Source: Polyangiaceae bacterium | GTDB lineage: Bacteria; Myxococcota_A; Polyangia; Polyangiales; Polyangiaceae | DNA: 64,000 bases | NCBI GenBank assembly: GCA_029266615.1 | Contig: JAQSWN010000003.1 | Location: 1 to 64,000 of the forward strand | Direction of reading: 5' to 3' | Shown here: in pieces, positions 1-64,000 of the stretch | How positions within the stretch are numbered: position 1 is the stretch's first letter | Layout: each line of letters begins with the position of its first letter | Notes under the pieces: generated by a model | What the model saw: the letters and a program-made list of their open reading frames with translations, nothing else | Told to the model about the DNA's origin: nothing | Database searches by the model: none | Translations under genes and position numbers: made by a program

Positions 1-502
1 GTTCGTAGTCTTCGAGCGCCCCCGTGAAGCAATCGATACCGGCGCGCCTCGCCTCGATCGCCTCGCTCTCACCAGGCTCGACACCGAACGGGATGATGCC
101 GCGCCGCTCACGCATCAGCTCCAAGGTTCGTCCGTGACGGCAGCCGATTTCCAGCACCGACGCGCCTTGCTTCGTCCCGCCGAGCAGAAGCGCGTTGTCC
201 GCCTGGGGGCTGTGCCACTGCTGGAGCGCCGCCTCGTAACCGGCGTCGCCCGGCGCGGCGCGCTTCCCATCGGGTCCAATGTAGCCGACGCCACCGTAGT
301 GCTTGCGGTAGGTCGAGCGATAGTACTCGCCCATGGCGGCGGCGGTGGGGCGAGGCGAAACGTAAACGGTCGCGCAGGTCGCGCAGCAGACGTTGCGCAC
401 CGGCATGCCGAAGCGCCCCTTCTCGCCGACGATGGCGCCTTCGCGATCGCCGCACAACGGGCACGGGACGGGATCGGTCGCCTCGGGGATCTCCAGGGTC
501 AT
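1..502 (-). CDS. Zinc-binding class I SAM-dependent methyltransferase, C-terminus cut by window edge
   Basis: Reading the minus strand from the ATG at 502 gives an uninterrupted frame of about 167 residues that runs off the left edge. Near the N-terminus are two Cys pairs (CPLCG and CCATC) forming a probable zinc ribbon. A Rossmann methyltransferase start follows: VLEIGCRHGRTLELM is motif I for SAM binding and FGVEPGE is the acidic end of beta-2. This layout is known for the 'zinc-binding domain plus methyltransferase' families that often act on sugars or natural products. The substrate cannot be told from the fragment. An in-frame GTG 36 bases upstream is an alternative start; no good ribosome binding site favours either. 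The gene diverges from the GreB-like gene, with a large dyad between them. Confidence 0.75.
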   Translation of the reverse strand, partial: MTLEIPEATDPVPCPLCGDREGAIVGEKGRFGMPVRNVCCATCATVYVSPRPTAAAMGEYYRSTYRKHYGGVGYIGPDGKRAAPGDAGYEAALQQWHSPQADNALLLGGTKQGASVLEIGCRHGRTLELMRERRGIIPFGVEPGESEAIEARRAGIDCFTGALEDYE

Positions 503-571
503 GCAGCGCGCCCAGCAAGCGCCGTTCCAGCGCTGCACCGGATAATCACTCGCGTTTCGCGCGCCGACGCA

Positions 572-605
572 CGTCAACGGTGTGACGCGCGTCAGCGCGT
601 TGACG
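572..605. promoter_or_regulatory. 34-bp nested dyad upstream of the GreB-like gene
   Basis: A perfect 12-bp palindrome, TGACGCGCGTCA (583-594), lies at the exact centre of an outer inverted repeat CGTCAACG (572-579) / CGTTGACG (598-605). Both share the centre 588.5, and only the two 3-bp spacers break symmetry. It ends 16 bp before the GreB-like ATG. It could be a multi-half-site operator for a CGTCA-binding regulator, or an RNA hairpin in the leader. The sequence alone does not decide. Confidence 0.55.
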
Positions 606-621
606 ATGACATACTCTCTTC

Positions 622-1125
622 ATGAGCAAGGCGTTCACCAAGGACGACGACCATGCAGACGCACCCCTCTTGTTACCGCGTCGAGCACCGCTGCCGCTGG
701 GAACCCCCAACTACGTGACCGCGCGAGGCCTCCTGCTCTTGCAAAGGGAGCTCGCCGCCGAGCGCGGACGCGCTTCGACCATCGGCCCCGGGAGCGACGC
801 GGAGCGGGCCCGCCAGGCCGCCCTTCATGTCGCGCGCCTGGCGGAGTTGGAGCAGCGCGTGGCCAGCGCCGTGCTCGTGGAAAGCCGCGAGCAGGCGAAA
901 GACGAGGTGCGTTTCGGCGCGACCGTACGCTTCGAAGGCGCGGTCGGTACCGAGCGACGCGTGCGCATCGTGGGGGTGGACGAGGCCAACGCTGCGGAGG
1001 GCTCGATCGCGTTCGTGGCGCCGCTGGCGCGAGCTCTGCTCGGCAAACGAGTCGGGGACGCCGCGCTCCTCAACACCCCCGGGGGCGAAGAGGAGCTCAG
1101 CGTCTTGGGCGTGACGTACGAGTGA
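622..1125 (+). CDS. GreB-like (GreA/GreB family) transcription elongation factor
   Basis: A 167-residue protein beginning MSKAFTKDDD, the characteristic start of GreB-like proteins, with the family motif PLGTPNYVTARGLLLLQREL after it. The N-terminal helical coiled coil covers roughly residues 45-95. The C-terminal FKBP-like domain (about 95-167) holds VRFGATVRFEG and ends in LNTPGGEEELSVLGVTYE. Gre factors enter the RNA polymerase secondary channel and stimulate cleavage of backtracked RNA. The coiled-coil tip should carry two acidic residues; I could not assign them with certainty, so cleavage activity is inferred from the family. The ATG at 622 sits 17 bp after the dyad at 572-605. The downstream neighbour converges on it. 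Confidence 0.85.
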   Translation: MSKAFTKDDDHADAPLLLPRRAPLPLGTPNYVTARGLLLLQRELAAERGRASTIGPGSDAERARQAALHVARLAELEQRVASAVLVESREQAKDEVRFGATVRFEGAVGTERRVRIVGVDEANAAEGSIAFVAPLARALLGKRVGDAALLNTPGGEEELSVLGVTYE

Positions 1126-1126
1126 G

Positions 1127-1489
1127 CTACTTGCTCTTGCCGTCGTAGGCGTGCGTGGCGATAGCGCTCGGATCCACGTCGTCCAAACAGCGCACGTTGA
1201 TGGCCCGCGTCTCCACGCCGTCGGGGGCGACACCGGTGGCGAAGGACTTGATGCCACAGACGCTGCAAAACTGGTGGTTGATGACCTTGTGGTTGAAGCG
1301 GTAGTCCGTGAGCGAGTCCGCGCCGGACAGCAGCTTGAACGAGTCCGCAGGAACGAAGCGCAGCATGGTGCCGCTGCGCCCGCACATGGAACAGTTACAG
1401 ATGATGGCCGGCTCCGCGAGGTCGAGCGTGACCTCGTAGCGAACCTTTCCACAGTGGCAGCCGCCAGCGTAAGTCTTGGGGTCGGACAT
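1127..1489 (-). CDS. GFA-family (glutathione-dependent formaldehyde-activating-like) zinc protein
   Basis: A 120-residue protein from the ATG at 1489. It has the GFA/CENP-V fold signature: GGCHCGKVRYE near the N-terminus, CNCSMCGRSG in the middle, and FCSVCGIKSF toward the C-terminus. These Cys pairs bind the two zinc ions seen in this family. The proteins were named for glutathione-dependent formaldehyde-activating enzyme, but most members have no proven reaction and some are only small zinc-binding proteins, so the substrate is open. It lies 11 bp downstream of galM on the same strand and is probably cotranscribed. Its stop codon faces that of the GreB-like gene one base away. Confidence 0.85.
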   Translation of the reverse strand: MSDPKTYAGGCHCGKVRYEVTLDLAEPAIICNCSMCGRSGTMLRFVPADSFKLLSGADSLTDYRFNHKVINHQFCSVCGIKSFATGVAPDGVETRAINVRCLDDVDPSAIATHAYDGKSK

Positions 1490-1500
1490 GGCCGAGCAGC

Positions 1501-2514
1501 TTATTCGAAGCCGAAGCGATGCACCATGCGGTGATGGTAGGTCTGTCCCGGAACGAGCAGGACCTGGTCTCGCCACGCCGGAACGTTGATGGCGTTGGGA
1601 AACTTCTGACTCTCGAGGCAAAACCCTGCGTACTGCGGGTAGCTTGCGCCTTTGCCTCGTAGCGACCCATCCAAGAACTTGCCGCTATAGAACTGCACGC
1701 CCGGCTGGTTCGCGGACAGCTCGAGCACCCGGCCGGATTTCGGATCCTTCACCTTCGCGACCGGGCGCAGTGCGTCCGCTTCGCCCCGCACGACCCAGTT
1801 GTGATCGTAGCCGGCCGGCGTCCCCCCCGCGGCCCGCAGCTCCTTCCCGATCGCCTTTTCGGCCCGGAAATCGAAGGGGGTACCGGCTACGCGCTCCACC
1901 GCGCCGCGCGGCACCGGATCGGCGTCGGGCACGGGCTCGCTCGGGGTGTACAGGTCCGCATGCAGCAGGAGCTCGTGGTCCTCGATGCTGCCGGAGCCGT
2001 GCCCTCCGAGGTTCCAGTACGTGTGGTGCGCCATGTTCACGATCGTCGGGCGGTCCGTCGTTGCTTGCATGGTGACGACCAGCTCATTGTCGTTCGTCAG
2101 CCCGTAGCTCGTGCGCGCTTGGACGGTGCCGGGGTAGCCCTCTTCGCCGTCGGGCGAAGTGTACGAGAAGTGAATTTCGGGGCCGGCCTCTGCCTCGCGT
2201 TGCTCCGCCTCCCAATTCACCTTGTCCCAACCGACCTTACCGCCGTGCAGGTGGTGCGGGCCGTTGTTGCCACACAACGAGTAGCGCTTGCCGTCCAGCT
2301 CGAACGAAGCCCCGTCGATGCGGTTCGCGACCCGGCCGACGGTGGCCCCAAAGTACGGCGTCGACTTCGCGTATTGCTCCACGCTTTCGTAGCCGAGCAC
2401 GATGTCCGCTAGTGCTCCCGAGCGATCCGGAACGTGCAGCTCCATGATGATGGCGCCGTAGTTGGTGACCTTGAGCTTGAGGCCGTTTGCGTTCGTGAGC
2501 GTGTAAACTTGCAC
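1501..2514 (-). CDS. galM: Aldose 1-epimerase (galactose mutarotase)
   Basis: A 337-residue cytoplasmic or periplasmic mutarotase that interconverts alpha and beta anomers of aldohexoses, feeding the Leloir pathway. Family landmarks are all present: GATVGRVANRI, the NNGPHHLHGG stretch, the catalytic-His segment MAHHTYWNLGGH, GYDHNWV, and the catalytic-Glu segment FCLESQKFPNAINVP. Length is normal. The start is a GTG at 2514, preceded by a good ribosome binding site (AAGGGAAG). No signal peptide is visible. It is the first gene of a two-gene unit with the GFA-family gene. No other galactose genes are in the window, so it may instead serve general sugar uptake. Confidence 0.93.
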   Translation of the reverse strand: MQVYTLTNANGLKLKVTNYGAIIMELHVPDRSGALADIVLGYESVEQYAKSTPYFGATVGRVANRIDGASFELDGKRYSLCGNNGPHHLHGGKVGWDKVNWEAEQREAEAGPEIHFSYTSPDGEEGYPGTVQARTSYGLTNDNELVVTMQATTDRPTIVNMAHHTYWNLGGHGSGSIEDHELLLHADLYTPSEPVPDADPVPRGAVERVAGTPFDFRAEKAIGKELRAAGGTPAGYDHNWVVRGEADALRPVAKVKDPKSGRVLELSANQPGVQFYSGKFLDGSLRGKGASYPQYAGFCLESQKFPNAINVPAWRDQVLLVPGQTYHHRMVHRFGFE

Positions 2515-2840
2515 GAGTCTTCCCTTGGTAAGTAAGCGCTCCGGCCTAGGGGCTCGAGGTGTGCCCCGAGTGCCAGCGCACCTGATCGACGATGGACTTG
2601 AGCACGGGCGCCCGGCCCGATGCGTGAGACAGGGAGGGCGCTATCACTTCTGCGGCATCGTGCACGGAGGCGCACTCGGTCCCAGGTAGCGAAGCAGTGC
2701 TGCGGGTCGCTACTCTGGATGATGAGGGGTTCGCCTTGACGGTCGTTCACGGCCGGATCCGGGCGCGATCCATAGCACGATGCAACGCGGGCGCGGACCG
2801 CCCCAGATTTTGGCGTCAATCGTGGGAAACGTCAGATAGT
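2515..2840. other. Intergenic stretch between galM and the prenyltransferase operon
   Basis: About 326 bp with no convincing gene. Open frames across it have biased, low-complexity translations and no family motifs. It must hold the galM promoter on the minus strand, but I see no clear -35/-10 pair. I found no tRNA-like or strong hairpin structure. Confidence 0.5.
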
Positions 2841-3428
2841 TCAGGTCGCGACGTTGGGGAACTTCTCGATGTGAATGCGGCGCAGCGTCTGCATGACTCG
2901 CTCGATCGCGTGCCAGTCGTCGCTGCGCCCGAGTTGGCGGTTCTGGTCGGAAGCCCAACGCGACGCGTCCGCGACCGTGCTGTGCACCGCGTGCTCGAAG
3001 CTGGGCCTCGCGAGCGCGTGGACCCCGGAAGCGATCGCGCGCACCGACGCGGCCTTGAAACCAGTTCCTTCGTGCGTCACCGAGAAGTGCTTGATGACCG
3101 GCTGTTTCAAGAAGTCAGTGAAGGCCTTGCGCGCCTCGCTGTCTGGCGGGGACGCTTCCGTCTCCACGACGTGCATGACGCCGACCCCGCTCGGGTGCTT
3201 CAGCGCGAGGCTGTTCACGAGCGCGATGCCGTCTCGATAGGGGCCGACCAAGGTACGGCGCCGCCAGACCATGAACGCGATGTTGAAGGCCGCGCCCTTG
3301 ATGTGATCGGCGTCCACCGCGACGACCTCCAGCTCGTTTCCGAAGAGTCGTTCCATCAGTGGAGTGCGGTCCTGAGCGGCGGAATCTGCGACAATTTCCC
3401 GCAAGTTAGCCTGGCGTACTTTCAGCAT
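2841..3428 (-). CDS. Conserved-looking hypothetical protein, third gene of the prenyltransferase operon
   Basis: A 195-residue soluble protein without signal peptide or membrane segment. The N-terminal half alternates beta-like and helical stretches (ELEVVAVDADHIKGAAFNIA, then a WRRRTLVGPYRDG loop and a GVGVMHVVE strand). The C-terminal half is helical and ends VMQTLRRIHIEKF. The pattern recalls a small alpha/beta, possibly STAS-like fold found in other myxobacterial unknowns, but I cannot name a family with confidence. I chose the ATG at 3428; a TTG directly precedes it. It begins 32 bp after the haem-oxygenase-like gene ends, on the same strand, so cotranscription with that gene and the prenyltransferase is likely. 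Confidence 0.6.
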   Translation of the reverse strand: MLKVRQANLREIVADSAAQDRTPLMERLFGNELEVVAVDADHIKGAAFNIAFMVWRRRTLVGPYRDGIALVNSLALKHPSGVGVMHVVETEASPPDSEARKAFTDFLKQPVIKHFSVTHEGTGFKAASVRAIASGVHALARPSFEHAVHSTVADASRWASDQNRQLGRSDDWHAIERVMQTLRRIHIEKFPNVAT

Positions 3429-3460
3429 CAATCACGAAAAGGCTGCCGCACGCGCGGGCC

Positions 3461-4159
3461 TCAACCCGGCACGGGTGGTCTACAATCCGAAAGCGCGTCG
3501 GCGAGGTGCGCCGCCAAGCGCAAAAGGAGCGCGAAAGTTTTCTCCACGGTTTCAGAAACGGCTCGTCGCGAGTGCTCCGGTACCGGCAGTGCGTCGAGCG
3601 TCTTCTGAGCGTCGGCCGTGAATACTTCGTGGGCTTCTTCGGCCGCAAGGTGAGTGCTGCCGAAATAGCGAAGCTCCCGCTCCACGCCGGCTCGCTGCGC
3701 GAAACCAGGTACGCGAATGAAGAACTCGCGTGCCGCCGCCTCCAGTGAGAGCAACAAGGCGAGCCGCTCGTGATCGGAAGAGGCGCTCTGCAGGAGCGAG
3801 ATGAGGCCGTAGGCCACGCGACGCCCAGTCTCGTACTCGGCACCGAAGAGCGAGTGCGCGGAGAGCTCGATACTGAGCCCCTCTAGATCCTCCACGAACC
3901 ATCGATCATGACCTCGGTCGCCCTCTTCCAAGGAAGCTACGATCGGGGCGAGCACCGGGTCCGAGCAGCTTTCCCGCGCCAATTTCAGCATGTCCTGAAA
4001 CGCGAACGTGAAGAAGGCGAGCCGCGGTAGCAGGCGCCGCAAGCTCGAGAGCTTCGCCTCGCCCTCGAGGCGGCGCATGAAGTCATGACCGATGATGAGC
4101 TCGTCCCGCCGCTTGGCGATGAGAGCCTCGACTGCGCCGAGCGTTGACAGGGCAGTCAT
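3461..4159 (-). CDS. Haem-oxygenase-like putative di-iron oxidase/oxygenase
   Basis: A 232-residue all-helical protein. The residues resemble the metal ligands of haem-oxygenase-like di-iron enzymes (CADD, SznF and UndA types): Glu78/Glu79 and His84 in one helix, Glu140 in a second, and H170-x3-E174-x2-H177 in a third (segment YFGSTHLAAEEAHEVF). The H-x3-acid-x2-H spacing is that of the last CADD helix. Such enzymes use O2 to hydroxylate, decarboxylate or rearrange small molecules, often in biosynthetic clusters; a TenA or PqqC-type relative without metal is the main alternative. Its ATG overlaps the stop of the prenyltransferase gene (ATGA, 4156-4159), which implies translational coupling and suggests that it acts on, or just before or after, the prenylated product. 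Confidence 0.65.
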   Translation of the reverse strand: MTALSTLGAVEALIAKRRDELIIGHDFMRRLEGEAKLSSLRRLLPRLAFFTFAFQDMLKLARESCSDPVLAPIVASLEEGDRGHDRWFVEDLEGLSIELSAHSLFGAEYETGRRVAYGLISLLQSASSDHERLALLLSLEAAAREFFIRVPGFAQRAGVERELRYFGSTHLAAEEAHEVFTADAQKTLDALPVPEHSRRAVSETVEKTFALLLRLAAHLADALSDCRPPVPG

Positions 4160-5289
4160 GGCTTGGGCGGCGGTGAGCTGGGGCGTCCGGTCGGAATCGT
4201 CGCCGATTCGCGCCGCTCATCGGTGCAAGTGTAGGCGCCGGGCGCAAGATAGGTCGTGACGCGGACGCGTCCTTCGACGACCCGCAGTGACACGTACGAC
4301 AGCACCCCTTGCGAGCGCTGCAAGCTCTGCCGAGCCAGCACCTTGAGCGCCGCCGAGAGTTGGTCGCCGCTGCGGGCCGGCAAAAGCTCCTGCGTGCGCT
4401 TGAGCGCCTCGTCGTCGTTCGGCGCGTAATTGCGCACCGGCACGTGGACGGTAGCCTCCGGCGCAGAGGCCCCGGGCCGGTACGCGTAGCAAACCAAGAT
4501 CGGGCGCCCGTCGTAAGGGCCGCTGCCCCCCGTGAGCCGCGACAGCCAGCTGGTGGCCGTGCCGGGGCGGATGTTCGAGCTGCCGCGCACCAGCGCTTCC
4601 ACTCCAGTCGCGTCGGTCGCGCTCAGGTAAAGTTTGACGCGAGCTTTCTTCTTCTCCGCGAGGTCCACGGATAAGTAAGGCATGCGCGTGGTGTCCTGGA
4701 GTCGGCTCTCGATGAAGTCCCAGGCTCCCGCGACCCCGAGCGTGCCGAGCGCCGCGCGAGTGAGCTCTCGGGACGCGTTCACGCCGCGCACCTCCGGGTT
4801 GACGTAGGCCTTGAACATCGGGCTTTGCCCTCGGCGTAGGACCGCGGCATGCCACAAGGAAAAGCGCGGCTCGTAGTCGGCGGTTGGCTCGAATATCCCT
4901 GCGATTCGGTCGAAGTCGGTGCCGTCACAGTCGCCGCTCCCCCGGAGCATTTGCTGGAACGCGACGCCCGCCTGCCAGCTCGTCCTGCAAGTAGGCTCGG
5001 GGGTTGCGAGCTGTGACTCGAACAAGAGGCGTAGCTCCGGCTCATCGCGCTCGAAGCCGATAGAGAACTCGAACGGGGTACCGTCGTCCGTGATGTCGTT
5101 GTCCCAAGGAGGCGCGGCAGAAAGCGACGCTTCGGGCCAGCTGCTGCTCACCAGCTGGAACAATGCACTCGCAGCGTCCCTCTCGAGCGGCGGCAGGGCT
5201 AGTGCGTCGCACAAGTATCGTAATCGCTCCGCGCCATACTCGGCGAGCGACGGTAAGAGCGCGGGCCCGAGCTCACGAGCGGTCTTCAC
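4156..5289 (-). CDS. DMATS-type aromatic prenyltransferase
   Basis: A 377-residue protein with features of the dimethylallyl-tryptophan-synthase (ABBA-fold) family, which transfers a prenyl group from a diphosphate to an indole or other aromatic ring without the DDxxD motif. The segment NDITDDGTPFEFSIGFE (about 64-80) corresponds to the conserved stretch whose Glu, here Glu74, contacts the indole NH. Alternating beta strands rich in Lys/Arg and Tyr follow: MFKAYVNPEVRG, KARVKLYLSATD, RPILVCYAYRPG, LSYVSLRVVEGRVRVTTYL. These are the basic and Tyr residues expected around the diphosphate. The length is normal for bacterial members. The start is a GTG at 5289 with a good ribosome binding site, and a near-consensus promoter lies at 5365-5392. 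The prenyl acceptor is unknown. Confidence 0.8.
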   Translation of the reverse strand: MKTARELGPALLPSLAEYGAERLRYLCDALALPPLERDAASALFQLVSSSWPEASLSAAPPWDNDITDDGTPFEFSIGFERDEPELRLLFESQLATPEPTCRTSWQAGVAFQQMLRGSGDCDGTDFDRIAGIFEPTADYEPRFSLWHAAVLRRGQSPMFKAYVNPEVRGVNASRELTRAALGTLGVAGAWDFIESRLQDTTRMPYLSVDLAEKKKARVKLYLSATDATGVEALVRGSSNIRPGTATSWLSRLTGGSGPYDGRPILVCYAYRPGASAPEATVHVPVRNYAPNDDEALKRTQELLPARSGDQLSAALKVLARQSLQRSQGVLSYVSLRVVEGRVRVTTYLAPGAYTCTDERRESATIPTGRPSSPPPKP

Positions 5290-5812
5290 GATGACGCTCC
5301 CTTTCCTGCGAAAACGAGGAGGAGGACCGCCAAAAGCGCGGGCCGGCAGCGGAGGAGTTCGTCAATCATATCGGTTGCGAGACGAGCGTCAAACATTCGC
5401 ATGTTCAAGTACACTCTGGGGAGTTACGAGCGTCCTGCTCAGTGTGGGCGTAAGTGTAAGGAAACGAGCGCTGGCGAGGTGCGCGCGCCATAGAGCCGTA
5501 TGCGCGCTGGCAACGGTCATATATCCCAAGGGTTAATAGCCAGGAGTCCGCCGTGCCATGCCACGACGCCTGGCGCCCGGTCTCGCGCGCTCGCGCGCCG
5601 CTTCTAACCCCTGAGTCTGCTCGAGCCGCCCCCGAGCGCCCCCCTGCTCCGCACGCTTCCTAGTGCTCGCGAGGCCGTGGTGGAAGCTCTGCCGCGCTCG
5701 CTTTCGACAAACTACTAGGCGCGCGGAACCGCCTGGCGAGCGTCAACGTGACGCGCGACTCCGCGACCGCGACACGGAGCCGAAAATTACAGGCTCGCCG
5801 AGGCGGCTTGCC
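5290..5812. other. Long intergenic region between the FAD oxidase and the prenyltransferase
   Basis: About 520 bp. Apart from the promoter at 5365-5392 I find no gene. The part from about 5550 to 5800 is GC-rich with many CG-rich short inverted repeats. Open frames there show no recognisable protein. I looked for a small precursor-peptide gene on both strands and did not find one with a convincing ribosome binding site. Confidence 0.5.
5365..5392 (-). promoter_or_regulatory. Predicted housekeeping promoter of the prenyltransferase operon
   Basis: On the minus strand TTGACG (plus 5387-5392) is followed after 16 bp by TATGAT (plus 5365-5370), close to the sigma-70 consensus. Transcription would start near 5358, leaving a leader of about 70 bases before the GTG at 5289. 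A promoter this good in GC-rich DNA is unlikely by chance. It suggests that the operon is transcribed on its own, separately from the FAD oxidase upstream. Confidence 0.6.
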
Positions 5813-7294
5813 TCAACAACCCGCGGGGAAGATACCGGGGCCCGGCGCGAGAATGTTGCGCGGGTCGAACTGCTCTTTCGCGCGCTCGAAGGCGCGCCAC
5901 TCCCGGCCGTAGTGACGCCGCCAATCCCCGGGCGTGAAGTCCAGCGTCCCGATCGGGTAGCGGGTGCCCCCGAGCGAGCGGGCGTGGTCGAACCACTCGT
6001 TGTTGCGCGCGCGCTTGTTGGCCGCGAAATCCGCGTCGTACCCGGGCTCGTCTCGAGCGGTGAGCACGTCGAACAGGTAAACGAGCTCTTCTTCCGGTAG
6101 TCGGAAGAGGGGACGGGTAATGGTGCTGGTGAGCAGCGGGAAGATCAGCACGAAGCCGAACGAGCCGACGTCGTCCGCTTGAAAGCTCGTGACGACCTCG
6201 TCCACGTGCGCCCCGAGCCCGCTGTCCGGCAAGAACGCGTCGTACCAAGGATGCATGTTGCGATCGAACCGGTCGATGCTGCGCAGAAAGGCGATGAAGT
6301 TGTCGACCGTGAGCTGGAAGTCCAAATACGGAATGTCGTTCGTGCTCAGCGTACCGGGGATGTAGGAGAGGTCGCGGGTCAGGTGGGCGGTGTTGGGCGT
6401 CGTGGACGCGTCGTGGAAGGACGCGATATTGAGCAACCAAACGAACGCGCCCGTCGCGGGGTCGGTCACGCCCTGCGCGTACACGCTGTCCAGCTCCTTG
6501 CGGTACACGAGCGTGCGCAGGTCGTTCTGCAGCGAGTGAACGTCCGGATAGACCATCGTCGAGTTCAGGACGAGCGGCTTGGCTGGAACGAGCTTCACCT
6601 TGGCGCGCACGATGATGCCGCACTGGCCTTGCCCGGCGAGCACATGATCGAACAAGTCCGGGTTCTTGCTCTCCGAGCAGACTTTGATCTTGCCTTTGCC
6701 GGTCACGACCGTGAGCTCCAGGACGTGCTGGATTTGCACTCCCTTGTCGTAAGCCATGCCGCTGATTCCGCCCATCGACAGCGTGCCGCCGATGGATAGT
6801 GCGATGAAGCCCGTCAGCACGGGAGGCGTCTGGGCCGGAAGCGAGGCCTCGAGGAGCTGGCGCCAGGTGCAGCCGCCATCCAAGACCGCGAAGCCATTGC
6901 CGATGTGGTGAATCACCTGCAGAGAGCTCATGTCGATCACGAGACCGGCACGCGCCTGGGCTTGACCGTGCGTGGCGTGCCCCTGCCCTCGCGCCGCGAC
7001 GACGATGTCGCGCTCCGCGCAGAACTTCACCATCTTGGCGATGTCTTCGATCGAGCCAGGGCGAAGCACGGCCTTTGGCTTGTTGAAGATGATGTTGCCG
7101 AGATCCGTCTCTTTGGCCGCGCGCGAAGCAGCGTCCGTTAGCAGCACGCCTTCGAGCCGCGGAACGCGATCGAAGGTACCGTGACCGCCGCCCTCTTCCG
7201 TCACCCAAGCGCGTGCGTCCCGGCTGTATCCGAGGATGACGGACGCCGCACCCACCACCTTCAGAAAATCACGCCGATCGATTTGCTTGGTCAC
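5813..7294 (-). CDS. Cytokinin-dehydrogenase-like FAD-dependent oxidoreductase, Tat-exported
   Basis: A 493-residue protein with a twin-arginine start (DRRDFLKVVGAASVILG) and a PCMH-type FAD domain. ARGQGHATHGQAQA matches the cytokinin dehydrogenase motif whose His (here His106) carries covalent FAD. Other matches to that family are LSIGGTLSMGGISG, HPWYDAFLPD, and the C-terminal run DWRRHYGREWRAFERAKEQFDPRNILAPG. In plant enzymes a catalytic Asp sits in WTDYLYLTVGG; the aligned segment here is LTGFIALSIGG, so Gly162 replaces it. True cytokinin oxidation is therefore doubtful, and another amine or alcohol substrate is possible. The GTG start at 7294 has a strong GGAGG site. It lies upstream of the prenyltransferase operon on the same strand but 523 bp away. 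Confidence 0.8.
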   Translation of the reverse strand: MTKQIDRRDFLKVVGAASVILGYSRDARAWVTEEGGGHGTFDRVPRLEGVLLTDAASRAAKETDLGNIIFNKPKAVLRPGSIEDIAKMVKFCAERDIVVAARGQGHATHGQAQARAGLVIDMSSLQVIHHIGNGFAVLDGGCTWRQLLEASLPAQTPPVLTGFIALSIGGTLSMGGISGMAYDKGVQIQHVLELTVVTGKGKIKVCSESKNPDLFDHVLAGQGQCGIIVRAKVKLVPAKPLVLNSTMVYPDVHSLQNDLRTLVYRKELDSVYAQGVTDPATGAFVWLLNIASFHDASTTPNTAHLTRDLSYIPGTLSTNDIPYLDFQLTVDNFIAFLRSIDRFDRNMHPWYDAFLPDSGLGAHVDEVVTSFQADDVGSFGFVLIFPLLTSTITRPLFRLPEEELVYLFDVLTARDEPGYDADFAANKRARNNEWFDHARSLGGTRYPIGTLDFTPGDWRRHYGREWRAFERAKEQFDPRNILAPGPGIFPAGC

Positions 7295-7506
7295 GCCGAC
7301 ACCTCCGGAGCCTCGAAATGCGACAACATCTCGTCAGGGAGATTCAACGTAGACTGAATAAATGTCCCTCTTCAAGACGCTTGATACGCGGCCTCGAAGT
7401 TCGGTGTGGGTAGGCGCGCTCGTTGACTACATTCGTCACCGAACGCCCACAGAGTAGCTAAAACGAGCGCTGAGCGCCTACGCGTCGATAGCCGAGCCGA
7501 CTCCGC

Positions 7507-8468
7507 TCACTCCGGCACGTCGGGCACGATGGTTCCGCAGTCCACGAATTCGAGGTTCGTGTCCGCACGAAAGTTGGACTCCGACGTGTGGCGCTCGGCA
7601 TGAAACATGTCGAACGAGTAAACGTTGCCGGTCTCGATCCCGACGTCCGCAGCGACCTCATCCACTTCGAGGCGCGCGTCCTGCGCTCCGTGCACGCCAC
7701 CGAGATCCACCACGAGCTGCCCGTTGATGAAGATCCATACGTCGTCGTCGCCGGTGAAATTGAAAACCTCTCCGCCGCTGTAGCGGAACCGAGTGTGGAT
7801 CTCGGTCGTGAAGTGAAAGTTACGGCCGTCCTGACCTTCTTCGAAGCCGGCGCCGTCGAGCGGAAAGAACGCGTTGCTCTGGAAGCTCGTGTTGCCACCG
7901 CTGGGAGCGAAGAACACCTCGAGCACGTACGGCTCGTTGCGCGTGCCGTTGCGGTACCACTCGTTGAACGACTCAGGCCCAGACACGGTTTGCGTCTCGG
8001 CGGGGTGAGCGAACACGGGCTTGCGATCGGCGCCGAGAGCCGTTTCGACGAGCCCCTTTTCGGCCGCCACCGTGCGTTCGAAGTCGGGGTGCTCGGGGGT
8101 GAAGTCCCGCACCACCGCCAAGATGGTCGTGCCGCATCCTTCCGCGTCGTCGGACGGAGCGCCGCCAGCGCTGCCCTCGTCGGAAGTGATGCGCTCGCCG
8201 AGGCGGTAGCCGCCGACCTGTCATTGGTGAAGCCCGGCGGCACCGTGCCGGGTGTGGGACCGGGGCCACCCCCGTTGTCACCGCCGGCGCCGGTCGCGCT
8301 CGTCCCGGCCACGGGTTCTAGGCTGAAGGATCCCGCGACCGCAGTGGAGCCCCCTCGCCCGGCGCTCCCCTCCACCACGCTTCCGTCATCCTTGCTGTCA
8401 CTGCACGCCGCCAAAGCCAACAGCACGAGGCCTCCCACCGTCAGCGTGACCACTTCTTTCGGCGCCAT
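7507..8468 (-). pseudogene. Fibro-slime domain lipoprotein with an apparent frameshift
   Basis: The frame from the ATG at 8468 encodes a lipoprotein signal (lipobox LAAC) and a Gly/Ala/Ser-rich linker ending PPGFTN. The fibro-slime domain is in another frame: GCGTTILAVVRDF, then FNFTGDDDVWIFINGQLVVD and DLGGVHGAQDAR, ending VDCGTIVPDVPE at 7507. That second frame is open back to a TGA at about 8221-8225, and its first codons read QVGGYRLGERITSDEG. The two parts therefore join naturally if one base is restored near 8219-8224. This is a genuine frameshift mutation or an assembly error. Fibro-slime domains occur in secreted or surface proteins of Polyangia. A GGACA/TGTCC palindrome lies upstream. 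Confidence 0.75.
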
Positions 8469-8524
8469 GACTGGAATGTACCTCGTCTCTGACGACCGGA
8501 CAGGCGTACGCGAGGACCGAAACG

Positions 8525-8549
8525 CGGACAATTGTCCGGACGTGTGTCC
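8525..8549. promoter_or_regulatory. Tandem GGACA/TGTCC palindromes upstream of the fibro-slime gene
   Basis: CGGACAATTGTCCG (8525-8538) is a perfect 14-bp palindrome. The adjacent GGAC-GTGT-GTCC (8538-8549) is a second, looser dyad with the same half-sites. They lie about 57-80 bp upstream of the fibro-slime ATG at 8468. They are likely operator sites for an unidentified dimeric regulator. Confidence 0.45.
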
Positions 8550-8710
8550 GCCTCACGTTGTTCGTTGCGTGGCTGCGCAGTGACGGATTCAGTGGACTGC
8601 GCGGATGAACCAGCGACGAGGAGCGGCGGTCCGTGCGGCGCATCCGTCAGCCTCGGTCTGCCTTTGCGCCCGACGCGCTCGAGCCCTCACAAAACTTCAT
8701 CCCCGGCGCC

Positions 8711-8769
8711 TTGACGATGTGGCAGATATATCTATAGCTATATCTAACGACATATCGCGAGACATATCG
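8711..8769 (+). promoter_or_regulatory. Promoter and PadR-type operator cluster of the padR gene
   Basis: TTGACG (8711-8716) and TATAGC (8733-8738) form a promoter with 16-bp spacing. Over it lies an inverted repeat of AGATATA (8724-8730) and TATATCT (8739-8745). Two direct copies of GACATATCG follow (8749-8757 and 8761-8769), 12 bp apart. PadR regulators commonly bind AT-rich dyads in their own promoters, so autorepression is the simplest reading. Confidence 0.6.
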
Positions 8770-8819
8770 AAAGCCGCTTCAGAGCGATTAAGCCGCTGAC
8801 TTTATTGGAGAAGATGAAG

Positions 8820-9440
8820 ATGTATCGAGATTCCGCCTGCGGGCCGGAGCAGTTTTGGTGGATGAGCCGCGGCGGCTGGAGCGCCGGGGCGGCAGGCGGT
8901 CGTGGCGGTCCGGGTGGTGGGCGTGGTGGCCGTCCATGGTGGGCAGACGCCATGGGTGAGCCTCCGCCCCGCGCCGAACGCGGTGGCGTGCGCTACCTCG
9001 TGCTCGAAGCGATCGCCGATCAGCCCCGCCACGGCTACGAAATCATCCAGCATATCGAGCAACGCGCAGGCGGCTCATACCGACCGAGCCCCGGGGTCAT
9101 TTACCCCACCCTGCAGATGCTCGAAGAGCTTCAGCACGCGCGCGTCGTCGAGCAGGACGGGAAGAAGGTCTACGGAATCACGGAGACCGGCAAGGCCGAC
9201 CTCGAGACGAACCGCAACAGCGTGGACGAGTTTTATGCGCGATTCACCGAGGACCAGCCTTGGGAATCATACGCAGAAGACTTCGCGGAGCTGATGAAGC
9301 GAGTGGGTCGTCTCATGCAGACGTTCCGCAAAGGTGCGCATCGCGGGCGCATGTCGCCGACGACCATGCGCGCCATCCGCGTCGCGCTGGACGAGGCTCT
9401 CCGCAAAATCGAAGACGTGTTGAACGGCCCTCAGCGCTGA
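8820..9440 (+). CDS. PadR-family transcriptional regulator with Gly/Trp-rich N-terminal extension
   Basis: A winged-helix regulator of about 206 residues. The PadR domain begins after about 50 residues: RYLVLEAIADQPRHGYEIIQHIE, then the wing motif YRPSPGVIYPTLQMLEE and KKVYGITETGKADL. The C-terminal part is a helical dimerisation region of the Vir_act_alpha type. An unusual Gly/Arg/Trp-rich N-terminal tail (residues about 10-45) precedes the domain. I prefer the ATG at 8820 because GGAG at 8807-8810 is well spaced for it; ATG 8814 and TTG 8805 are alternatives. PadR proteins usually repress neighbouring efflux or stress genes, and the next gene in the same direction is an RpoH-like sigma factor, 67 bp away. 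Confidence 0.88.
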   Translation: MYRDSACGPEQFWWMSRGGWSAGAAGGRGGPGGGRGGRPWWADAMGEPPPRAERGGVRYLVLEAIADQPRHGYEIIQHIEQRAGGSYRPSPGVIYPTLQMLEELQHARVVEQDGKKVYGITETGKADLETNRNSVDEFYARFTEDQPWESYAEDFAELMKRVGRLMQTFRKGAHRGRMSPTTMRAIRVALDEALRKIEDVLNGPQR

Positions 9441-9507
9441 GGGCACGAACTTTGCCACTAGGTTTATCGAAGGCTCCGGTCGAAGGGCCCGAGCACAGGT
9501 GTTACTC

Positions 9508-10395
9508 ATGAGTTCCTCCAACGACGACGTGGCGTTCTACATCGCCGAAGCCAAGCGAGCTCCTCGCCTCGAAAGAGAAGAGGAAATAGCCCTGGCCCTG
9601 CGCTGGAAAGAGGGCAATCGGGCCGCTGGCGACGCCCTGGCGCGCGCCAATCTGCGGCACGTGGTGGCGGTCGCCATGAAATACCGGCGCTACGGCGTGC
9701 CGGTGAGTGAGCTGATCGCGGAAGGAAACTTCGGTGTCGTGCACGCGCTCGGCAAGTTCGAGCCGGAGCGCGGAATTCGCTTCGTGACTTACGCCGCGCA
9801 TTGGGTGCGTGCGTACATTCTGGACCACGTGATCAAATCGTGGAGCATGGTCGGCGGCGGCTCCGGGCCACTCCGCTCGCGTCTCTTCTTCAAGCTGCGC
9901 CGGGAGCGCGTGCGCGCCGTCAACCTGATGGGTGAAGGCGAGGCCGCGGACCGCTACGTCGCGGAGCGGGTGGGCGTGACGCCGGAAGAGCTGAGCAAGC
10001 TGGTGCAACGCCTGGAGGCGCGAGACGTCTCGCTAGACGTGAAGGTCTTAGACGACTCGCCCGTGCGGCTGGTGGACTTGCTGCCCGCGCCGGACGACCA
10101 GGAGCGCAGCCTGTTCGAGCACCAAGTGGGTGGCAGCATGCGCTCGGCCGTGGAGCGAGCGGTCTCGGAGTTGGATCCGCGCGAGCGCTACATCGCCGAG
10201 CACCGCCTCATGGCCGATCCTTCGGACGAGCTGTCGCTCGCGGAGATCGGTCGCAGCCTGGGCGTGTCCCGCGAGCGCGCGCGTCAGCTGGAAGCGCGCA
10301 CGAAGCGCAAGCTGCGAAGTCGAATTCCGGCGCTCGGCAGCGCGGTGGTCACGGAGTGGATCGCGAACTCGGTCGAGCACGCGCCCGCCGCCTGA
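9508..10395 (+). CDS. RpoH-like (sigma-32 group) alternative sigma factor
   Basis: About 295 residues. Region 2 is clear: NLRHVVAVAMKYRRYGVPVSELIAEGNFGVVHALGKF, then RFVTYAAHWVRAYILDHVIKSWSMV (regions 2.3-2.4). The segment LFFKLRRER follows, as in RpoH proteins. Region 4.2 is SLAEIGRSLGVSRERARQLEARTKRKL, a helix-turn-helix for the -35 element. I use the ATG at 9508; an in-frame GTG lies at 9499. Heat-shock-type sigma factors are multiplied in myxobacteria, so this may serve development or stress rather than classical heat shock. It could be cotranscribed with padR. Confidence 0.85.
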   Translation: MSSSNDDVAFYIAEAKRAPRLEREEEIALALRWKEGNRAAGDALARANLRHVVAVAMKYRRYGVPVSELIAEGNFGVVHALGKFEPERGIRFVTYAAHWVRAYILDHVIKSWSMVGGGSGPLRSRLFFKLRRERVRAVNLMGEGEAADRYVAERVGVTPEELSKLVQRLEARDVSLDVKVLDDSPVRLVDLLPAPDDQERSLFEHQVGGSMRSAVERAVSELDPRERYIAEHRLMADPSDELSLAEIGRSLGVSRERARQLEARTKRKLRSRIPALGSAVVTEWIANSVEHAPAA

Positions 10396-10511
10396 GTATC
10401 GCGAGGAGTCGGGCGATCTCGACCTGATCGCCCCGGCCGAGGCATTAGGCCGCTAAGAAAGCAGCTCTCGCCGCGCACTATGGCTGGAACGGCGCGTGCA
10501 GTCCGGCTGGC

Positions 10512-11423
10512 ATGAGCTGGCGCACCCTCGTGACGATCGTCAAACAGACGGCGTCCGATTGGGTCGACGACGGCGCCTCTCGCCTCGCGGCGTCGCTCGC
10601 TTTCTATACGCTGCTTTCGATGGCGCCCCTCGTCATCATCACCATCGCGGTGGCGGGCGTGGTGCTCGGCCCCGAAGCGGCGCGAGGTCAGATTGCCGAC
10701 GAGCTGAGCCGCGTGGTCGGCCGGGACGCCGCGCGCGGCCTGCAGGCCGTCGTGGCGAGCGCGCAATCACCTGCTTCTGGCACGATCGGCACCATCATCG
10801 GTGTCATCACGTTGTTCGTTGGCGCCTCGGGCGTTTTTGGCGAGCTGCAGTACGCGCTCAACGCAATCTGGGAAGTGCGAGCCAAGCCCGGACGCGGCAT
10901 CCTCGGGGAGGTCAAGGATCGCTTCTCCTCCTTCACCATGGTGCTCGGTGTAGCGTTTCTGCTGCTGGTTTCGCTCTTGCTGAGCACCGTGCTCAGCGCG
11001 GTGGGCCATTCGTTCACGCCGTTACTGCCGGGCGGCGAGTTGGTCTGGCAGATCTGCAATTTCGTTTTCTCGTTCGCGATGATCACCGGCCTTTTCGGGC
11101 TGATCTTCAAGTACGTGCCAGACGTAGAAATCGCCTGGCGAGACGTCTGGGCCGGGGCCGCCGTCACCGCTCTGTTGTTCACGATCGGTAAGTCTTTACT
11201 CGGAATTTACTTGGGCAAAGCTTCGATCGGCTCGTCTTACGGCGCCGCGGGCTCGTTGGTCGTCCTCGTCGTTTGGGTCTACTACTCGGCGCAAATCCTG
11301 TTCTTGGGGGCCGAGTTCACGCAGGTGCAGGCCAAGCTGCGTGGCCGGAGCATCCGGCCGTCACGCAAAGCGGTCGCGTTTCGCCGCGGCTCGGACTTGA
11401 GCGAGCCGCGGGAGCAACATTGA
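10512..11423 (+). CDS. YihY/virulence factor BrkB family inner-membrane protein
   Basis: A 303-residue protein with about six membrane helices. Family hallmarks are GASRLAASLAFYTLLSMAPL near the N-terminus, GVFGELQYALNAIWEV, the long hydrophobic run MVLGVAFLLLVSLLLSTVLSAVG, KYVPDVEIAWRDVWAGA, and GSSYGAAGSLVVLVVWVYYS with the following GAEFTQV. These proteins were once taken for RNase BN; the transport or envelope function is not settled. The C-terminal tail is basic and cytoplasmic. The gene starts at an ATG at 10512, 116 bp after the sigma factor gene. Confidence 0.9.
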   Translation: MSWRTLVTIVKQTASDWVDDGASRLAASLAFYTLLSMAPLVIITIAVAGVVLGPEAARGQIADELSRVVGRDAARGLQAVVASAQSPASGTIGTIIGVITLFVGASGVFGELQYALNAIWEVRAKPGRGILGEVKDRFSSFTMVLGVAFLLLVSLLLSTVLSAVGHSFTPLLPGGELVWQICNFVFSFAMITGLFGLIFKYVPDVEIAWRDVWAGAAVTALLFTIGKSLLGIYLGKASIGSSYGAAGSLVVLVVWVYYSAQILFLGAEFTQVQAKLRGRSIRPSRKAVAFRRGSDLSEPREQH

Positions 11424-11520
11424 GCGGCCTCGGTCTGGTCGGACGGCAGCTTTTCGTGCTGAGCTTTGCGGCGCGGCGTACCCGCAGTGCGCGCCCACTC
11501 GGGGCGCGGAGGAGCTCTTC

Positions 11521-12546
11521 ATGAAGTACAAGCGGTTGGGTAGCGCAGGGGTCAAGGTATCGGAGCTGTGCCTCGGCGGAATGACCTTCGGCGAGGCGGA
11601 CGAGAAGTCGTTCATGCACAAGCTGGGTAGTGACGAGGAGACGGCTTGGCGCGTGATGAGCCGCGCGCTGGAGCTCGGGGTCAATTTCATCGACACCGCG
11701 GACGTCTACGGCCAAGACGGATTGAGCGAGCGCGTCATCGGCAATTGGTTCGAGCGAGAAAAGACGCGCGACCAAGTGGTGCTGGCGACGAAGTTTCGTT
11801 TCACCATGGGCGAAGGACCGAACCGCAGCGGCGCCTCGCGCTACCGCATCGTTCGCTGCGTGGAGGAAAGCTTGCGGCGCTTGAAGACGGACCGCATCGA
11901 CCTCTACCAGATTCACATGCAAGACGTGGAGACGCCGGAGGAAGAAACGCTCCGCGCACTGGACGACTTGGTCCGAAGCGGCAAGGTGCTCTACCTGGGT
12001 TGCTCCAACTACGCGGCGTACCGGCTGATGAACGCTCTGTGGCTCGCGAAGACCTCGCATCTTACGCCGTTCGTCACGCTGCAGGCGGAGTACAGCTTGG
12101 TCGTCCGGGAGCTGGAGCGCGAGCACGTGCCGCTCTGTCGCGACATGGGGCTTGGCGTGCTGCCGTGGTCGCCGCTCGCAGGCGGATTCTTGAGCGGCAA
12201 GTACGAGCGGTCCCAGCAACCGGCGACTGGGACGCGCCTCGGCGAGAAGCAGGAGCGATTGGCGCGGTTCGATAACGACCGCTCGTGGCGCGCTCTCGGC
12301 GTCGCCAAAGAGATCGCGGCCGAGCTGTCGACATCGCCCGCGGCGGTGTCGCTCGCGTGGCTGCTGAGCAAACCGCAAGTCACCTCCGCCATCTTCGGGG
12401 CCCGCACCTTGGACCAGCTCGAAAGCAACGTGAAGGCCACGGAGCTTTCACTGAGCGCGGAACAGATCAAGCGCCTGGACGACGCCTCTGCGCTGGAGCT
12501 CGGCTACCCCTACGGCTTCATGAATAATGTTCAAGGGCGCTGGTGA
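11521..12546 (+). CDS. Aldo/keto reductase
   Basis: A 341-residue TIM-barrel NADPH-dependent oxidoreductase. The catalytic residues are visible: Asp and Tyr in FIDTADVYGQDG, Lys in VVLATKFRF, and His in DLYQIHMQD. The cofactor-binding end shows SPLAGGFLSGKY and IFGARTLDQLESN. The start MKYKRLGSAGVKVSELCLGGMTFG is typical of the YajO/Tas-like subgroup. GGAG stands well placed before the ATG. Likely role: reduction of aldehydes or ketones; substrate unknown. It stands alone between the BrkB-family gene and a lipoprotein gene. Confidence 0.93.
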   Translation: MKYKRLGSAGVKVSELCLGGMTFGEADEKSFMHKLGSDEETAWRVMSRALELGVNFIDTADVYGQDGLSERVIGNWFEREKTRDQVVLATKFRFTMGEGPNRSGASRYRIVRCVEESLRRLKTDRIDLYQIHMQDVETPEEETLRALDDLVRSGKVLYLGCSNYAAYRLMNALWLAKTSHLTPFVTLQAEYSLVVRELEREHVPLCRDMGLGVLPWSPLAGGFLSGKYERSQQPATGTRLGEKQERLARFDNDRSWRALGVAKEIAAELSTSPAAVSLAWLLSKPQVTSAIFGARTLDQLESNVKATELSLSAEQIKRLDDASALELGYPYGFMNNVQGRW

Positions 12547-12712
12547 GGTTGAAGCGATCCCGAGGTCGCTCCGTCCAACCGCTAGCCGCGTCATGGGGCG
12601 ACCTGTAACGACGCCCTTGATTATCAGCGCGGAGGTAGCGATATGCCTCAATCGGCTCGCGTCGCTTGCTTCTGCTGTACGGGCTTCTTAGAAACCGCTT
12701 TGGAGGAGATTC

Positions 12713-14140
12713 ATGCGCCTACGCTTTTTAGTTCCGATGCTCGGCTTGGTGAGTTGCTCGTTCTTGGCTGTGGCCTGCACGACGGAGGACCCAGGCGAGA
12801 CGCCGGGTGACGGCGGCGCGGGTGGCTCTGGCGCGAAGCCGAGCGAAGGCGGCGCGGGTGAAGGTGGTGCGGGCGCGACCCCCGGCGGCGCCGGAGACGT
12901 CGGCGTCGGCGGCGACTGCGCCACGGAAGGCACCGGCACGCTCATCATCGAGGTCAGCGGCTTGCCGGACGGCGTGGCGCCCGACATCGACGTCACGGGT
13001 CCGACAGAGCTGAACTTCACGGGAGCCGACGAGGTGCCGGGCGTGGACGCGGGCGAGTACACGGTCACGGCGGATCGCGTCTTCGACGAAGATCCGATCG
13101 TCCGCACCGTGTTCGAGGCGACCGTGACGACGCCGTCGCTGTGCCTGGCGGACGGCGGCAGCAGCACCGTCAAGGTGACGTACGCAGCGATCCCGACGAG
13201 CAACAAGCTGTGGATGCCAACGGGGATGGACGACGAGGGCGCGGCGTTCACTTCCGAAGATCTCGCCGCCAGCGGTACGAAGGCAGCGTCCGTCAGCATT
13301 GACGGCGGCATCGGTAAGTCGGTCGCCTTCGATCGGGACGGTAACTTGTGGACGCTGGGCCCTACGCTCGACTTCCCCCACGTGCTCCGGTTCCCGGCGG
13401 CTTCGCTCGGCACTTCCGGCAAAAAGGAGCCGGACGTCTCCTTCAATATCGACCCGGAAGTGGTCGAATGCCTACCCGCAATGCGCACGCTGGCCTTCGA
13501 CGCGAGCGGTAACCTTTGGCTCAGCGCGTGCGCCGACCAGATTCTGAGGGTCCCCGCCGCAGAGCTGACCGGCGTGGACGGCACGAAGACGCCTGACGTT
13601 CTGATTGCCCTAACCGTGAGCAACGAGGGGCTCGCGTTCGACACGGCCGGAAACCTGTGGGTCGGCGGCGGCCCAGCGCTTCTGCGCTACGACGCGAGCC
13701 GACTCGACGAGTCGTATGGGGGAGAGCCGGACCTAGAGCTCACCGTCGCCGACAAGGTCTCGGGCCTCAAGGCGGACTTCGTGACGTTCGACAAGGCCGG
13801 CAACGCCTGGGGCACGGACTTCGCCGCCAACGGGGTGTTCCAAATTCCCGCCGCTGACCTGGAAGGGACCGGCAAGAAGGCCGTAACGGCGAACGTGTCG
13901 ATCGTTATCGACGTCCTGGCGCTGCTGCACCAGCCGGCTTTCGACGAGAGCAATGGCCTGTGGTTGGGCTTGGATGACGGTAGCATCGGGCGCCTGAGCG
14001 CGGAGCAGCTCGGCGCGGACAGCACCGGCATCACGCCTTCCGTCGTCATCAAGAGCTCGAGCGTGGGCGCGCAGCTCCCGATCGCTCTGTTCCCCGCCCC
14101 GCAAGGCTTGCCGCTGTATCATTCTATCCCCGAAGAGTGA
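12713..14140 (+). CDS. Secreted lipoprotein with NHL/beta-propeller-like repeats
   Basis: A 475-residue protein with a signal peptide and lipobox (FLAVAC), followed by a Gly/Ala-rich linker (residues about 25-65) and a short beta domain. From about residue 185 there are repeated units of the form 'hydrophobic-AFDxxGNLWxxG': VAFDRDGNLWTLG, LAFDASGNLWLSA, LAFDTAGNLWVGG, VTFDKAGNAWGTD, PAFDESNGLWLGL. This is the pattern of NHL/SMP-30-type beta-propeller blades; about five to six blades are present. Between them, short AELTG/AADLEG segments repeat. It is probably anchored on the cell surface, with ligand unknown. A strong GGAGG site precedes the ATG. Confidence 0.8.
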   Translation: MRLRFLVPMLGLVSCSFLAVACTTEDPGETPGDGGAGGSGAKPSEGGAGEGGAGATPGGAGDVGVGGDCATEGTGTLIIEVSGLPDGVAPDIDVTGPTELNFTGADEVPGVDAGEYTVTADRVFDEDPIVRTVFEATVTTPSLCLADGGSSTVKVTYAAIPTSNKLWMPTGMDDEGAAFTSEDLAASGTKAASVSIDGGIGKSVAFDRDGNLWTLGPTLDFPHVLRFPAASLGTSGKKEPDVSFNIDPEVVECLPAMRTLAFDASGNLWLSACADQILRVPAAELTGVDGTKTPDVLIALTVSNEGLAFDTAGNLWVGGGPALLRYDASRLDESYGGEPDLELTVADKVSGLKADFVTFDKAGNAWGTDFAANGVFQIPAADLEGTGKKAVTANVSIVIDVLALLHQPAFDESNGLWLGLDDGSIGRLSAEQLGADSTGITPSVVIKSSSVGAQLPIALFPAPQGLPLYHSIPEE

Positions 14141-14200
14141 GCGCGACTGCTCGTCCGCCAGCGCGCGCCGTGAGGTGAGCGCTGGCGGATCAGAGCACGC

Positions 14201-14419
14201 TTATTTGAGCCGGCCGTCCAGCGAGATGGCCGAGCAGGCCAGCATGGAGGCTTCGCGCAAGAGGTGCAGGACGCTGTCACGATCCGCGCAGTTCGGTACG
14301 CGGTCCAGAATGACTTGCGCGAAGTCCTTGGCCGCGGTGTGAATGGCCTCGTAGCTCTGCAGCTTCTCGGGCGTCGCGGAGTGATGCGAAAACACGTAGT
14401 CGGGGTTGAAGTCGCTCAT
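14201..14419 (-). CDS. Small Acb2/Tad1-hairpin-like protein
   Basis: A 72-residue soluble protein with no signal peptide. The pattern F-x-H-x-P/A-T-P-E-x(4)-YEAI-x-TAAKDFAQVIL, an acidic turn with PNCADRD, and REASMLACSAISLDG matches a family of small helical hairpin proteins that includes phage Acb2 and Tad1. Those sequester cyclic nucleotide signals of CBASS and Thoeris defence. The Tyr and Lys in the first helix are retained. Whether this chromosomal copy binds nucleotides is inference. No phage or defence gene lies nearby: its neighbours are a lipoprotein and RNase HI. An AGGAGC ribosome binding site supports the ATG at 14419. Confidence 0.7.
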   Translation of the reverse strand: MSDFNPDYVFSHHSATPEKLQSYEAIHTAAKDFAQVILDRVPNCADRDSVLHLLREASMLACSAISLDGRLK

Positions 14420-14520
14420 CGGTGCTCCTGGTGAGGTGACCCCTTAATTTGATAGCCCATTTACGCCCATCCCGAGGGCCGGTTGCAGAGCGCCGCCGCT
14501 TACGCGAGGCTCCGCCCGTC

Positions 14521-15015
14521 ATGGCGAAAGTGGTCGCGTTCACGGACGGGGGATGCAGAGGCAACCCAGGCGTCGGAGCCTGGGCGTTCGTACTGGTAGA
14601 CGTCACGACCCGCAAGGCGCTGGAGGGCGCAGGCGGTGAGCAGCAGACGACGAACAACCGTATGGAAATGGGGGCTGCGATCGCGGCGCTGGAAGCCGTA
14701 AAGAAGCTCGACACGGAGATGCTGATCGTGACCGACAGCAAGTACCTGATCGGCTGCTGCACCCAGTGGATGGCCGGGTGGAAGAAGAACGGCTGGAAGC
14801 GCAAAGGCGATCCGCTCAAGAACCTGGACTTGCTGCAGAAGCTCGACGAGCTGCTCACCGGGCGCAAAGTCGACTTCCGCTGGGTCGCCGGTCACTCTGG
14901 CCACGTCGGTAACGAGCACGTCGACCGCCTCGGCAACGAAGCGATGGATCGGCTGGAGCAAGGCTTGCCCGCAGCTCACGAGCGCCGCTTCGACTGGGCG
15001 GGGCCTTTGGCGTAG
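14521..15015 (+). CDS. rnhA: Ribonuclease HI
   Basis: A 164-residue enzyme cutting RNA in RNA-DNA hybrids. The active-site acids are visible: Asp in FTDGGCRGNPG, Glu in NNRMEMGA, Asp in VTDSKYLIG, and Asp in HVDRLGNEAM. The basic handle WMAGWKKNGWKRKGDPLKN is of the long, E. coli-like type, and VAGHSGHVGNEHVD contains the flexible catalytic His. I chose the ATG at 14521; an in-frame extension to 14449 has no support. It diverges from the Acb2/Tad1-like gene. Confidence 0.95.
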   Translation: MAKVVAFTDGGCRGNPGVGAWAFVLVDVTTRKALEGAGGEQQTTNNRMEMGAAIAALEAVKKLDTEMLIVTDSKYLIGCCTQWMAGWKKNGWKRKGDPLKNLDLLQKLDELLTGRKVDFRWVAGHSGHVGNEHVDRLGNEAMDRLEQGLPAAHERRFDWAGPLA

Positions 15016-15067
15016 ATAGCCCAAGCAGAAAACCCGCGACCTGGCAGCAAACGCTAACTTGCAGAAA

Positions 15068-15110
15068 ACTGCCGACTGCCGAACGCACTGCCAACTGCCA
15101 ACTGCTAACT
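15068..15110. repeat. Short heptanucleotide tandem repeat
   Basis: ACTGCCG/ACTGCCA units recur at 15068, 15075, 15087, 15094 and (as ACTGCTA) 15101, mostly with a 7-bp period. It lies between rnhA and the convergent hypothetical gene and looks like slippage-type repeat DNA. No coding or regulatory role is evident. Confidence 0.7.
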
Positions 15111-15116
15111 CCGAGC

Positions 15117-16100
15117 TCAGCTCCAAGAGGCAACGGCGCGATGAGGCCGCGATAGCCGCGACCGCAGGTCTTGCACGCGCAAGCTCAAGCTGCCCAGCGT
15201 GCCGGCGGCGCCATAGATGAGGTTCAGCTCGAGGCGGTCGAGCTCGAAGTCGAGTCCACGAAGAGCGCACAGGTGGGCCAATACTTGGCCTTCGAGGAGC
15301 GCCCCGGCGGATTCGTGAGCGAGGAGGGCCGCGAGCTCGGAGAGCGACTGCTCATCGTGCTCGACGAGAAGTGGGTTCAGGGAGAGCTCGCCAGCGAGGG
15401 CCGGAATCATCGAGGCTTCTCGGTAGAGCGAGCGACCGAGCACGGGCTCCGACTCCTTGCTGAGCCAAGCGCCGATGCGGCGCGCGAGGTCTCGCACCAC
15501 TTCTTGTGAGGTGAGCGGAAGCTCGTCCAGCGCCGGGTTGGCGAGCAGCACGGAGAGCTCCGCGCCCGCCACCTCCAGCGCCCAGCTCAGCCGCGCGCGA
15601 TGCTCGCCAGCGGAGATGAGCCCTCCGCGGAAGGCGCTAAACATTTGGCGGAGCTGGAGCAAGCTCCCAAGCTCGCGCGTGTCGAGCGCCATGGGTCCTT
15701 CGGGGGTCGCGCTCCCCTGCTTGGCCATCGCTTCCGCCATGACGATGAGGGCGCGATGCAGCTTGCAACGAGCCTGGTTCAGCGTGCGCGCCCGCTCGAC
15801 TCGTAGGAGACCGACCTGCGCAATGGAAGAGCGCACCTCTGCGATTGCGAGCTCCGCAGCGTAGCAAGCGTCGGCGAGCACCTCTTCGTCAGTGTCCATG
15901 GCCTCCAGCAACGTCACCGCGCGCTGGCTGAAGATGCGCAGCGCTCGCTCGGCGGCGTCCAAGCTCGCGCTCGGAGTCTCGATGCCTATACCAATTTCCG
16001 CCACCGCCCAGCGCAGGTGCACGAGGCGCCCGGTGGGCTCGAAAGACCAGGATTTGGGAGCAAGGACCGATACCGGGCGACGCGACATGGGAGGGTGCAT
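15117..16100 (-). CDS. Hypothetical helical protein
   Basis: About 327 residues from the ATG at 16100, which has an AAGG ribosome binding site at good distance; an in-frame GTG at 16184 and an ATG at 16088 are alternatives. After a short beta-like start (WSFEPTGRLVHLRWAVAEIGIGIETP) the protein is almost all amphipathic helix, rich in Leu, Ala, Glu and Arg, for example QARCKLHRALIVMAEAMAKQ. There is no signal peptide, membrane segment or catalytic motif that I recognise. It may be a scaffold or a regulatory partner. It lies 113 bp downstream of the TlpA-like gene on the same strand, so the two could be cotranscribed. Confidence 0.6.
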   Translation of the reverse strand: MHPPMSRRPVSVLAPKSWSFEPTGRLVHLRWAVAEIGIGIETPSASLDAAERALRIFSQRAVTLLEAMDTDEEVLADACYAAELAIAEVRSSIAQVGLLRVERARTLNQARCKLHRALIVMAEAMAKQGSATPEGPMALDTRELGSLLQLRQMFSAFRGGLISAGEHRARLSWALEVAGAELSVLLANPALDELPLTSQEVVRDLARRIGAWLSKESEPVLGRSLYREASMIPALAGELSLNPLLVEHDEQSLSELAALLAHESAGALLEGQVLAHLCALRGLDFELDRLELNLIYGAAGTLGSLSLRVQDLRSRLSRPHRAVASWS

Positions 16101-16213
16101 CGCAAGCCTTGGGCCAGGCCAATTCCTCAATGAATTCGCGAGCGGTCGCGCGTCCTTCGCCTCGAAGTGGAACAGACCGCACACTGCCGAGTACCGACTT
16201 GAGACGGTAGCCG

Positions 16214-16918
16214 TTATTCGAGTTTACCCGGCGCAAGTCCGTAATTCGTCTCCGCCGCAATCGGCTTGCCGGCGAGAAACGCCTCCATCACGGGAACGAG
16301 CTCGTTCTCGAAGGCCTCTCCGCCCCAGAAGTGCACCAGGCGCGCGCCGCGGTCGAACAAGAACGAAGCCGGCAACATGCCGGGCCAGCGCGGGTTGATG
16401 CCTTGCTTGAAGTCCGCGACGCTGCCGGACACGAGGTAGCTGCGAAGCGTGATGTGGTTGTCCTTGAGGTAGGAGACGGCCTTGGCCTCGTCCTTCTCTT
16501 CGTCCACGGAAACGAGCACGATTTCCACTCCCTGCGGCTTCAGGTTCGCGGCGAGTGCCTGCAGCATCGGCAGCTCGCGACGACAGGGCCCGCACCACGA
16601 CGCCCAAGCGTTGACGAGCGTGGCCTTCTTGCCGCTGCCACGGATCGACGCCAGGAGCTGCTCGGACGTCGTACGGGTCAGTCCCGGCTGCGCGCGCGGC
16701 CCCTCGGGTTCGATAGCCTCCATGGTGGCAGGTTCGCTCACTCCCGGGGCCGTAGCGGCCGCCGAGGCTTCGGCCGCCGCGGTGACCGAAGCCGCCGCCG
16801 CTGCGGCGGCGCTGGGGCGGCTCCGCTCGGCAGAAGGCCCGGCCTCCCTGCAACCCAGGGCCAAACTCAGCACCGTGAAGGCTGCGGTCGCGCGCGGAAC
16901 GGAACACAATTTGTTCAT
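16214..16918 (-). CDS. TlpA/ResA-like thioredoxin-fold lipoprotein
   Basis: A 234-residue exported protein. The signal peptide ends at Cys in SLALGC, a probable lipobox, followed by a low-complexity Ala/Ser/Glu linker (about 25-70). The thioredoxin fold has the active site NAWASWCGPCRRELPML, the strand VEIVLVSVDEE, and the cis-Pro segment MLPASFLFDRGARLVHFWGG. TlpA-type proteins reduce periplasmic disulfides, for example during cytochrome c or oxidase copper-site maturation. No cytochrome genes are near, so the target is unknown. It is divergent from pgk with 75 bp between the starts. Confidence 0.87.
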   Translation of the reverse strand: MNKLCSVPRATAAFTVLSLALGCREAGPSAERSRPSAAAAAAASVTAAAEASAAATAPGVSEPATMEAIEPEGPRAQPGLTRTTSEQLLASIRGSGKKATLVNAWASWCGPCRRELPMLQALAANLKPQGVEIVLVSVDEEKDEAKAVSYLKDNHITLRSYLVSGSVADFKQGINPRWPGMLPASFLFDRGARLVHFWGGEAFENELVPVMEAFLAGKPIAAETNYGLAPGKLE

Positions 16919-16993
16919 TGAAATCAGTGCCTTACGAGAGCCAGCCCCGAGCCCCGATGGATCCCGGTCAATAGAATTGCTACCGCGCTCTCC

Positions 16994-18199
16994 GTGAGCA
17001 CTCAAAACAAACTCTTCGTCGAAGACCTCAACCTCTCGGGCAAGCGCGTCATCGTGCGCGTCGACTTCAACGTGCCGCTCAAAGACGGCGTGGTGGAGAG
17101 CGACAAGCGTTTGAAGGAGTCGCTGCCGACCATCAAGTACCTGCGCGAAAAGGGCGCCAAGACCATTCTGATGAGCCACCTGGGTCGTCCGGATGGCAAG
17201 CGTGTCCCGGATCAGAGCCTCGCGCCCGTCGCCAAGGCCCTCGCCGCGCTGCTCGGCACGGATGTGAAGTTCGCCGAGGACTGCGTGGGCGAGCCCGCCA
17301 AGGCCGCGGTCGCCGCGCTCAAGGACGGCGACGTGCTGCTGCTCGAGAACCTCCGCTTTCACGCTGCCGAAGAGGCGAATGACCCCGCCTTCGCCAAGCA
17401 GCTGGCGGAGCTCGCGGACGTGTACGTCAACGACGCGTTCGGCAGCGCTCACCGCGCGCACGCCTCGACGGAAGGCATCGTGAAGTTCGTCTCGCAGGCG
17501 GCTTCGGGCTACCTGATGAAGAAGGAGCTGGACTATCTGGGCTCCGCGCTCGGCGACCCGAAGCGCCCGTTCGTCGCCATCATCGGCGGCTCGAAGGTGT
17601 CGTCCAAGATCGACGTGATTCAGAGCTTGCTGCCGCGCGTCGACTACCTGCTGCTCGGGGGCGGCATGACGTACACGTTCCTCAAGGCGCAGGGTAAAGA
17701 GATTGGCACCTCGCTCGTCGAGAACGACAAGATCGAGTTCGCGAAGAAGCTGCTCGCCGAGGCCGGTGACAAGCTCGTGCTGGGCGAAGATTTCGTCGTG
17801 ACCGACAAGCTGGACTTCAAGGCCCGCACCGTCGGCGCCACCAAGATCGTGAGCAGGGACGAGATCCCGGCGGGCTGGGAGGGCGTCGACATCGGCCCGA
17901 AGACCATCGCCAAGTTCGAGGAGATTTTGCTCAAGGCCAAGACCGTGTGCTGGAACGGCCCGGTCGGCGTGTTCGAGATCGACGCCACCGCTAAAGGCAC
18001 CCTGGCCGTGGCAGAAGCGCTCGCCCGGGCTACCGAGGCCGGCGCCACCACCGTGATTGGCGGCGGCGACAGCGCCTCGGCCGTGAAGAAGGCTGGCGTC
18101 GCCAACAAGGTGAGCCATGTTTCGACCGGCGGCGGCGCCTCCTTGGAGTTCCTGGAAGGCAAAGTACTGCCGGGCGTCGCGGCGCTGACCAACAAGTAA
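16994..18199 (+). CDS. pgk: Phosphoglycerate kinase
   Basis: A 401-residue glycolytic enzyme that transfers phosphate between 1,3-bisphosphoglycerate and ADP. Landmarks are the family signature [16 protein letters not shown], the substrate-binding [38 protein letters not shown], the hinge and nucleotide domain [25 protein letters not shown], and the C-terminal [15 protein letters not shown] with [16 protein letters not shown]. The start is a GTG at 16994. The desaturase gene follows 8 bp later on the same strand. Confidence 0.97.
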
Positions 18200-18207
18200 G
18201 CGAGAGC

Positions 18208-19275
18208 ATGACCCTAACCGATCCCCGCGAAGCCACCGCGCCGTCTTTCTTGAGTGGGACGGCCAAGATGCTGAACGACGCGCGCGACACGTCAGTCGTG
18301 TGGCTGATGCTGCAGTGCGCGTTCGTCGCGGGGGTCGGGGTCTCGCTGTTCTTCTGGCCTTACGCGTACGGCCTGAACGTCTGGTACGTGGCGCCGTTCT
18401 ACTGGGCGCTCGTCATGGGAGCGGTGATGGACCGCTTCACGCTCATGCTGCACTTCACGTCGCATCGGCAGTTGTTCAACAAGGACTACAAGACGCTCAA
18501 CCATGTCATCCCGTGGTTGCTCGGTCCTTTTTTTGGGCAGACGCCGAACACGTACTTTGCCCACCACATGGGCATGCACCACCGTGAAGAGAACCTCCCC
18601 GAGGACTTGAGCTCCACGATGCGCTTCACGCGGAGCCGGTTCTCGCACTGGCTACGCTACTACTTGCGGTTCCTCTTCATCGGTCTGCCGGAGCTGACGC
18701 TCTACTTCTACAAGCGCAAGAACTGGAAGCTGTTCGGCCGCATCCTCCAGGGAGAGGGCGTTTATTGGTCGATCGTCGGGCTCGGCCTTTGGCTCCGGCC
18801 GGAAGCGGCGCTCACCGTGTTCGTGATTCCGCTCGTCCTGATCCGTACCCTCATGATGATGGGCAACTGGACCCAGCACAGCTTCATCAGCCAAGAGCGC
18901 CCGCAGGACCCGTTTCAGTCCAGCATCACCTGCATCAACACCCGCTACAACCGCCGCTGTTTCAACGACGGTTACCATATTCTGCACCACATCAAGCCGC
19001 GCGCTCACTGGACCGAGCACCCGGTGGAGTTCGAGAAGAACATCGCCGAGTACGGGCGCAACGACGCGATCGTGTTCGACGGCGTGGACTACTTCCCGAT
19101 TTGGCTGAACATGATGCTCGGTCGCTGGGGCTTTCTCGCGGACAAGATGGTGCAGCTCCCGGGCGCGCCCGTGCGCACCAAGGAGGAGAAGATCGCCTTC
19201 TTGAAGAGCCGCGTGCAACCCTTCCCCACCGCAGAAAAGACGACGGAAGCCGCCGCCGCCCAGACCGCGGCCTAG
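18208..19275 (+). CDS. Membrane fatty acid desaturase family protein
   Basis: A 355-residue membrane protein with the three histidine clusters of non-haem di-iron desaturases: HFTSHRQ (about 85), HHMGMHH (about 113-119) and HILHHIKPRAHW (about 252). About four hydrophobic helices bracket them. It probably introduces a double bond into membrane lipid acyl chains, or hydroxylates a lipid, using O2. It follows pgk by only 8 bp, an unusual pairing. It converges on the ATPase-TPR gene, and a hairpin with a T-run overlaps the two gene ends. Confidence 0.87.
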   Translation: MTLTDPREATAPSFLSGTAKMLNDARDTSVVWLMLQCAFVAGVGVSLFFWPYAYGLNVWYVAPFYWALVMGAVMDRFTLMLHFTSHRQLFNKDYKTLNHVIPWLLGPFFGQTPNTYFAHHMGMHHREENLPEDLSSTMRFTRSRFSHWLRYYLRFLFIGLPELTLYFYKRKNWKLFGRILQGEGVYWSIVGLGLWLRPEAALTVFVIPLVLIRTLMMMGNWTQHSFISQERPQDPFQSSITCINTRYNRRCFNDGYHILHHIKPRAHWTEHPVEFEKNIAEYGRNDAIVFDGVDYFPIWLNMMLGRWGFLADKMVQLPGAPVRTKEEKIAFLKSRVQPFPTAEKTTEAAAAQTAA

Positions 19276-19296
19276 CTCAAGCCGCGTCCGCTTTTT
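19266..19296 (+). terminator. Possible intrinsic terminator after the desaturase gene
   Basis: CGCGGC (19266-19271) and GCCGCG (19281-19286) form a 6-bp stem with a 9-base loop that spans the desaturase stop codon. TTTTT follows at 19292-19296. The stem is short and the T-run is 5 bases away, so confidence is limited. Confidence 0.4.
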
Positions 19297-21964
19297 CCAA
19301 GCGGCTGAAGATCGCGTCCGAAAGGTCGCGCAGCATCTCGCTCTGGCGACGAATCTCTCGGTGCTCGAAGCGGCCCGCGAAACGCGCGAACGCTCGGTAG
19401 CCTTTGGCCAGCTCGTGCTCGTCTTCGAGCTGCTTACACACTTCGATGCTCCGAACGTAGTAGCCGACGATGCGCTGCTCGGCGTTGGCCTTGCTGGTCG
19501 CCGCCGCAACGTCCGCCATCGTGCGGAGCGTGGCCGCGAGCCTTTGCGGGCAGCGCAGGCGCCGAGCAAGGCGGAGCGCGGAAGCGGCGTGCTTGCGCGC
19601 GTCGTCCAGGCGCCGGCGTTTGAGCGAGAGCTTCGCGAGCCCGCGCCTCGCTTCGGCCAGCTCCAGGAGTGACCCCGCGTCTTGCGCGAGCTGAGCGCCG
19701 CGGGTCAAGAGCTCCTCCGCCCGATCCAGGTCGTCGCAGCGCAGCTCGCAGATTCCGAGCCGTACGAGGCTCTGCGCCGACCGGTGCCGGTCCTGGGCCG
19801 AGAACGCGAGCTCGGCGGCGCGCCGGTACAAGCTCCGCGCTTCTTGCAAATCGTGCCGGTGCGTCGCCAGGTGCGCGCGCACGAGCTCCGCGTCGCACTT
19901 GGCCGCGGCGTCCGCGCCGCGCTCGCAAATCTCCCTGACGATGCCGGCCGCGCGCTGGGACGTCGCCGCCCGGCCCTCGTCGTTCCACACCAGCGCGAGG
20001 CCAGAGAGGCTCACCGCCATGCCTTGCTCGTCGCGCGCTGCCTTGTGCGTCTTCAGCGCTGCGCGCAACAGCGGCAACGCCTGCGTGCGGTCGCCTAGCA
20101 GCCACAGCACCATCCCCAGGTCGTCTTGGGTGCTCGCCATCTCCTGAGCGTCTCGCCCCGCTTCGGAGGCCCGCAGGGCTCGCTCGAGCGAACGACGCGC
20201 CAGCAAGAGCTCGCCCGCTTCGCGGTGGAGGCGTCCCAGACGATGCAGCGCGATGCCGCGCTTGGCGTGCAGGTTTAGGCGCTTCGCGAGCTCCGCCATT
20301 TGGGTGAAGGCGCCACGCGCCTCGCCGCGACGCCCGAGCTGACCGAGCAACGTGCCGAAGTCACACAGCGCATCCACCCGCATCCGGTTGTCCTGCTCAC
20401 CGAGCTCTTCCAGAGCTTGCTCGAAGTATCCCGCCGCCTTGAGCCCGGCCCCTTCGTTGCAGGCGACGCGCGCCGCGCAGAGGAGGGTGAACGCGGCGCG
20501 GTACCCAGAGCCGGACCGGGCGAGGTGGCGCGCCAAGAGCACCACCAGCTCCGAGCTCGCCCCTAAAGAGCGCTCGTGCGGCGACAACCAGTCGGCAATC
20601 ACGCGGTGCAAGGCGCGCCGGCGACTCGGATTGACGGCGCGCTCGAAGCACTCGCGCTCGCTGCCGTCGCGGAACACCAGCTCCACCTCTCCCTCGATGC
20701 GCGAATCTGGCATGCGCAGCAGGTGGCCGTCACGCTCCAGCCGGCCGAGGGCCAGCTCGATTTGCTCCGGCGACGCCTCCGCGTGCCCCGGAGAGCAGAT
20801 CGGCAGGAGCGCCGGCCACATCCCGGCCCAAAAGACGCTGCCGACGACCGACGCTGCTTCCAGAAGCGCTTGCTCCAGCTCCGGCAGGCCAGAGACGCGC
20901 ACCTCCATCGCCACCTTGAGGCGAGGAGAAGAAGCGATGTCCGGCAAGCGGGCACCGTCGAACTCGCAGCCGTCCACGTCAATCGACGCCTGCAGCGCAC
21001 CGTAGGCCCACAGCTCGCGCACCAGCTCCTGGATCAAACCAGGGTTGCCGAGGCCGGACTCGAGCATGTACCGCTCGAAGGCGTCCGCGCCGCGCGTGCA
21101 CGGTCCGACGACCTGCCTGAGCATGGCCCGCACCTCGTCGGCCTGCAGCGGGGTGAGCTCGATGGGTTCGTACTGAGCGGAGCCGGTTTGTCCGAAGTGC
21201 TCGTTGCGGCGAAAGAAGTCCGGGTGGCCGCTGCAAAGCAGGAGCGTCCCCGGCTGCAAGTCATCGGTCAGCGCCAGCAGCGTGCCGAGCGATTCGCGAT
21301 CCATGTGGTGCAGGTCCTCGATCACCAAGCACAGCGGCGCTCGGCGGCTGTCCGCCGCGAACAGCTCGCAAATGAGCGACTGGAGCGCGAGCTCGGCGTG
21401 GAACGACTGCTGCGAAAGCACACGGGTCAGCGGAGTCTGCTCGAAGTGTGCTCCGACGAGCGTACCCAGGAAGTAGCACACGTCTTCGACCCGGTCGTCG
21501 CCGAGCAGCTCACGCACGCGGCGCAGCAAGCAGTCGCGCTTGAACGCGGCGCTCTTCTGGTTCAATCCGAAGCGCGTCGAAAGCAGTCGCGCGATGGTCG
21601 CGTTGGGGCCGTCGCCAGGCTGGGCCGCGACGCTCACGACCCTTCCTTCGAAGCCGGACGCCTCCGCCACCATGAGCGTGTCCTCCAGGAGCCTCGTCTT
21701 GCCCGCCCCCGCGACTCCCGCAATGCTGGCGACGACGGCCGCGTTTTCGCGCGTCACGGCGTCGATGGCGTGCAGCAGTCGTACGCTCTCCAGCTCGCGA
21801 CCGACCAAGCGCGGCTTGCCATCAATCGTAAGAGAAGAGGCGAGATGAGCGAGGCCCCAGGTGCCCAAGTACGTGAAGGCAAGCACCTCGGGTCCCGGCT
21901 TGGGGGCGGCCGCGATCAAACGGGCGACGCTATCGGCGGTGAACGGCATCTCTGCTTCGAGCAT
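19277..21964 (-). CDS. STAND-like ATPase with C-terminal TPR repeats
   Basis: About 895 residues. The N-terminal third is a P-loop ATPase: Walker A IAGVAGAGKTRLLED, Walker B-like LCLVIEDLHHMD, and LLLCSGHPDFF as sensor region, as in AAA_16/MalT-type signal ATPases. The rest is helical with tetratricopeptide-like repeats, for example LAKRLNLHAKRGIALHRLGRLHREAGELLLA segments and QLAQDAGSLLELAEARRGLAKLSL. In myxobacteria such modules are often fused to Ser/Thr kinases; here the kinase is the separate gene just upstream. I chose the ATG at 21964; a TTG at 22060 is possible but would run through a cluster of palindromes. The likely role is a signalling scaffold switched by nucleotide. Confidence 0.78.
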   Translation of the reverse strand: MLEAEMPFTADSVARLIAAAPKPGPEVLAFTYLGTWGLAHLASSLTIDGKPRLVGRELESVRLLHAIDAVTRENAAVVASIAGVAGAGKTRLLEDTLMVAEASGFEGRVVSVAAQPGDGPNATIARLLSTRFGLNQKSAAFKRDCLLRRVRELLGDDRVEDVCYFLGTLVGAHFEQTPLTRVLSQQSFHAELALQSLICELFAADSRRAPLCLVIEDLHHMDRESLGTLLALTDDLQPGTLLLCSGHPDFFRRNEHFGQTGSAQYEPIELTPLQADEVRAMLRQVVGPCTRGADAFERYMLESGLGNPGLIQELVRELWAYGALQASIDVDGCEFDGARLPDIASSPRLKVAMEVRVSGLPELEQALLEAASVVGSVFWAGMWPALLPICSPGHAEASPEQIELALGRLERDGHLLRMPDSRIEGEVELVFRDGSERECFERAVNPSRRRALHRVIADWLSPHERSLGASSELVVLLARHLARSGSGYRAAFTLLCAARVACNEGAGLKAAGYFEQALEELGEQDNRMRVDALCDFGTLLGQLGRRGEARGAFTQMAELAKRLNLHAKRGIALHRLGRLHREAGELLLARRSLERALRASEAGRDAQEMASTQDDLGMVLWLLGDRTQALPLLRAALKTHKAARDEQGMAVSLSGLALVWNDEGRAATSQRAAGIVREICERGADAAAKCDAELVRAHLATHRHDLQEARSLYRRAAELAFSAQDRHRSAQSLVRLGICELRCDDLDRAEELLTRGAQLAQDAGSLLELAEARRGLAKLSLKRRRLDDARKHAASALRLARRLRCPQRLAATLRTMADVAAATSKANAEQRIVGYYVRSIEVCKQLEDEHELAKGYRAFARFAGRFEHREIRRQSEMLRDLSDAIFSRLEKADAA

Positions 21965-22031
21965 GCCCGGCGAGATTGCAGGGAGCGTGCCGTCCTCCCT
22001 TTTCGCTTTTTTAGCCGCTGTCGTTGATGCA

Positions 22032-22070
22032 GTGCAGCCCGCTGCACCAAGATGGTGCAAAGGCGTGCAC
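22032..22070. promoter_or_regulatory. GTGCA/TGCAC palindrome cluster before the ATPase-TPR gene
   Basis: Two interlocking inverted repeats: GTGCAGC (22032-22038)/GCTGCAC (22041-22047) and TGCACCA (22043-22049)/TGGTGCA (22053-22059). A further GGCGTGCAC follows at 22062-22070. The same 9-mer occurs in the dyad before the NtrC-like gene at 25721-25729. Probable operator cluster; an RNA hairpin between cotranscribed genes is the alternative. Confidence 0.5.
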
Positions 22071-22073
22071 CAC

Positions 22074-24092
22074 CTAGTGGGTCGCGCGCACGGTCACGAG
22101 CGTCGGCGCGCCGGCTCTGATTTCCACCTGCATCGACTGCACGTCACCGTTCACCCCCCGCAGCGTGAGCGAATGCTGACCGACGCTCAGCCGGAAGCGC
22201 CCCGGCGCGTGTCCAATTATTTGGCCATTCTCCAGCACGTCGCCGGCGCCGCCGGTGATGAACAGGTCGCCGACGGGCCGGAACGACACTCCGGTCGCCG
22301 GGGTCGCGGAGACCGCCGCGGAGGCGACTGCCGTCACTGCCGGGGCGCGGCCCGGCTTCTTCTGCGTACTGGGCCGCTCCGTTGCGAGCGCGTCGATGGG
22401 GATTGCGTCGATCGTCACGGGCGCATCGGGCGTCGCCAGGGAGTGTGAGGGCGCAGTCTCCGCCAGCACGGGCGCGAGCTTCGGAGTCGTGATCGCCGTC
22501 TGCGGTGGGGAAATCTCGTCACCCCGGTCGCGCAGCACCACCGAGGCCACCCCCGAAGCCAACAACAGCGCGCTGCCGATGACGGCCAGAATGCGCCCGT
22601 GGTTCCCGTCGAGCAGCAGCGAGCGCGTCGAAGTCTGCTCCTCGACCAGCTCCAAGTGGGGCTTGGACGGAGCCGCTGGCCGCGCCGCAACTGGCTCGTC
22701 CGTAGCGAGTGGGATCGTGCCACTCGCGGCGGGAGCTCGATCATCACGCGGCTTGGCCAAAATGGCGCCCAGGCTCGCGTCGATCTGCGCCGCCGACACG
22801 CCGAGCGGGTATTCGGCCGTGGGTGGCATGCTCGAGGTGGGGCGCGGGCTGACGTCACGCGCGGCCATGAAAACGTAGCTCGCGGGGACCGGGCCCGCTG
22901 CGGGCGGCACGGACGGAATGCGCACGACCGTCTCGTCGGCGGTAGCCGCGCTCACTTGCGCCGCCAGCTCCCCCAGCGCCTGAAGGCGCTCCATGCCCTG
23001 CGGAAACACGGAGCTCATCCAATCCGCGACGTCCATGGCCGGGAACTGATCGCCGATAGCGTTCAGAAAGCGCTCGAGATCGCGGGCAAAATCACGCGCG
23101 GTCCGGTAACGCTTGTTCACGTCGCGCTCGAGCGCGCGCAGGACGATGCGGTCCAGCTCCGGCGGCACCGTCGCCCGGAATGCCGACGGAGGCTGCACCA
23201 CCCGCGACATCACGGAAGCCAGCGTCTCGCCTTCGCTCGAGCCGAGGAACAAGCGACGCCCGGCGAGGAGCTCCCAGAGCGTCACCCCCAAGCCCCAGAT
23301 GTCGACGCGTTGATCGACGGGTCCTTCGCTCAGCTGCTCGGGTGCCACATAAGACAGCTTGCCCTTGAGCTTTTGCCCCTGGGTGTGGTGTAGCCGGCGA
23401 CGCGCGTGCGCAATGCCGAAATCCGTCACGCGCACCGTGCCGTCGTACAGCACGAAGAGGTTCTGTGGGGTGACGTCGCGGTGCACGATCTCGAGCGGTT
23501 TTCCGCGATCGTCCCGCAGCGTGTGCGCCGCGAACAGGCCCTCCGCGAAGTTGGCGAGGAGACGCGCGGCCAGCGCGGGAAAGCGGGGATCGTCGCCGAG
23601 GTCCGGGCTCCGCGCGAGCCGCCGCGTGATCGCGGACAACGGCTCGCCGCGCAGGAACTCCATCGCGATGTAGTGGCTTTGCTGCGAGCGACCAAAAGAG
23701 AACACGCTGCACACGAACGGGTGGCTGATACACGCGGCGATGCGCGCCTCGTCCGCGAACATGTCCGTGAAGGAGCGCTCGTTGGCGAGGTGCGGGTGAA
23801 TGCGCTTGACCGCGCAGAGCTTCTCGAAGCCTTCTACCGAGCGGTACAGCGCCAAATGCACGGACGCCATGCCGCCCGACGCGAGCTCGCACACGATTTG
23901 GTACGGACCGAGACGCGTATTGTCGACGACCTTGTACGTCGAGATCTTCGCGGACTCGTCCGGCGACAAGGTGTCCGCGATCGGCATCTTGGCGGAGCGT
24001 TGCTCTTCTTGCCCCTTGGCCAACAGCGAACGAGGCGTCAGCTCCACCTGATGAAGATTGTCGGTCGGTGCGCGTGCTCCGCGGTTGGCCAT
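22074..24092 (-). CDS. Transmembrane Ser/Thr protein kinase with PEGA-like C-terminus
   Basis: A 672-residue Hanks-type kinase. The glycine loop is ELASGGMASVHLA (about 69-81), the ATP Lys is Lys96 in CAVKRIH, the catalytic loop is HRDVTPQNLF (204-213), the metal site is DFG 224-226, and YVAPEQL follows. After a Pro/Ala-rich linker one membrane helix (RILAVIGSALLLASGVASVVL) leads to a C-terminal PEGA-like beta domain ending FRLSVGQHSLTLRGVNG. I chose the ATG at 24092, which has an AGAAAGAAG site; the longer open frame to 24233 would include the sigma-54 promoter and is unlikely. The ATPase-TPR gene follows, so kinase and ATPase probably form one pathway driven by the activator upstream. Confidence 0.92.
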   Translation of the reverse strand: MANRGARAPTDNLHQVELTPRSLLAKGQEEQRSAKMPIADTLSPDESAKISTYKVVDNTRLGPYQIVCELASGGMASVHLALYRSVEGFEKLCAVKRIHPHLANERSFTDMFADEARIAACISHPFVCSVFSFGRSQQSHYIAMEFLRGEPLSAITRRLARSPDLGDDPRFPALAARLLANFAEGLFAAHTLRDDRGKPLEIVHRDVTPQNLFVLYDGTVRVTDFGIAHARRRLHHTQGQKLKGKLSYVAPEQLSEGPVDQRVDIWGLGVTLWELLAGRRLFLGSSEGETLASVMSRVVQPPSAFRATVPPELDRIVLRALERDVNKRYRTARDFARDLERFLNAIGDQFPAMDVADWMSSVFPQGMERLQALGELAAQVSAATADETVVRIPSVPPAAGPVPASYVFMAARDVSPRPTSSMPPTAEYPLGVSAAQIDASLGAILAKPRDDRAPAASGTIPLATDEPVAARPAAPSKPHLELVEEQTSTRSLLLDGNHGRILAVIGSALLLASGVASVVLRDRGDEISPPQTAITTPKLAPVLAETAPSHSLATPDAPVTIDAIPIDALATERPSTQKKPGRAPAVTAVASAAVSATPATGVSFRPVGDLFITGGAGDVLENGQIIGHAPGRFRLSVGQHSLTLRGVNGDVQSMQVEIRAGAPTLVTVRATH

Positions 24093-24198
24093 GCTTCTTT
24101 CTTCACCCCGTGCCGGTTCCCTTCGGACGGGGCGTACTGGTACCACTACGCCCATCCCCACCAAAGCTTGAGTCCGGCAAGGGAGCTTGTCTAATTCA

Positions 24199-24214
24199 AG
24201 CAGGCCGCGTGCCA
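24199..24214 (-). promoter_or_regulatory. Sigma-54 (-24/-12) promoter for the kinase operon
   Basis: Read on the minus strand, TGGCACG-CGGC-CTGCT matches the sigma-54 consensus TGGCACG-N4-TTGCW at every conserved position but one, with the required GG-to-GC spacing. It lies between the NtrC-like activator stop (24249) and the kinase ATG (24092), leaving a leader of about 95 bases. A sigma-54 activator encoded immediately upstream strengthens the call. Confidence 0.75.
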
Positions 24215-24248
24215 CTCCCGCGCCTGGACACACATGTCTCGCGTCCGC

Positions 24249-25652
24249 TTACTTGATGTCGTGCTCGCGCAACTTGTAGAACAAGGCGCGGCGACTCACT
24301 CCTAGAATCCGAGCCGCGAGCGCGCGGTTGCCGGCCGCTTTTCTGAGAGCTTTTTCAAGCGCTTGGCGCTCCGCGCGGTGCAAGGCCGCGTCGAGCGAGA
24401 TAACGCTGGACTCGACCCCCTGGTCGCTCCCCCCCGAGAGGCCCAGCGCCCGTTCTTGCTCCAGCCGAACATCCTTCTCCGAGACATCCGTCCCGTCCGA
24501 CAGCACCACGAGACGCTCCACGAAGTTTTGCAGCTCGCGCACGTTGCCACGCCAAGGCGCCTGGACGACACGCGCCAGCGCTTCTGGCGTGAGCTCAACT
24601 TGGCGACCGGTCTGCGCGTTGGTCTGTCGACAGAAGTGGCGAGCCAAGGGCTCGATGTCTTCCCGACGCTCTCGCAGCGGCGGCAGATCCAGCCGCACTA
24701 CGTTCAAACGATAGTACAAATCTTCGCGGAACACTCCGCGCCGCACCATCTGCTCCAAGTTGCGATGAGTGGCGGTAACGAAGCGCACGTCCGCGTCGAG
24801 CGTTCGGGTACCGCCGAGGCGCTCGTACTGACGGTCCTGCAGCAGGCGCAGGAGCTTGACCTGCACGGACATGGAAATTTCGCCAATTTCGTCGAGAAAC
24901 AGAGTGCCGCGCTCCGCGAGCTCCACGCGCCCCGGCTTGCGGGCATGCGCACCCGTGAACGCGCCGCGTTCATAGCCGAACAGCTCTGACTCCAAGATTT
25001 GCTCGGGCAACGCCGCGCAGTGCACCTTGACGAGGGGCCCCCCCGCGCGCCCGCTGAGCTCGTGCAAGCGCCGCGCGACGACTTCTTTGCCGGTACCGCT
25101 CTCACCGCGAATCATCACGGTGGCCTCGCTGGGGGCGACGCGGTCGAGGAGGGTCATCACCGAGCGCATCGCGCCGGAGCGGACGGGCACCTCTTTCAAA
25201 GACGGCAGCGGGGTGGTCGGCGGGCGCGCCTGCGACTGACGAGCCGCGCGGAGCGCGCGCTGAATGGTGTCCAGCGTGCTGTCCTCTTCGAAGGGTCGGG
25301 AGATGTAGTCGAAGGCGTTACTGCCGAGCTCACTTCCAGTGCCCGGCTGGGGCTCGCCTTCCAACAGCGCGACAATGGCCAGCTCGGGCGTGAGCTCGTT
25401 CAAGCGCCCCATCAGACCCGACTTCTGTCTCGAGTCGGGATCGCCGCCGGTTATCACCACGTCGAACTCACCCTGCTCCAAGCAGGTCAGCGCTTGCGCG
25501 GGGGTGGGGGCCCGAACGAAGCCGATGCGCGCTCGCTGCAAAGTCTCCGCGAGCGCCCGCGCCGCCGGCGTGTCCGGCGTTGCGAGGAGCACCGGGCGGT
25601 CTTCGACTGGCGGTGACTCCGAGGCCTTGGGGGGTGGGCTAGGTGAAGGCAT
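24249..25652 (-). CDS. NtrC-family sigma-54 activator with degenerate receiver domain
   Basis: A 467-residue enhancer-binding protein: receiver-like domain (about 18-135), AAA+ domain (about 155-390) and Fis-type helix-turn-helix ([18 protein letters not shown]). In the AAA+ part Walker A is GESGTGKE, the sigma-54 contact loop is GAFTGA and Walker B is [10 protein letters not shown], all intact. The receiver is odd: at the strand FDVVITGG the expected phospho-acceptor Asp is Gly69, and the conserved Lys before Pro is Arg (ISRPF). It is therefore probably not controlled by ordinary His-Asp phosphotransfer. I chose the ATG at 25652; a longer frame reaching 25739 crosses a perfect 12-bp dyad. 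It likely drives the sigma-54 promoter just downstream. Confidence 0.9.
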
Positions 25653-25688
25653 GAGTCGGGCGCGGACCGACACAGGGCCGCGATCCCC

Positions 25689-25731
25689 GAGTGCACGCCG
25701 GTGCGCGCCTCCAGTGCAACGGCGTGCACTC
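25689..25731. promoter_or_regulatory. Perfect 12-bp inverted repeat upstream of the NtrC-like gene
   Basis: GAGTGCACGCCG (25689-25700) and CGGCGTGCACTC (25720-25731) are exact reverse complements with a 19-bp spacer that holds another GTGCA (25714-25718). The arms contain the 9-mer GGCGTGCAC that is also found at 22062-22070. Distance to the ATG at 25652 is 37-79 bp. Probable operator, possibly autoregulatory. Confidence 0.6.
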
Positions 25732-25880
25732 CCCCTCACCTAAGCCCAGTGCGAACGATTGCCCCGACCTGCGAAAGCCGCGATGAAACCGGGCTGCCTT
25801 TTCGTACAGAAGGCGCTGACGGTGGGGGCATGAGCCTTGCTGAAGCTGACTTCGATTCACGCGACTTCAAGGGAGCAAAG

Positions 25881-27089
25881 ATGAACGGTTTTGGTTTTCG
25901 TCTGCCGGTGATGTGCTTGATTGGGATGGGCCTCGTGAGTTGCAGCGCCGCCGGCGAGCAGGCCGCGGCGAGCGCGGGCGGATCCGAGCCAACGCTGGAG
26001 CTCGACGCGGGAGGCCAGATGTCGAGCGAAGGCAAGGGCAACACGCCAAATTCAGGTGGTTCCGACGGATCGGCTACCGACGATCCGGAAATGATGGGCG
26101 GAGACGGCGATGACGGCGATCACGGCGAGATTCCCGGCGGCCACTGCGATTGCGCCTTCGAGCTTCCCGGCATCCACATCCAGCACGGCGACGACGGTAT
26201 CTCCGTCAGCGTCGAGCTCCCGAACCAAGGCCTCGTCGTCATCGAAACGAAGAATGGCGACGTCACGACGTCCAAAAGCGGCGTGGACATCGACGGTGAC
26301 GTCACGATCGACCTAGGCGCGGACACAGGCCTGCCGCTCGCAGACGCCAAGCTGCACGTCGGGCTTTCCGCCATTGGCGGCCCTACGATTTCGGGCCAGG
26401 CCAACATGGCGGGCTCGCTCCTGAAAGGCACCGGCTGCGGTTGCGACGGCTCCCTCCTGCCAGTCGCCGTCTCGTTGAGTGTCGACGCAGCCGTCGAGCT
26501 GCTGGACCGTGATGCTCTCGTCGCGATCCGTCTCGGCCTCGACCTGCCGAAAGTGAATCTCGACAGCTCCGCCCTTCCCGCGGCCGGGGCGGACGTCATG
26601 GCCCTCGTCGACGCCAAGGTGGACATTCTCACCGACGGCTGCAGCAAGCTGCTGGAGATCAACGCCCAAGTGGGCGCGGGCACGGACGTGTGGACGTCGC
26701 TCGTCCCCCTGATGGCGACCGGCGGGCTCGGCGCGACCGCCAAGGTACTGAACGGCTCGCTCGTGAGCATCTCGCTCGACGGCGACGTGAAACTCATTGG
26801 TAGCGCGCTGAAGTCGGGCACGACGTCGCTGCTGTCCGTCACTCTCCCGGACGCCCTGGTCACGCTCGACCGCGAAGGCGCGAGCGTGTCCGCCGAAGCG
26901 ACCGTGTCGCTGCATCCGGGTTTGTCCCTCACCGGTGAAGCGCTGGTCACCGGCGAGTTCACCGAACAGGATTGGTCGCTCAACGTTTGCGGCGCCGTGA
27001 TGACGCGTCTCCTCGGAGGTGCAAGCGTCGGCAACTGCGTGGACATCGGCAAGGACGGCGTGGACCCATGTCGACTGCCGGCGAACTAA
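25881..27089 (+). CDS. Hypothetical secreted lipoprotein
   Basis: A 402-residue lipoprotein (lipobox GLVSC) with a Gly/Ser/Asp-rich acidic linker (about 20-85). The mature part is almost entirely beta, with alternating strands such as GISVSVELPNQGLVVIETKNG and ASVSAEATVSLHPGLSLTGEAL, and a few Cys pairs (HCDCAF, GCGCDG) that may form disulfides. It resembles a beta-solenoid or large beta-sandwich; I recognise no named family. The ATG at 25881 has an AAGGGAGC site. The next secreted-protein gene begins 77 bp later, so the two may form an operon. Confidence 0.7.
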   Translation: MNGFGFRLPVMCLIGMGLVSCSAAGEQAAASAGGSEPTLELDAGGQMSSEGKGNTPNSGGSDGSATDDPEMMGGDGDDGDHGEIPGGHCDCAFELPGIHIQHGDDGISVSVELPNQGLVVIETKNGDVTTSKSGVDIDGDVTIDLGADTGLPLADAKLHVGLSAIGGPTISGQANMAGSLLKGTGCGCDGSLLPVAVSLSVDAAVELLDRDALVAIRLGLDLPKVNLDSSALPAAGADVMALVDAKVDILTDGCSKLLEINAQVGAGTDVWTSLVPLMATGGLGATAKVLNGSLVSISLDGDVKLIGSALKSGTTSLLSVTLPDALVTLDREGASVSAEATVSLHPGLSLTGEALVTGEFTEQDWSLNVCGAVMTRLLGGASVGNCVDIGKDGVDPCRLPAN

Positions 27090-27165
27090 AGCTCGACGTG
27101 TGAAGTGAAATTCTGAGCCCGCGCCCGCTGACCCTCGTTGGTCGGCGCGCGGGAGGGAGACGGCG

Positions 27166-28005
27166 ATGCGATTATCAACAGGGGTGGTAGTGGTGCTCCG
27201 ATTGACGCTACTTGGCGTTCTTTCGGGAGGGTGCGTGACCGAGTCCGAAAAGCCGGCTGCCGCCCAACAAGCGTTGTTGGGCGCCTGCTCCAAGGACTCT
27301 CAGTGCGAGGACGGCAACCCTTGCACTCAGAACGCGTGCGCGGTGGGGCTTTGCCTCCCTGCGCTGCCGGTGCTCGGTTGCTGCTACGAGGGCGACTGCA
27401 CCTCGAGCGGAGACGGGGCCGTGGCGCCTCTCATTGAGCTTCCGCCATCGGCCTGCTCCACCAACGAAGAGTGCGAAGACCGTCACCCGTGCACTCAGAA
27501 CCTGTGCGTCGTGGGCGCGTGTGCGGCTCTTCCCGTGTTCGGCTGCTGCCTCGACGGCGATTGCAGCGTTGGCTTAGGGGGCAGTAGCGCCGGTGGCAGC
27601 GGCACCAACGGAGGCACCACCAACGGAGGCACCACCAACGGAGGCACCACCAACGGAGCCGCCGCCAACGGAGCCGCCGCCAACGGAGCCGCCGCTGACG
27701 CTGGCGCGGCGGCGGGCGGCGACGGGCCGTCCCTAGCTGGCAGCGCAGGTCTGGGCGGGAGCTCGGGCATGGGCGCCGTGGGCGCAACCGATGCAGGAGC
27801 TGCCGGGGACGAATCAGGCTTGGCGGGCACGGCGGCCTCGAACGCACAATCCGACTATCGCCTTCAAGGCGGCGGCTGCACGGTAGGCTCAGCGCCTCGG
27901 AGTGCTTCGTACGTGAGCATCATCGCGGCCCTCGCGACGGCGGCCGGTTGGCTTCGTCGACGTCACCGGCCGCGCTCCGCGGCTGCGTCGTTGCGACACA
28001 GCTAG
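27166..28005 (+). CDS. Cys-rich duplicated-domain surface protein with MYXO-CTERM-like tail
   Basis: A 279-residue exported protein. The signal peptide may be lipidated (LSGGC). Two homologous Cys-rich modules follow: CSKDSQCEDGNPCTQNAC...GCCYEGDC and CSTNEECEDRHPCTQNLC...GCCLDGDC, about 45 residues each. A Gly/Thr/Asn/Ala repeat linker comes next, built from 15-bp DNA units. The C-terminus has a Gly-Gly-Gly-Cys motif, a hydrophobic helix (YVSIIAALATAAGWL) and a basic RRRHRPR tail, the arrangement of MYXO-CTERM sorting signals. Such proteins are thought to be processed and anchored at the outer surface of myxobacteria. Function beyond that is unknown. Confidence 0.75.
   Translation: MRLSTGVVVVLRLTLLGVLSGGCVTESEKPAAAQQALLGACSKDSQCEDGNPCTQNACAVGLCLPALPVLGCCYEGDCTSSGDGAVAPLIELPPSACSTNEECEDRHPCTQNLCVVGACAALPVFGCCLDGDCSVGLGGSSAGGSGTNGGTTNGGTTNGGTTNGAAANGAAANGAAADAGAAAGGDGPSLAGSAGLGGSSGMGAVGATDAGAAGDESGLAGTAASNAQSDYRLQGGGCTVGSAPRSASYVSIIAALATAAGWLRRRHRPRSAAASLRHS
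27601..27702 (+). repeat. 15-bp in-frame tandem repeat array
   Basis: GGCACCACCAACGGA occurs three times (27613-27657) after a 12-bp partial unit at 27601-27612. Two GCCGCCGCCAACGGA units (27658-27687) and a degenerate unit follow. Because the period is a multiple of 3, copy-number change would alter the linker length without breaking the protein. It encodes GTTNG/AAANG pentads. Confidence 0.9.
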
Positions 28006-28323
28006 GCGCCGACGAGGCGGCCGCGCCGCGACATTTTTCGTCGTTCGGCCCCACCGGCCGCCTTGTTTCGAGTTCGGCCAGAAAACCGAGCCAATCTCGT
28101 CGCTCTCAGAATCCTCAAGATTTCCAACGGTTAACGCCCCCTAAACGAAAGTTTCCGGAGTCTTCCGATCAGTATGGAGTCTCGACGTTTTTTGGAAACA
28201 TTGCCGAAAAATAGGCGCGGGTAGGTCCATCTGCGCCGCGCGGACCCAAAAGGCCCCTCTCCCGACGGCCCCTGAAGCCCTCCACGGCAACCCCAAGAAA
28301 CTAAGCAGAGGAAGACCACAGTC
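28006..28323. other. Leader region of the glutamine synthetase gene
   Basis: About 318 bp with no gene. It is less GC-rich between about 28070 and 28215 than its surroundings, as expected for a promoter region. I did not find a proper sigma-54 -24/-12 element (TGGAAACATTGCC near 28190 has the wrong spacing), nor a convincing sigma-70 pair. A purine-rich GAGGAAG lies before the ATG. Confidence 0.45.
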
Positions 28324-30468
28324 ATGACTGGAATCAGCGTTCGCAGGAAAGCCGTCGCAGAAATCGCGAGCCAGGCCGTTGCTCCTTTCGTCACCATCCC
28401 CGAGTCGCCCGACGAGCTGTACGGCAGCAACGTGTTCAGTCTCGCGGAGATGAAGGCGAAGCTGCCCAAGGACGTGTTTCGCTCCCTGAAGAAGACGATC
28501 GAAAAGGGTGAGCCGTTGAATCCCGCCGTGGCCGAGACGGTCGCTTCGGCGATGCGCGAGTGGGCGATGGGCAAGGGCGCCACCCACTACGCTCACCTCT
28601 TTTACCCGCTCACCAGCGCGACGGCCGAGAAGCACGACTCATTCATCACGCCGGACGGCGAGGGCGGCGCGGTCAGTGAGTTCTCGGGCAAGCTGCTCAT
28701 TCAGGGTGAGCCGGACGCCTCGAGCTTCCCGAACGGCGGCATTCGTCAGACGTCCGAGGCTCGCGGCTACACCGCGTGGGACGTGACGAGCCCGGCCTTC
28801 GTCATCGATTCGACGCTTTATATCCCCACCGCGTTCGTGTCGTGGACGGGCGAGGCGCTCGACAAGAAGACCCCGCTGCTCCGCTCGCAGCAGGCCCTCA
28901 ACCGCCAAGCGACGCGCATCCTCAAGCTCTTCGGGCACGAGGAAATCGCGAACGTCGTCGCGTACGCCGGTCCCGAGCAGGAGTACTTCCTGGTCGACCG
29001 CCGCTTCTTCATGTCGCGCCCGGACCTGCTGAGCGCGGGACGCACGCTGTTCGGCGCGAAGCCGCCGCGCGGTCAAGAGTTCGAGGACCTGTACTTCGGT
29101 CAGATCCCCGAGCGCGTCATCGCGTACATGGTGGACCTGGAGCGGGAGCTGCTGAAGCTCGGCATCCCGGCCAAGACGCGCCACAACGAGGTCGCTCCGG
29201 GCCAGTTCGAGATCGCGCCGGTGTTCGAGAGCGCCAACATGGCCGCCGACCACCAGCAGATGTCGATGGTGATGATGCGCAAGCTCGCCATCCGCCACGG
29301 CTTCGAGTGTTTGACCCACGAGAAGCCCTTCGCGGGCGTCAACGGCTCAGGCAAGCACGTCAACTTCTCGTTCGGCAACTCGACCCAGGGCAACATGCTC
29401 GACCCGGGTGACACGCCCCACGAAAACGCGCAGTTCCTCGTGTTTTGCGCCGGCGTCATCCGCGCCGTCCACAAGCACGGTGGCCTGCTCCGCGCGGCGA
29501 TCGCCTCGGCCCAGAACGATCACCGTCTCGGCGCGAACGAAGCTCCGCCCGCCATCATCTCGGTTTTCTTGGGCGAGCAGCTCTCGGACGTGTTCGACCA
29601 GCTCAAGGCTGGCGGCGCCAAGAACTCCAAGAGCAAGGGCGTCATGGAGATCGGCGTGGACACTCTGCCCAAGCTGCCGAAGGACGCGGGCGACCGTAAC
29701 CGCACGAGCCCCTTCGCCTTCACGGGCAATCGGTTCGAGTTCCGCGCCGTAGGCGGCGGCCAGTCCATCGCGGGCCCCCTGATCGCGCTGCAGACCGCGA
29801 TCGCCGAGGCGCTCGACTACATCGCCGGCAAGCTCGAAGCCTCCATCGGCTCTGGCAAGACTCTCAACATGTCGATTCAGACGCTGCTCACCGAGCTCGC
29901 CAACGAGCACGCGGCGGTGGTCTTCAACGGTAACGGCTACTCGGAAGAGTGGCACCAAGAGGCCGAAAAGCGCGGCCTGCCGAACCTGAAGACGACGGTA
30001 GACGCGCTGCCGCAGTTGAACACGCCCGAGACGATCAAGCTGTTCGACAAGTACAACGTGCTCACGCCGCGTGAGCTCAAGAGCCGCCACGACATCTACC
30101 TGGAGACGTACGTCAAGCAGGTGCTGGTCGAGGCAAAGCTGGTGGTGAAGATGGGCAAGACCATCATCCTCCCCGCCGCTATCCGCTACCAGGCGGAGCT
30201 CGGCGCCGCGGCTGGGTCCTCGAACGCGGCCAAGCGTCTCCTCGGCGACGTGTCGGGTTACGCCGACAAGCTCGACTCGGGACTCGTCAGCCTGGAAAAG
30301 GCGCTGACGCACGAGTCCTCGGACGTCGCGGCCGAAGCCAAGCACCTCAAGGAAGAGGTCCTGCCGCTCATGCTCACGGTGCGTGGCGCGGCCGACGCCC
30401 TGGAAGGCCTGATCGCGGACGACCTCTGGCCGCTGCCGACCTACCAAGAGATGCTGTTCATGCGCTGA
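28324..30468 (+). CDS. glnN: Type III glutamine synthetase
   Basis: A 714-residue enzyme that makes glutamine from glutamate, ammonia and ATP. The length and N-terminal half ([16 protein letters not shown], then [18 protein letters not shown]) are those of the GSIII class, not of the 470-residue GSI. Catalytic-core motifs include [48 protein letters not shown] and [19 protein letters not shown]. It should be cytoplasmic and multimeric. It stands alone with its own leader, and a strong intrinsic terminator follows. GSIII is found in some cyanobacteria, Bacteroidetes and myxobacteria, often as an additional or nitrogen-regulated enzyme. Confidence 0.95.
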
Positions 30469-30493
30469 GCGACCAGCAGAGTTAGACAACGCG

Positions 30494-30530
30494 AACGCCC
30501 CCACGGAAACGTGCGGGGCGTTTGCTTTTT
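30494..30530 (+). terminator. Strong intrinsic terminator after glnN
   Basis: AACGCCCCCACG (30494-30505) pairs with CGTGCGGGGCGTT (30510-30522) across a GAAA tetraloop, with one bulged C. TTTGCTTTTT follows (30521-30530). It begins 26 bp after the glnN stop. It is the clearest terminator in the window. Confidence 0.9.
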
Positions 30531-30572
30531 GTGGTGTGTGCCATTTGGCCTCACTGACGCGCGAGCCCCTCA

Positions 30573-33134
30573 ATGCAAGCTTCAGCGCGTCATCCGCTCG
30601 TGAACGATCCTTCGCCTCCGTCTCCTCCGTCCAGCCGCCGCGGCGCAGCCCTCGCGCGCCGCTTCGGTCTCATCGCAGCGAGCCTGGCCGGGGCCATTGG
30701 CTGCGCGTGGCTCTCGCTCTGGCTCTACGGCACCCCGGAGGCGCGCGCCTTCGCCTCCAGCCGCGGCAAGACCAACACCAGCCTCTCCATCGTACTGCTT
30801 GCGGTGGGGTACGCCATGTTGTCGCTGCGACCGACCCCGGGCCGACGTCGCGTGGCCGCGGTGACGATCACGGCTGGGGGTGTGCTCGGCGGCTTGACCT
30901 GTTTCGAGTACGCGAGCGGTCTGGATCTGGGCATCGACCAACTGCTAGCGCGCGACGTTTGGTCCGCGGAGTCAGCGCGCTACCCGAACCGCATGTCGCC
31001 AACCGCGGCCGCGTGCTTCGTGCTCCTGGGGATATGCCCCTGGCTCATCAAGCGGTCCAACAAGCTCATCGCTTCGCTAGGACAGACCTGCGCCGTTATG
31101 ACGCTCGGCGTGTGCGGCGTCGCGCTGGTGGGCTACCTCTACTCGGCCGCGATCCTCTACCAGCCACTGCGGTATTTGCGCTTGTCGCCGTACACGGCGC
31201 TCGCGAACTTACTGCTCGTTGCCTCCGCTTTCGCCCTTCGACCGGACGTGGGCATTGGCCGAGTGATCACGAGCACGTCGGTCGGGGGCTACCTCGCGCG
31301 TCGCCTGCTTCCGATCACGCTGCTCCTGCCGGTCGTCGTCGGTTGGCTGCTGCTGGACCGCGACCACCACTCCGTCCTGTCACCGGCCGAAAGCCATGCC
31401 CTCTTGGCCACCGCCGTCGCGTTGGTGATGGCGCCGACGGTGCTGTTCCTCGCGCTCTCGCTGGATCGACTCGAAAAAGATCGCTTGGAGGCGGAGGAAT
31501 TTTTGCGCAGCACGGCGGAGCTGACGAGCGCGCTCGCTCGCGCCCGCAGCGTGGGAGACGTGGTGGAGGCCACGATGGATTTGGGGCTGCCCGCGCTCAA
31601 AGCCCGCGCCGGCTGGTTCCTGCGCGTTTCCGACGACGGCAAAGAGCTGCAGGCGTTGGCCTCTCGAGGCTACCCAGAAGAGGTGGCGCACGCCTACCAG
31701 CGGTTCTCAGTGGACGCCAACTTGCCCGCCGCGATCGCGGTCAAGAAACGAGAGCCATTGTTTCTCGGCACCACGGAAGAGCGCGACCGCGCGTTTCCGT
31801 CCCTCTCCTCCTTCACCGTGCACGGAAGCTGGGCCGCGCTGCCGCTCGAAGGCAGTCGCGGCGTCCTCGGCTCGATCGCGCTGAGCTTCGCGGTCGGCCA
31901 GCGCTTCGACAAGGCGACGCGGTCCCGCGCGCGGCAGCTCGCGTGGCAGTGCGCGCAGGCCCTGGACCGCGCACTGCTATTCGACTCGGAGCAGCTGGCA
32001 CGCCAGCGCGCCGAAGCCGCCAGCCGCGCGAAGGACGAGTTTCTGGCCATGCTCGGGCACGAGCTCCGAAACCCCCTGTCCCCCATCCTGACCTCACTTC
32101 ATCTCATGGAGCTGCGGGAACCGAGCCGCTCCGTCAAAGAACGAGAGGTCATCAAACGGCAGGTGAGCCACATGGTCCGTTTGGTAGACGACTTGCTGGA
32201 CGTCTCTCGGATCGCCAGTGGCCGCGTGGAGTTGAAAAAGGAGGTCGTGGAGCTGTCGGTGGTGACCAGCGCCGCGCTCGAGCTCACGATGCCGCTCTTC
32301 GAGCAGAGACAGCACCGGCTCGTGGTCGACGTGCCGGAGGAAGGCCTAGCCGTCGAGGTGGACCGCGGGCGGATGGTCCAAGTCATCGCCAACCTGCTCA
32401 ACAACTCCGCCAAGTACACCGGCGTTGGCGGGGAGGTGGAGCTGCGCGCCAAGCGCCAGGGCGAGCGCGTGCACGTCCGCGTGAGCGACAACGGCGTCGG
32501 CATCGCGGTCGAGCTCCTCGGCAGCGTGTTCGACCTGTTCGTGCAGGGCGCGCGAACGCTCGATCGCTCCGAGGGCGGGCTCGGCCTCGGCTTGTCGCTC
32601 GTGAAGAGCTTGGTCGAGCTGCACGGGGGAGAAGTCTTCGCGAAGAGCGATGGGCCCGGACGCGGCAGCGAATTTTCCGTCACTTTGCCGCTCGCTCCGC
32701 CGGGGCCGCTCCACGTCGGCCCGCGCCCGAGCCGCATCTCGCCCGTGCCCAACCGCAGCCAGCGCATTCTGCTCGTGGACGACAACCGTGACGCCGCGGA
32801 TTCGACGGCGCAAGTGCTGCGCGAGGTCGGTCACGAGGTGCGGGTAGCCTACGACGGCCCGACCGCTCTGGATCTCTCGAAGGAGCAAGCGCCGAGCCTG
32901 GCCCTGCTCGACATCGGCCTTCCCGTGATGGACGGCTACGAGCTGGCGCGTCGCCTGCGAGAGCAACAGCCGAGCGCGTCGCTGAAGCTCATCGCTCTGA
33001 CGGGCTACGGCCAAAAGGCAGACCGCGAGCGCTCGCAGCAAGCCGGGTTCGACGCGCACTTGGTCAAGCCGGTGGGCATGGAGGAGCTGCTCGCGCTGGT
33101 ATCCAAGCTAGGCGCGGAGCAGACCCGCGCCTAA
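30573..33134 (+). CDS. Membrane hybrid histidine kinase with C-terminal receiver
   Basis: An 853-residue sensor. The N-terminal part has about seven hydrophobic segments (residues about 30-300). A GAF-like domain (about 320-470) follows. HisKA carries FLAMLGHELRNPLSPIL with the phospho-His. HATPase_c shows NLLNNSAKYT, VSDNGVGI and GGLGLGLSLVKSLVELHGG. The C-terminal receiver (about 730-850) has the acidic pair LLVDDNRD, the phospho-acceptor Asp in LALLDIGLPVMDGYE, and HLVKPVG. Signal and output are unknown; the receiver suggests a phosphorelay or self-regulation. Its stop codon overlaps that of the convergent lysR-type gene inside a GC hairpin. Confidence 0.92.
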   Translation: MQASARHPLVNDPSPPSPPSSRRGAALARRFGLIAASLAGAIGCAWLSLWLYGTPEARAFASSRGKTNTSLSIVLLAVGYAMLSLRPTPGRRRVAAVTITAGGVLGGLTCFEYASGLDLGIDQLLARDVWSAESARYPNRMSPTAAACFVLLGICPWLIKRSNKLIASLGQTCAVMTLGVCGVALVGYLYSAAILYQPLRYLRLSPYTALANLLLVASAFALRPDVGIGRVITSTSVGGYLARRLLPITLLLPVVVGWLLLDRDHHSVLSPAESHALLATAVALVMAPTVLFLALSLDRLEKDRLEAEEFLRSTAELTSALARARSVGDVVEATMDLGLPALKARAGWFLRVSDDGKELQALASRGYPEEVAHAYQRFSVDANLPAAIAVKKREPLFLGTTEERDRAFPSLSSFTVHGSWAALPLEGSRGVLGSIALSFAVGQRFDKATRSRARQLAWQCAQALDRALLFDSEQLARQRAEAASRAKDEFLAMLGHELRNPLSPILTSLHLMELREPSRSVKEREVIKRQVSHMVRLVDDLLDVSRIASGRVELKKEVVELSVVTSAALELTMPLFEQRQHRLVVDVPEEGLAVEVDRGRMVQVIANLLNNSAKYTGVGGEVELRAKRQGERVHVRVSDNGVGIAVELLGSVFDLFVQGARTLDRSEGGLGLGLSLVKSLVELHGGEVFAKSDGPGRGSEFSVTLPLAPPGPLHVGPRPSRISPVPNRSQRILLVDDNRDAADSTAQVLREVGHEVRVAYDGPTALDLSKEQAPSLALLDIGLPVMDGYELARRLREQQPSASLKLIALTGYGQKADRERSQQAGFDAHLVKPVGMEELLALVSKLGAEQTRA

Positions 33135-33141
33135 GGCGCGG
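33125..33141. terminator. GC hairpin shared by the ends of two convergent genes
   Basis: CCGCGCC (33125-33131) and GGCGCGG (33135-33141) form a 7-bp perfect stem with the loop TAA. The loop and the adjacent C hold both stop codons (TAA on plus at 33132-33134, TAG on minus at 33133-33131). There is no T-run on either side, so it may be a transcription pause or an RNA-end stabiliser rather than a classical terminator. Confidence 0.45.
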
Positions 33142-34033
33142 AGGCTACGAAGCGACGCTCGAGGAGCTCCACGAACGCCCTCACTTTGGGCGACAAGTTC
33201 CGAGCGCTGGGGTACACGACGTGCCAAGCCGTGGGCTCCGGCAAGAAGGCGTCCAGCAGGCTGGTGAGCTTGCCGCGCGTCGTCGCTTGGAGCGCGAAAT
33301 AGTCGGGCAGCCGCGCGACCCCGTGGCCGCTCGCGGCTAAGTCGCGCAAGAGAAGGAAGCTATTGGCCGCTGCGTGCACGCGCACCTGCACCGGCACGAG
33401 CTTCCGCTTCTCCCGGAAGCTCCAGACCGTGGGCGCGGTTTGGGCGGACATGATCAAGCAGTCGTGATCGGCGAGCTCGCGGGGGTGACGCGGCGTTCCA
33501 CGACGGCTCAGGTACTCGGAGCTGGCGTAGAGCCGAATGCGGCCTGGCGCGCCGATCTTCTTCGCGACGAGCGTAGAGTCCGCCAGCGCGCCGGCGCGGA
33601 TCGCGACATCGAAGCCTTCCTCGACCAGATCCACGCGTCGATCCGTGAGCTCGACGTCGAGCTTCACGTCGGGGAACGCGCGCAGGTACTCGCTGAGGAC
33701 GGGCCCGAGCAGGGTTTGCCCGCCTTCGCGGGTCATCGTGATGCGGAGGCGGCCCGATGGTTTGGCGCTCTGTTCCTCCACGGCGCGCTCCGCTTCGAGC
33801 AAGGAGTCGAGCGCGGGCGCGACGCGCACGTGGTAGGCCCGGCCTGCGTCCGTCAATCGGAGGCTGCGCGTCGTGCGCTCGAGGAGGCGCGCTCCCAGCG
33901 CGTCTTCCAGCTCGGCTACCTTGCGGCTCACGGTCGACTTCGGAATCCCCAGCGCCTCCGCCGCCGCGCGAAAGCTTTTGAGCTCGACGACCTTGGAGAA
34001 GGCGCTGACTGCGTTCAAATCTGGGACGGCCAT
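33131..34033 (-). CDS. LysR-family transcriptional regulator
   Basis: A 300-residue LysR protein. The N-terminal winged helix-turn-helix is AVSAFSKVVELKSFRAAAEALGIPKSTVSRKVAELEDALGARLLERTTRSLRLTDAG. The effector domain follows (RLRITMTREGGQTLLGPVLSEYLRAFPDVKLDVELTDRRVDLVEEGFDVAIRAG), as in the CrgA/DmlR-like subgroup. The ATG is at 34033. It is divergent from the NmrA-like gene with a 94-bp gap, the usual arrangement in which the LysR protein controls its neighbour. Confidence 0.94.
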   Translation of the reverse strand: MAVPDLNAVSAFSKVVELKSFRAAAEALGIPKSTVSRKVAELEDALGARLLERTTRSLRLTDAGRAYHVRVAPALDSLLEAERAVEEQSAKPSGRLRITMTREGGQTLLGPVLSEYLRAFPDVKLDVELTDRRVDLVEEGFDVAIRAGALADSTLVAKKIGAPGRIRLYASSEYLSRRGTPRHPRELADHDCLIMSAQTAPTVWSFREKRKLVPVQVRVHAAANSFLLLRDLAASGHGVARLPDYFALQATTRGKLTSLLDAFLPEPTAWHVVYPSARNLSPKVRAFVELLERRFVASAP

Positions 34034-34046
34034 TGTGCCTCTGGTG

Positions 34047-34077
34047 GGACAGTCTTTCTATTTTACGCGTATTGTCC
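34047..34077. promoter_or_regulatory. Possible LysR operator in the divergent promoter
   Basis: GGACA (34047-34051) and TGTCC (34073-34077) form an inverted repeat around an AT-rich core that probably contains both -10 regions. It lies midway between the lysR-type and NmrA-like starts. The arms are short, so this is tentative. Confidence 0.35.
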
Positions 34078-34127
34078 AGCACGGCTGCGCGCCCTAATTC
34101 ATTGGTGTTCCCCCGTTGGAGAAACCC

Positions 34128-35000
34128 ATGACTAGAACCCTTCTCATCACTGGCGCCACCGGCGCCGTATCGAGCGCCCTCATCCACGCCCTTGCGGGTG
34201 CGGGCGGCGTGACGCTGCGCGCCCTGGTGCGCGATCCCAACAAGGCGGCGCCTCTGCGGACCCGGGGCCTCCAAGTCGTGCTCGGTGACTTGGACGAGCC
34301 CGAGTCGCTCGCGGCCGCCTTCGAGGGAGTGAACGACTTGTGGCTCCTCAACAGCGTGAGCCCGCGCCAGCCCGAAAACAGCATGAACGCGCTGTGGGCG
34401 GCGAAGCACGCCGGCGTCGAGCGTGTGGTGCGCCTCTCCGCGATCGGCGCCAGCCATGACGCTCCGACTCGCAACGGGCGCTTGCACGCGCTCTCCGACG
34501 CGGAGCTCATGAGCTCGGGCTTGAAGTGGACGATCCTGCGCCCGCACTTCTACTTGCAGAACCTGCTGATGGCGGCGCCGGCCATCGCGGCGCAAGGCAA
34601 CCTCTATTGGGACATGGGCACGGGAAAGCTGGGCATGATCGATACGCGGGACGTCGGCGAGGTTGCGGCCAAGCTCCTATTGAGCGATCCCGACTCACAC
34701 CACGGCAAGATCTACACCCCCACCGGACCGGCCTCGGTATCGCTGGAAGAAGCAGCCAGCGAGCTGTCCCAGGGGTTGGGTAAGCCCGTTCGTTACGTCC
34801 CGGTGCCGCACGACGCCGCCCGGCAGAGCATGCTGGAGTCCGGGATGCCGCCGTGGGTGGTCGGGTTGCTCGGCGAGTACTCGCGGGCTTACGCCAACGA
34901 CTGGGGCAACTTCACGACGACCCATCTACCGGATCTGCTCGGCCGCCCTGCGCGCTCGGTGCGGGAGTTCGCGGCGGACCACCGCAGCGCCTTCGCCTAA
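34128..35000 (+). CDS. NmrA-like NAD(P)-binding protein (atypical SDR)
   Basis: A 290-residue Rossmann-fold protein. The nucleotide motif TLLITGATGAVSSALIHAL is at the N-terminus, followed by LRALVRDPNKAAPL and VVLGDLDEPESLAAAFEGV. The segment GLKWTILRPHFYLQNLL is typical of the NmrA/QorR2 group of atypical SDRs that sense or use NAD(P)H, often as quinone reductases. I chose the ATG at 34128, preceded by TTGGAG. It is divergent from the LysR-type gene, which probably regulates it. Confidence 0.9.
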   Translation: MTRTLLITGATGAVSSALIHALAGAGGVTLRALVRDPNKAAPLRTRGLQVVLGDLDEPESLAAAFEGVNDLWLLNSVSPRQPENSMNALWAAKHAGVERVVRLSAIGASHDAPTRNGRLHALSDAELMSSGLKWTILRPHFYLQNLLMAAPAIAAQGNLYWDMGTGKLGMIDTRDVGEVAAKLLLSDPDSHHGKIYTPTGPASVSLEEAASELSQGLGKPVRYVPVPHDAARQSMLESGMPPWVVGLLGEYSRAYANDWGNFTTTHLPDLLGRPARSVREFAADHRSAFA

Positions 35001-35806
35001 CCAATCTTGGACTGCTCGCCGATCTCGTCCAGGAACTTGTCGGGCCGCTTGAACAGCTCGTCGATTCGCTTCCGTGAGAGCTCCGCAAGCGGCCCCGGCT
35101 GCGGCCCGAGCGCGCACTGCAGCAGCACCGCTTCCTTGAGCATGGGCACTACGTCGTTACGGCAGCGCTTCTCGAACTCGGCGCCGTCCAGCTGGTCTTT
35201 ACGCGCGGTCGCCTCGAAGTCGATGAGGATGCATTCGAGCGGCGAGTTGCACACGATGAGGTTGTGCAGCTCCATGTCGCCATGAGCGATGCCCGCGTCC
35301 TGCAGCTTCACGAGCGAGTCGTACGCTTCGTGGAGGAGCCGCCAAAGCCCCGCCGCGCTCGCGAGAGGAAGCTTCTGCGCCAAGGGCAGGTTCTTTTCTT
35401 CGGGCTCGGCCCCGAACGGCGAGAGGCGATTGTACGGCTGCCCCGGCAGGAAGCAGCTTCGAAAGATTTGGTGGGTGGCGCCGATGGCAGGAGGAATATC
35501 CAGAATTTCGGCGACCTCGTTCTGTCGGTCGCGCTCCTCACGCGGATCGCCGTGCAGGCGCCCCGGGTAGTACGTCTTGCGAAAGTGCAGCGGGTACTGG
35601 GCCGCCAGCGGGTAGGTGGCGCGCGTCTCCTCCCCCGCAATCACGATATCCGCGGAAACGAGCGGCATACCGTTGGCTTCACGCTTCATGATCGTGCGAA
35701 CGACGAAGTCTTGGCGCGGCGCTTTCTTGATCCACACGGCGTACTCGGCCCCGACCCGCACCGAGTGGCGCGGAGAGACCGGGATGAGCTTGTCTTCGTC
35801 GTCCAC
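34997..35806 (-). CDS. Protein-kinase-fold protein with HGD/DFE motifs
   Basis: A 269-residue soluble protein. The catalytic loop is HGDMELHNLIV (H-G-D-x4-N), and the metal-site motif is IDFE in place of DFG. Upstream, Lys in HFRKTYYPG and Glu in ERDRQNEVAEIL could be the ATP-binding pair. This pattern is that of RIO/Bud32/lipopolysaccharide-kinase-like small kinases rather than Hanks kinases. Substrate unknown. The start is a GTG at 35806. Its stop codon overlaps the NmrA-like stop in CTAA (34997-35000). Confidence 0.65.
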   Translation of the reverse strand: MDDEDKLIPVSPRHSVRVGAEYAVWIKKAPRQDFVVRTIMKREANGMPLVSADIVIAGEETRATYPLAAQYPLHFRKTYYPGRLHGDPREERDRQNEVAEILDIPPAIGATHQIFRSCFLPGQPYNRLSPFGAEPEEKNLPLAQKLPLASAAGLWRLLHEAYDSLVKLQDAGIAHGDMELHNLIVCNSPLECILIDFEATARKDQLDGAEFEKRCRNDVVPMLKEAVLLQCALGPQPGPLAELSRKRIDELFKRPDKFLDEIGEQSKIG

Positions 35807-35907
35807 TCAGCCACGCTGGCGAGGATTACCGTAAAGGGCAAGCGTCTTTCACGTGGCGCGGCGCTTTGTGGCTTGGGTTTCCAGCAGCTTTCGGGTAGGC
35901 GAGCGAC

Positions 35908-36603
35908 ATGGCACGCCTCAAAGGTCGCCGCATCGTGCTCACGGGCGCGTCGCGCGGTGTAGGTCGAGAAACGGTTCGTCTGTTCACCGCCGAGGGCGCC
36001 GAGATCATCGGCGTGGCGCGTGACGCGGCGCGGCTCCAGCAGCTCGCGAGCGAGTTCCCCGGCTTCCAGCCGGTGGTCGGAGACATCACGGACCGCGGGC
36101 TCGGCGCGCGCCTCGCCGAAGCGGTGACCGCGCGCTGGGGCGCGTTGGATCTGCTCATCAACAACGCCGCCATTCAAGAGTACAACGCCGGCTTCCACGC
36201 CGAGCCCGTGGACGCGCTGGAGCGCAACATCACGACCAACGTGCTATCCGCGCACTGGCTCACCAATGCGCTCTTGCACTTGCTCGAGCGCGGCGCGGAG
36301 CCGCGCATCATCAACGTGAGCTCCGGCGCCGGCAAGCTGTCCGCCGTGCGCGACGAAGCCAACATGCCCGCCTACCGCCTCAGCAAGCTGCTGCTGAACG
36401 GCCTCACGCTGTCGTACGCGGGCGACTTGAAGGGCAAGGTCGCCGTCAACTCGCTGGACCCCGGTTGGCTGAAGACGGACCTCGGCGGCCCCAACGCCCC
36501 CGGTGAGCCGCCGGACGGCGCCGTGCGCATGCTGGAGCTCGCCACCAAACCGTTCTCGGTGACGGGCGGCTTCTGGTACGGCGCCGAGCCCATCGACTTC
36601 TGA
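35908..36603 (+). CDS. SDR-family NAD(P)-dependent oxidoreductase
   Basis: A 231-residue classical SDR. The cofactor site is LTGASRGVGRETV, the stabilising motif is LLINNAAIQEYN, the catalytic Ser is in INVSSGAGKL, and the catalytic YxxxK is YRLSK. The C-terminus has LDPGWLKTDLGG. Substrate unknown. It is divergent from the kinase-like gene. Confidence 0.93.
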   Translation: MARLKGRRIVLTGASRGVGRETVRLFTAEGAEIIGVARDAARLQQLASEFPGFQPVVGDITDRGLGARLAEAVTARWGALDLLINNAAIQEYNAGFHAEPVDALERNITTNVLSAHWLTNALLHLLERGAEPRIINVSSGAGKLSAVRDEANMPAYRLSKLLLNGLTLSYAGDLKGKVAVNSLDPGWLKTDLGGPNAPGEPPDGAVRMLELATKPFSVTGGFWYGAEPIDF

Positions 36604-36902
36604 GCGCGACGAGAGCACGGGGCGCGATGTAGCTGACGACGAGCTTGGACGAACGGCGCGAGCGGGCGTTCGTAAAGACTCTTCACTTTTCGCGTTGCGC
36701 TCGCGCTGACTTCATTTGACGGAGCTGCAGTCTGCTCGAGAAATCCCGCTGAAAAAGCTTTCTGTGCAGGTAGCGCGGAACGCAGAAGTGCTATAGCAGC
36801 CGAACCGCGAGTGGAACCGGTTTCATGCAAATGGGATCGATTCCACAAACGCTTCCAAGCGGCAGTCCGAGCGGAACAAGGGCTCGGCCAAGAGGCATAT
36901 TC
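36604..36902. other. Promoter region of the GH3/outer-membrane operon
   Basis: About 300 bp without a gene. TATAGC at 36792-36797 is a candidate -10 element. Two 14-bp near-palindromes follow directly (36812-36845), and CGCTTCCAAGCG (36850-36861) is a third small dyad. This is the layout of a repressible sugar operon. Confidence 0.5.
36812..36845. promoter_or_regulatory. Paired LacI-type operators before the GH3 gene
   Basis: TGGAACCGGTTTCA (36812-36825) and TGGGATCGATTCCA (36832-36845) are two 14-bp near-palindromes with CG at the centre. Their centres are exactly 20 bp apart, about two helical turns. This form is that of LacI-family operators. They sit between the candidate -10 (36792-36797) and the GH3 start, so repression by a sugar-responsive regulator encoded elsewhere is likely. 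Confidence 0.55.
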
Positions 36903-39293
36903 ATGCGCAAAAACTCCATCTCCGCCCTGCACCTCGGTTCCGGATTGCTCGTCGCTACGCTGCTGTACTCCGCGTGCTCCACGCGCCCCAGCGGCGTGAA
37001 CGTGACGCCGGGCGGCACAGCGGGAACGTCAGCGGCGACCGCCGGCTCCGGTGCCATACCCGGTGGTATGGGCGGCAGTACGGGCGTCCCCGGCACCGGC
37101 GGCTCGGCAAACGGAACGGCGGGTGGCCTCGGAACCGCCGGCACCACGCCGATCATGGAGAACGACGCGACTTGCATGGTGTCTCCCAAGCAGACGGCGA
37201 ACGTGCTCAAGCCGGTGGATCCCCGCACTTCCAACCTCGTGCAGCAGCTGACGCGAGACGAGAAGCTCGCGATGCTGAGCGGCGGCCAGCGCCTCGCCAG
37301 CGACTGGTGGACCATCGACTTCAACGCCACTGGCGCGGAGAAGATCGGCCTGAAGGACATGCCGATGCGCGACGGTCCGCGCGGCGTGCACCAGCTCAAC
37401 AACTCCAAGTCGACCACCTTCGCGGTGGCCGAGGCGCGCGCGGCCGCGTTCGACGTGAACCTGGAGTATCGCGTTGGCGAGGTAATTGCCGCCGAAATGA
37501 AGGCGTTCAAGTACGACGTCATGCTCGCGCCGACGATGAACGTGCTGCGTCACCCCGGCTGGGGCCGCGCTCAAGAAACTTACGGCGAAGACCCGGTCCT
37601 CGTCGGCAAGATGGCCTCCGCCTTCGTGCGCGGCATGCAGGAAAAGAAGATGATGGCGTGTCCCAAGCACTTCGCCGTCAACAACACCGAAAATAACCGC
37701 GGGGACGGCGCCGACGAGCCCAACGTGAACATGGTCGTGGACCCGCAGACCCTGCGCGAAAACTACCTGCGCCACTTCCAAATGGTCATCGAAGAGGCGG
37801 ACCCGGCCTGCATCATGGCGGCGTACAACCGCGTCAACGGCCTGCGCTGTACCCAAAACCCGGAGCTCATCACCAAGATCGTGCGCGACGAGTGGCAGTG
37901 GACGGGCATGATGGTCTCCGACTGGTGGGCGACCGTTGCCAATCAGGGCAACACGTCCATCTTGGCCGGCCTCGACTTGGAGATGCCGGACAACAACGCC
38001 TTCAAGGCGATCGACACCACGGTGCCCGGCACGCGTATCGACGAGGCCGCGACCCGCATCGTGAACGCACGCCTGAAGTTCGCTCACGACACGGACGCGT
38101 ACAAGAACGCGCCCGAGAACGTCGCCATCATCAACGAGCAGACGCACAAAGACCTCGCCAAGGAGACGGCCCTCAAAGGCGCCGTCCTGCTCAAGAACGA
38201 TAATTTGCTCCCGCTCGGCGCGATGGCGACAGCGGCCGGTATGGGCAAAGCCGACGCCAAGAGCATCGTCGTGCTCGGCCCGGATGCGATGAAGCCGAAT
38301 ACGGACGTGAACACGGCCGGCGTAGCTTCCGGCCTCGGTGATCGCGGCAGCAGCGCGACCAACCCGCCTTACGCGGTCTCTTTCTTCGACGGCTTGAAGG
38401 CCGCGGGGGACGCCAAGGGAGTGGCCGTCACGACGAACGCCAGCGCATCGGCGGCCAACACCGCCGACATCGCCATCATCCCGGTGACGATGGCGTGGGA
38501 GGACGAGGGCGAAGGTTACGACGTCGGGCAAGATCGCGCCGACCTCACGTTGAGCGGCCAGCATCCGAAGCATTGGGGCGCCACCAAGCCGGCCGCCTTC
38601 ATCGCGCAAGCGGTCGCGGCCAACCCGAACACCATCGTGGTGCTCGCCGTCGGCAGCGCGATCGTGATGGAAGACTGGTACGCGGGACCGAAGGCGATCG
38701 TGCAAACGTTCTACCCGGGTCAAGAGGGCGGCAACGCCCTCGCGAGCTTGGTGTTCGGTGACACCAACTTCTCCGGCAAGCTGCCCTTCACGGTGGCCAT
38801 GAATCCCGCCGACTACCCGCCCTTCCAGAACACCACCGGTGAAGACGCGATGGTGGACTACTTCCACGGGTACCGAAAGTTCGAGAAGGAAGCGAAGATG
38901 CCGCGCTTCTGGTTCGGCTTCGGGATGAGCTACACCAACTACACCTACGGCGACGTGAAGGTGCTGTGCACTACCGGTATCGCTCCGGACGGTGCGCTCA
39001 ACGTGGAGATTCCGGTGACCAACGCCGGAAAGATGGCTGGCGACGAGATCGTGCAGCTCTACATCGGCTACCCGATGACGGCGCAGCGCCGCCCCGCCAA
39101 GGAGCTCAAGGCCTTCGCGCGCGTGACGCTCGCTCCGGGCCAGACGCAGAACGTGCAGTTCAGGGTCCCGGCACGTGACATGGCCTACTGGGGCGCCACC
39201 GGGTGGACGGTGGAAAAGGGCCCGCACAGCGTGCTCATCGGACCTAGCGCGGACCCGACGAAGTTGAAGAGCGCGCCCTTCACCATCAACTGA
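36903..39293 (+). CDS. Glycoside hydrolase family 3 beta-glucosidase, lipoprotein
   Basis: A 796-residue GH3 enzyme. The signal peptide has the lipobox YSAC, followed by a Gly/Thr-rich linker (about 25-85). The GH3 N-terminal domain shows MRDGPRGVH, YGEDPVLVGKMA, CPKHFAVNN and the nucleophile segment GMMVSDWW (Asp340). The GH3 C-terminal domain follows (ALKGAVLLKNDNLLPL and later FYPGQEGGNALASLVFGD), then a fibronectin type III-like domain (GDEIVQLYIGYPMTAQRRPAKELKAF). It should release terminal glucose, or a related sugar, from oligosaccharides at the cell surface. I chose the ATG at 36903 with an AAGAGG site. The next gene, an outer-membrane protein, follows by 19 bp. Confidence 0.93.
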   Translation: MRKNSISALHLGSGLLVATLLYSACSTRPSGVNVTPGGTAGTSAATAGSGAIPGGMGGSTGVPGTGGSANGTAGGLGTAGTTPIMENDATCMVSPKQTANVLKPVDPRTSNLVQQLTRDEKLAMLSGGQRLASDWWTIDFNATGAEKIGLKDMPMRDGPRGVHQLNNSKSTTFAVAEARAAAFDVNLEYRVGEVIAAEMKAFKYDVMLAPTMNVLRHPGWGRAQETYGEDPVLVGKMASAFVRGMQEKKMMACPKHFAVNNTENNRGDGADEPNVNMVVDPQTLRENYLRHFQMVIEEADPACIMAAYNRVNGLRCTQNPELITKIVRDEWQWTGMMVSDWWATVANQGNTSILAGLDLEMPDNNAFKAIDTTVPGTRIDEAATRIVNARLKFAHDTDAYKNAPENVAIINEQTHKDLAKETALKGAVLLKNDNLLPLGAMATAAGMGKADAKSIVVLGPDAMKPNTDVNTAGVASGLGDRGSSATNPPYAVSFFDGLKAAGDAKGVAVTTNASASAANTADIAIIPVTMAWEDEGEGYDVGQDRADLTLSGQHPKHWGATKPAAFIAQAVAANPNTIVVLAVGSAIVMEDWYAGPKAIVQTFYPGQEGGNALASLVFGDTNFSGKLPFTVAMNPADYPPFQNTTGEDAMVDYFHGYRKFEKEAKMPRFWFGFGMSYTNYTYGDVKVLCTTGIAPDGALNVEIPVTNAGKMAGDEIVQLYIGYPMTAQRRPAKELKAFARVTLAPGQTQNVQFRVPARDMAYWGATGWTVEKGPHSVLIGPSADPTKLKSAPFTIN

Positions 39294-39312
39294 TCCCGAA
39301 CGAGTCAAGAAC

Positions 39313-40746
39313 GTGAAACTGTCTTCAGCGCGTGGTCTTCGTGTATTCGGCTTGAGTTTCGCGTGGGGCATGGCTTGTCTCGCCCTCGCTCCCGTGGCCG
39401 TGGCCCAGGACGGCGACGGCGCCGCTTCCGCGGCCCAAAACGCGGATATGGATGAGCCTTCGACCGAGGAGCAAGCTCCGAAGCCTGCTCCCCCGCCGGA
39501 GACGCGCGATCAAGCCGCCAAGGCCGCCTCCCCCACCGCGCCCGCCGCGGCGACGGAGGCGGCGCCGCTGGAAGACTACGCGCTCGAGCACCGCAACGAC
39601 TTCGTGCGCCCTGCGCCCTCCAGCACCCTCGAATGGCACGGCGGTCTCGAGGCAGACGGCGGGTATGCGAGCTACACGTTCGAGCGCGACGCCCGCCCTC
39701 AAGGCTTCTACGACACGCGTGGTCGTTTCGTCGTCGGCCCCACCGTCCAGTACGACTTCGGCGAGAATAAAGCCTGGTTCGTCCGCGCGCGCGGCGAGCT
39801 CGTCGCGTGGATGCGCGAGTACGGCTCGTATCAAATCAACGCGGACGACGTGTACGGCCAGTTCGGCGTGAAGGGGAAATGGGACATCAAGGTCGGCCGC
39901 TTCCGTACTTGGCGCGTCTACCACAAGGGGTACGGCTTCGACCTCTACACGCTGGAAGACCGAGGCGCGTGCCGCATCTCGACCGCGGTGACCGGAAGCT
40001 GCTCGCTGGAGACCGGCGGGGGCGCATTCGGCCCCTACACCTACGAGGTCAACCACCTGTACGACCGCGAGCCGGCAGGTCGCGCCGCGCTGCACGTCTA
40101 CCCGACGAAATGGTCTGGCATCGAGCTAGCGACCGGCATCGGTAACAACGGCGCCAACAACACGCTCGCCGGCCGCGGCGCGGCCATGATCCACTTCGAG
40201 TTCTTGCGGGTCTCCGCGGCGGCCGAGTACCGCACCTCCAAGCCCGCGCAGGAGAAGGCCTACACGGATCCGACCACGTCTCAGCTCGTGGCGTGCCCGA
40301 ACTGCGGCGTGTCGCGCTCCTACGGCGTGGGCGGCAGCGTGGAGGTGACGGTCAAGCCGGTAGCCGTCGCGCTGAACGCGGCGCAGAGCCATGAACGACA
40401 GTACACGGCCACCAACGGCACGCTCGATCAAGACGCGACCAACAAGCGCACCAGCCTGGGCGGTTACGTCGAGCTGGACGCAGGCTCCCTGATCATGGAC
40501 CGGAGCCTCATCGCAGGGTTCGGTATGAACCGGACGGAGGTCGTGGACGACATCACAAACTTCGAGCAGCATTACCAGAGCGCGGCCTACCTGCTCTACC
40601 CGCTCGGGTTCAACGCCGCGTCCGTGAAGCTCGTCTTCAGCCAAGCAACGCTGGACATCCAGTCCGCGAAGGGCGCGGGCATCGCGGAGACGCTGCCGCT
40701 CGGCACCATGCGCGCCGTGCGGCTCCGCCTGACTTACCCGTTCTGA
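39313..40746 (+). CDS. Outer-membrane beta-barrel protein paired with the GH3 enzyme
   Basis: A 477-residue exported protein: signal peptide ending near AVAQ, a low-complexity Ala/Pro/Glu region (about 35-85), then about 390 residues of alternating amphipathic strands with many aromatic residues, for example GRFVVGPTVQYDFGENKAWFVRARGEL. It ends RLRLTYPF, with the terminal Phe of outer-membrane barrels. One segment has a CPNC pair and another CRIST/CSLE, so disulfides are possible. It is encoded 19 bp downstream of the GH3 gene and is probably the porin that takes in the released sugar. The start is a GTG at 39313. Confidence 0.78.
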   Translation: MKLSSARGLRVFGLSFAWGMACLALAPVAVAQDGDGAASAAQNADMDEPSTEEQAPKPAPPPETRDQAAKAASPTAPAAATEAAPLEDYALEHRNDFVRPAPSSTLEWHGGLEADGGYASYTFERDARPQGFYDTRGRFVVGPTVQYDFGENKAWFVRARGELVAWMREYGSYQINADDVYGQFGVKGKWDIKVGRFRTWRVYHKGYGFDLYTLEDRGACRISTAVTGSCSLETGGGAFGPYTYEVNHLYDREPAGRAALHVYPTKWSGIELATGIGNNGANNTLAGRGAAMIHFEFLRVSAAAEYRTSKPAQEKAYTDPTTSQLVACPNCGVSRSYGVGGSVEVTVKPVAVALNAAQSHERQYTATNGTLDQDATNKRTSLGGYVELDAGSLIMDRSLIAGFGMNRTEVVDDITNFEQHYQSAAYLLYPLGFNAASVKLVFSQATLDIQSAKGAGIAETLPLGTMRAVRLRLTYPF

Positions 40747-40793
40747 GGGTCTCACCGCGGGGAGCCGAATCCGCTGGTGCAGAGCTGAGCTCG

Positions 40794-41174
40794 TCAAAAG
40801 TCTTTCGGCGTGCACGGCGAAGCGAGCTCGACCGTAAAGCCGGGTGGCGGCGACTCGGCCACCTCGCGCGCTTCGTCCGCAAACTGCTGGCTCGGTAAGG
40901 TGAGGCTTTCCACCGGCTCCCCCGCTTCTTCGAACAGCAGGTGGAGGTCGTCACGCGTGAGCGTGATTGTCACGCGGAGCTCGTCTTCTACGACGTAGCG
41001 GGCTTTGAGCTGGCTGCCGAGCAGCACCGGCACGTAGTGGCAGCGATTGACGCGCTCCACGCCGGTGGTGTCGTTCGTCATGATCAGCGCGACCGTGTCG
41101 GCGTTGACGTACTGCGTGCCGTCGCAACCCAGTGCGGCCAGCGCCGAGCCAAGGAGGAGGAGCTTGGTCTTCAT
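40794..41174 (-). CDS. Small hypothetical lipoprotein
   Basis: A 126-residue protein with a signal peptide and lipobox (LAALGC). The mature part has two further Cys (RCHYVP and SPCTPKDF) and mixed beta/alpha character; no family recognised. Its ATG overlaps the stop of the outer-membrane gene upstream (ATGA, 41171-41174), so the two products are made together and may interact. Confidence 0.65.
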   Translation of the reverse strand: MKTKLLLLGSALAALGCDGTQYVNADTVALIMTNDTTGVERVNRCHYVPVLLGSQLKARYVVEDELRVTITLTRDDLHLLFEEAGEPVESLTLPSQQFADEAREVAESPPPGFTVELASPCTPKDF

Positions 41175-42076
41175 GGAAACACCACCATGCGGAGGCCTAT
41201 CGAGAGCCAGGCGTGAAAAGACTTCGCGTCGATGTCGCCGGAGAACGTGACGTCTTCCCGTATCTCCGTGCGCGTGTGCAAGTAGCGACCGACGGAGAAG
41301 ACGCCGTAGGGCCCGAGGCCAAAGCCCTTCTTGGGGCGAAAGTCCAAGCCGCCCGAGAGCCGCGCGACGTCCAACCCGCGCGCGGTCGTGCTCTCGCGGT
41401 AGCGGCCCGCGTCGGAAATGGTCTGATTGCCGCTCGTCATGCCGAAGCCGTAGCCGAGCCAGCCGTTCATGCTCTCCGCAGCCGCAAAGCTGTACCGCGC
41501 CTCGATACCGGCGTGCACGGTCGTGGAGCTGCAAGACACGTCGTCGCCGACGTCGTTGCCGGCCTCGCAGCGAGCAGACGTTCGCGAATCGCTCCCTTCG
41601 TAGCCGACACCGAGGCTCACGTACGCGCCAAGGTACAGTTGGTCGATTACCTTGGCGCCGAGCCCGAGCTCCAAGGGTACCCATTGCCACCCGTAACGGC
41701 CGCTGAGCGAGTCCCGCCGGCCGGCGGTCGCGTCGCCGAGCGGAACCGCGAAAGCGCTGAGTGGCACGAAGTGCATTTGAAAGCCGGTGCGAGCGGGCGG
41801 CACGGCCGAGGGGCGTGCCGGCACGACCGCAGCGTTCGTGGTTGCGGGCGGCGGCGGTGTGGGCGCTACGGGAGCGATGACGACCGGTGGCGCCGGAGTC
41901 GGTACTGACGCGGCAGCGGTGGCAGTCGGCGCGCTCGGCGGGGGCTGGCCGGTGAACGCGCGGGGATCAGGCTGATTCGTAGGCGTGCCCGGCGCAGATG
42001 GCGCAGGCACAGCCGCGGGCTGCGCGCTGGCGACGAGGGGTACGAGCCAAGCACTCCAGACGACACGAAAGCGCAT
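41171..42076 (-). CDS. Outer-membrane beta-barrel protein with Pro/Ala-rich N-terminal region
   Basis: A 301-residue exported protein: signal peptide ending VASAQ, a Pro/Ala/Thr-rich region (about 20-95), then a beta-barrel-like domain of about 200 residues with strands such as LYLGAYVSLGVGYEG, GLDFRPKKGFGLGPYGVFSVGRYLH and a final WLSIGLRMVVFP. Cys pairs (RCEAG and VSCSS) may form a disulfide in an outer loop. The ATG at 42076 has a good GGAGG site. It overlaps the small lipoprotein gene by 4 bases. Function unknown. Confidence 0.7.
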   Translation of the reverse strand: MRFRVVWSAWLVPLVASAQPAAVPAPSAPGTPTNQPDPRAFTGQPPPSAPTATAAASVPTPAPPVVIAPVAPTPPPPATTNAAVVPARPSAVPPARTGFQMHFVPLSAFAVPLGDATAGRRDSLSGRYGWQWVPLELGLGAKVIDQLYLGAYVSLGVGYEGSDSRTSARCEAGNDVGDDVSCSSTTVHAGIEARYSFAAAESMNGWLGYGFGMTSGNQTISDAGRYRESTTARGLDVARLSGGLDFRPKKGFGLGPYGVFSVGRYLHTRTEIREDVTFSGDIDAKSFHAWLSIGLRMVVFP

Positions 42077-42268
42077 CCGTTCGACCTCCGCCCGCGCACG
42101 GCGCGCGGGCAACCCCTCATCTTAAACCCGCACCGCCAAAGGGAGGCAAGCGCGAATTTTCCGACCTTTACGACTTCTTGATGCGCGGCTCCGCGCTCTT
42201 GATCAGTTCTTGACGCGCCGGGCTCTAGCTTTTGCCGAGAGGAGCTTGCTCCTGGCAGCGAAAATATC

Positions 42269-42367
42269 ATGACTGACATCGTCTCCCTGGCCGCGCTGTT
42301 CGGGTTCTTCGCCGTGGCCATTGCCTACACCCACGCCTGCGAAAAGCTGCGCGGAGGCCGACAATGA
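42269..42367 (+). CDS. Micro-ORF at the head of the kdp operon, single-pass membrane peptide
   Basis: The ATG at 42269 opens a 32-residue frame, starting MTDIVSLAALF and ending KLRGGRQ: one hydrophobic helix (about residues 3-22) and a short basic tail with one Cys. Its stop overlaps the kdpF start (ATGA, 42364-42367), a coupling also seen between the following kdp genes, which is the main evidence that it is translated. Similar short peptides stand before kdpF in some other bacteria. It may be an accessory subunit of the KdpFABC pump. A 14-bp palindrome AGGAGCTTGCTCCT (42240-42253) lies 15 bp before the start and may be regulatory. Confidence 0.55.
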   Translation: MTDIVSLAALFGFFAVAIAYTHACEKLRGGRQ

Positions 42368-42450
42368 CCGACACGCTTTGGCTCGGCGGCGCAACGCTGC
42401 TGCTTGGCGCCTACCTACTGTACGCGCTGCTCGCGCCGGAGAGGTTCTGA
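42364..42450 (+). CDS. kdpF: KdpF subunit of the potassium-transporting ATPase
   Basis: A 28-residue peptide (MTDTLWLGGATLL, then a second hydrophobic half ending LLAPERF) with one membrane helix and the typical C-terminal Pro-Glu-Arg-Phe ending of KdpF. KdpF sits at the lipid interface and stabilises the KdpABC complex. It lies directly before kdpA (3-bp gap) and overlaps the micro-ORF upstream by 4 bases. Confidence 0.85.
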   Translation: MTDTLWLGGATLLLGAYLLYALLAPERF

Positions 42451-42453
42451 TTC

Positions 42454-44265
42454 ATGACGACCTTCGCCGCGCTGCAGCTCGTCCTCTTCTTCGCGCTTCT
42501 TCTACTTTCGACGAAGCCGCTCGGCGCCCACATGGCGCGCGTGTTCGAAGGAGAGCGCACGTTCCTACACCGCGCTCTCGGTTGCCTCGAGCGAGGAGCG
42601 TACCGAGCGTTGGGCGTCGACCCGACCGAAGAGATGAAATGGACGGCGTACTCGACCGCGCTCCTCCTCTTTTCGCTCGTCTCCGTGCTGTTCAGCTACG
42701 CGGCCCTACGCCTTCAAGGCCTATTGCCGCTGAATCCGCAGCACTTCGGGGCGGAGCAAATGCCTCCAGACTTGGCGTTCAATACGTCTGTCTCGTTCAT
42801 GACGAACACGAATTGGCAGAGCTATTCGCCGGAAGTAACGCTCTCCCACTTTTCGAACATGGTGGGTCTTTCGATTCACAACTGGGCGTCTGCCGCGGTA
42901 GGCCTTTCAATTGCAGTTGCGGTGACTCGCGGCTTCTCCCGACGCAGCACCGACGGCATCGGCAACTTCTGGGCGGACTGCGTACGCGGGACCATTTACG
43001 TGTTCCTGCCTCTCTCCTTGCTCGGCGCCGTCGTCTTCTTGGCTTGCGGGGTGCCCCAGAGCTTCGATGCGTACCGCGCCGTGACGACGGTAGAAGGCGC
43101 CCAGCAAACGCTTGCGCTCGGCCCGGTCGCCTCGCAAGAAATCATCAAACAGCTCGGCACGAACGGGGGCGGGTTCTTCAACGCCAACTCCGCCCATCCA
43201 TTCGAGAACCCGAGCCCTGTATCCAACTTCTTCACGCTGCTCCTCATCTGGTGCATCCCCGCCGCGGTCACCCACACCTTCGGGAGGATGGTCAAAAACA
43301 CCAAGCAGGGCTGGGCCCTGTTCGGCGCGATGGCGGCGCTGGCCGTTGTCGGCGCCGTTATCTGCACCAGCGCCGAGCAAGCGGGCACATCGCACCTCCG
43401 CCAAGCCCACATTCAGACGGCCGCGACCGCGCACCAACCGGGCGGCAACATGGAGGGCAAGGAGGTCCGCTTCGGCATCGCCGGCTCCGCCTTGTTCGCG
43501 ACCGTAACCACGGGCGCTTCATGCGGCGCCGTCAATTCGATGCACGACAGCTTCACGCCCATCGGTGGATTGGTGCCGCTCTTCAACATGCTCACGGGCG
43601 AGGTCGTCTTCGGGGGTGTGGGTGCGGGCTTGTATGGAATGCTGATGTTCGCGGTTCTCGCCGTGTTCATCGCAGGCTTGATGGTCGGTCGAACTCCGGA
43701 GTACGTCGGCAAAAAGATCGAGAAGTTCGAGGTTCAAATGGCGATGCTGGCAACGCTGGTGCTCGCGGCGAGCGTGCTCGGTGGAGCCGCGCTCTCGAGC
43801 ACGCTGGACTTGCCCAAGGACGGTTTATGGGCCGCGCTCAACACGTGGCCAGGCAGCGCCTACGGCGGAGTGGACACCGTGTACGGCGGGACCACCGGTA
43901 ACCTCAACAACACCGGTCCCCACGGCTTCAGCGAAATCTTCTACGCGTACGCTTCCGCCACCGCCAACAACGGCTCTGCCTTCGCGGGCATCACCGCCAA
44001 CACGCCTTGGTACAACGCCACGCTGGGCCTCGCGATGCTGGTCGGTCGCTTCCTCATGATCGTGCCGCTCTTGGCCATGGCCGGTGCGCTGGCACAGAAG
44101 GGCCACGTTCCCGCCTCTTCCGGCACTTTCCCAACGGACAATGCCACTTTCAGCGGCCTGCTCATCGGCGTCGTGCTGATCGTCGGCGCCCTCACCTACT
44201 TTCCGGGCCTCGCGCTCGGCCCCATCGTCGAGCACTTTCAGATGAGCTCGCACGTCACCCACTGA
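42454..44265 (+). CDS. kdpA: Potassium-transporting ATPase, channel-like subunit KdpA
   Basis: A 603-residue membrane protein with four channel-like repeats and about ten helices. Selectivity-filter regions are recognisable: NTSVSFMTNTNWQSYSPE, the NGGGFFNANSAHPFENP segment, GASCGAVNSMHDSFTPIGG, and a fourth around FAGITANTPWYN. It binds potassium from outside with micromolar affinity and passes it to KdpB. Length and gene order are those of complete kdpFABC operons. Confidence 0.97.
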   Translation: MTTFAALQLVLFFALLLLSTKPLGAHMARVFEGERTFLHRALGCLERGAYRALGVDPTEEMKWTAYSTALLLFSLVSVLFSYAALRLQGLLPLNPQHFGAEQMPPDLAFNTSVSFMTNTNWQSYSPEVTLSHFSNMVGLSIHNWASAAVGLSIAVAVTRGFSRRSTDGIGNFWADCVRGTIYVFLPLSLLGAVVFLACGVPQSFDAYRAVTTVEGAQQTLALGPVASQEIIKQLGTNGGGFFNANSAHPFENPSPVSNFFTLLLIWCIPAAVTHTFGRMVKNTKQGWALFGAMAALAVVGAVICTSAEQAGTSHLRQAHIQTAATAHQPGGNMEGKEVRFGIAGSALFATVTTGASCGAVNSMHDSFTPIGGLVPLFNMLTGEVVFGGVGAGLYGMLMFAVLAVFIAGLMVGRTPEYVGKKIEKFEVQMAMLATLVLAASVLGGAALSSTLDLPKDGLWAALNTWPGSAYGGVDTVYGGTTGNLNNTGPHGFSEIFYAYASATANNGSAFAGITANTPWYNATLGLAMLVGRFLMIVPLLAMAGALAQKGHVPASSGTFPTDNATFSGLLIGVVLIVGALTYFPGLALGPIVEHFQMSSHVTH

Positions 44266-44271
44266 CGCCAG

Positions 44272-46371
44272 ATGCCAATGTCCATTCGCAAGCCCGAGCC
44301 TCCTCCGCCCTCTGCCACGCGCCCCAAGAATGCGCCGCGGGCCCTACTCGACCGCATCCTCATCGAGCGGGCGGTGAAGGAAGCGTTCCTCAAGCTAGAT
44401 TCACGACTCGTCGCTAAAAACCCGGTCATGTTCGTGGTGCAAATGGGGAGCGTCGTCACTACCTATTTCTGGATTCGCGGGCTCGTCACGCACGCGCCAG
44501 ACACTCGGTTCGTGGGTCAAGTCAGCCTCTGGCTCTGGTTTACGGTGCTGTTCGCCAACTTCGCGGAAGCGATGGCCGAAGGCCGAGGAAAAGCCCAAGC
44601 GGACACGCTGCGCAAGACCAAGACCCAGACCACCGCCCGCCGATTGGTGGAAGGCCGCGAAGAGCGCGTGCCCGCCCCCGAGCTAGCCAAGGGCGATCTC
44701 TTCGTGTGCGAGGTCGGAGACGTGGTCGCGGCCGACGGCGAAATCGTGGAGGGCGTCGCGAGCGTAGACGAGTCCGCGATCACCGGCGAATCCGCACCCG
44801 TGATCCGGGAGAGTGGCGGTGATCGCAGCGCCGTGACGGGTGGCACCAAGGTGCTCTCCGATCGCATCGTGGTGCGCGTCACCCAAGACCCGGGCGGGAG
44901 CTTTTTGGACCGCATGATCGCCCTCGTTGAAGGCGCCAAGCGCCAAAGAACGCCGAACGAAATTGCGCTCTCCATCCTCCTCGCCGGCCTCACGATCGTG
45001 TTTCTGCTCGCGACCGTGACCCTGCTACCGTTCGCCCAGCTCGCGGCCGGCAGCAGCCGCGCGGCGCCCACGGTCACGGTCTTGGTGGCGCTCCTCGTCT
45101 GCCTCATTCCAACGACGATCGGCGGCCTACTGAGCGCGATTGGCATCGCCGGCATGGACCGCGTGATGCAGCACAACGTGCTGGCGATGAGCGGCAAGGC
45201 GGTGGAAGCCGCGGGCGACGTGAACACGCTACTGCTGGACAAGACCGGGACCATCACGCTCGGCAACCGTCAGGCGACGCAGTTCTTTGCCGCGAGCGGG
45301 GTGGAGTTGCAGGAGCTCGCCAAAGCCGCCCAGCTCGCTTCGCTTTCGGACGAAACGCCCGAAGGCCGAAGCATTCTGGTGCTGGTCGGGGAGAACCACG
45401 GATTGCCGGCGCGTCAGCTGTCGGAGCTGCGCGACGCCCGGTTCGTCCCATTCACCGCGCACACACGGATGAGCGGCGTCGACGCGGACGGGATGCAGAT
45501 TCGCAAGGGCGCGGCGGACAGCGTGAGGCGCTTCGTAGAAGAGCGCGGCGGAGCCTTTCCTAGCGACCTCCAAGGAATCATCGAGCGTATCGCACGAGAA
45601 GGCGGCACGCCGCTCGTGGTCGCGGACGGTCGCCGCACGCTCGGTGTGGTCCAACTGAAGGACGTCGTCAAAAGTGGCATGAAGCAGCGCTTCGCCCAGC
45701 TGCGCCTGATGGGAATCAAAACCGTGATGGTCACCGGGGACAATCCGCTGACTGCCGCCGCCATCGCCGCGGAAGCGGGGGTAGACGACTTCATCGCCGA
45801 AGCCACGCCGGAGATGAAGCTCTCCTACATCCGCAAAGAGCAAGCCGGCGGTCGGCTCGTGGCGATGACGGGGGACGGCACCAACGACGCGCCCGCGCTG
45901 GCGCAAGCGGACGTGGGTGTCGCGATGAACACCGGCACCCAAGCCGCAAAAGAAGCCGGCAACATGGTGGACCTAGACTCCGACCCCACGAAGCTCATCG
46001 AGGTCGTGGAGATCGGCAAACAAATGCTGATGACGCGCGGCGCGCTCACGACCTTCAGCATCGCGAACGACGTGGCCAAATACTTCGCGATCATCCCGGC
46101 CATGTTCTTCGCGACTTATCCTGCGCTCGGGAAGCTCAACTTCATGCAGCTCGGCAATCCTCAGTCCGCGGTGCTATCGGCCGTGATCTTCAACGCGCTC
46201 ATCATCATCGCGCTGATTCCGCTGTCGCTCCGCGGCATCGCTTACCGACCGACGAACGCCGTGGCCACAGTGCGGCGCAACTTGCTGATTTACGGCCTCG
46301 GCGGCGTACTCGCACCTTTTCCCGCCATTTGGCTCATCGATCGAATGCTCATCGCGGTGAGGCTTGCATGA
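44272..46371 (+). CDS. kdpB: Potassium-transporting P-type ATPase subunit KdpB
   Basis: A 699-residue P-type ATPase. The phosphorylation site is [13 protein letters not shown], the actuator-domain motif is ITGESAPV, the nucleotide domain has [11 protein letters not shown], and the hinge is [24 protein letters not shown]. It drives high-affinity potassium uptake with KdpA and KdpC. The ATG is at 44272; an ATG two codons later is an alternative. Its stop overlaps kdpC (ATGA, 46368-46371). Confidence 0.97.
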
Positions 46372-46994
46372 CCTGGAAACGACTCCGTCCCGCGCTCGTG
46401 CTGACCACGTTCTTCGTCGTCGTGACAGGGCTCGCCTTTCCGGCCCTGGTCTGGCTCATCGGACGAATAGCGTTTCCGGATCGCGCCTCGGGAAGCCTGA
46501 TTACGGACGCGCGAGGTCACGTGGTGGGCTCGAGGTTGATCGGACAAAGCTTCACGAAGCCCGAATACTTCCACCCTCGTCCCTCCGCCGCCGGCGCCGG
46601 CTACGACGCCGCCAATTCCAGCGGTACGAATCTTGGGCCGACGAGCGACAAGCTCATCAATGGCATCGAAGACGACCCTGCTACGAGGGACGTGGACGAG
46701 ACATACGAGGGCTTTCGTGACCTCGCCGCGCAGTACCGCCGAGAAAACGGCCTGTTCGCCGACGCCCTGGTTCCGGCAGACGCCGCGACGCGTTCTGCGA
46801 GCGGATTGGATCCGGATATCAGCCCCGCCAACGCGCAACTGCAGGTAGCGCGCGTGGCCAGCGCGCGGGGGCTCAGCGCCGAGCGCGTGCAGCATTTGGT
46901 CCGTAACGCCACGAGCGAGCGTTGGCTGAGAGTGGTCGGCGAGCCACGCGTCAACGTGCTGGAGCTGAACCTTGCGCTGGACGCCACGAAATAA
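46368..46994 (+). CDS. kdpC: Potassium-transporting ATPase subunit KdpC
   Basis: A 208-residue protein with one N-terminal membrane helix ([24 protein letters not shown]). A periplasmic domain follows with the family motifs [23 protein letters not shown] and [15 protein letters not shown], then [19 protein letters not shown] and the C-terminal [11 protein letters not shown]. KdpC stabilises or assists the KdpFABC complex. The ATG at 46368 overlaps the kdpB stop. Confidence 0.96.
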
Positions 46995-47009
46995 CGTAGA
47001 GTTTTCGAC

Positions 47010-49724
47010 GTGACGGAGCGCCCAAACCCCGACGACTTGCTGCGCCGAGTCACTCGGGAAGCGGCTCGGGAGCGCCGCGGCAAGCTCACCGTTTTCTTCG
47101 GCGCGGCGCCCGGCGTGGGGAAGACCTACGCCATGCTGGAGGTGGCCCGCGCCGAAATGGAGCGCGAAAAGCGGGACGTCGTCGTCGGCATCGTCGAGAC
47201 GCATGGCCGCTACGAAACCGGCGCGCAGCTTCTCGGCCTACCACTGCTGCCGCGACGTAAGCTCCGCCACCGGGGGGTGAACGTGGAGGAGCTAGACCTC
47301 GACGCCGCCCTTTCACGCCGCCCCCAGCTGCTCTTGGTCGACGAGCTGGCGCACACCAACGCCGAAGGTTCCCGACATCCGAAGCGTTGGCAAGACGTGG
47401 AAGAGCTGCTGGACGCCGGTATCGACGTGCTTTCGACCATGAACGTGCAGCATGTCGAAAGCTTGAACGACGTGGTCGCGCAGATCACGGGCGTGCGCGT
47501 TCGGGAAACGGTGCCGGACTCCGTGCTGGCGCGCGCCTACGAGCTCAAGCTCGTCGACCTGCCCCCGGACGACTTGCTCGAACGACTGCGGGACGGCAAG
47601 GTCTACCTCGGCGCTCAAGCGGAGCGGGCGATCGACAATTTCTTCAAGAAGGGCAACCTCATCGCCCTGCGCGAGCTGTCGCTCCGCCACACGGCCGAGC
47701 GCGTGGACGCGCAGATGCGCGAATACCGCCAAGCACAGGGCATCGAGCAGACTTGGGCCATCACGGACCAGCTGCTCGTCGCGGTGAGTCCGAGCCCTTA
47801 TTCGGCCCGGTTGGTGCGCGCGGCTCGGCGCATGGCAGGCTCGCTCCATGCGCGCTGGTTCGCGGTTCACGTGGAGCGACCGAGCGCGCGGGCCCTGCCC
47901 GAAAGCGTCGCCACTCGGCTGGCGCAGAATCTGAGCCTCGCCGAGCAGCTGGGCGCGGAAGTGGTGACGCTCAGCGGGGACGACACCACCCGCGCGCTGC
48001 TGGATTTCGCGCGTGAGCACGACATCACCAAGCTCATCGTCGGCAAGCCGGTCGCGCGGCGGTTGCTGGATCATCTTCGGCCTTCCTTGGTAGATCGCTT
48101 GCTGCGCCAGAGCGGCGATATCGACGTGTACGTCACGGCTGGCGATCCAGGCGAGGTCGAGCCGGGGCTCGAAGCGAGGTCAGCGCCGAGCGCGCCGCAT
48201 CTGCCGAGCTACGCCGCGGCGGTGCTGGTGCCGAGCGTGGCTACGGGGCTGAGCCTCGCCCTCTTCGGCCGTGACCAGCTGCCGGACGTAGTGATGGTGT
48301 ACCTGCTGGGCATCATGCTCACGGCGAGTCGCTTGGGGTTTGGCACCTCGCTGCTCTCCGCGCTCGTGAGCGTCGTTCTTTTCGACTTCTTTCTCGTCCC
48401 TCCGTTCTACACGTTGGCCGTCGCCGATCTCCGGCATGCCACGACCTTCGTGGTGATGTTGGTGGTAGCGGCAGTGATCAGCGGGCTCACCCAACGCGTC
48501 CGCAACCAAGCCGCTGCCGCGCAAGAGCGTGAGCTGCGCACGGCCGCGCTCTACGCGCTGACGCGAGAGCTAGCGGGCGCGGCGAGCTTCGAGAGCGTCG
48601 TTCAGGCCGCCGCGCGTCAAATGGAGAAGGTCTTTCAGGCGCGCGTGTCCGTCTTCGCCCCCGACCCGGCGGGCACGTTACGACGCCGCTACGCGTCGCC
48701 CCGCGTGGGGGCTCCGTCCGAGCGAGAGCTGAGCATCAGCGAGTGGGTGTGGAGCAACGGCCGCGAAGCAGGGCTCGGCACCAACACGCTCCCGAGCGGC
48801 AACGCTCTCTATCTCCCGCTGCTCGCATCCGGCGGACGTGTGGGCGTGCTCGGGCTCGAACCGACCGATCCAGTGCGGGTTCGCGAGCTGCACCAACGCC
48901 GGCAAGTGGACGCCTTCGCAGCTCAGATGGGGCTGGCGATGGAGCGCGCAGAGCTCGGCGTCGCCGCGGAGCGCGCGCGGCGCGAGGTGGAGGCCGAGCA
49001 GCTGCGCAGCTCACTGCTCAGCTCCGTGTCTCACGACTTGCGCACCCCGCTCGCGGTGATCACCGGCGCGACGGGCACTGTGCTCCAAGCCGGACCGAGA
49101 ATGCCAGAGGGTACCCGCCAGGAGCTCCTCGGAACCGTGCTGGACGAAGCGGAGCGGCTCAATCGGCTCATTCGCAACTTGCTCGACATGACGCGGCTCG
49201 AGTCCGGGGCCGTCAAGCTGAAGAAGGAGTGGCTGCCGCTGGAAGAGCTGATCGGCGGCGCGCTCAGTCGTTTGGAGTCGCGCCTCGGCTCGCGCGAGGT
49301 GGAAGTCCGATTACCGGACGACGCTCCTCTCGTCCCCTGCGACGAGCTGTTGGTCGAGCAGCTCCTTATCAACCTCGTTGAAAATGCCCTAAAATACAGC
49401 GAAGGCGCGATCGAGATCGAGGCGACGTTCGCGCCCCACGAAGCCTGCGTGGAGGTGAACGATCGCGGCCCTGGCATCGCCGAGGGCGAGGCCGAGCGCA
49501 TCTTCGAGAAGTTTCATCGCTCCGCGCAAGGAGGTAGCCGCGAAGGGGTGGGTCTGGGTCTTTCCATTTGCCGGGCCATCGTCGGCGCACACGGCGGGCA
49601 CATCACGGCACGCAGCCGCGATGGCGGGGGCGCCAGCTTCCGGTTTACACTCCCGCTCGAAGGCACGCCGCCATCCCCGCCGCGAGCCGAGCTCGACCGG
49701 GACGCCGCGGCCCCGACCCCATGA
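47010..49724 (+). CDS. kdpD: KdpD potassium/turgor sensor histidine kinase
   Basis: A 904-residue sensor. The N-terminal KdpD domain has a Walker A (FFGAAPGVGKTYAML) and LLVDELAHTN. A universal-stress-like domain comes next (about 250-370), then four closely spaced membrane helices (about 400-500, DUF4118 type), a GAF-like region, and the kinase core with SSVSHDLRTPLAVITG (phospho-His), LVENALKYSEG, VNDRGPGIAEG and GVGLGLSICRAI. It phosphorylates KdpE when potassium is low. The start is a GTG at 47010, 15 bp after kdpC. The stop overlaps kdpE (ATGA, 49721-49724). Confidence 0.96.
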   Translation: MTERPNPDDLLRRVTREAARERRGKLTVFFGAAPGVGKTYAMLEVARAEMEREKRDVVVGIVETHGRYETGAQLLGLPLLPRRKLRHRGVNVEELDLDAALSRRPQLLLVDELAHTNAEGSRHPKRWQDVEELLDAGIDVLSTMNVQHVESLNDVVAQITGVRVRETVPDSVLARAYELKLVDLPPDDLLERLRDGKVYLGAQAERAIDNFFKKGNLIALRELSLRHTAERVDAQMREYRQAQGIEQTWAITDQLLVAVSPSPYSARLVRAARRMAGSLHARWFAVHVERPSARALPESVATRLAQNLSLAEQLGAEVVTLSGDDTTRALLDFAREHDITKLIVGKPVARRLLDHLRPSLVDRLLRQSGDIDVYVTAGDPGEVEPGLEARSAPSAPHLPSYAAAVLVPSVATGLSLALFGRDQLPDVVMVYLLGIMLTASRLGFGTSLLSALVSVVLFDFFLVPPFYTLAVADLRHATTFVVMLVVAAVISGLTQRVRNQAAAAQERELRTAALYALTRELAGAASFESVVQAAARQMEKVFQARVSVFAPDPAGTLRRRYASPRVGAPSERELSISEWVWSNGREAGLGTNTLPSGNALYLPLLASGGRVGVLGLEPTDPVRVRELHQRRQVDAFAAQMGLAMERAELGVAAERARREVEAEQLRSSLLSSVSHDLRTPLAVITGATGTVLQAGPRMPEGTRQELLGTVLDEAERLNRLIRNLLDMTRLESGAVKLKKEWLPLEELIGGALSRLESRLGSREVEVRLPDDAPLVPCDELLVEQLLINLVENALKYSEGAIEIEATFAPHEACVEVNDRGPGIAEGEAERIFEKFHRSAQGGSREGVGLGLSICRAIVGAHGGHITARSRDGGGASFRFTLPLEGTPPSPPRAELDRDAAAPTP

Positions 49725-50416
49725 GCGAGCCCACGCCCACCGTGCTGGTGATCGAAGACGAGGCGCAAATGCGCCGGTTTTTGCGCGCTTCGTTGACCGG
49801 CAACGGCTACCAAGTGTTCGAAGCGGCGACGGGAGAGGAAGGACTCACCCAAGCCGCCCAGCGCAACCCAGACTTGGTCCTTTTAGACCTGGGCCTTCCG
49901 GACCAAGACGGGTTGAAGGTGACCGAGCGACTGCGCGAGTGGGCCAAGATGCCGATAATCGTGATCTCCGCGCGCGGCAAAGAGGAAGACAAGATCAACG
50001 CGTTGGACGCCGGAGCAGACGACTACTTGACCAAGCCGTTCGGGATTGGGGAGCTGCTCGCGCGCCTGCGCGTCGCTCTCCGCCACGCGGTGCGCACGGC
50101 GTCAGGAGCGAGCGAATTTCGCTTCGGCGAGGTGAAGGTCGACCTCACGCGCCGACAGGTCCTCAAGGGCGATACGGAGGTGCACCTCACCCCCATCGAG
50201 TACAAGCTCCTCACCACGCTCATCAAGTACGAAGGCAAGGTGATCACGCACCGGCAGTTGCTCAAAGAAGTGTGGGGCCCCGGCTCGGCTGAGCAGACGC
50301 AGTACTTGCGCGTCTACATGGGGCAGCTGCGTCACAAGCTGGAGCACAACCCCAGCCGCCCGCAGTTTTTGACCACGGAGCCTGGGGTCGGCTATCGGCT
50401 CAAGACGCCGGAGTGA
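49721..50416 (+). CDS. kdpE: KdpE response regulator (OmpR family)
   Basis: A 231-residue regulator. The receiver has the acidic pair VLVIEDEAQMRRF, the phospho-acceptor Asp in LVLLDLGLPDQDG, and the Lys in YLTKPFG. The winged helix C-terminal domain has LTPIEYKLLTTLIKYEGKVITHRQLLKEVWG and LRHKLEHNPSRPQFLTTEPGVGYRL. It activates the kdp operon after phosphorylation by KdpD. Being the last gene of the operon it should autoregulate. Confidence 0.96.
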   Translation: MSEPTPTVLVIEDEAQMRRFLRASLTGNGYQVFEAATGEEGLTQAAQRNPDLVLLDLGLPDQDGLKVTERLREWAKMPIIVISARGKEEDKINALDAGADDYLTKPFGIGELLARLRVALRHAVRTASGASEFRFGEVKVDLTRRQVLKGDTEVHLTPIEYKLLTTLIKYEGKVITHRQLLKEVWGPGSAEQTQYLRVYMGQLRHKLEHNPSRPQFLTTEPGVGYRLKTPE

Positions 50417-50441
50417 GGAGCTCCGGCGTCCGCATGCCCGT

Positions 50442-51344
50442 CTACTGCCCGCCGACGATTCCCCCGGAGCCCGGCATCGCCGCCAAGAGCTGCATGCCCT
50501 TGGGGACGATGCTCACCTCCAGTCGATTGGACTGCAGCAAGCTCTGCGTCTCCAGCAGCTCGAACAACGCCCCGGAGATCACGGCGTCTCTCGAGATCTC
50601 CGCGAGCGCTGCGCCGACGATCTGGGGGCGCGTGGCGGCGGCGCGCGCAAACTCGACCGCGGCGGAGCGCTCCGCGGTGGAGCGAATGACGTTCACACGG
50701 TTGGCGCCGTCCTGCTGAATCGAGGAGGTGACCTGGCGCAGCCGGTTCACGACCTTCTGCTCGATTTGCTGAATCATGCCGACGTCGCGGAAGTGCACCT
50801 TACGAATGTAGGTGCTCCCCAGCATGTAACCCCACTGGCGCGACTTGTCCGACACCTCCTCGCGCACCACGTTGCTCATCGGATGGCGGTTTTCGAGCAT
50901 GTCCGATAATTTCATGTTCGAGAGGCAGCGGACGGTCGCGTTGGAGACGTTGGCCCGCAGCGAGCCTACCGGATCCGTATTTTTGTACAGGTACGCGATG
51001 GGGTCGCTCACGAACATCTCGCACCAAACGCCGATACCCATCGGAGCGCCCTCCTCCGAGTTGACCGGTTGGCTGCGCAAGTAAACTTGGTCCAGCCGGA
51101 GGTCCACCGTGCGCTTACGGCCGAAGATGGGCACCAGCGCCGCGAACGGCCCCATCGTGAGCCACGGGAAGTGAATGCCTGGCTCGTTGATGGTGAGCCG
51201 CACCTTCCCGAACAGCTCGAACACCACACACTCGCGCTCTCGCACGACGACGTAGATGCTGAAGACGCGGACCCAGAACAAGAAGAACGGCATGGCTACG
51301 AAGCTGCCGAAGAACGCGATGGCAAATGCGATGAGAAAGTTCAT
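50442..51344 (-). CDS. SPFH/band 7 domain membrane protein, second of a pair
   Basis: About 300 residues: an N-terminal membrane helix (about 5-30), then an SPFH domain (YVVVRERECVVFELFGKVRLTINEPGIHFPW, later VDLRLDQVYLRSQPVNSEEG and VGSLRANVSNATVRCLSNMKL) and a helical C-terminal coil (IQQIEQKVVNRLRQVTSSIQQDGANRV). Such proteins form membrane cages or microdomains, like HflK/HflC, which form a ring around the protease FtsH. The start ATG overlaps the stop of the other SPFH gene (TGATG). The two are probably the subunits of one hetero-oligomer. Confidence 0.88.
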   Translation of the reverse strand: MNFLIAFAIAFFGSFVAMPFFLFWVRVFSIYVVVRERECVVFELFGKVRLTINEPGIHFPWLTMGPFAALVPIFGRKRTVDLRLDQVYLRSQPVNSEEGAPMGIGVWCEMFVSDPIAYLYKNTDPVGSLRANVSNATVRCLSNMKLSDMLENRHPMSNVVREEVSDKSRQWGYMLGSTYIRKVHFRDVGMIQQIEQKVVNRLRQVTSSIQQDGANRVNVIRSTAERSAAVEFARAAATRPQIVGAALAEISRDAVISGALFELLETQSLLQSNRLEVSIVPKGMQLLAAMPGSGGIVGGQ

Positions 51345-52348
51345 CACTTCACCGCTTCCTGCCCGAGGAGCACGACTTGGCGCGAGCGCTTGAGGAGCGC
51401 AAGCTTGATGTTGCGCACGTACGCCTCGAGCGCGCCTGGGCCGTTTTCGCGCAGCTGCCGGAGCTGCGCGGCGAGCTGGACGAGCGGCTCGACTTCTGCC
51501 TGCGCGTTGAGGGTCTCGATCTCCACCGCGCGGCGGGACTGGACGATCTTCTGGTCTGCGGCCGCCTGCGCCAAGCTGATTTCGCTCGAGACGTGGTTGT
51601 GGGCGGTGTTGATGGCGGCCAGGGCCGAGTCCACCTCCGGTGGCGGATCGATGCCAGTGATGAGCGCGGTGTCCAGGCTGATGCCGTAGCGCGCGGACGC
51701 CGACGCGCAGTGGTCGTCCATGCGGTCGTTCAAGTCGCGCAGGTTCTTGCGCAAATCGTTGATGGAGATGCCCTGAACCGCGTCCGCGGGATCGGGGATG
51801 CCGGCGTTGGGTAGCGGCTGCGTCTCCGGCGGCGCCTCGAAATTGGCGATGCGATCGCGCAGCACGGAGATGAAGTAGCCCATGATGTGCGCGACCGGGT
51901 TCTTCACGCCGAACAAGTAAGCGTACAAATTGCGCTCGGCGATGGTGAAGCGCAGCTGACCAGTGAGACCGGTATTGAGCTGGTCCTTGGTAACGGCTTC
52001 GAGCATCCGCCCGCCCTGGTTGGCGTTACCGTCCTCCGGGTCATACGCGATCGACACCGTCACCGTCGCGATGGACACTTTGTGAACGCGCTGCCAAGGC
52101 AGCTTCCAGTAGAAACCGGGGCCGACCACGCGCACCTGGGGGTAGCGGTAACGCTCTCGCTCGTCCGAGCGCAGCGTCTCGGAAATCGGGTCTTCGAGCG
52201 TCGTAGCTTGCCCGATGCGCTGAGCGCGCCCGAACGTGGTGATCACCGCGCGCTCGTTCGGCCCTATCGTGTAGAAGCCGAACAAGCCGTAGCGGGTGAA
52301 AAACCAGACGATGAACCCCAGCGGCAACGCGATCAGCACCTCAGCCAT
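51344..52348 (-). CDS. SPFH/band 7 domain membrane protein, first of a pair
   Basis: A 334-residue protein: N-terminal membrane helix (about 3-25), then the SPFH domain with FYTIGPNERAVITTFGRAQ, VRVVGPGFYWKLPWQRVHKVS, and TKDQLNTGLTGQLRFTIAERN. The C-terminal part is a long helix with SLAQAAADQKIVQSRRAVEIETLNAQAEV. It resembles HflK in order and topology. It forms a tight pair with the following SPFH gene. A short inverted repeat (GCCATAGG/CCTATTGGC, 52382-52403) separates it from the pectate lyase gene. Confidence 0.88.
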   Translation of the reverse strand: MAEVLIALPLGFIVWFFTRYGLFGFYTIGPNERAVITTFGRAQRIGQATTLEDPISETLRSDERERYRYPQVRVVGPGFYWKLPWQRVHKVSIATVTVSIAYDPEDGNANQGGRMLEAVTKDQLNTGLTGQLRFTIAERNLYAYLFGVKNPVAHIMGYFISVLRDRIANFEAPPETQPLPNAGIPDPADAVQGISINDLRKNLRDLNDRMDDHCASASARYGISLDTALITGIDPPPEVDSALAAINTAHNHVSSEISLAQAAADQKIVQSRRAVEIETLNAQAEVEPLVQLAAQLRQLRENGPGALEAYVRNIKLALLKRSRQVVLLGQEAVK

Positions 52349-52403
52349 GCGGCGGAGCGTAGCCGAAGCGCGCGCGCGGGAGCCATAGGTTTGGCCTATT
52401 GGC

Positions 52404-53408
52404 TTAGTGGAGCTTCACGTCCGACGCCGAATACACGCAATACTTGCCGTCCGCGCCGGTGCCGAGCGACTTCGGCTCGTCGCCCGTATCGTTGCCGTCG
52501 TAGCGCTCACAGATTTTCATCGGCGCGGTGGCGAAGATGCTCGTGAACTTCGCGCTGTCTTCGTACTTCTCGTTCACGCCCGCGAGCACGCCCTTGGTGC
52601 CGTTGGCGAGAATGGTATCGAACTCGGATTTACGCTGGTACTGGTCGCCACAGTTTCCACACGAGCGGTACAGCTTGCCGAAGTCCTCCACGAGGAAGTT
52701 CTTCACGTAGACGGTGCCGCCGCCGTTGTGTTGAATCACCTTGTCGGTCGCCTTCTTCGCGCCGCTGTTGGAGATACGATACACGTTCGAGCTGCTGCCG
52801 CCCGAGAGGGTGATTGCGTCTTCGCCCACGTCCTCCCACCACACGTTCTCAATCGTGCAGCTGCCCTCGCAGTGAATGCCGTCGGCGGCCGGCGCGCCGA
52901 TGATGACGTTCTTCAGGGTACCGCCGGCTTTCACCACGAACAGCGGCTCCTGACCTTCGCCTTGCCCGGTGCCGCCCAGGTCACCGCTACCGATGAAGCG
53001 AGCGAGCTTGCCGTCGAAGTCCGAAACCTCTTTGGTGGTCGAGAGCTTTTGGTCCGCGCCCACCGGCGTCGGGAACTTGAAGCCGGGGAGCGAGCCGTTG
53101 TTGCCAGCGGAGCCCCCATTCGTCGTGCCGCTGCTGCCGGTCCCCCCTTGGGGCGAGCCCGTGCCTCCACTCGCGGATCCGGCGGTGACGATCGGGCCGC
53201 CACCCGCCATGCCGGGCGCGCCGCCGGTAGCCGGACCAGCGCCCGTCGAGCTTCCACTCGCCGGGCTGCCCGCGACACCCAACGAACCGCCGACACCTGC
53301 GGTCGTGGAAGCGGTGCCGCCCACGGGGCCTCCCTGGTCGTCTTCGGTGCCGCCCGAGCAAGCCGCCACAACGCCGAGAACCCAAAAGAGAGGAAGGTAT
53401 TGACGCAT
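52404..53408 (-). CDS. Pectate lyase family PL3, lipoprotein
   Basis: A 334-residue exported enzyme. The signal peptide has lipobox VAAC, followed by a long Gly/Ser/Thr-rich linker (about 20-105). The PL3 beta-helix shows AGGTLKNVIIGAPAADGIHCEGSCTIENVWWEDVGEDAITL, then KVIQHNGGGTVYVKNFLVEDFGKLYRSCGNCG. These are the calcium-site acids and the catalytic basic residues of PL3 enzymes, which split polygalacturonate by beta-elimination. It is predicted to act on plant cell-wall pectin at the cell surface. I chose the ATG at 53408; an in-frame TTG lies at 53429. Confidence 0.93.
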   Translation of the reverse strand: MRQYLPLFWVLGVVAACSGGTEDDQGGPVGGTASTTAGVGGSLGVAGSPASGSSTGAGPATGGAPGMAGGGPIVTAGSASGGTGSPQGGTGSSGTTNGGSAGNNGSLPGFKFPTPVGADQKLSTTKEVSDFDGKLARFIGSGDLGGTGQGEGQEPLFVVKAGGTLKNVIIGAPAADGIHCEGSCTIENVWWEDVGEDAITLSGGSSSNVYRISNSGAKKATDKVIQHNGGGTVYVKNFLVEDFGKLYRSCGNCGDQYQRKSEFDTILANGTKGVLAGVNEKYEDSAKFTSIFATAPMKICERYDGNDTGDEPKSLGTGADGKYCVYSASDVKLH

Positions 53409-53493
53409 GTTTTTTCGCGTCGGCCTCAAGGGGCTCGAGCGCGTCCTGGGCTAATGCGACACAGCGCCGCTTCGATCACGGAGCGCTCCGTTT

Positions 53494-54048
53494 TCACTCG
53501 ATTGGGCGAAGCATGACCACCGAATATCCGATGGCGGGTTTGCGGCCGCGGTTCAGGTAAGAGTGGCGCTGGTCGCCGCGGAACACCACCACGTCCCCCT
53601 CTTCCATGTCGAAAGACTCGCCCGAAGCGACGAGCTGCAGCTCGCCGCTCTCGCACGTGAGGTATTCGCGCGTGCCCGCGGTGTGAGGCACGCCCACCAT
53701 GCGCGCCCCAGCCGGCAGCTCCAGCCGCTCGATCTGCATGCCCGGCACCTTGTCCGGCAAGAGTGTGCTCACGCGCACAGTACCCCGAAGCCGCTCGGGC
53801 AGGCTGCCGCGCTTGAAGATTTTTGCAGACGCTCTCGGCTCCGCGACGATCTCCTCGAGGGACACCTGGAAAGCCATCGCCACCGCGTGCAGTACCGCGA
53901 GCGTGGGGTTGCCGTCGCCCGACTCCAGGTTGGCCCAGGTAGCGCGGGGCAAACCGGACAGCTTGGCCATTTGCTGCTGCGTGAAGCCGCGCGCCTGGCG
54001 GAGCTCCCGAATGTTCCGTCCTAGCCGGCCAGATAGCTCCTCGCTCAT
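53494..54048 (-). CDS. XRE-family regulator with C-terminal cupin
   Basis: A 184-residue regulator: helix-turn-helix at the N-terminus (LGRNIRELRQARGFTQQQMAKLSGLPRATWANLESGDGNPTLAVL) and a small cupin barrel (about 100-180) with GVPHTAGTREYLTCESGELQLV and GDVVVFRGDQRHSYLN. Such proteins sense a small ligand with the cupin and repress nearby genes. The ATG at 54048 is divergent from the SDR gene; two TTGGCA palindromes lie between them. Confidence 0.9.
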   Translation of the reverse strand: MSEELSGRLGRNIRELRQARGFTQQQMAKLSGLPRATWANLESGDGNPTLAVLHAVAMAFQVSLEEIVAEPRASAKIFKRGSLPERLRGTVRVSTLLPDKVPGMQIERLELPAGARMVGVPHTAGTREYLTCESGELQLVASGESFDMEEGDVVVFRGDQRHSYLNRGRKPAIGYSVVMLRPIE

Positions 54049-54051
54049 GCT

Positions 54052-54086
54052 TTGGCATTCTGCCAACGCATTGGCAGGTTTGCCAA
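54052..54086. promoter_or_regulatory. Two TTGGCA/TGCCAA palindromes, probable XRE-cupin operators
   Basis: TTGGCA-TTC-TGCCAA (54052-54066) and TTGGCA-GGTT-TGCCAA (54071-54086) are two dyads with the same half-sites between divergent genes. The first begins just before the regulator start codon. They should mediate autoregulation and control of the SDR/QueA-like pair. Confidence 0.65.
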
Positions 54087-54117
54087 CACTCTAGCAAACG
54101 GCCGCCATGCTCCCCCC

Positions 54118-54858
54118 ATGAGCAATGACATACTGGTCTTTTCGGGAGTATCCGCGTTGGTGACGGGAGCCAGCCGCGGCCTCGGTAAGGCGCTCGCCCT
54201 CCAACTCGCGGCCGCGGGCGCGCGGGTCGTGCTGGTCGCGCGCTCAGCGGCCGAGCTGTCGAGCGTCGCGGAGGCGATCAGGGCCCAGGGCGGTGAAGCG
54301 CACGCGCTGCCCGCGGACGTTTCGCGCAAGGAGGACACGTACGCCATTGCCGGGGCGGCGGCCGCCCTCGTCGGCCCGGTGGACCTATTGATCCACAACG
54401 CGAGCGCTTTGGGTCCAACGCCGCTACGCCTATTGCTCGACACCGACTGCGAAGATTTGCAGTCGGTTTTGGAGACCAACGTGGTCGGCCCCTTCCGTCT
54501 GAGCAAGGCCGTGGGCGGCTCGATGGCGCTGCGCAAGACGGGGACCATCCTGCACGTGAGCTCGGACGCGAGCGTCAACGCGTACGAGCGTTGGGGCGCG
54601 TACTCGGTTTCGAAAGCCGCGCTCGACCACTTGTCCCGCATTTGGGCCGCCGAGCTCGAGGAACGCGGCGTGCGCGTGCTGTCGGTGGATCCGGGCGAGA
54701 TGGCGACCATGATGCACCAGCAAGCCGTGCCGGACGCAGATCCGAGCACGCTTTCGTCCCCGAGTGACGTGGCCTCTCGAATCCTTCGTATGCTCGCCGA
54801 TCCGAGCGTAAAAACGGGTCGTCGCGTGGAAGCGCAGAGCTGGAGGGAGGCGTCATGA
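54118..54858 (+). CDS. SDR-family oxidoreductase, partner of the QueA-like gene
   Basis: A 246-residue SDR: cofactor site LVTGASRGLGKALALQL, LLIHNASALGPTPLR, catalytic Ser in LHVSSDASVNAYE, and YSVSK for YxxxK. The C-terminus has SVDPGEMATMMHQQAVPDADP. Its stop overlaps the QueA-like start (ATGA, 54855-54858), so the pair is coupled. Substrate unknown; the context suggests that both proteins act in one small-molecule or RNA modification step. Confidence 0.92.
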   Translation: MSNDILVFSGVSALVTGASRGLGKALALQLAAAGARVVLVARSAAELSSVAEAIRAQGGEAHALPADVSRKEDTYAIAGAAAALVGPVDLLIHNASALGPTPLRLLLDTDCEDLQSVLETNVVGPFRLSKAVGGSMALRKTGTILHVSSDASVNAYERWGAYSVSKAALDHLSRIWAAELEERGVRVLSVDPGEMATMMHQQAVPDADPSTLSSPSDVASRILRMLADPSVKTGRRVEAQSWREAS

Positions 54859-55916
54859 GCGCTCGTCTATCGCTGCCCATCGCGCCCGCGCGCGCCCCCC
54901 GGCAAGGATTTCAGCGGGAACGCCTCCTGGTCATCGACCCGCTCACCCGCCGCGTAGGCGACTACATGATCGCCGAGCTGCCCCGCTTGCTAGGCTCCGG
55001 GGACGTGCTGGTCGTCAATGACGCGGCCACGCTGCCCGCATCCCTGCGCGTGGACGACGAGCTGGAGCTGCGGCTGGTCGCGGCGCACGACGACGGGGCT
55101 TACGAAGCCGTGGCCCTCGGCGCGGGTGACGACCGGGTACCAACGGAAGAGCGCGGAGCTCCCCGTCGCCTTCACGAAGGGCAGCGGCTGCGCTTCGATG
55201 ACGACCTGGCGGCGCGGGTCCTGCACGTGGACGCCGACGAGCCGCGGCTCGTGCGGATTCGTTTCGACAGCCGCGATGCGGCGCTGCTTTCGAGCTTGTA
55301 TCGCCACGGCAAGCCCATTCAATACGCCTACCTGAGCGGGGCCCTTTCGCTCTGGGATATCCAGAACCGCTACGCCTCGCGTCCCTGGGCTTTCGAGATG
55401 CCCTCTGCGGGACGGCCGCTCACGTTCGAGGCACTGTTCGAGCTGGAACGGCGCGGGGCAACCGTGAGCTATGTCACGCACGCGGCAGGCGTCTCGTCCA
55501 CCGGCAGTGCCGCGCTCGACGCCCGATTGCCGCTCGCCGAGCGTTACGAAATTCCCGAGGCGACCGCAGAGTCCGTGCGGCGCGCCCACCGCGCCGGCGG
55601 ACGCGTCGTCGCCGCGGGCACCAGCGTCGTGCGGGCCTTGGAGGCTGGCGCCGAACCCACAGCCGCCCTGCAAGCGGGCGCAGGAGAGACCACGCTGCGG
55701 CTCGGCCCAAGCTACGAGCCGCGAGTGGTGGATGGGCTGCTCACTGGCCTGCACGAGCCGGGAACCAGCCACTTCGAGCTTTTGGAGGCGTTCGCGCCGC
55801 GACCGCTGCTGCTCCGCGCGGTCGAGCATGCCGCCAGGACCGGCTACTTGCAGCATGAGCTGGGTGACTCGTGCCTGATCCTGGCGGGTGCCTTGATGGA
55901 GGGCCTCCCCTCTTAG
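54855..55916 (+). CDS. QueA-like S-adenosylmethionine:tRNA ribosyltransferase-isomerase paralog
   Basis: A 353-residue protein with the QueA fold: DVLVVNDAATLPASL in place of the usual NDTRVIPARL, RYASRPWAFEMPSAGRPLTF, a THAAGVSSTG segment, and VVAAGTSVVRALEA with a LLTGLHEPGTSHFELLEAFA end. Canonical QueA makes epoxyqueuosine in tRNA from preQ1-tRNA and SAM. The changed N-terminal substrate motif and the pairing with an SDR and an XRE-cupin regulator mark this as a divergent paralog of the type also seen in actinobacteria. Whether it acts on tRNA is open. No other queuosine gene is nearby. Confidence 0.8.
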   Translation: MSARLSLPIAPARAPRQGFQRERLLVIDPLTRRVGDYMIAELPRLLGSGDVLVVNDAATLPASLRVDDELELRLVAAHDDGAYEAVALGAGDDRVPTEERGAPRRLHEGQRLRFDDDLAARVLHVDADEPRLVRIRFDSRDAALLSSLYRHGKPIQYAYLSGALSLWDIQNRYASRPWAFEMPSAGRPLTFEALFELERRGATVSYVTHAAGVSSTGSAALDARLPLAERYEIPEATAESVRRAHRAGGRVVAAGTSVVRALEAGAEPTAALQAGAGETTLRLGPSYEPRVVDGLLTGLHEPGTSHFELLEAFAPRPLLLRAVEHAARTGYLQHELGDSCLILAGALMEGLPS

Positions 55917-55918
55917 GT

Positions 55919-56599
55919 TCAGAGCGCGGGCGTTGCAGGGGCCGCCGGCGCTTGCGCCGGCGGAGCCTTGCCGTCCGGGCCGCCCCGGAAGTGTCGGCCA
56001 TGCTCACCGCGCATCGGCTTGAGCTTGCCCGCCTCGAACGCGGTCTTCAGCTCCTCGGCGGTCAGCTTCTGGTCGCCATTGGCGTCGGCCACGCTGAGCT
56101 TGGCCCAGTGCTCGCCGACCTCGGACTGGTCGAGCGTGCCGTCGTGGTTTGCGTCCTTCTTGTCGAAGCGCTCTTTGGCGCGCTCCATGAATTTGGCTTG
56201 ATGCGCGGCTTGCTTGGCCTTGAAGTGCGTCTCGAGCTCGGCCTTGCTGACGACGCTATCTCCGCTGGTGTCGATATCCCCGATGCGCTCTTGCATGCGC
56301 TCCGGGAGCTCCGCGGCTTCGAGTTGGCCGTTCTTGTTGGCGTCGAAGCGCTCGATCATCTTGTCGGGCGAAGGGGGGCCAAAGCGATGCTCACCCCGTG
56401 GGCCTCGCCGGTCGCCGCGCGCGCCGGGGCGACCGTCGCGCATTGCCTCAGGGGCGGGCGTGCCTTGGGCTTCTTGGGTGAGGGCCGCGCCCTGGGTCTG
56501 GTCAGCCGGCTCCACCTCGGAGCCGCCACAAGCCACCAGGCCCAAGCTCGAAAGCAAAACGGCGAAAGTAGTGGTAGTGAGGATGGTCGATGTCTTCAT
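55919..56599 (-). CDS. EF-hand calcium-binding lipoprotein
   Basis: A 226-residue exported protein with lipobox LVAC. After a Gln/Gly/Arg-rich linker there are four EF-hand loops: DANKNGQLEAAE, DTSGDSVVSKAE, DANHDGTLDQSE and DANGDQKLTAEE. The second and fourth depart from consensus slightly. The tail is Gly/Pro/Ala/His-rich. It probably binds Ca2+ at the cell surface or periplasm; partner unknown. It is divergent from the ECF sigma operon, which might regulate it. Confidence 0.87.
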   Translation of the reverse strand: MKTSTILTTTTFAVLLSSLGLVACGGSEVEPADQTQGAALTQEAQGTPAPEAMRDGRPGARGDRRGPRGEHRFGPPSPDKMIERFDANKNGQLEAAELPERMQERIGDIDTSGDSVVSKAELETHFKAKQAAHQAKFMERAKERFDKKDANHDGTLDQSEVGEHWAKLSVADANGDQKLTAEELKTAFEAGKLKPMRGEHGRHFRGGPDGKAPPAQAPAAPATPAL

Positions 56600-56739
56600 G
56601 GTCTGTCGTGCTCCAGTCAGCGGGTGCGACGCCGCCCGGTCGCGGAGCCCTACTGAGCTCACCTCCGTTTTTTTCGTCCGTAGGGGTCCCGCCCGCCTCG
56701 GCGTCCAACCCGATTGAGTGATCCAATTACGGAGAATCA

Positions 56740-57267
56740 TTGGACAATCTGACAGAGGCCGTGACGCGCGTCCGTACGGGAGACGCGGCGGCTTTTCAAC
56801 AGGTCGTCGACGCCACCAGTGCTCGCCTCGTCAGGCTGGCCGCTAGGATGCTGGGCAACGTCGTGGACGCGGAGGACGTCGTGCAGGAAGCGTACGTGAA
56901 GGCATACCGATCGCTGACGACAGGCGAGTTCGACGGACGGGCCAACGTCTCCACCTGGCTCTATCGCATCGTCACGAATCAGGCGATAGACGCGATGCGC
57001 AGCCGCGCGCGCCGCCCCAAGCCGACGGACACGGCGGACGAATCGACTTCGGATCTGGCGTCGGCCGAGCAAAAGATGGCGCTCGCCGAGCTGTCGGATT
57101 GGATGAGCGACTTGCCCGCGGACCAGCGCGCAGCCTTGGTGCTGAAGGCCGTAGAAGGCATGACGTCTCCGGAGATCGCGGAAATTTTGCAGTGTAGCGA
57201 GGGCGCGGTCGAGCAACGGCTGGTACGAGCCCGCGCGGCGCTGCGCAAGAGGAGCGAAGGCCAATGA
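56740..57267 (+). CDS. ECF-type RNA polymerase sigma factor
   Basis: A 175-residue sigma factor with region 2 (VRLAARMLGNVVDAEDVVQEAYVKAYRSL and WLYRIVTNQAIDAMRSR) and region 4 (LPADQRAALVLKAVEGMTSPEIAEILQCSEGAVEQRLVRARAALRK). The start is a TTG at 56740 with GGAG 5 bases before it. The next gene overlaps (57264-57267), a small membrane protein likely to be its anti-sigma factor. The arrangement of sigma, small membrane protein and periplasmic sensor resembles cnrYXH-type metal or stress systems. Confidence 0.93.
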   Translation: MDNLTEAVTRVRTGDAAAFQQVVDATSARLVRLAARMLGNVVDAEDVVQEAYVKAYRSLTTGEFDGRANVSTWLYRIVTNQAIDAMRSRARRPKPTDTADESTSDLASAEQKMALAELSDWMSDLPADQRAALVLKAVEGMTSPEIAEILQCSEGAVEQRLVRARAALRKRSEGQ

Positions 57268-57533
57268 GCCATGAAGAAGACATCGACGAAAAGCTTGCCC
57301 GCCTGGCCGGCGCGACCGCGAGCGTAGGGCCGCGTGCGAATTTCTCGAGCCGAGTCATGCAGCGCATCGGTGAGGAGCAGCTCGGGACCTTGTACGCGCT
57401 GCGCACCCCCGCAAGGCGCTTCCTACCACTAGGAATGCTGGCCGCGGCCATGGCCCTGTTCTGGGCTGTCTCGGTGGACAACCAGGTCAGCGAGGCGCTG
57501 GCTTCGAGCGACGACATGGAGCTCGTTTGGTAA
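57264..57533 (+). CDS. Small membrane protein, probable anti-sigma factor
   Basis: An 89-residue protein: a soluble N-terminal part (about 1-50, with DEKLARLAGATASVGPRANFSSRVMQRI), one membrane helix (FLPLGMLAAAMALFWAVSV) and a short periplasmic tail. No zinc-binding anti-sigma His-x3-Cys-x2-Cys motif is present. Topology and its place between the ECF sigma and the CnrX-like gene suggest an anti-sigma factor of the CnrY type. It overlaps the sigma gene and its stop overlaps the next start (TAATG). Confidence 0.7.
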   Translation: MSHEEDIDEKLARLAGATASVGPRANFSSRVMQRIGEEQLGTLYALRTPARRFLPLGMLAAAMALFWAVSVDNQVSEALASSDDMELVW

Positions 57534-57961
57534 TGAGCCCGAAGCTCAAGGTTTACGGCGTCGTGCTCGGTATCTTCGTGCTCGGCGCGGGCGCGGGTGG
57601 AGCCGCCGGTTACGCGGTGGCCAGCAAGCGGCTAGCGGAAGCGCTCAGCGACGAGCGACCGGCGCAGGGTGACGCGCGACGGGCGGTCGCGGCCATCTCG
57701 CGCGAGCTGGATTTGAGCCGCGAGCAGCGGCAAAAAGTGCGCGACATCATGGAGCGCCACCGCGGCGAGAACCGCGAGCTGATGCGGGCCATGGTCGAAA
57801 AGTGTGGTGACGACTTGCAAGGCCTGCGAAAGCGCGTAGACGCCGAAATCAAACAAGTGCTCGATCCGGAGCAGCAGAAGCGCTTCGACGAGCTCACGGC
57901 AAGGCGTGGCAAGCTGTTCCCGCTCGGCGGCGCCGGTCCGCGGCGTCACAAGGGAGACTGA
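57533..57961 (+). CDS. CpxP/Spy/CnrX-like periplasmic sensor protein
   Basis: A 142-residue protein with an N-terminal membrane helix (VYGVVLGIFVLGAGAGGAAGYAVA) and a helical hairpin periplasmic domain: LDLSREQRQKVRDIMERHRGENRELMRAMVEKC and IKQVLDPEQQKRFDELTARRG, an LTxxQ-like pattern of heavy-metal sensors and Spy chaperones. It most likely senses metal or misfolded protein and controls the sigma factor through the small membrane protein. Start ATG at 57533 overlaps the previous stop. Confidence 0.82.
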   Translation: MSPKLKVYGVVLGIFVLGAGAGGAAGYAVASKRLAEALSDERPAQGDARRAVAAISRELDLSREQRQKVRDIMERHRGENRELMRAMVEKCGDDLQGLRKRVDAEIKQVLDPEQQKRFDELTARRGKLFPLGGAGPRRHKGD

Positions 57962-57991
57962 CGCAACCGTTCGTCAGTGCTACGGCCCGCC

Positions 57992-58864
57992 ATGCGTTCG
58001 CTCCTATTCGGCTCGCTCCTGTGGCTCGCGGCGTGCGGCGCGGCCGCACCCAGCGCCGCTCCGTCGAGTGCAAAAGCCGCCGCCATGCCCCGCGCGAGCG
58101 GAGCTGACAGCCCCGCCGCTTCGAACGGCCTCGCCCCCCTCCCCGAAGCCTCACAGGCGTTCGCGGCCGCACGCGTCACCGGCACGATGGCGTTGTTCGA
58201 CAGCAAGGACGGCGTAGTCGCGTGCAGCGACGCCGAGCGCTGCGAGACCGCCGTCACGCCCGCCTCCACGTTCAAGATTCCTCACAGCATGATCGCACTC
58301 GAAACGGGAGTCGTCGAAGGTCCCGACACGATTTTGCCGTGGGACAAGCAGCAATATTGGAACGAGGCCTGGAATTCCGACCTCTCGCTGCGCGACGCCT
58401 TCCGCTTCTCGTGCTTGCCTTGCTACCGCGCGATCGCGCGCAAGGTGGGGGAAGCGGCCGAGCACGAGTGGCTGCACAAGCTGAGCTACGGCAACGAGAG
58501 CACCGGCGGCGGAGCGGACAGGTTCTGGCTGGACGCGGGGCTGCTCATTTCGCCTCTCCAGCAAATCGACTTCTTGCGTCGCTTCGACGGGGGCAAGCTG
58601 CCCATCTCGGAACGCACCGCGGATTTGGTACGCGACATCATGACGCTGGACGTGACCGAGTCGTACGTCCTTCGCGGCAAGACTGGCACGACTCTGCCTC
58701 CGGAAGAGTCCAAGCTCGTGGCTTGGTTCGTGGGTTGGCTGGAGGTAGGCGAGCGCCGAGTGTACTTCGCGACCCTCATCGACGGTACGACGCCGGGCGT
58801 CGACCCGATGCAGGTCCGTCGCCCGCTGACCGAGAGCGTGCTGCGCAGCCGCGGCTTGATGTAG
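57992..58864 (+). CDS. Class D beta-lactamase, lipoprotein
   Basis: A 290-residue serine beta-lactamase of the OXA fold. Lipobox LAAC at the N-terminus, then an Ala/Ser-rich linker. Class D motifs are all visible: STFK with Ser92 and Lys95, S-x-V-like SCL at 140-142, YGN at 166-168, FWLD with Trp179, and KTG at 230-232. It should hydrolyse penicillins at the periplasmic side of a membrane. The SxV motif is SCLPCY, unusual with two Cys. I chose the ATG at 57992; an in-frame GTG is at 57977. It is 30 bp after the sensor gene, so it might belong to the sigma operon and be induced by envelope stress. Confidence 0.9.
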   Translation: MRSLLFGSLLWLAACGAAAPSAAPSSAKAAAMPRASGADSPAASNGLAPLPEASQAFAAARVTGTMALFDSKDGVVACSDAERCETAVTPASTFKIPHSMIALETGVVEGPDTILPWDKQQYWNEAWNSDLSLRDAFRFSCLPCYRAIARKVGEAAEHEWLHKLSYGNESTGGGADRFWLDAGLLISPLQQIDFLRRFDGGKLPISERTADLVRDIMTLDVTESYVLRGKTGTTLPPEESKLVAWFVGWLEVGERRVYFATLIDGTTPGVDPMQVRRPLTESVLRSRGLM

Positions 58865-58872
58865 CCGCCCTC

Positions 58873-58890
58873 GCCGCCCTGCTGGGCGGC
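58873..58890 (+). terminator. GC hairpin after the beta-lactamase gene
   Basis: GCCGCCC (58873-58879) and GGGCGGC (58884-58890) form a 7-bp stem with a TGCT loop, shortly after the stop codon. There is no T-run. A second dyad, GCCTCC/GGAGGC, follows between about 58911 and 58940. Together they may slow or end transcription. Confidence 0.35.
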
Positions 58891-58987
58891 GTCGAACAAA
58901 CAAAAGCTCGGCCTCCCCCCTTGCACCTGTAAGGAGGCGAGCGAGGCCGCGTTGAGAGCCATCGAGCTTGCAGCCCTTCGGAGGGAA

Positions 58988-59863
58988 ATGGCCACTCATC
59001 GCAATCTTTTAGGCATTTTGATGCTCACGGTCGCAGCCTCGGGAGGCTGCCGGAATGCGGAGCCATCCGCGAGCGCGAGTCGGGCGACGACGCCCGTGAG
59101 CCCGGGTCCGGGAGGCCCCGCCCACGCCGGAGCCGCGGCTTCGGGCTCCAAGGAGCAGATGCCCGCCACCGCGCGCAAGGTGATCCGCAGCGCAGAGCTG
59201 CGAATGGAGGTGGCTTCCCCGAGCGACGCGGAAGCGAAGGTGAGCGAGCTGGTGGAGCGGCTCGGGGGCTACGTCGCGAGCTCGGAGCATCAGGCGGTTT
59301 CGGGAGCGGAGCGACGTGCCGTCTTTTCGCTGCGCGTGCCTTCGGCGCGCCTGGAGGAGGCGCTGCGGGAGCTCAAGAAGCTCAGCGTCGGTCCGCAAGA
59401 CGAGAAGATCGGCAGCGATGACGTGACGGACGAGTACATCGACGTCGGCGCGCGCGTCGCCAATCAGATCGCGCTCGAGAAGCAGCTCGTGCAGATACTC
59501 GGGCAGGCGACCAACGTGGACCAAGCCATCAAGGTGCACCACGAGCTTTCGAGCGTGCGCACGGAGATCGATCGCTTGCAGGGTCGGCTCCGCTTCTTGG
59601 AGACCGAGTCGGCGCTGGCCAAGGTCACCCTCACGCTCCTTCCCCAACCGCAGGTGCTGGCAACGGCCCCCGCCACGTTTTGGGATCAGCTCCGCGATGC
59701 GACGTGGCAGTCCGTTCAAAACGCACGCGCCATCGCGCTCGGGGCCGTTCTTCTTGCGGTGCAGGTTGCGGGCGTGCTCGTTCCACTGGCGGCGCTGCTC
59801 GCAGGGCCGCTGACGCTTCTGCTGTGGTGGCGCCGGCGTCGCTACCAAAGGCTCGTGGCGTAA
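58988..59863 (+). CDS. DUF4349 domain lipoprotein
   Basis: A 291-residue exported protein: signal peptide with a Gly-Gly-Cys lipobox (ASGGC), a Pro/Gly/Ala-rich linker, and a DUF4349 domain (KVIRSAELRMEVASPSDAEAKVSELVERLGGYVASSEHQ and FSLRVPSARLEEALRELKKL). A coiled coil follows (KVHHELSSVRTEIDRLQGRLRFLE), then a C-terminal membrane helix (AIALGAVLLAVQVAGVLVPLAALLAG) and a basic tail. DUF4349 proteins are envelope proteins of unknown function, present in many Gram-positive and Gram-negative bacteria. GGAGG precedes the ATG. Confidence 0.87.
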   Translation: MATHRNLLGILMLTVAASGGCRNAEPSASASRATTPVSPGPGGPAHAGAAASGSKEQMPATARKVIRSAELRMEVASPSDAEAKVSELVERLGGYVASSEHQAVSGAERRAVFSLRVPSARLEEALRELKKLSVGPQDEKIGSDDVTDEYIDVGARVANQIALEKQLVQILGQATNVDQAIKVHHELSSVRTEIDRLQGRLRFLETESALAKVTLTLLPQPQVLATAPATFWDQLRDATWQSVQNARAIALGAVLLAVQVAGVLVPLAALLAGPLTLLLWWRRRRYQRLVA

Positions 59864-59927
59864 CCGCACGTAAACGCCGCCGCACAGCGCCCTTGTGGGA
59901 GACGGTGGCGACGGATACTGTCATGGT

Positions 59928-60742
<815 letters not shown>

Positions 60743-60746
<4 letters not shown>

Positions 60747-61216
60747 AGCGTGGCGAGGAGCCGCGCTAAGTACTCCGCGGCGGCGGGGTCGCCTTCGTGT
60801 GGCGCCCACGGCGCGAGCTGTTTGTCAGTGGCCGCGTCGTACGGTCCCGCCTTCACTTCGAAGCACACCGCCGTCTCCGTGAGGGCCGCGACGGTGTGCC
60901 AAAGGCCGGGCGCCAAGTCGATGCCGAGCAAGCCGTCTCGACCGAGGATGTGCCGCTCGGTGACGGTGCCGACGTCGTCGAACACGAACAGGGCGAGCTC
61001 ACCGCGGAGCATCACGAAGCTCTCCGGCTTGGGCACCAGCAGGTGCCGGTGCGGCGCCGCGTAGCTGCCGCGCGTCCACGCGTTGAGGAAGCGATGCAGG
61101 CTTGCGGCGAGGTCGGGATGAAAGTTGTGGTTGATGCGCCCGCGCGGCGACCCCGCAGCGCGCGAGAGCGTCGCGTCGAGCAGCGCTTCGTCGATGAGCT
61201 GAACTGGCCCGGCCAT
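60743..61216 (-). CDS. WbuC-family cupin fold metalloprotein
   Basis: A 157-residue cupin. NHNFHPDLAASLHRFLNAWTRGSYAAPHRH holds the metal-binding His residues, with GIDLAPGLWHTVAALTETAVCFEVKAGPYD in the second half. WbuC-type proteins are often encoded near O-antigen or surface polysaccharide genes; here no such genes are adjacent, so function is unknown. It lies 13 bp downstream of the DUF1501 gene on the same strand and could be cotranscribed. Confidence 0.85.
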
Positions 61217-61229
61217 GAGCCTAGCCTAG

Positions 61230-62462
61230 CTAAATGAACCCCAGCCGTCGCTTTCGATCCAACTCGTAGCCAGGGAACAGCGGCGACGCGTCCGACATGC
61301 CGAGGTGCCGTTCGCACGCCTCCGCGAGCACGTCCCGGAAATCCGTCGTCACCGGGACGTCGCGCGACTCGAACAAGTGCTCGGGCTCGAGGCCTGGGAA
61401 GGAGCCGAGCACACGGCCACCCTGCACCTTGCCGCCAAGCAGCAGCATGGCGTTGCCGTGCCCGTGGTCCGTGCCGCCGGTGCCGTTCTCGCGCGCGGTA
61501 CGCCCGAACTCGCTCATGACCACGACGAGCACGCGCTCGAAAGCGGGGCCCAGATCGGCGCGGAATGCGGCCAGCGCCTGCGCGAGCCGCTCCAGCTGCT
61601 GGGGCAGCTCACCGCGCTCGGAGCTGCCTTGGTACCGGTGAGTGTCCCAGCCGCCCAGATCGATCCACGCTGTTTCCAGGCCGACGTCGGCCTTGATGAG
61701 CTTTGCCACGTCCTGGAAATCTTGAGCTTCGCGCGGGTATTTGCCGCCCTTCTTCTGCTCCGAGAGCACCCGAGCGACGAGCGCGCTGGCGCCCAGCGCT
61801 CGCTTGCCGGCGCGCTCCGCGAGCCGCTGCTCTTCGCCTTCGTACAGGCGAGTGAAGCCGCGAGACAGGACGGGCTGAAGCTCTCCGCGCACCCCCAAGC
61901 GAAACTCCTTCAAGCTTTCGGTTACCAGCGCATCGCGGTAGCCGCGCAGCGAGAGTGGCGCGCGGGACGACAGCGCGAGCGCGCGCAGCATGTTCTCGTT
62001 CGGCTCGGGACGGCTGGCGAGGTAGCGACCCAGCCAGCCGTGAACCGCCGAGCGATTGCCGACGGCCCCGGTCTGCATGTAGTCCTGCGCTTCGAAATGA
62101 GACCGCGTCGGATGCGGGGAGCCGACGGCGTGCACGACCGCGAGCTCTTTGGCGTCGAACGCGGCTTTGAGCGGCATGAGCCTTGGGTTGAAGCCGAAAC
62201 GCCCGTCCAAGTCGATCGCGCCACCGGTTTTGTCCGGCGGCGGCACGGCGATGGAGGGACGCAGTTTGTAGTATTCGGGCTCCGCGTGCGGCACGACGAT
62301 GTTCAGACCGTCGGCGGCTCCTCGTAGGAAGACGCACAGGAGCACGGGACGGCCCGAAACGGGCTCCGCTGCGAAGCTCCTATTTCCGTGAAGCAAGACG
62401 CTGGTGGAAGCCAGCAAAGTGCCGCCGAGCAGCGCGCGACGCGACAGGTAAGAGCGACTCAT
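61230..62462 (-). CDS. DUF1501 protein, Tat-exported
   Basis: A 410-residue protein with a twin-arginine signal (LSRRALLGGTLLAS). The family features are CVFLRGAADGLNIVVPHAEPEYYKLRPSIAVP near the N-terminus, AVGSPHPTRSHFEAQDYM, WIDLGGWDTH, and VVVMSEFGRTARENGTGGTDHGHGNAMLLLGG. The conserved His and Asp residues suggest a phosphatase/sulfatase-like metal site. DUF1501 and DUF1800 genes occur as pairs in many bacteria; the reaction is not established. Start ATG overlaps the DUF1800 stop (ATGA, 62459-62462). Confidence 0.92.
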   Translation of the reverse strand: MSRSYLSRRALLGGTLLASTSVLLHGNRSFAAEPVSGRPVLLCVFLRGAADGLNIVVPHAEPEYYKLRPSIAVPPPDKTGGAIDLDGRFGFNPRLMPLKAAFDAKELAVVHAVGSPHPTRSHFEAQDYMQTGAVGNRSAVHGWLGRYLASRPEPNENMLRALALSSRAPLSLRGYRDALVTESLKEFRLGVRGELQPVLSRGFTRLYEGEEQRLAERAGKRALGASALVARVLSEQKKGGKYPREAQDFQDVAKLIKADVGLETAWIDLGGWDTHRYQGSSERGELPQQLERLAQALAAFRADLGPAFERVLVVVMSEFGRTARENGTGGTDHGHGNAMLLLGGKVQGGRVLGSFPGLEPEHLFESRDVPVTTDFRDVLAEACERHLGMSDASPLFPGYELDRKRRLGFI

Positions 62463-64000
62463 TGGCGTTGAAACTCCGGGCTACCGAGGATGAGAGCGAC
62501 GGCAGCGGCGCGACGCTGCTCGGGCTCGGAGAGCGTGCTCACTTCTTCCTGCACGAGGCGCAGCGTGCGCGAGCTCTCCGGCAAGCCGAGCACGGAGGAG
62601 CCGAAGCGGGCCAGCGACGCGGTGAGCTCCGGGCCGAGCGGCAACGTCTCCTCCCAAGGCACGGAAAGGCCGCGCAACTGCCCCGCCCCCAAGTCGCTGG
62701 CGAACTTGAGGCGCGCGAGCATGCCGCCGCCACTTGCCCACTCCGGCTCGCTGTCGGGGTAGCCGGTCGGCACGCGCTCTTGGAGGAGGGGCTCCCCCAA
62801 GCGTTCCAAGGTTTTGGAGAGCACCAAGCTGCCATCCGGGTGCGCGCCGAGCGCTCGCGCCGCGCTGGCCACGAGCTCCAGCGGTGTCTTCAGTTTCACG
62901 CCGCGCGCCGCCGGGCTCCAGAAGCTCGCGTCTTCGCTGATCGCGCGGACCACGGCTCGAATGTCGCCTTCTGTTTGGGTGTAGGCCCGCGAGGCGGCGT
63001 GCACGCACGACGCTGGCGGTTCGTCCGCCACGAAGCGGATGCATAGCCGCCGCGCCACGTGCCGAGCCGTGGACGGATGGCGAGCGAGCAGCTCCAGCAA
63101 TCGGCGCCCTTCTGATTCGCCCTCGCCTGCGGGAAACACCTCGCCGAGAGCCTTCTTTTCGCCGCGGTCGTGCGCGGATTTGCGAAACACGAATTGGAAG
63201 TCGCCTTCGCCTTCGCTGAGGCGCACCACGCTCCACCCCGTGAGGATGCGCGCCACGCTCTGTACGTCTTCTTGCGTGTAGCCGCCGTCCACGCCCAGGG
63301 TGTGCAGCTCCAAGAGCTCGCGCGCGTAGTTCTCGTTCAAGCCGCGGCGCGCCTTGCCTTGGCGCACCTTCCGACTCTCTTTGCGGCTTTGCGCGTTGTC
63401 CAGGTAAAGCAGCATCGCCGGGTGACGCGCGGTCGCGAGCAGCAAGTCCGAAAACTTGCCGAGCGCGTGCGGACGAATGGCGCGCTCGAGGTAGTCGCCC
63501 TCGAACAGCCGCACGAAGCCTTTACCGGCAAACACGTTGAAATGGTTCGCCCAGAAGTCGGTCATCACCGCTTCCAGCTGCCGCCGGCTCAAGATGTCAC
63601 GCGTGAGCTCTGCCGTAGCCAGCCGTTGCAGGTGCTCCTTGAAGTACGGGCGCGTCTCGCGGCGCAGCTCACGATCGGTACGCGCGCTCTCTTCCCAGTC
63701 TTCGCCCAGCCAGTCCTCGACCAGTTGTTTCGGGGGCGCGTAGGCAGCGCGGTGCGGAACGAGCGCGGCTTCGAGCAGCGGGCTCTCTTCCGGCCCTGCG
63801 AGCTGCGCCGCAAGCCAACGGGCGTGCCCCATCCGCGCCACGCGTTCCACCTCTCCGGGGCGCGGGCCGAAACTGAAGCGGCCCAGCACGTGGCGCGCTT
63901 CGGCGAGCGCCTCGGCGCTGGGCGGCGCGTCCACGATGGTCGTCGAACGAACTGCTTTGGGCGGCGCTGGTACGACCGCAGCCGGCGTGACGGCCAGGTG
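62459..64000 (-). CDS. DUF1800 protein, start beyond the right edge
   Basis: The frame runs from the stop at 62459 to the right edge, at least 513 residues. The family pattern is HVLGRFSFGPRPGEVERVARMG near the visible N-terminus, LEAVMTDFWANHFNVFAGKG, LNENYARELLELHTLGVDGGYTQEDVQSVARILTGW, RRLCIRFVADEPP and LKTPLELVASAARALGA. A GTG at 63934 could start it, but the frame stays open to position 64000 with sensible residues (AVVPAPPKAVRSTT), so the true start with a signal peptide is probably outside. It is coupled to the DUF1501 gene and should be exported with it. Confidence 0.9.
   Translation of the reverse strand, partial: HLAVTPAAVVPAPPKAVRSTTIVDAPPSAEALAEARHVLGRFSFGPRPGEVERVARMGHARWLAAQLAGPEESPLLEAALVPHRAAYAPPKQLVEDWLGEDWEESARTDRELRRETRPYFKEHLQRLATAELTRDILSRRQLEAVMTDFWANHFNVFAGKGFVRLFEGDYLERAIRPHALGKFSDLLLATARHPAMLLYLDNAQSRKESRKVRQGKARRGLNENYARELLELHTLGVDGGYTQEDVQSVARILTGWSVVRLSEGEGDFQFVFRKSAHDRGEKKALGEVFPAGEGESEGRRLLELLARHPSTARHVARRLCIRFVADEPPASCVHAASRAYTQTEGDIRAVVRAISEDASFWSPAARGVKLKTPLELVASAARALGAHPDGSLVLSKTLERLGEPLLQERVPTGYPDSEPEWASGGGMLARLKFASDLGAGQLRGLSVPWEETLPLGPELTASLARFGSSVLGLPESSRTLRLVQEEVSTLSEPEQRRAAAVALILGSPEFQRQ

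Follow-up and report, generated by a model that had tools for sequence, protein, structure and literature searches.

A linked and repeatedly fused DMATS prenyltransferase and AetD-type di-iron enzyme in Polyangia, with a predicted role in the synthesis of prenylated indoles

The gene set in the window

A gene for an aromatic prenyltransferase of the DMATS type that overlaps a gene for a small haem-oxygenase-like (HO-like) protein raises the question of whether the two form a real unit and, if so, what they would make together. Both are minus-strand genes of the window, i.e., the whole 64,000-nucleotide stretch of Polyangiaceae DNA that was analysed. The DMATS-type gene (P0001; 4156-5289, 377 aa, GTG start) and the gene of the HO-like di-iron enzyme, here called AetD-type (P0002; 3461-4159, 232 aa), share an ATGA stop/start sequence (4156-4159), and the gene of a third protein (P0003; 2841-3428, 195 aa, same strand) follows 32 bp downstream of P0002. 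The original prediction of a short operon was built on this arrangement, and its coordinates were verified. Overlap of the ATGA kind between the DMATS and HO-like genes is also found in two other genomes (G006 and G464). The prediction listed these three genes correctly but omitted a fourth, a FAD-linked oxidase gene (5813-7294, minus strand), which lies directly upstream of the DMATS gene with 520 bp between them and belongs to the set. Within this intergenic region, a promoter-like site, TTGACG-N16-TATGAT (5365-5392, minus strand), was found ahead of the set as predicted, with a 10/12 match to the consensus. As 0.6 such sites are expected by chance, the promoter scan on its own says little; however, the block that contains the site (approximately 5363-5428) is nearly unchanged in the sister genome G006 while the remainder of the 520-bp region has drifted, which supports a real promoter.

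The assignment of P0001 to the DMATS type, proposed from the outset, is borne out by the Pfam family Trp_DMAT (PF11991), which matches at 7.7e-17 and 62.1 bits, with a gathering cut-off of 25. The narrower name of the NCBIfam subfamily TIGR03429 does not suit the protein, because its score of 101.5 bits is below the curated cut-off of 163.85. The closest solved structures are bacterial DMATS enzymes, including PriB and 6-DMATS (6-dimethylallyltryptophan synthase). In an alignment of 19 DMATS sequences, E74 is invariant and K160, Y162, R217, K219, Y221, and Y347 are nearly so; by comparison with FgaPT2, we take E74 to be the Glu base and the Lys, Arg, and Tyr residues to form the diphosphate shield.

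The FAD-linked oxidase is cytokinin-dehydrogenase-like. It bears an N-terminal twin-arginine (Tat)-type signal, RRDFLK, and a C-terminal cytokinin-dehydrogenase domain (PF09265, 9.1e-26, 91.3 bits with a cut-off of 23), together with PF01565 (9.8e-24) and a weak TAT match; structures of cytokinin dehydrogenase (CKX) match it at 2e-56. The Asp of the WTDY motif is catalytic in CKX, and the corresponding place reads LTGF, with Gly for Asp. For P0003, no sequence family scored above its cut-off. Its model (pLDDT 70) best matches STAS folds, namely SiaC (Z 8.8), SpoIIAA (8.0), and the RsbS type, and the protein is probably a STAS-like accessory; it is treated as such because its homologues are multi-copy in genomes (up to 8 matches) and occur at some related loci, not all. 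That the third gene probably comes from a widespread STAS-like paralogue family had not been foreseen.

Linkage and fusions across genomes

The DMATS gene and the gene of the haem-oxygenase-like di-metal oxidase (HDO) form a real unit, and the arrangement is far beyond chance, with the same genes adjacent or fused in many genomes. Comparison of neighbourhoods in Polyangia agrees with the expectation that related genomes keep the two genes together. DMATS and HO-like matches fall in the same places in 59 relatives, and throughout 379 genomes of the phylum every match of the HO profile at E 1e-30 or better lies beside or inside a DMATS gene. The survey of AetD-type HO genes in the class (241 genomes, threshold 1e-45 or better) found them in 15 genomes, 13 of which have a DMATS gene within approximately 2.5 kb. 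One of the two exceptions, G001, has its locus split over contig ends; the other, G425, carries the HO and FAD genes without DMATS on a 5.7-kb contig. The FAD oxidase family is present at all 17 readable AetD-type loci, in two branches, one CKX-like and one more distant. Six DMATS genes in the class stand without any HDO. The pairwise distances of DMATS, HO, and FAD proteins correlate (r 0.50, 0.58, and 0.56; Mantel p 0.0002 each), as would be expected under joint inheritance, although shared species history contributes. At L216, an AetD-type locus without DMATS, a neighbouring gene considered as tryptophan-halogenase-like was rejected, with no PDB match at 1e-10; it matches generic FMO-like flavoprotein families only. 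No FMO was found beside the window's set among the genes read.

Six-frame domain mapping revealed DMATS and HDO domains in one chain at L064, L065, L066, L067, and L068. In L064 a single open frame of 1153 aa encodes DMATS, HDO, and FAD oxidase, and L080 is a fusion of DMATS with FAD oxidase. In the DMATS tree, the split pair of the window sits inside a supported clade of eight (98/96) that contains the fused L064, L065, L066, and L067, and it is therefore likely that the pair arose by fission of an older fusion. Three fusions (L067 in G003, L133 in G048, and L132 in G384) have an HDO domain that has lost the metal ligands, and in each case a separate intact AetD-type HDO is encoded within 3 kb. 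Since AetD is a dimer (PMC10654658), the ligand-less fused domain may dock the separate, active HDO.

A second fusion type, which serves as an internal control, joins other DMATS genes of the class to an HDO of another kind, with the pattern E-x9-H, E, H-x3-E-x2-H, so that the DMATS-HDO pairing occurs with two HDO types. With the profile of this second type, BesC and CADD come up as weak matches and AetD does not come up. A kynureninase-like class-V PLP gene adjoins all 11 clear cases of the second fusion type and none of the AetD-type loci, whereas these 11 loci lack the FAD oxidase, which within this fusion family turned up only at the weak-scoring L134; the partner genes thus sort strictly by HDO type. 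The kynureninase-like gene, considered as a part of the window's set, belongs only to this other fusion family. Outside Myxococcota, the search was of the plasmid collection only (tblastn of the L065 fusion). It found the pair on a plasmid of Calothrix sp. NIES-4101 (AP018277.1), where a DMATS gene (BAZ36825.1) is followed 155 bp on by an HO-like gene (BAZ36824.1) that bears the full AetD signature; both are annotated merely as hypothetical proteins. Downstream of the pair are a flavin monooxygenase gene and then an SDR gene.

The AetD-type enzyme and the proposed relay

Judged by profile, sequence, and model, P0002 belongs with AetD, the synthase that converts tryptophan to indole-3-carbonitrile. 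In the PDB, the HO family profile has AetD at the top (3.4e-28), with BesC far behind (4.6e-8), and the single sequence of P0002 matches AetD only (9.4e-4). The AlphaFold model of P0002 (pLDDT 86, pTM 0.86) shows the seven-helix HO fold, which HDO structures match at Z 15-21. AetD occupies the first five rows of the Foldseek search and rows 1-11 of VIA-align (Z 21.5, 2.7 A over 213 residues), followed by HrmI, CADD, and BesC at Z 18.6 and below and by PqqC and TenA at approximately 16. The original reading would have been refuted by superposition of the small helical protein on TenA or PqqC without a metal site; the better fit to AetD and the kept metal ligands leave it standing. The identity of P0002 to AetD is 18-20%, and its score for Pfam Haem_oxygenas_2 is under the gathering score (19.2 vs. 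28.9 bits), which the fused relatives L065, L072, and L075 pass.

The iron ligands of AetD are D76, H79, E140, H172, E176, and H179, and its substrate residues are F44, F48, and Y167 (PMC11611611; PMC10654658). The former align with D81, H84, E140, H170, E174, and H177 of P0002, which make up a 3-His/3-carboxylate set (D81-x2-H84; H170-x3-E174-x2-H177), and the latter with F50, F54, and Y165. Ligands and substrate residues are kept in 11/11 other intact AetD-type relatives, except for Glu at position 81 in two and Tyr at position 50 in two. The ligands read from the sequence at the start (H84, E140, and H170-x3-E174-x2-H177) are therefore all present and kept in the intact relatives; the sixth, D81, was absent from that list. 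The conservation of Y165 is telling, because Y167 has been described as a feature that sets AetD apart from other HDOs (PMC11611611). Two residues of the AetD indole pocket, S214 and I146, are replaced in P0002 by L212 and F146; S214 also differs in SktA, and at position 142 P0002 has Ala, as does AetD, while SktA has Thr (PMC13108848). The apt label for P0002 is “AetD-type” rather than “nitrile synthase”, as carbonitrile formation is predicted by analogy.

The kinship with AetD, which had not been foreseen, points to chemistry on the tryptophan side chain. The analysis shows kinship, ligands, linkage, and fusions, and from these we infer substrates, order of steps, and product. The gene set probably encodes two enzymes that act in relay and a third that tailors their product. 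In the proposed first step, DMATS would dimethylallylate the indole ring of L-tryptophan. The AetD-type enzyme would then bind prenyl-tryptophan through its amino-acid end at Fe1, much as bromo-tryptophan is bound by AetD, activate O2, and cut or rearrange the side chain. The predicted product is a prenylated indole-3-carbonitrile, or else a carbaldehyde, or a skatole as with SktA. The cytokinin-dehydrogenase-like FAD oxidase may subsequently oxidise or cyclise the prenyl part, although its role in the pathway is a guess; in the window species this step could take place outside the cytoplasm, since the enzyme has a Tat-type signal. The STAS-like protein would be an accessory or a regulator. 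AetD does not depend on bromination for its activity, and it binds L-Trp as well as 5-Br-Trp and 5,7-diBr-Trp (PMC10654658), so that substituents on the indole are tolerated; it yields 5,7-dibromo-indole-3-carbonitrile and glycolate, with the carbaldehyde as a shunt product (PMC11611611). The product class has a precedent in actinomycetes, which turn prenyl-Trp into prenylated indole-3-acetonitrile and -carbaldehyde (PMC3617294). Further points in favour of the relay are the fusions, the FAD oxidase at all 17 AetD-type loci, the correlated distances of the three enzymes, the intact HDO beside each ligand-less fusion, and the cyanobacterial pair. Against the relay count the low identity to AetD, the divergent chemistry of HDOs that share these ligands, the replacement of S214 and I146, the low Pfam score, and the DMATS substrate range. 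The outline originally predicted, a short pathway to a prenylated and oxidised aromatic, is supported by linkage and fusions, but the kinship with AetD, the fusions, and the constant FAD oxidase were not part of it.

HDOs with the same ligands differ in chemistry, e.g., AetD makes a nitrile and SktA a skatole (PMC13108848), and positions 146 and 212 of the P0002 pocket are unlike those of AetD. The enzyme might therefore subject prenyl-tryptophan to a different amino-acid oxidation, for instance N-oxygenation or desaturation, instead of the side-chain truncation of the AetD/SktA type. This is unlikely, as the Tyr before the core alpha-3 motif that is specific to AetD (Y165 here) and the equivalents of F44 and F48 are kept, and as the nearest kin is AetD and not HrmI, RohS, BesC, or PolF. 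DMATS enzymes are promiscuous and can prenylate substrates other than tryptophan, and the window's DMATS is only 24-42% alike to its homologues beyond the sister genome. The pair could thus act in sequence on another aromatic amino acid or indole, with a product other than a simple prenylated indole nitrile; AetD was also crystallised with Tyr and Phe (8zvg and 8zvh). The place of PriB and 6-dimethylallyltryptophan synthase among the nearest characterised PDB relatives of P0001 and the action of AetD and SktA on tryptophans make this quite improbable. A metal-free TenA/PqqC-like or regulatory protein in an incidental neighbourhood, which the membership of TenA and PqqC in the HO fold, the Pfam score of P0002, and the lost ligands of L067, L132, and L133 would favour, is highly implausible given the complete 3-His/3-carboxylate set in P0002 and all other intact copies, the Z of approximately 16 vs. 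21 for AetD, and the fusions and linkage of DMATS and HDO; the TenA/PqqC reading was dropped, in agreement with the original prediction of an HO-like di-iron enzyme.

The relay on prenyl-tryptophan can be extended, tentatively and with considerable doubt, to the whole group. In this wider proposal, DMATS-HDO(-FAD oxidase) would be a compact, repeatedly fused and split line in Polyangia and one cyanobacterium that converts Trp and DMAPP to prenylated indole-3-carbonitriles or related one-carbon indoles, and the ligand-less fused HDO of some members would only dock an active HDO by heterodimerisation.

Comparison with known systems

Each component is of a known kind, while the combination and the fusions appear to be new in the open-access literature. 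No description of DMATS with an HDO, or of DMATS in myxobacteria, was found in the open-access literature searched, and the words “prenyl”, “fused”, and “fusion” occur nowhere in the text of a 2026 review of HDOs (PMC13108848). The original claim that no pathway with this gene set has been described holds within that literature, where the analogous products of actinomycetes are made by DMATS with other partners (PMC3617294). About a dozen HDOs have been characterised, and the review names two that act on tryptophan (PMC13108848). The loci described here add a large, genetically anchored AetD-type group in Myxococcota and Cyanobacteria with a predictable substrate, because the HDO is fused to the enzyme that would make this substrate. 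With this group, one can test directly whether the substrate of an HDO is predictable from its partner genes, and the fusions would be ready-made bifunctional biocatalysts.

The cytokinin dehydrogenase family (PF09265) matches the FAD oxidase over most of its length, and CKX acts on an isoprenylated substrate; however, CKX has the Asp of WTDY where the window's enzyme has Gly. AetD, the tryptophan nitrile synthase of Aetokthonos, shares with P0002 the fold, the six ligands, the D-x2-H and H-x3-E-x2-H spacing, and the equivalents of F44, F48, and Y167, and each appears to act after an enzyme that modifies the indole ring of tryptophan, by bromination for AetD and presumably by prenylation here. 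It differs in its identity of approximately 19%, in S214 and I146, and in that it has not been described as fused or linked to a prenyltransferase. SktA is an HDO that converts 5-bromo-Trp to 5-bromoskatole (PMC13108848). It acts on tryptophan and has a predicted ligand set identical to that of P0002, but residue 142 is Thr (T142), against A142 in AetD and P0002, and no DMATS was reported with it. In Streptomyces, SCO7467/SCO7468 (DMATS and FMO) produce 5-dimethylallylindole-3-acetonitrile, and the IptA pathway leads to 6-dimethylallylindole-3-carbaldehyde (PMC3617294). In both, the prenyl-Trp made by DMATS is then acted on by a second enzyme, which shortens its side chain or converts it. This second enzyme is a flavin monooxygenase in the former and a tryptophanase in the latter, whereas in the window it would be an HDO. 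Neither fusions nor a FAD oxidase were described for these two systems, and both features belong to the Polyangia set, which is likely a third, independent bacterial route to side-chain-shortened prenyl-indoles.

Upstream region and neighbouring genes

Upstream of the DMATS aromatic prenyltransferase gene, comparison of the window with its sister genome (G006) reveals a conserved promoter-like block at 5363-5428. Further upstream of this block, both genomes share another conserved stretch, TTAACCC..GGG..ATATGACCGTTGCCA, which may be a regulator site. A gene encoding a PA14-domain protein (7507-8121, minus strand) lies upstream of the FAD oxidase gene, and its position beside this gene is also conserved in G006. 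The STAS-like third gene has another copy elsewhere in the window's genome (G000:C56:10651-11127), with which it shares 60% identity.

AetD-type oxidases in other settings

On the Calothrix plasmid AP018277.1 (locus L219, 109276-126615), DMATS, an AetD-type haem-oxygenase-like di-metal oxidase (HDO), FMO and SDR form a row at 7407-12042 of the locus, the first two annotated only as 'hypothetical proteins'. At locus L216 (4440-8506), an AetD-type HDO without DMATS is followed by two FMO-like flavoproteins in tandem. Two HDO-like domains in tandem were also observed within proteins of ~530-580 aa in Polyangia (G021:C8, G399:C198 and G263:C229).

DMATS-HDO fusions

The DMATS-fused HDO domains of three loci (L067, L132, L133) have lost the iron ligands, and a separate, intact HDO adjoins each; the ligand-less domain is possibly a docking pseudo-enzyme. 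A second family of DMATS-HDO fusions, found in L072, L073, L074, L075, L138, L203, L206, L207, L208, L209 and L217, carries another kind of HDO, and in every one of these loci the fusion is adjoined by a kynureninase-like class-V PLP gene. The HDO of this family shows E-x9-H spacing and is nearest to BesC/CADD.
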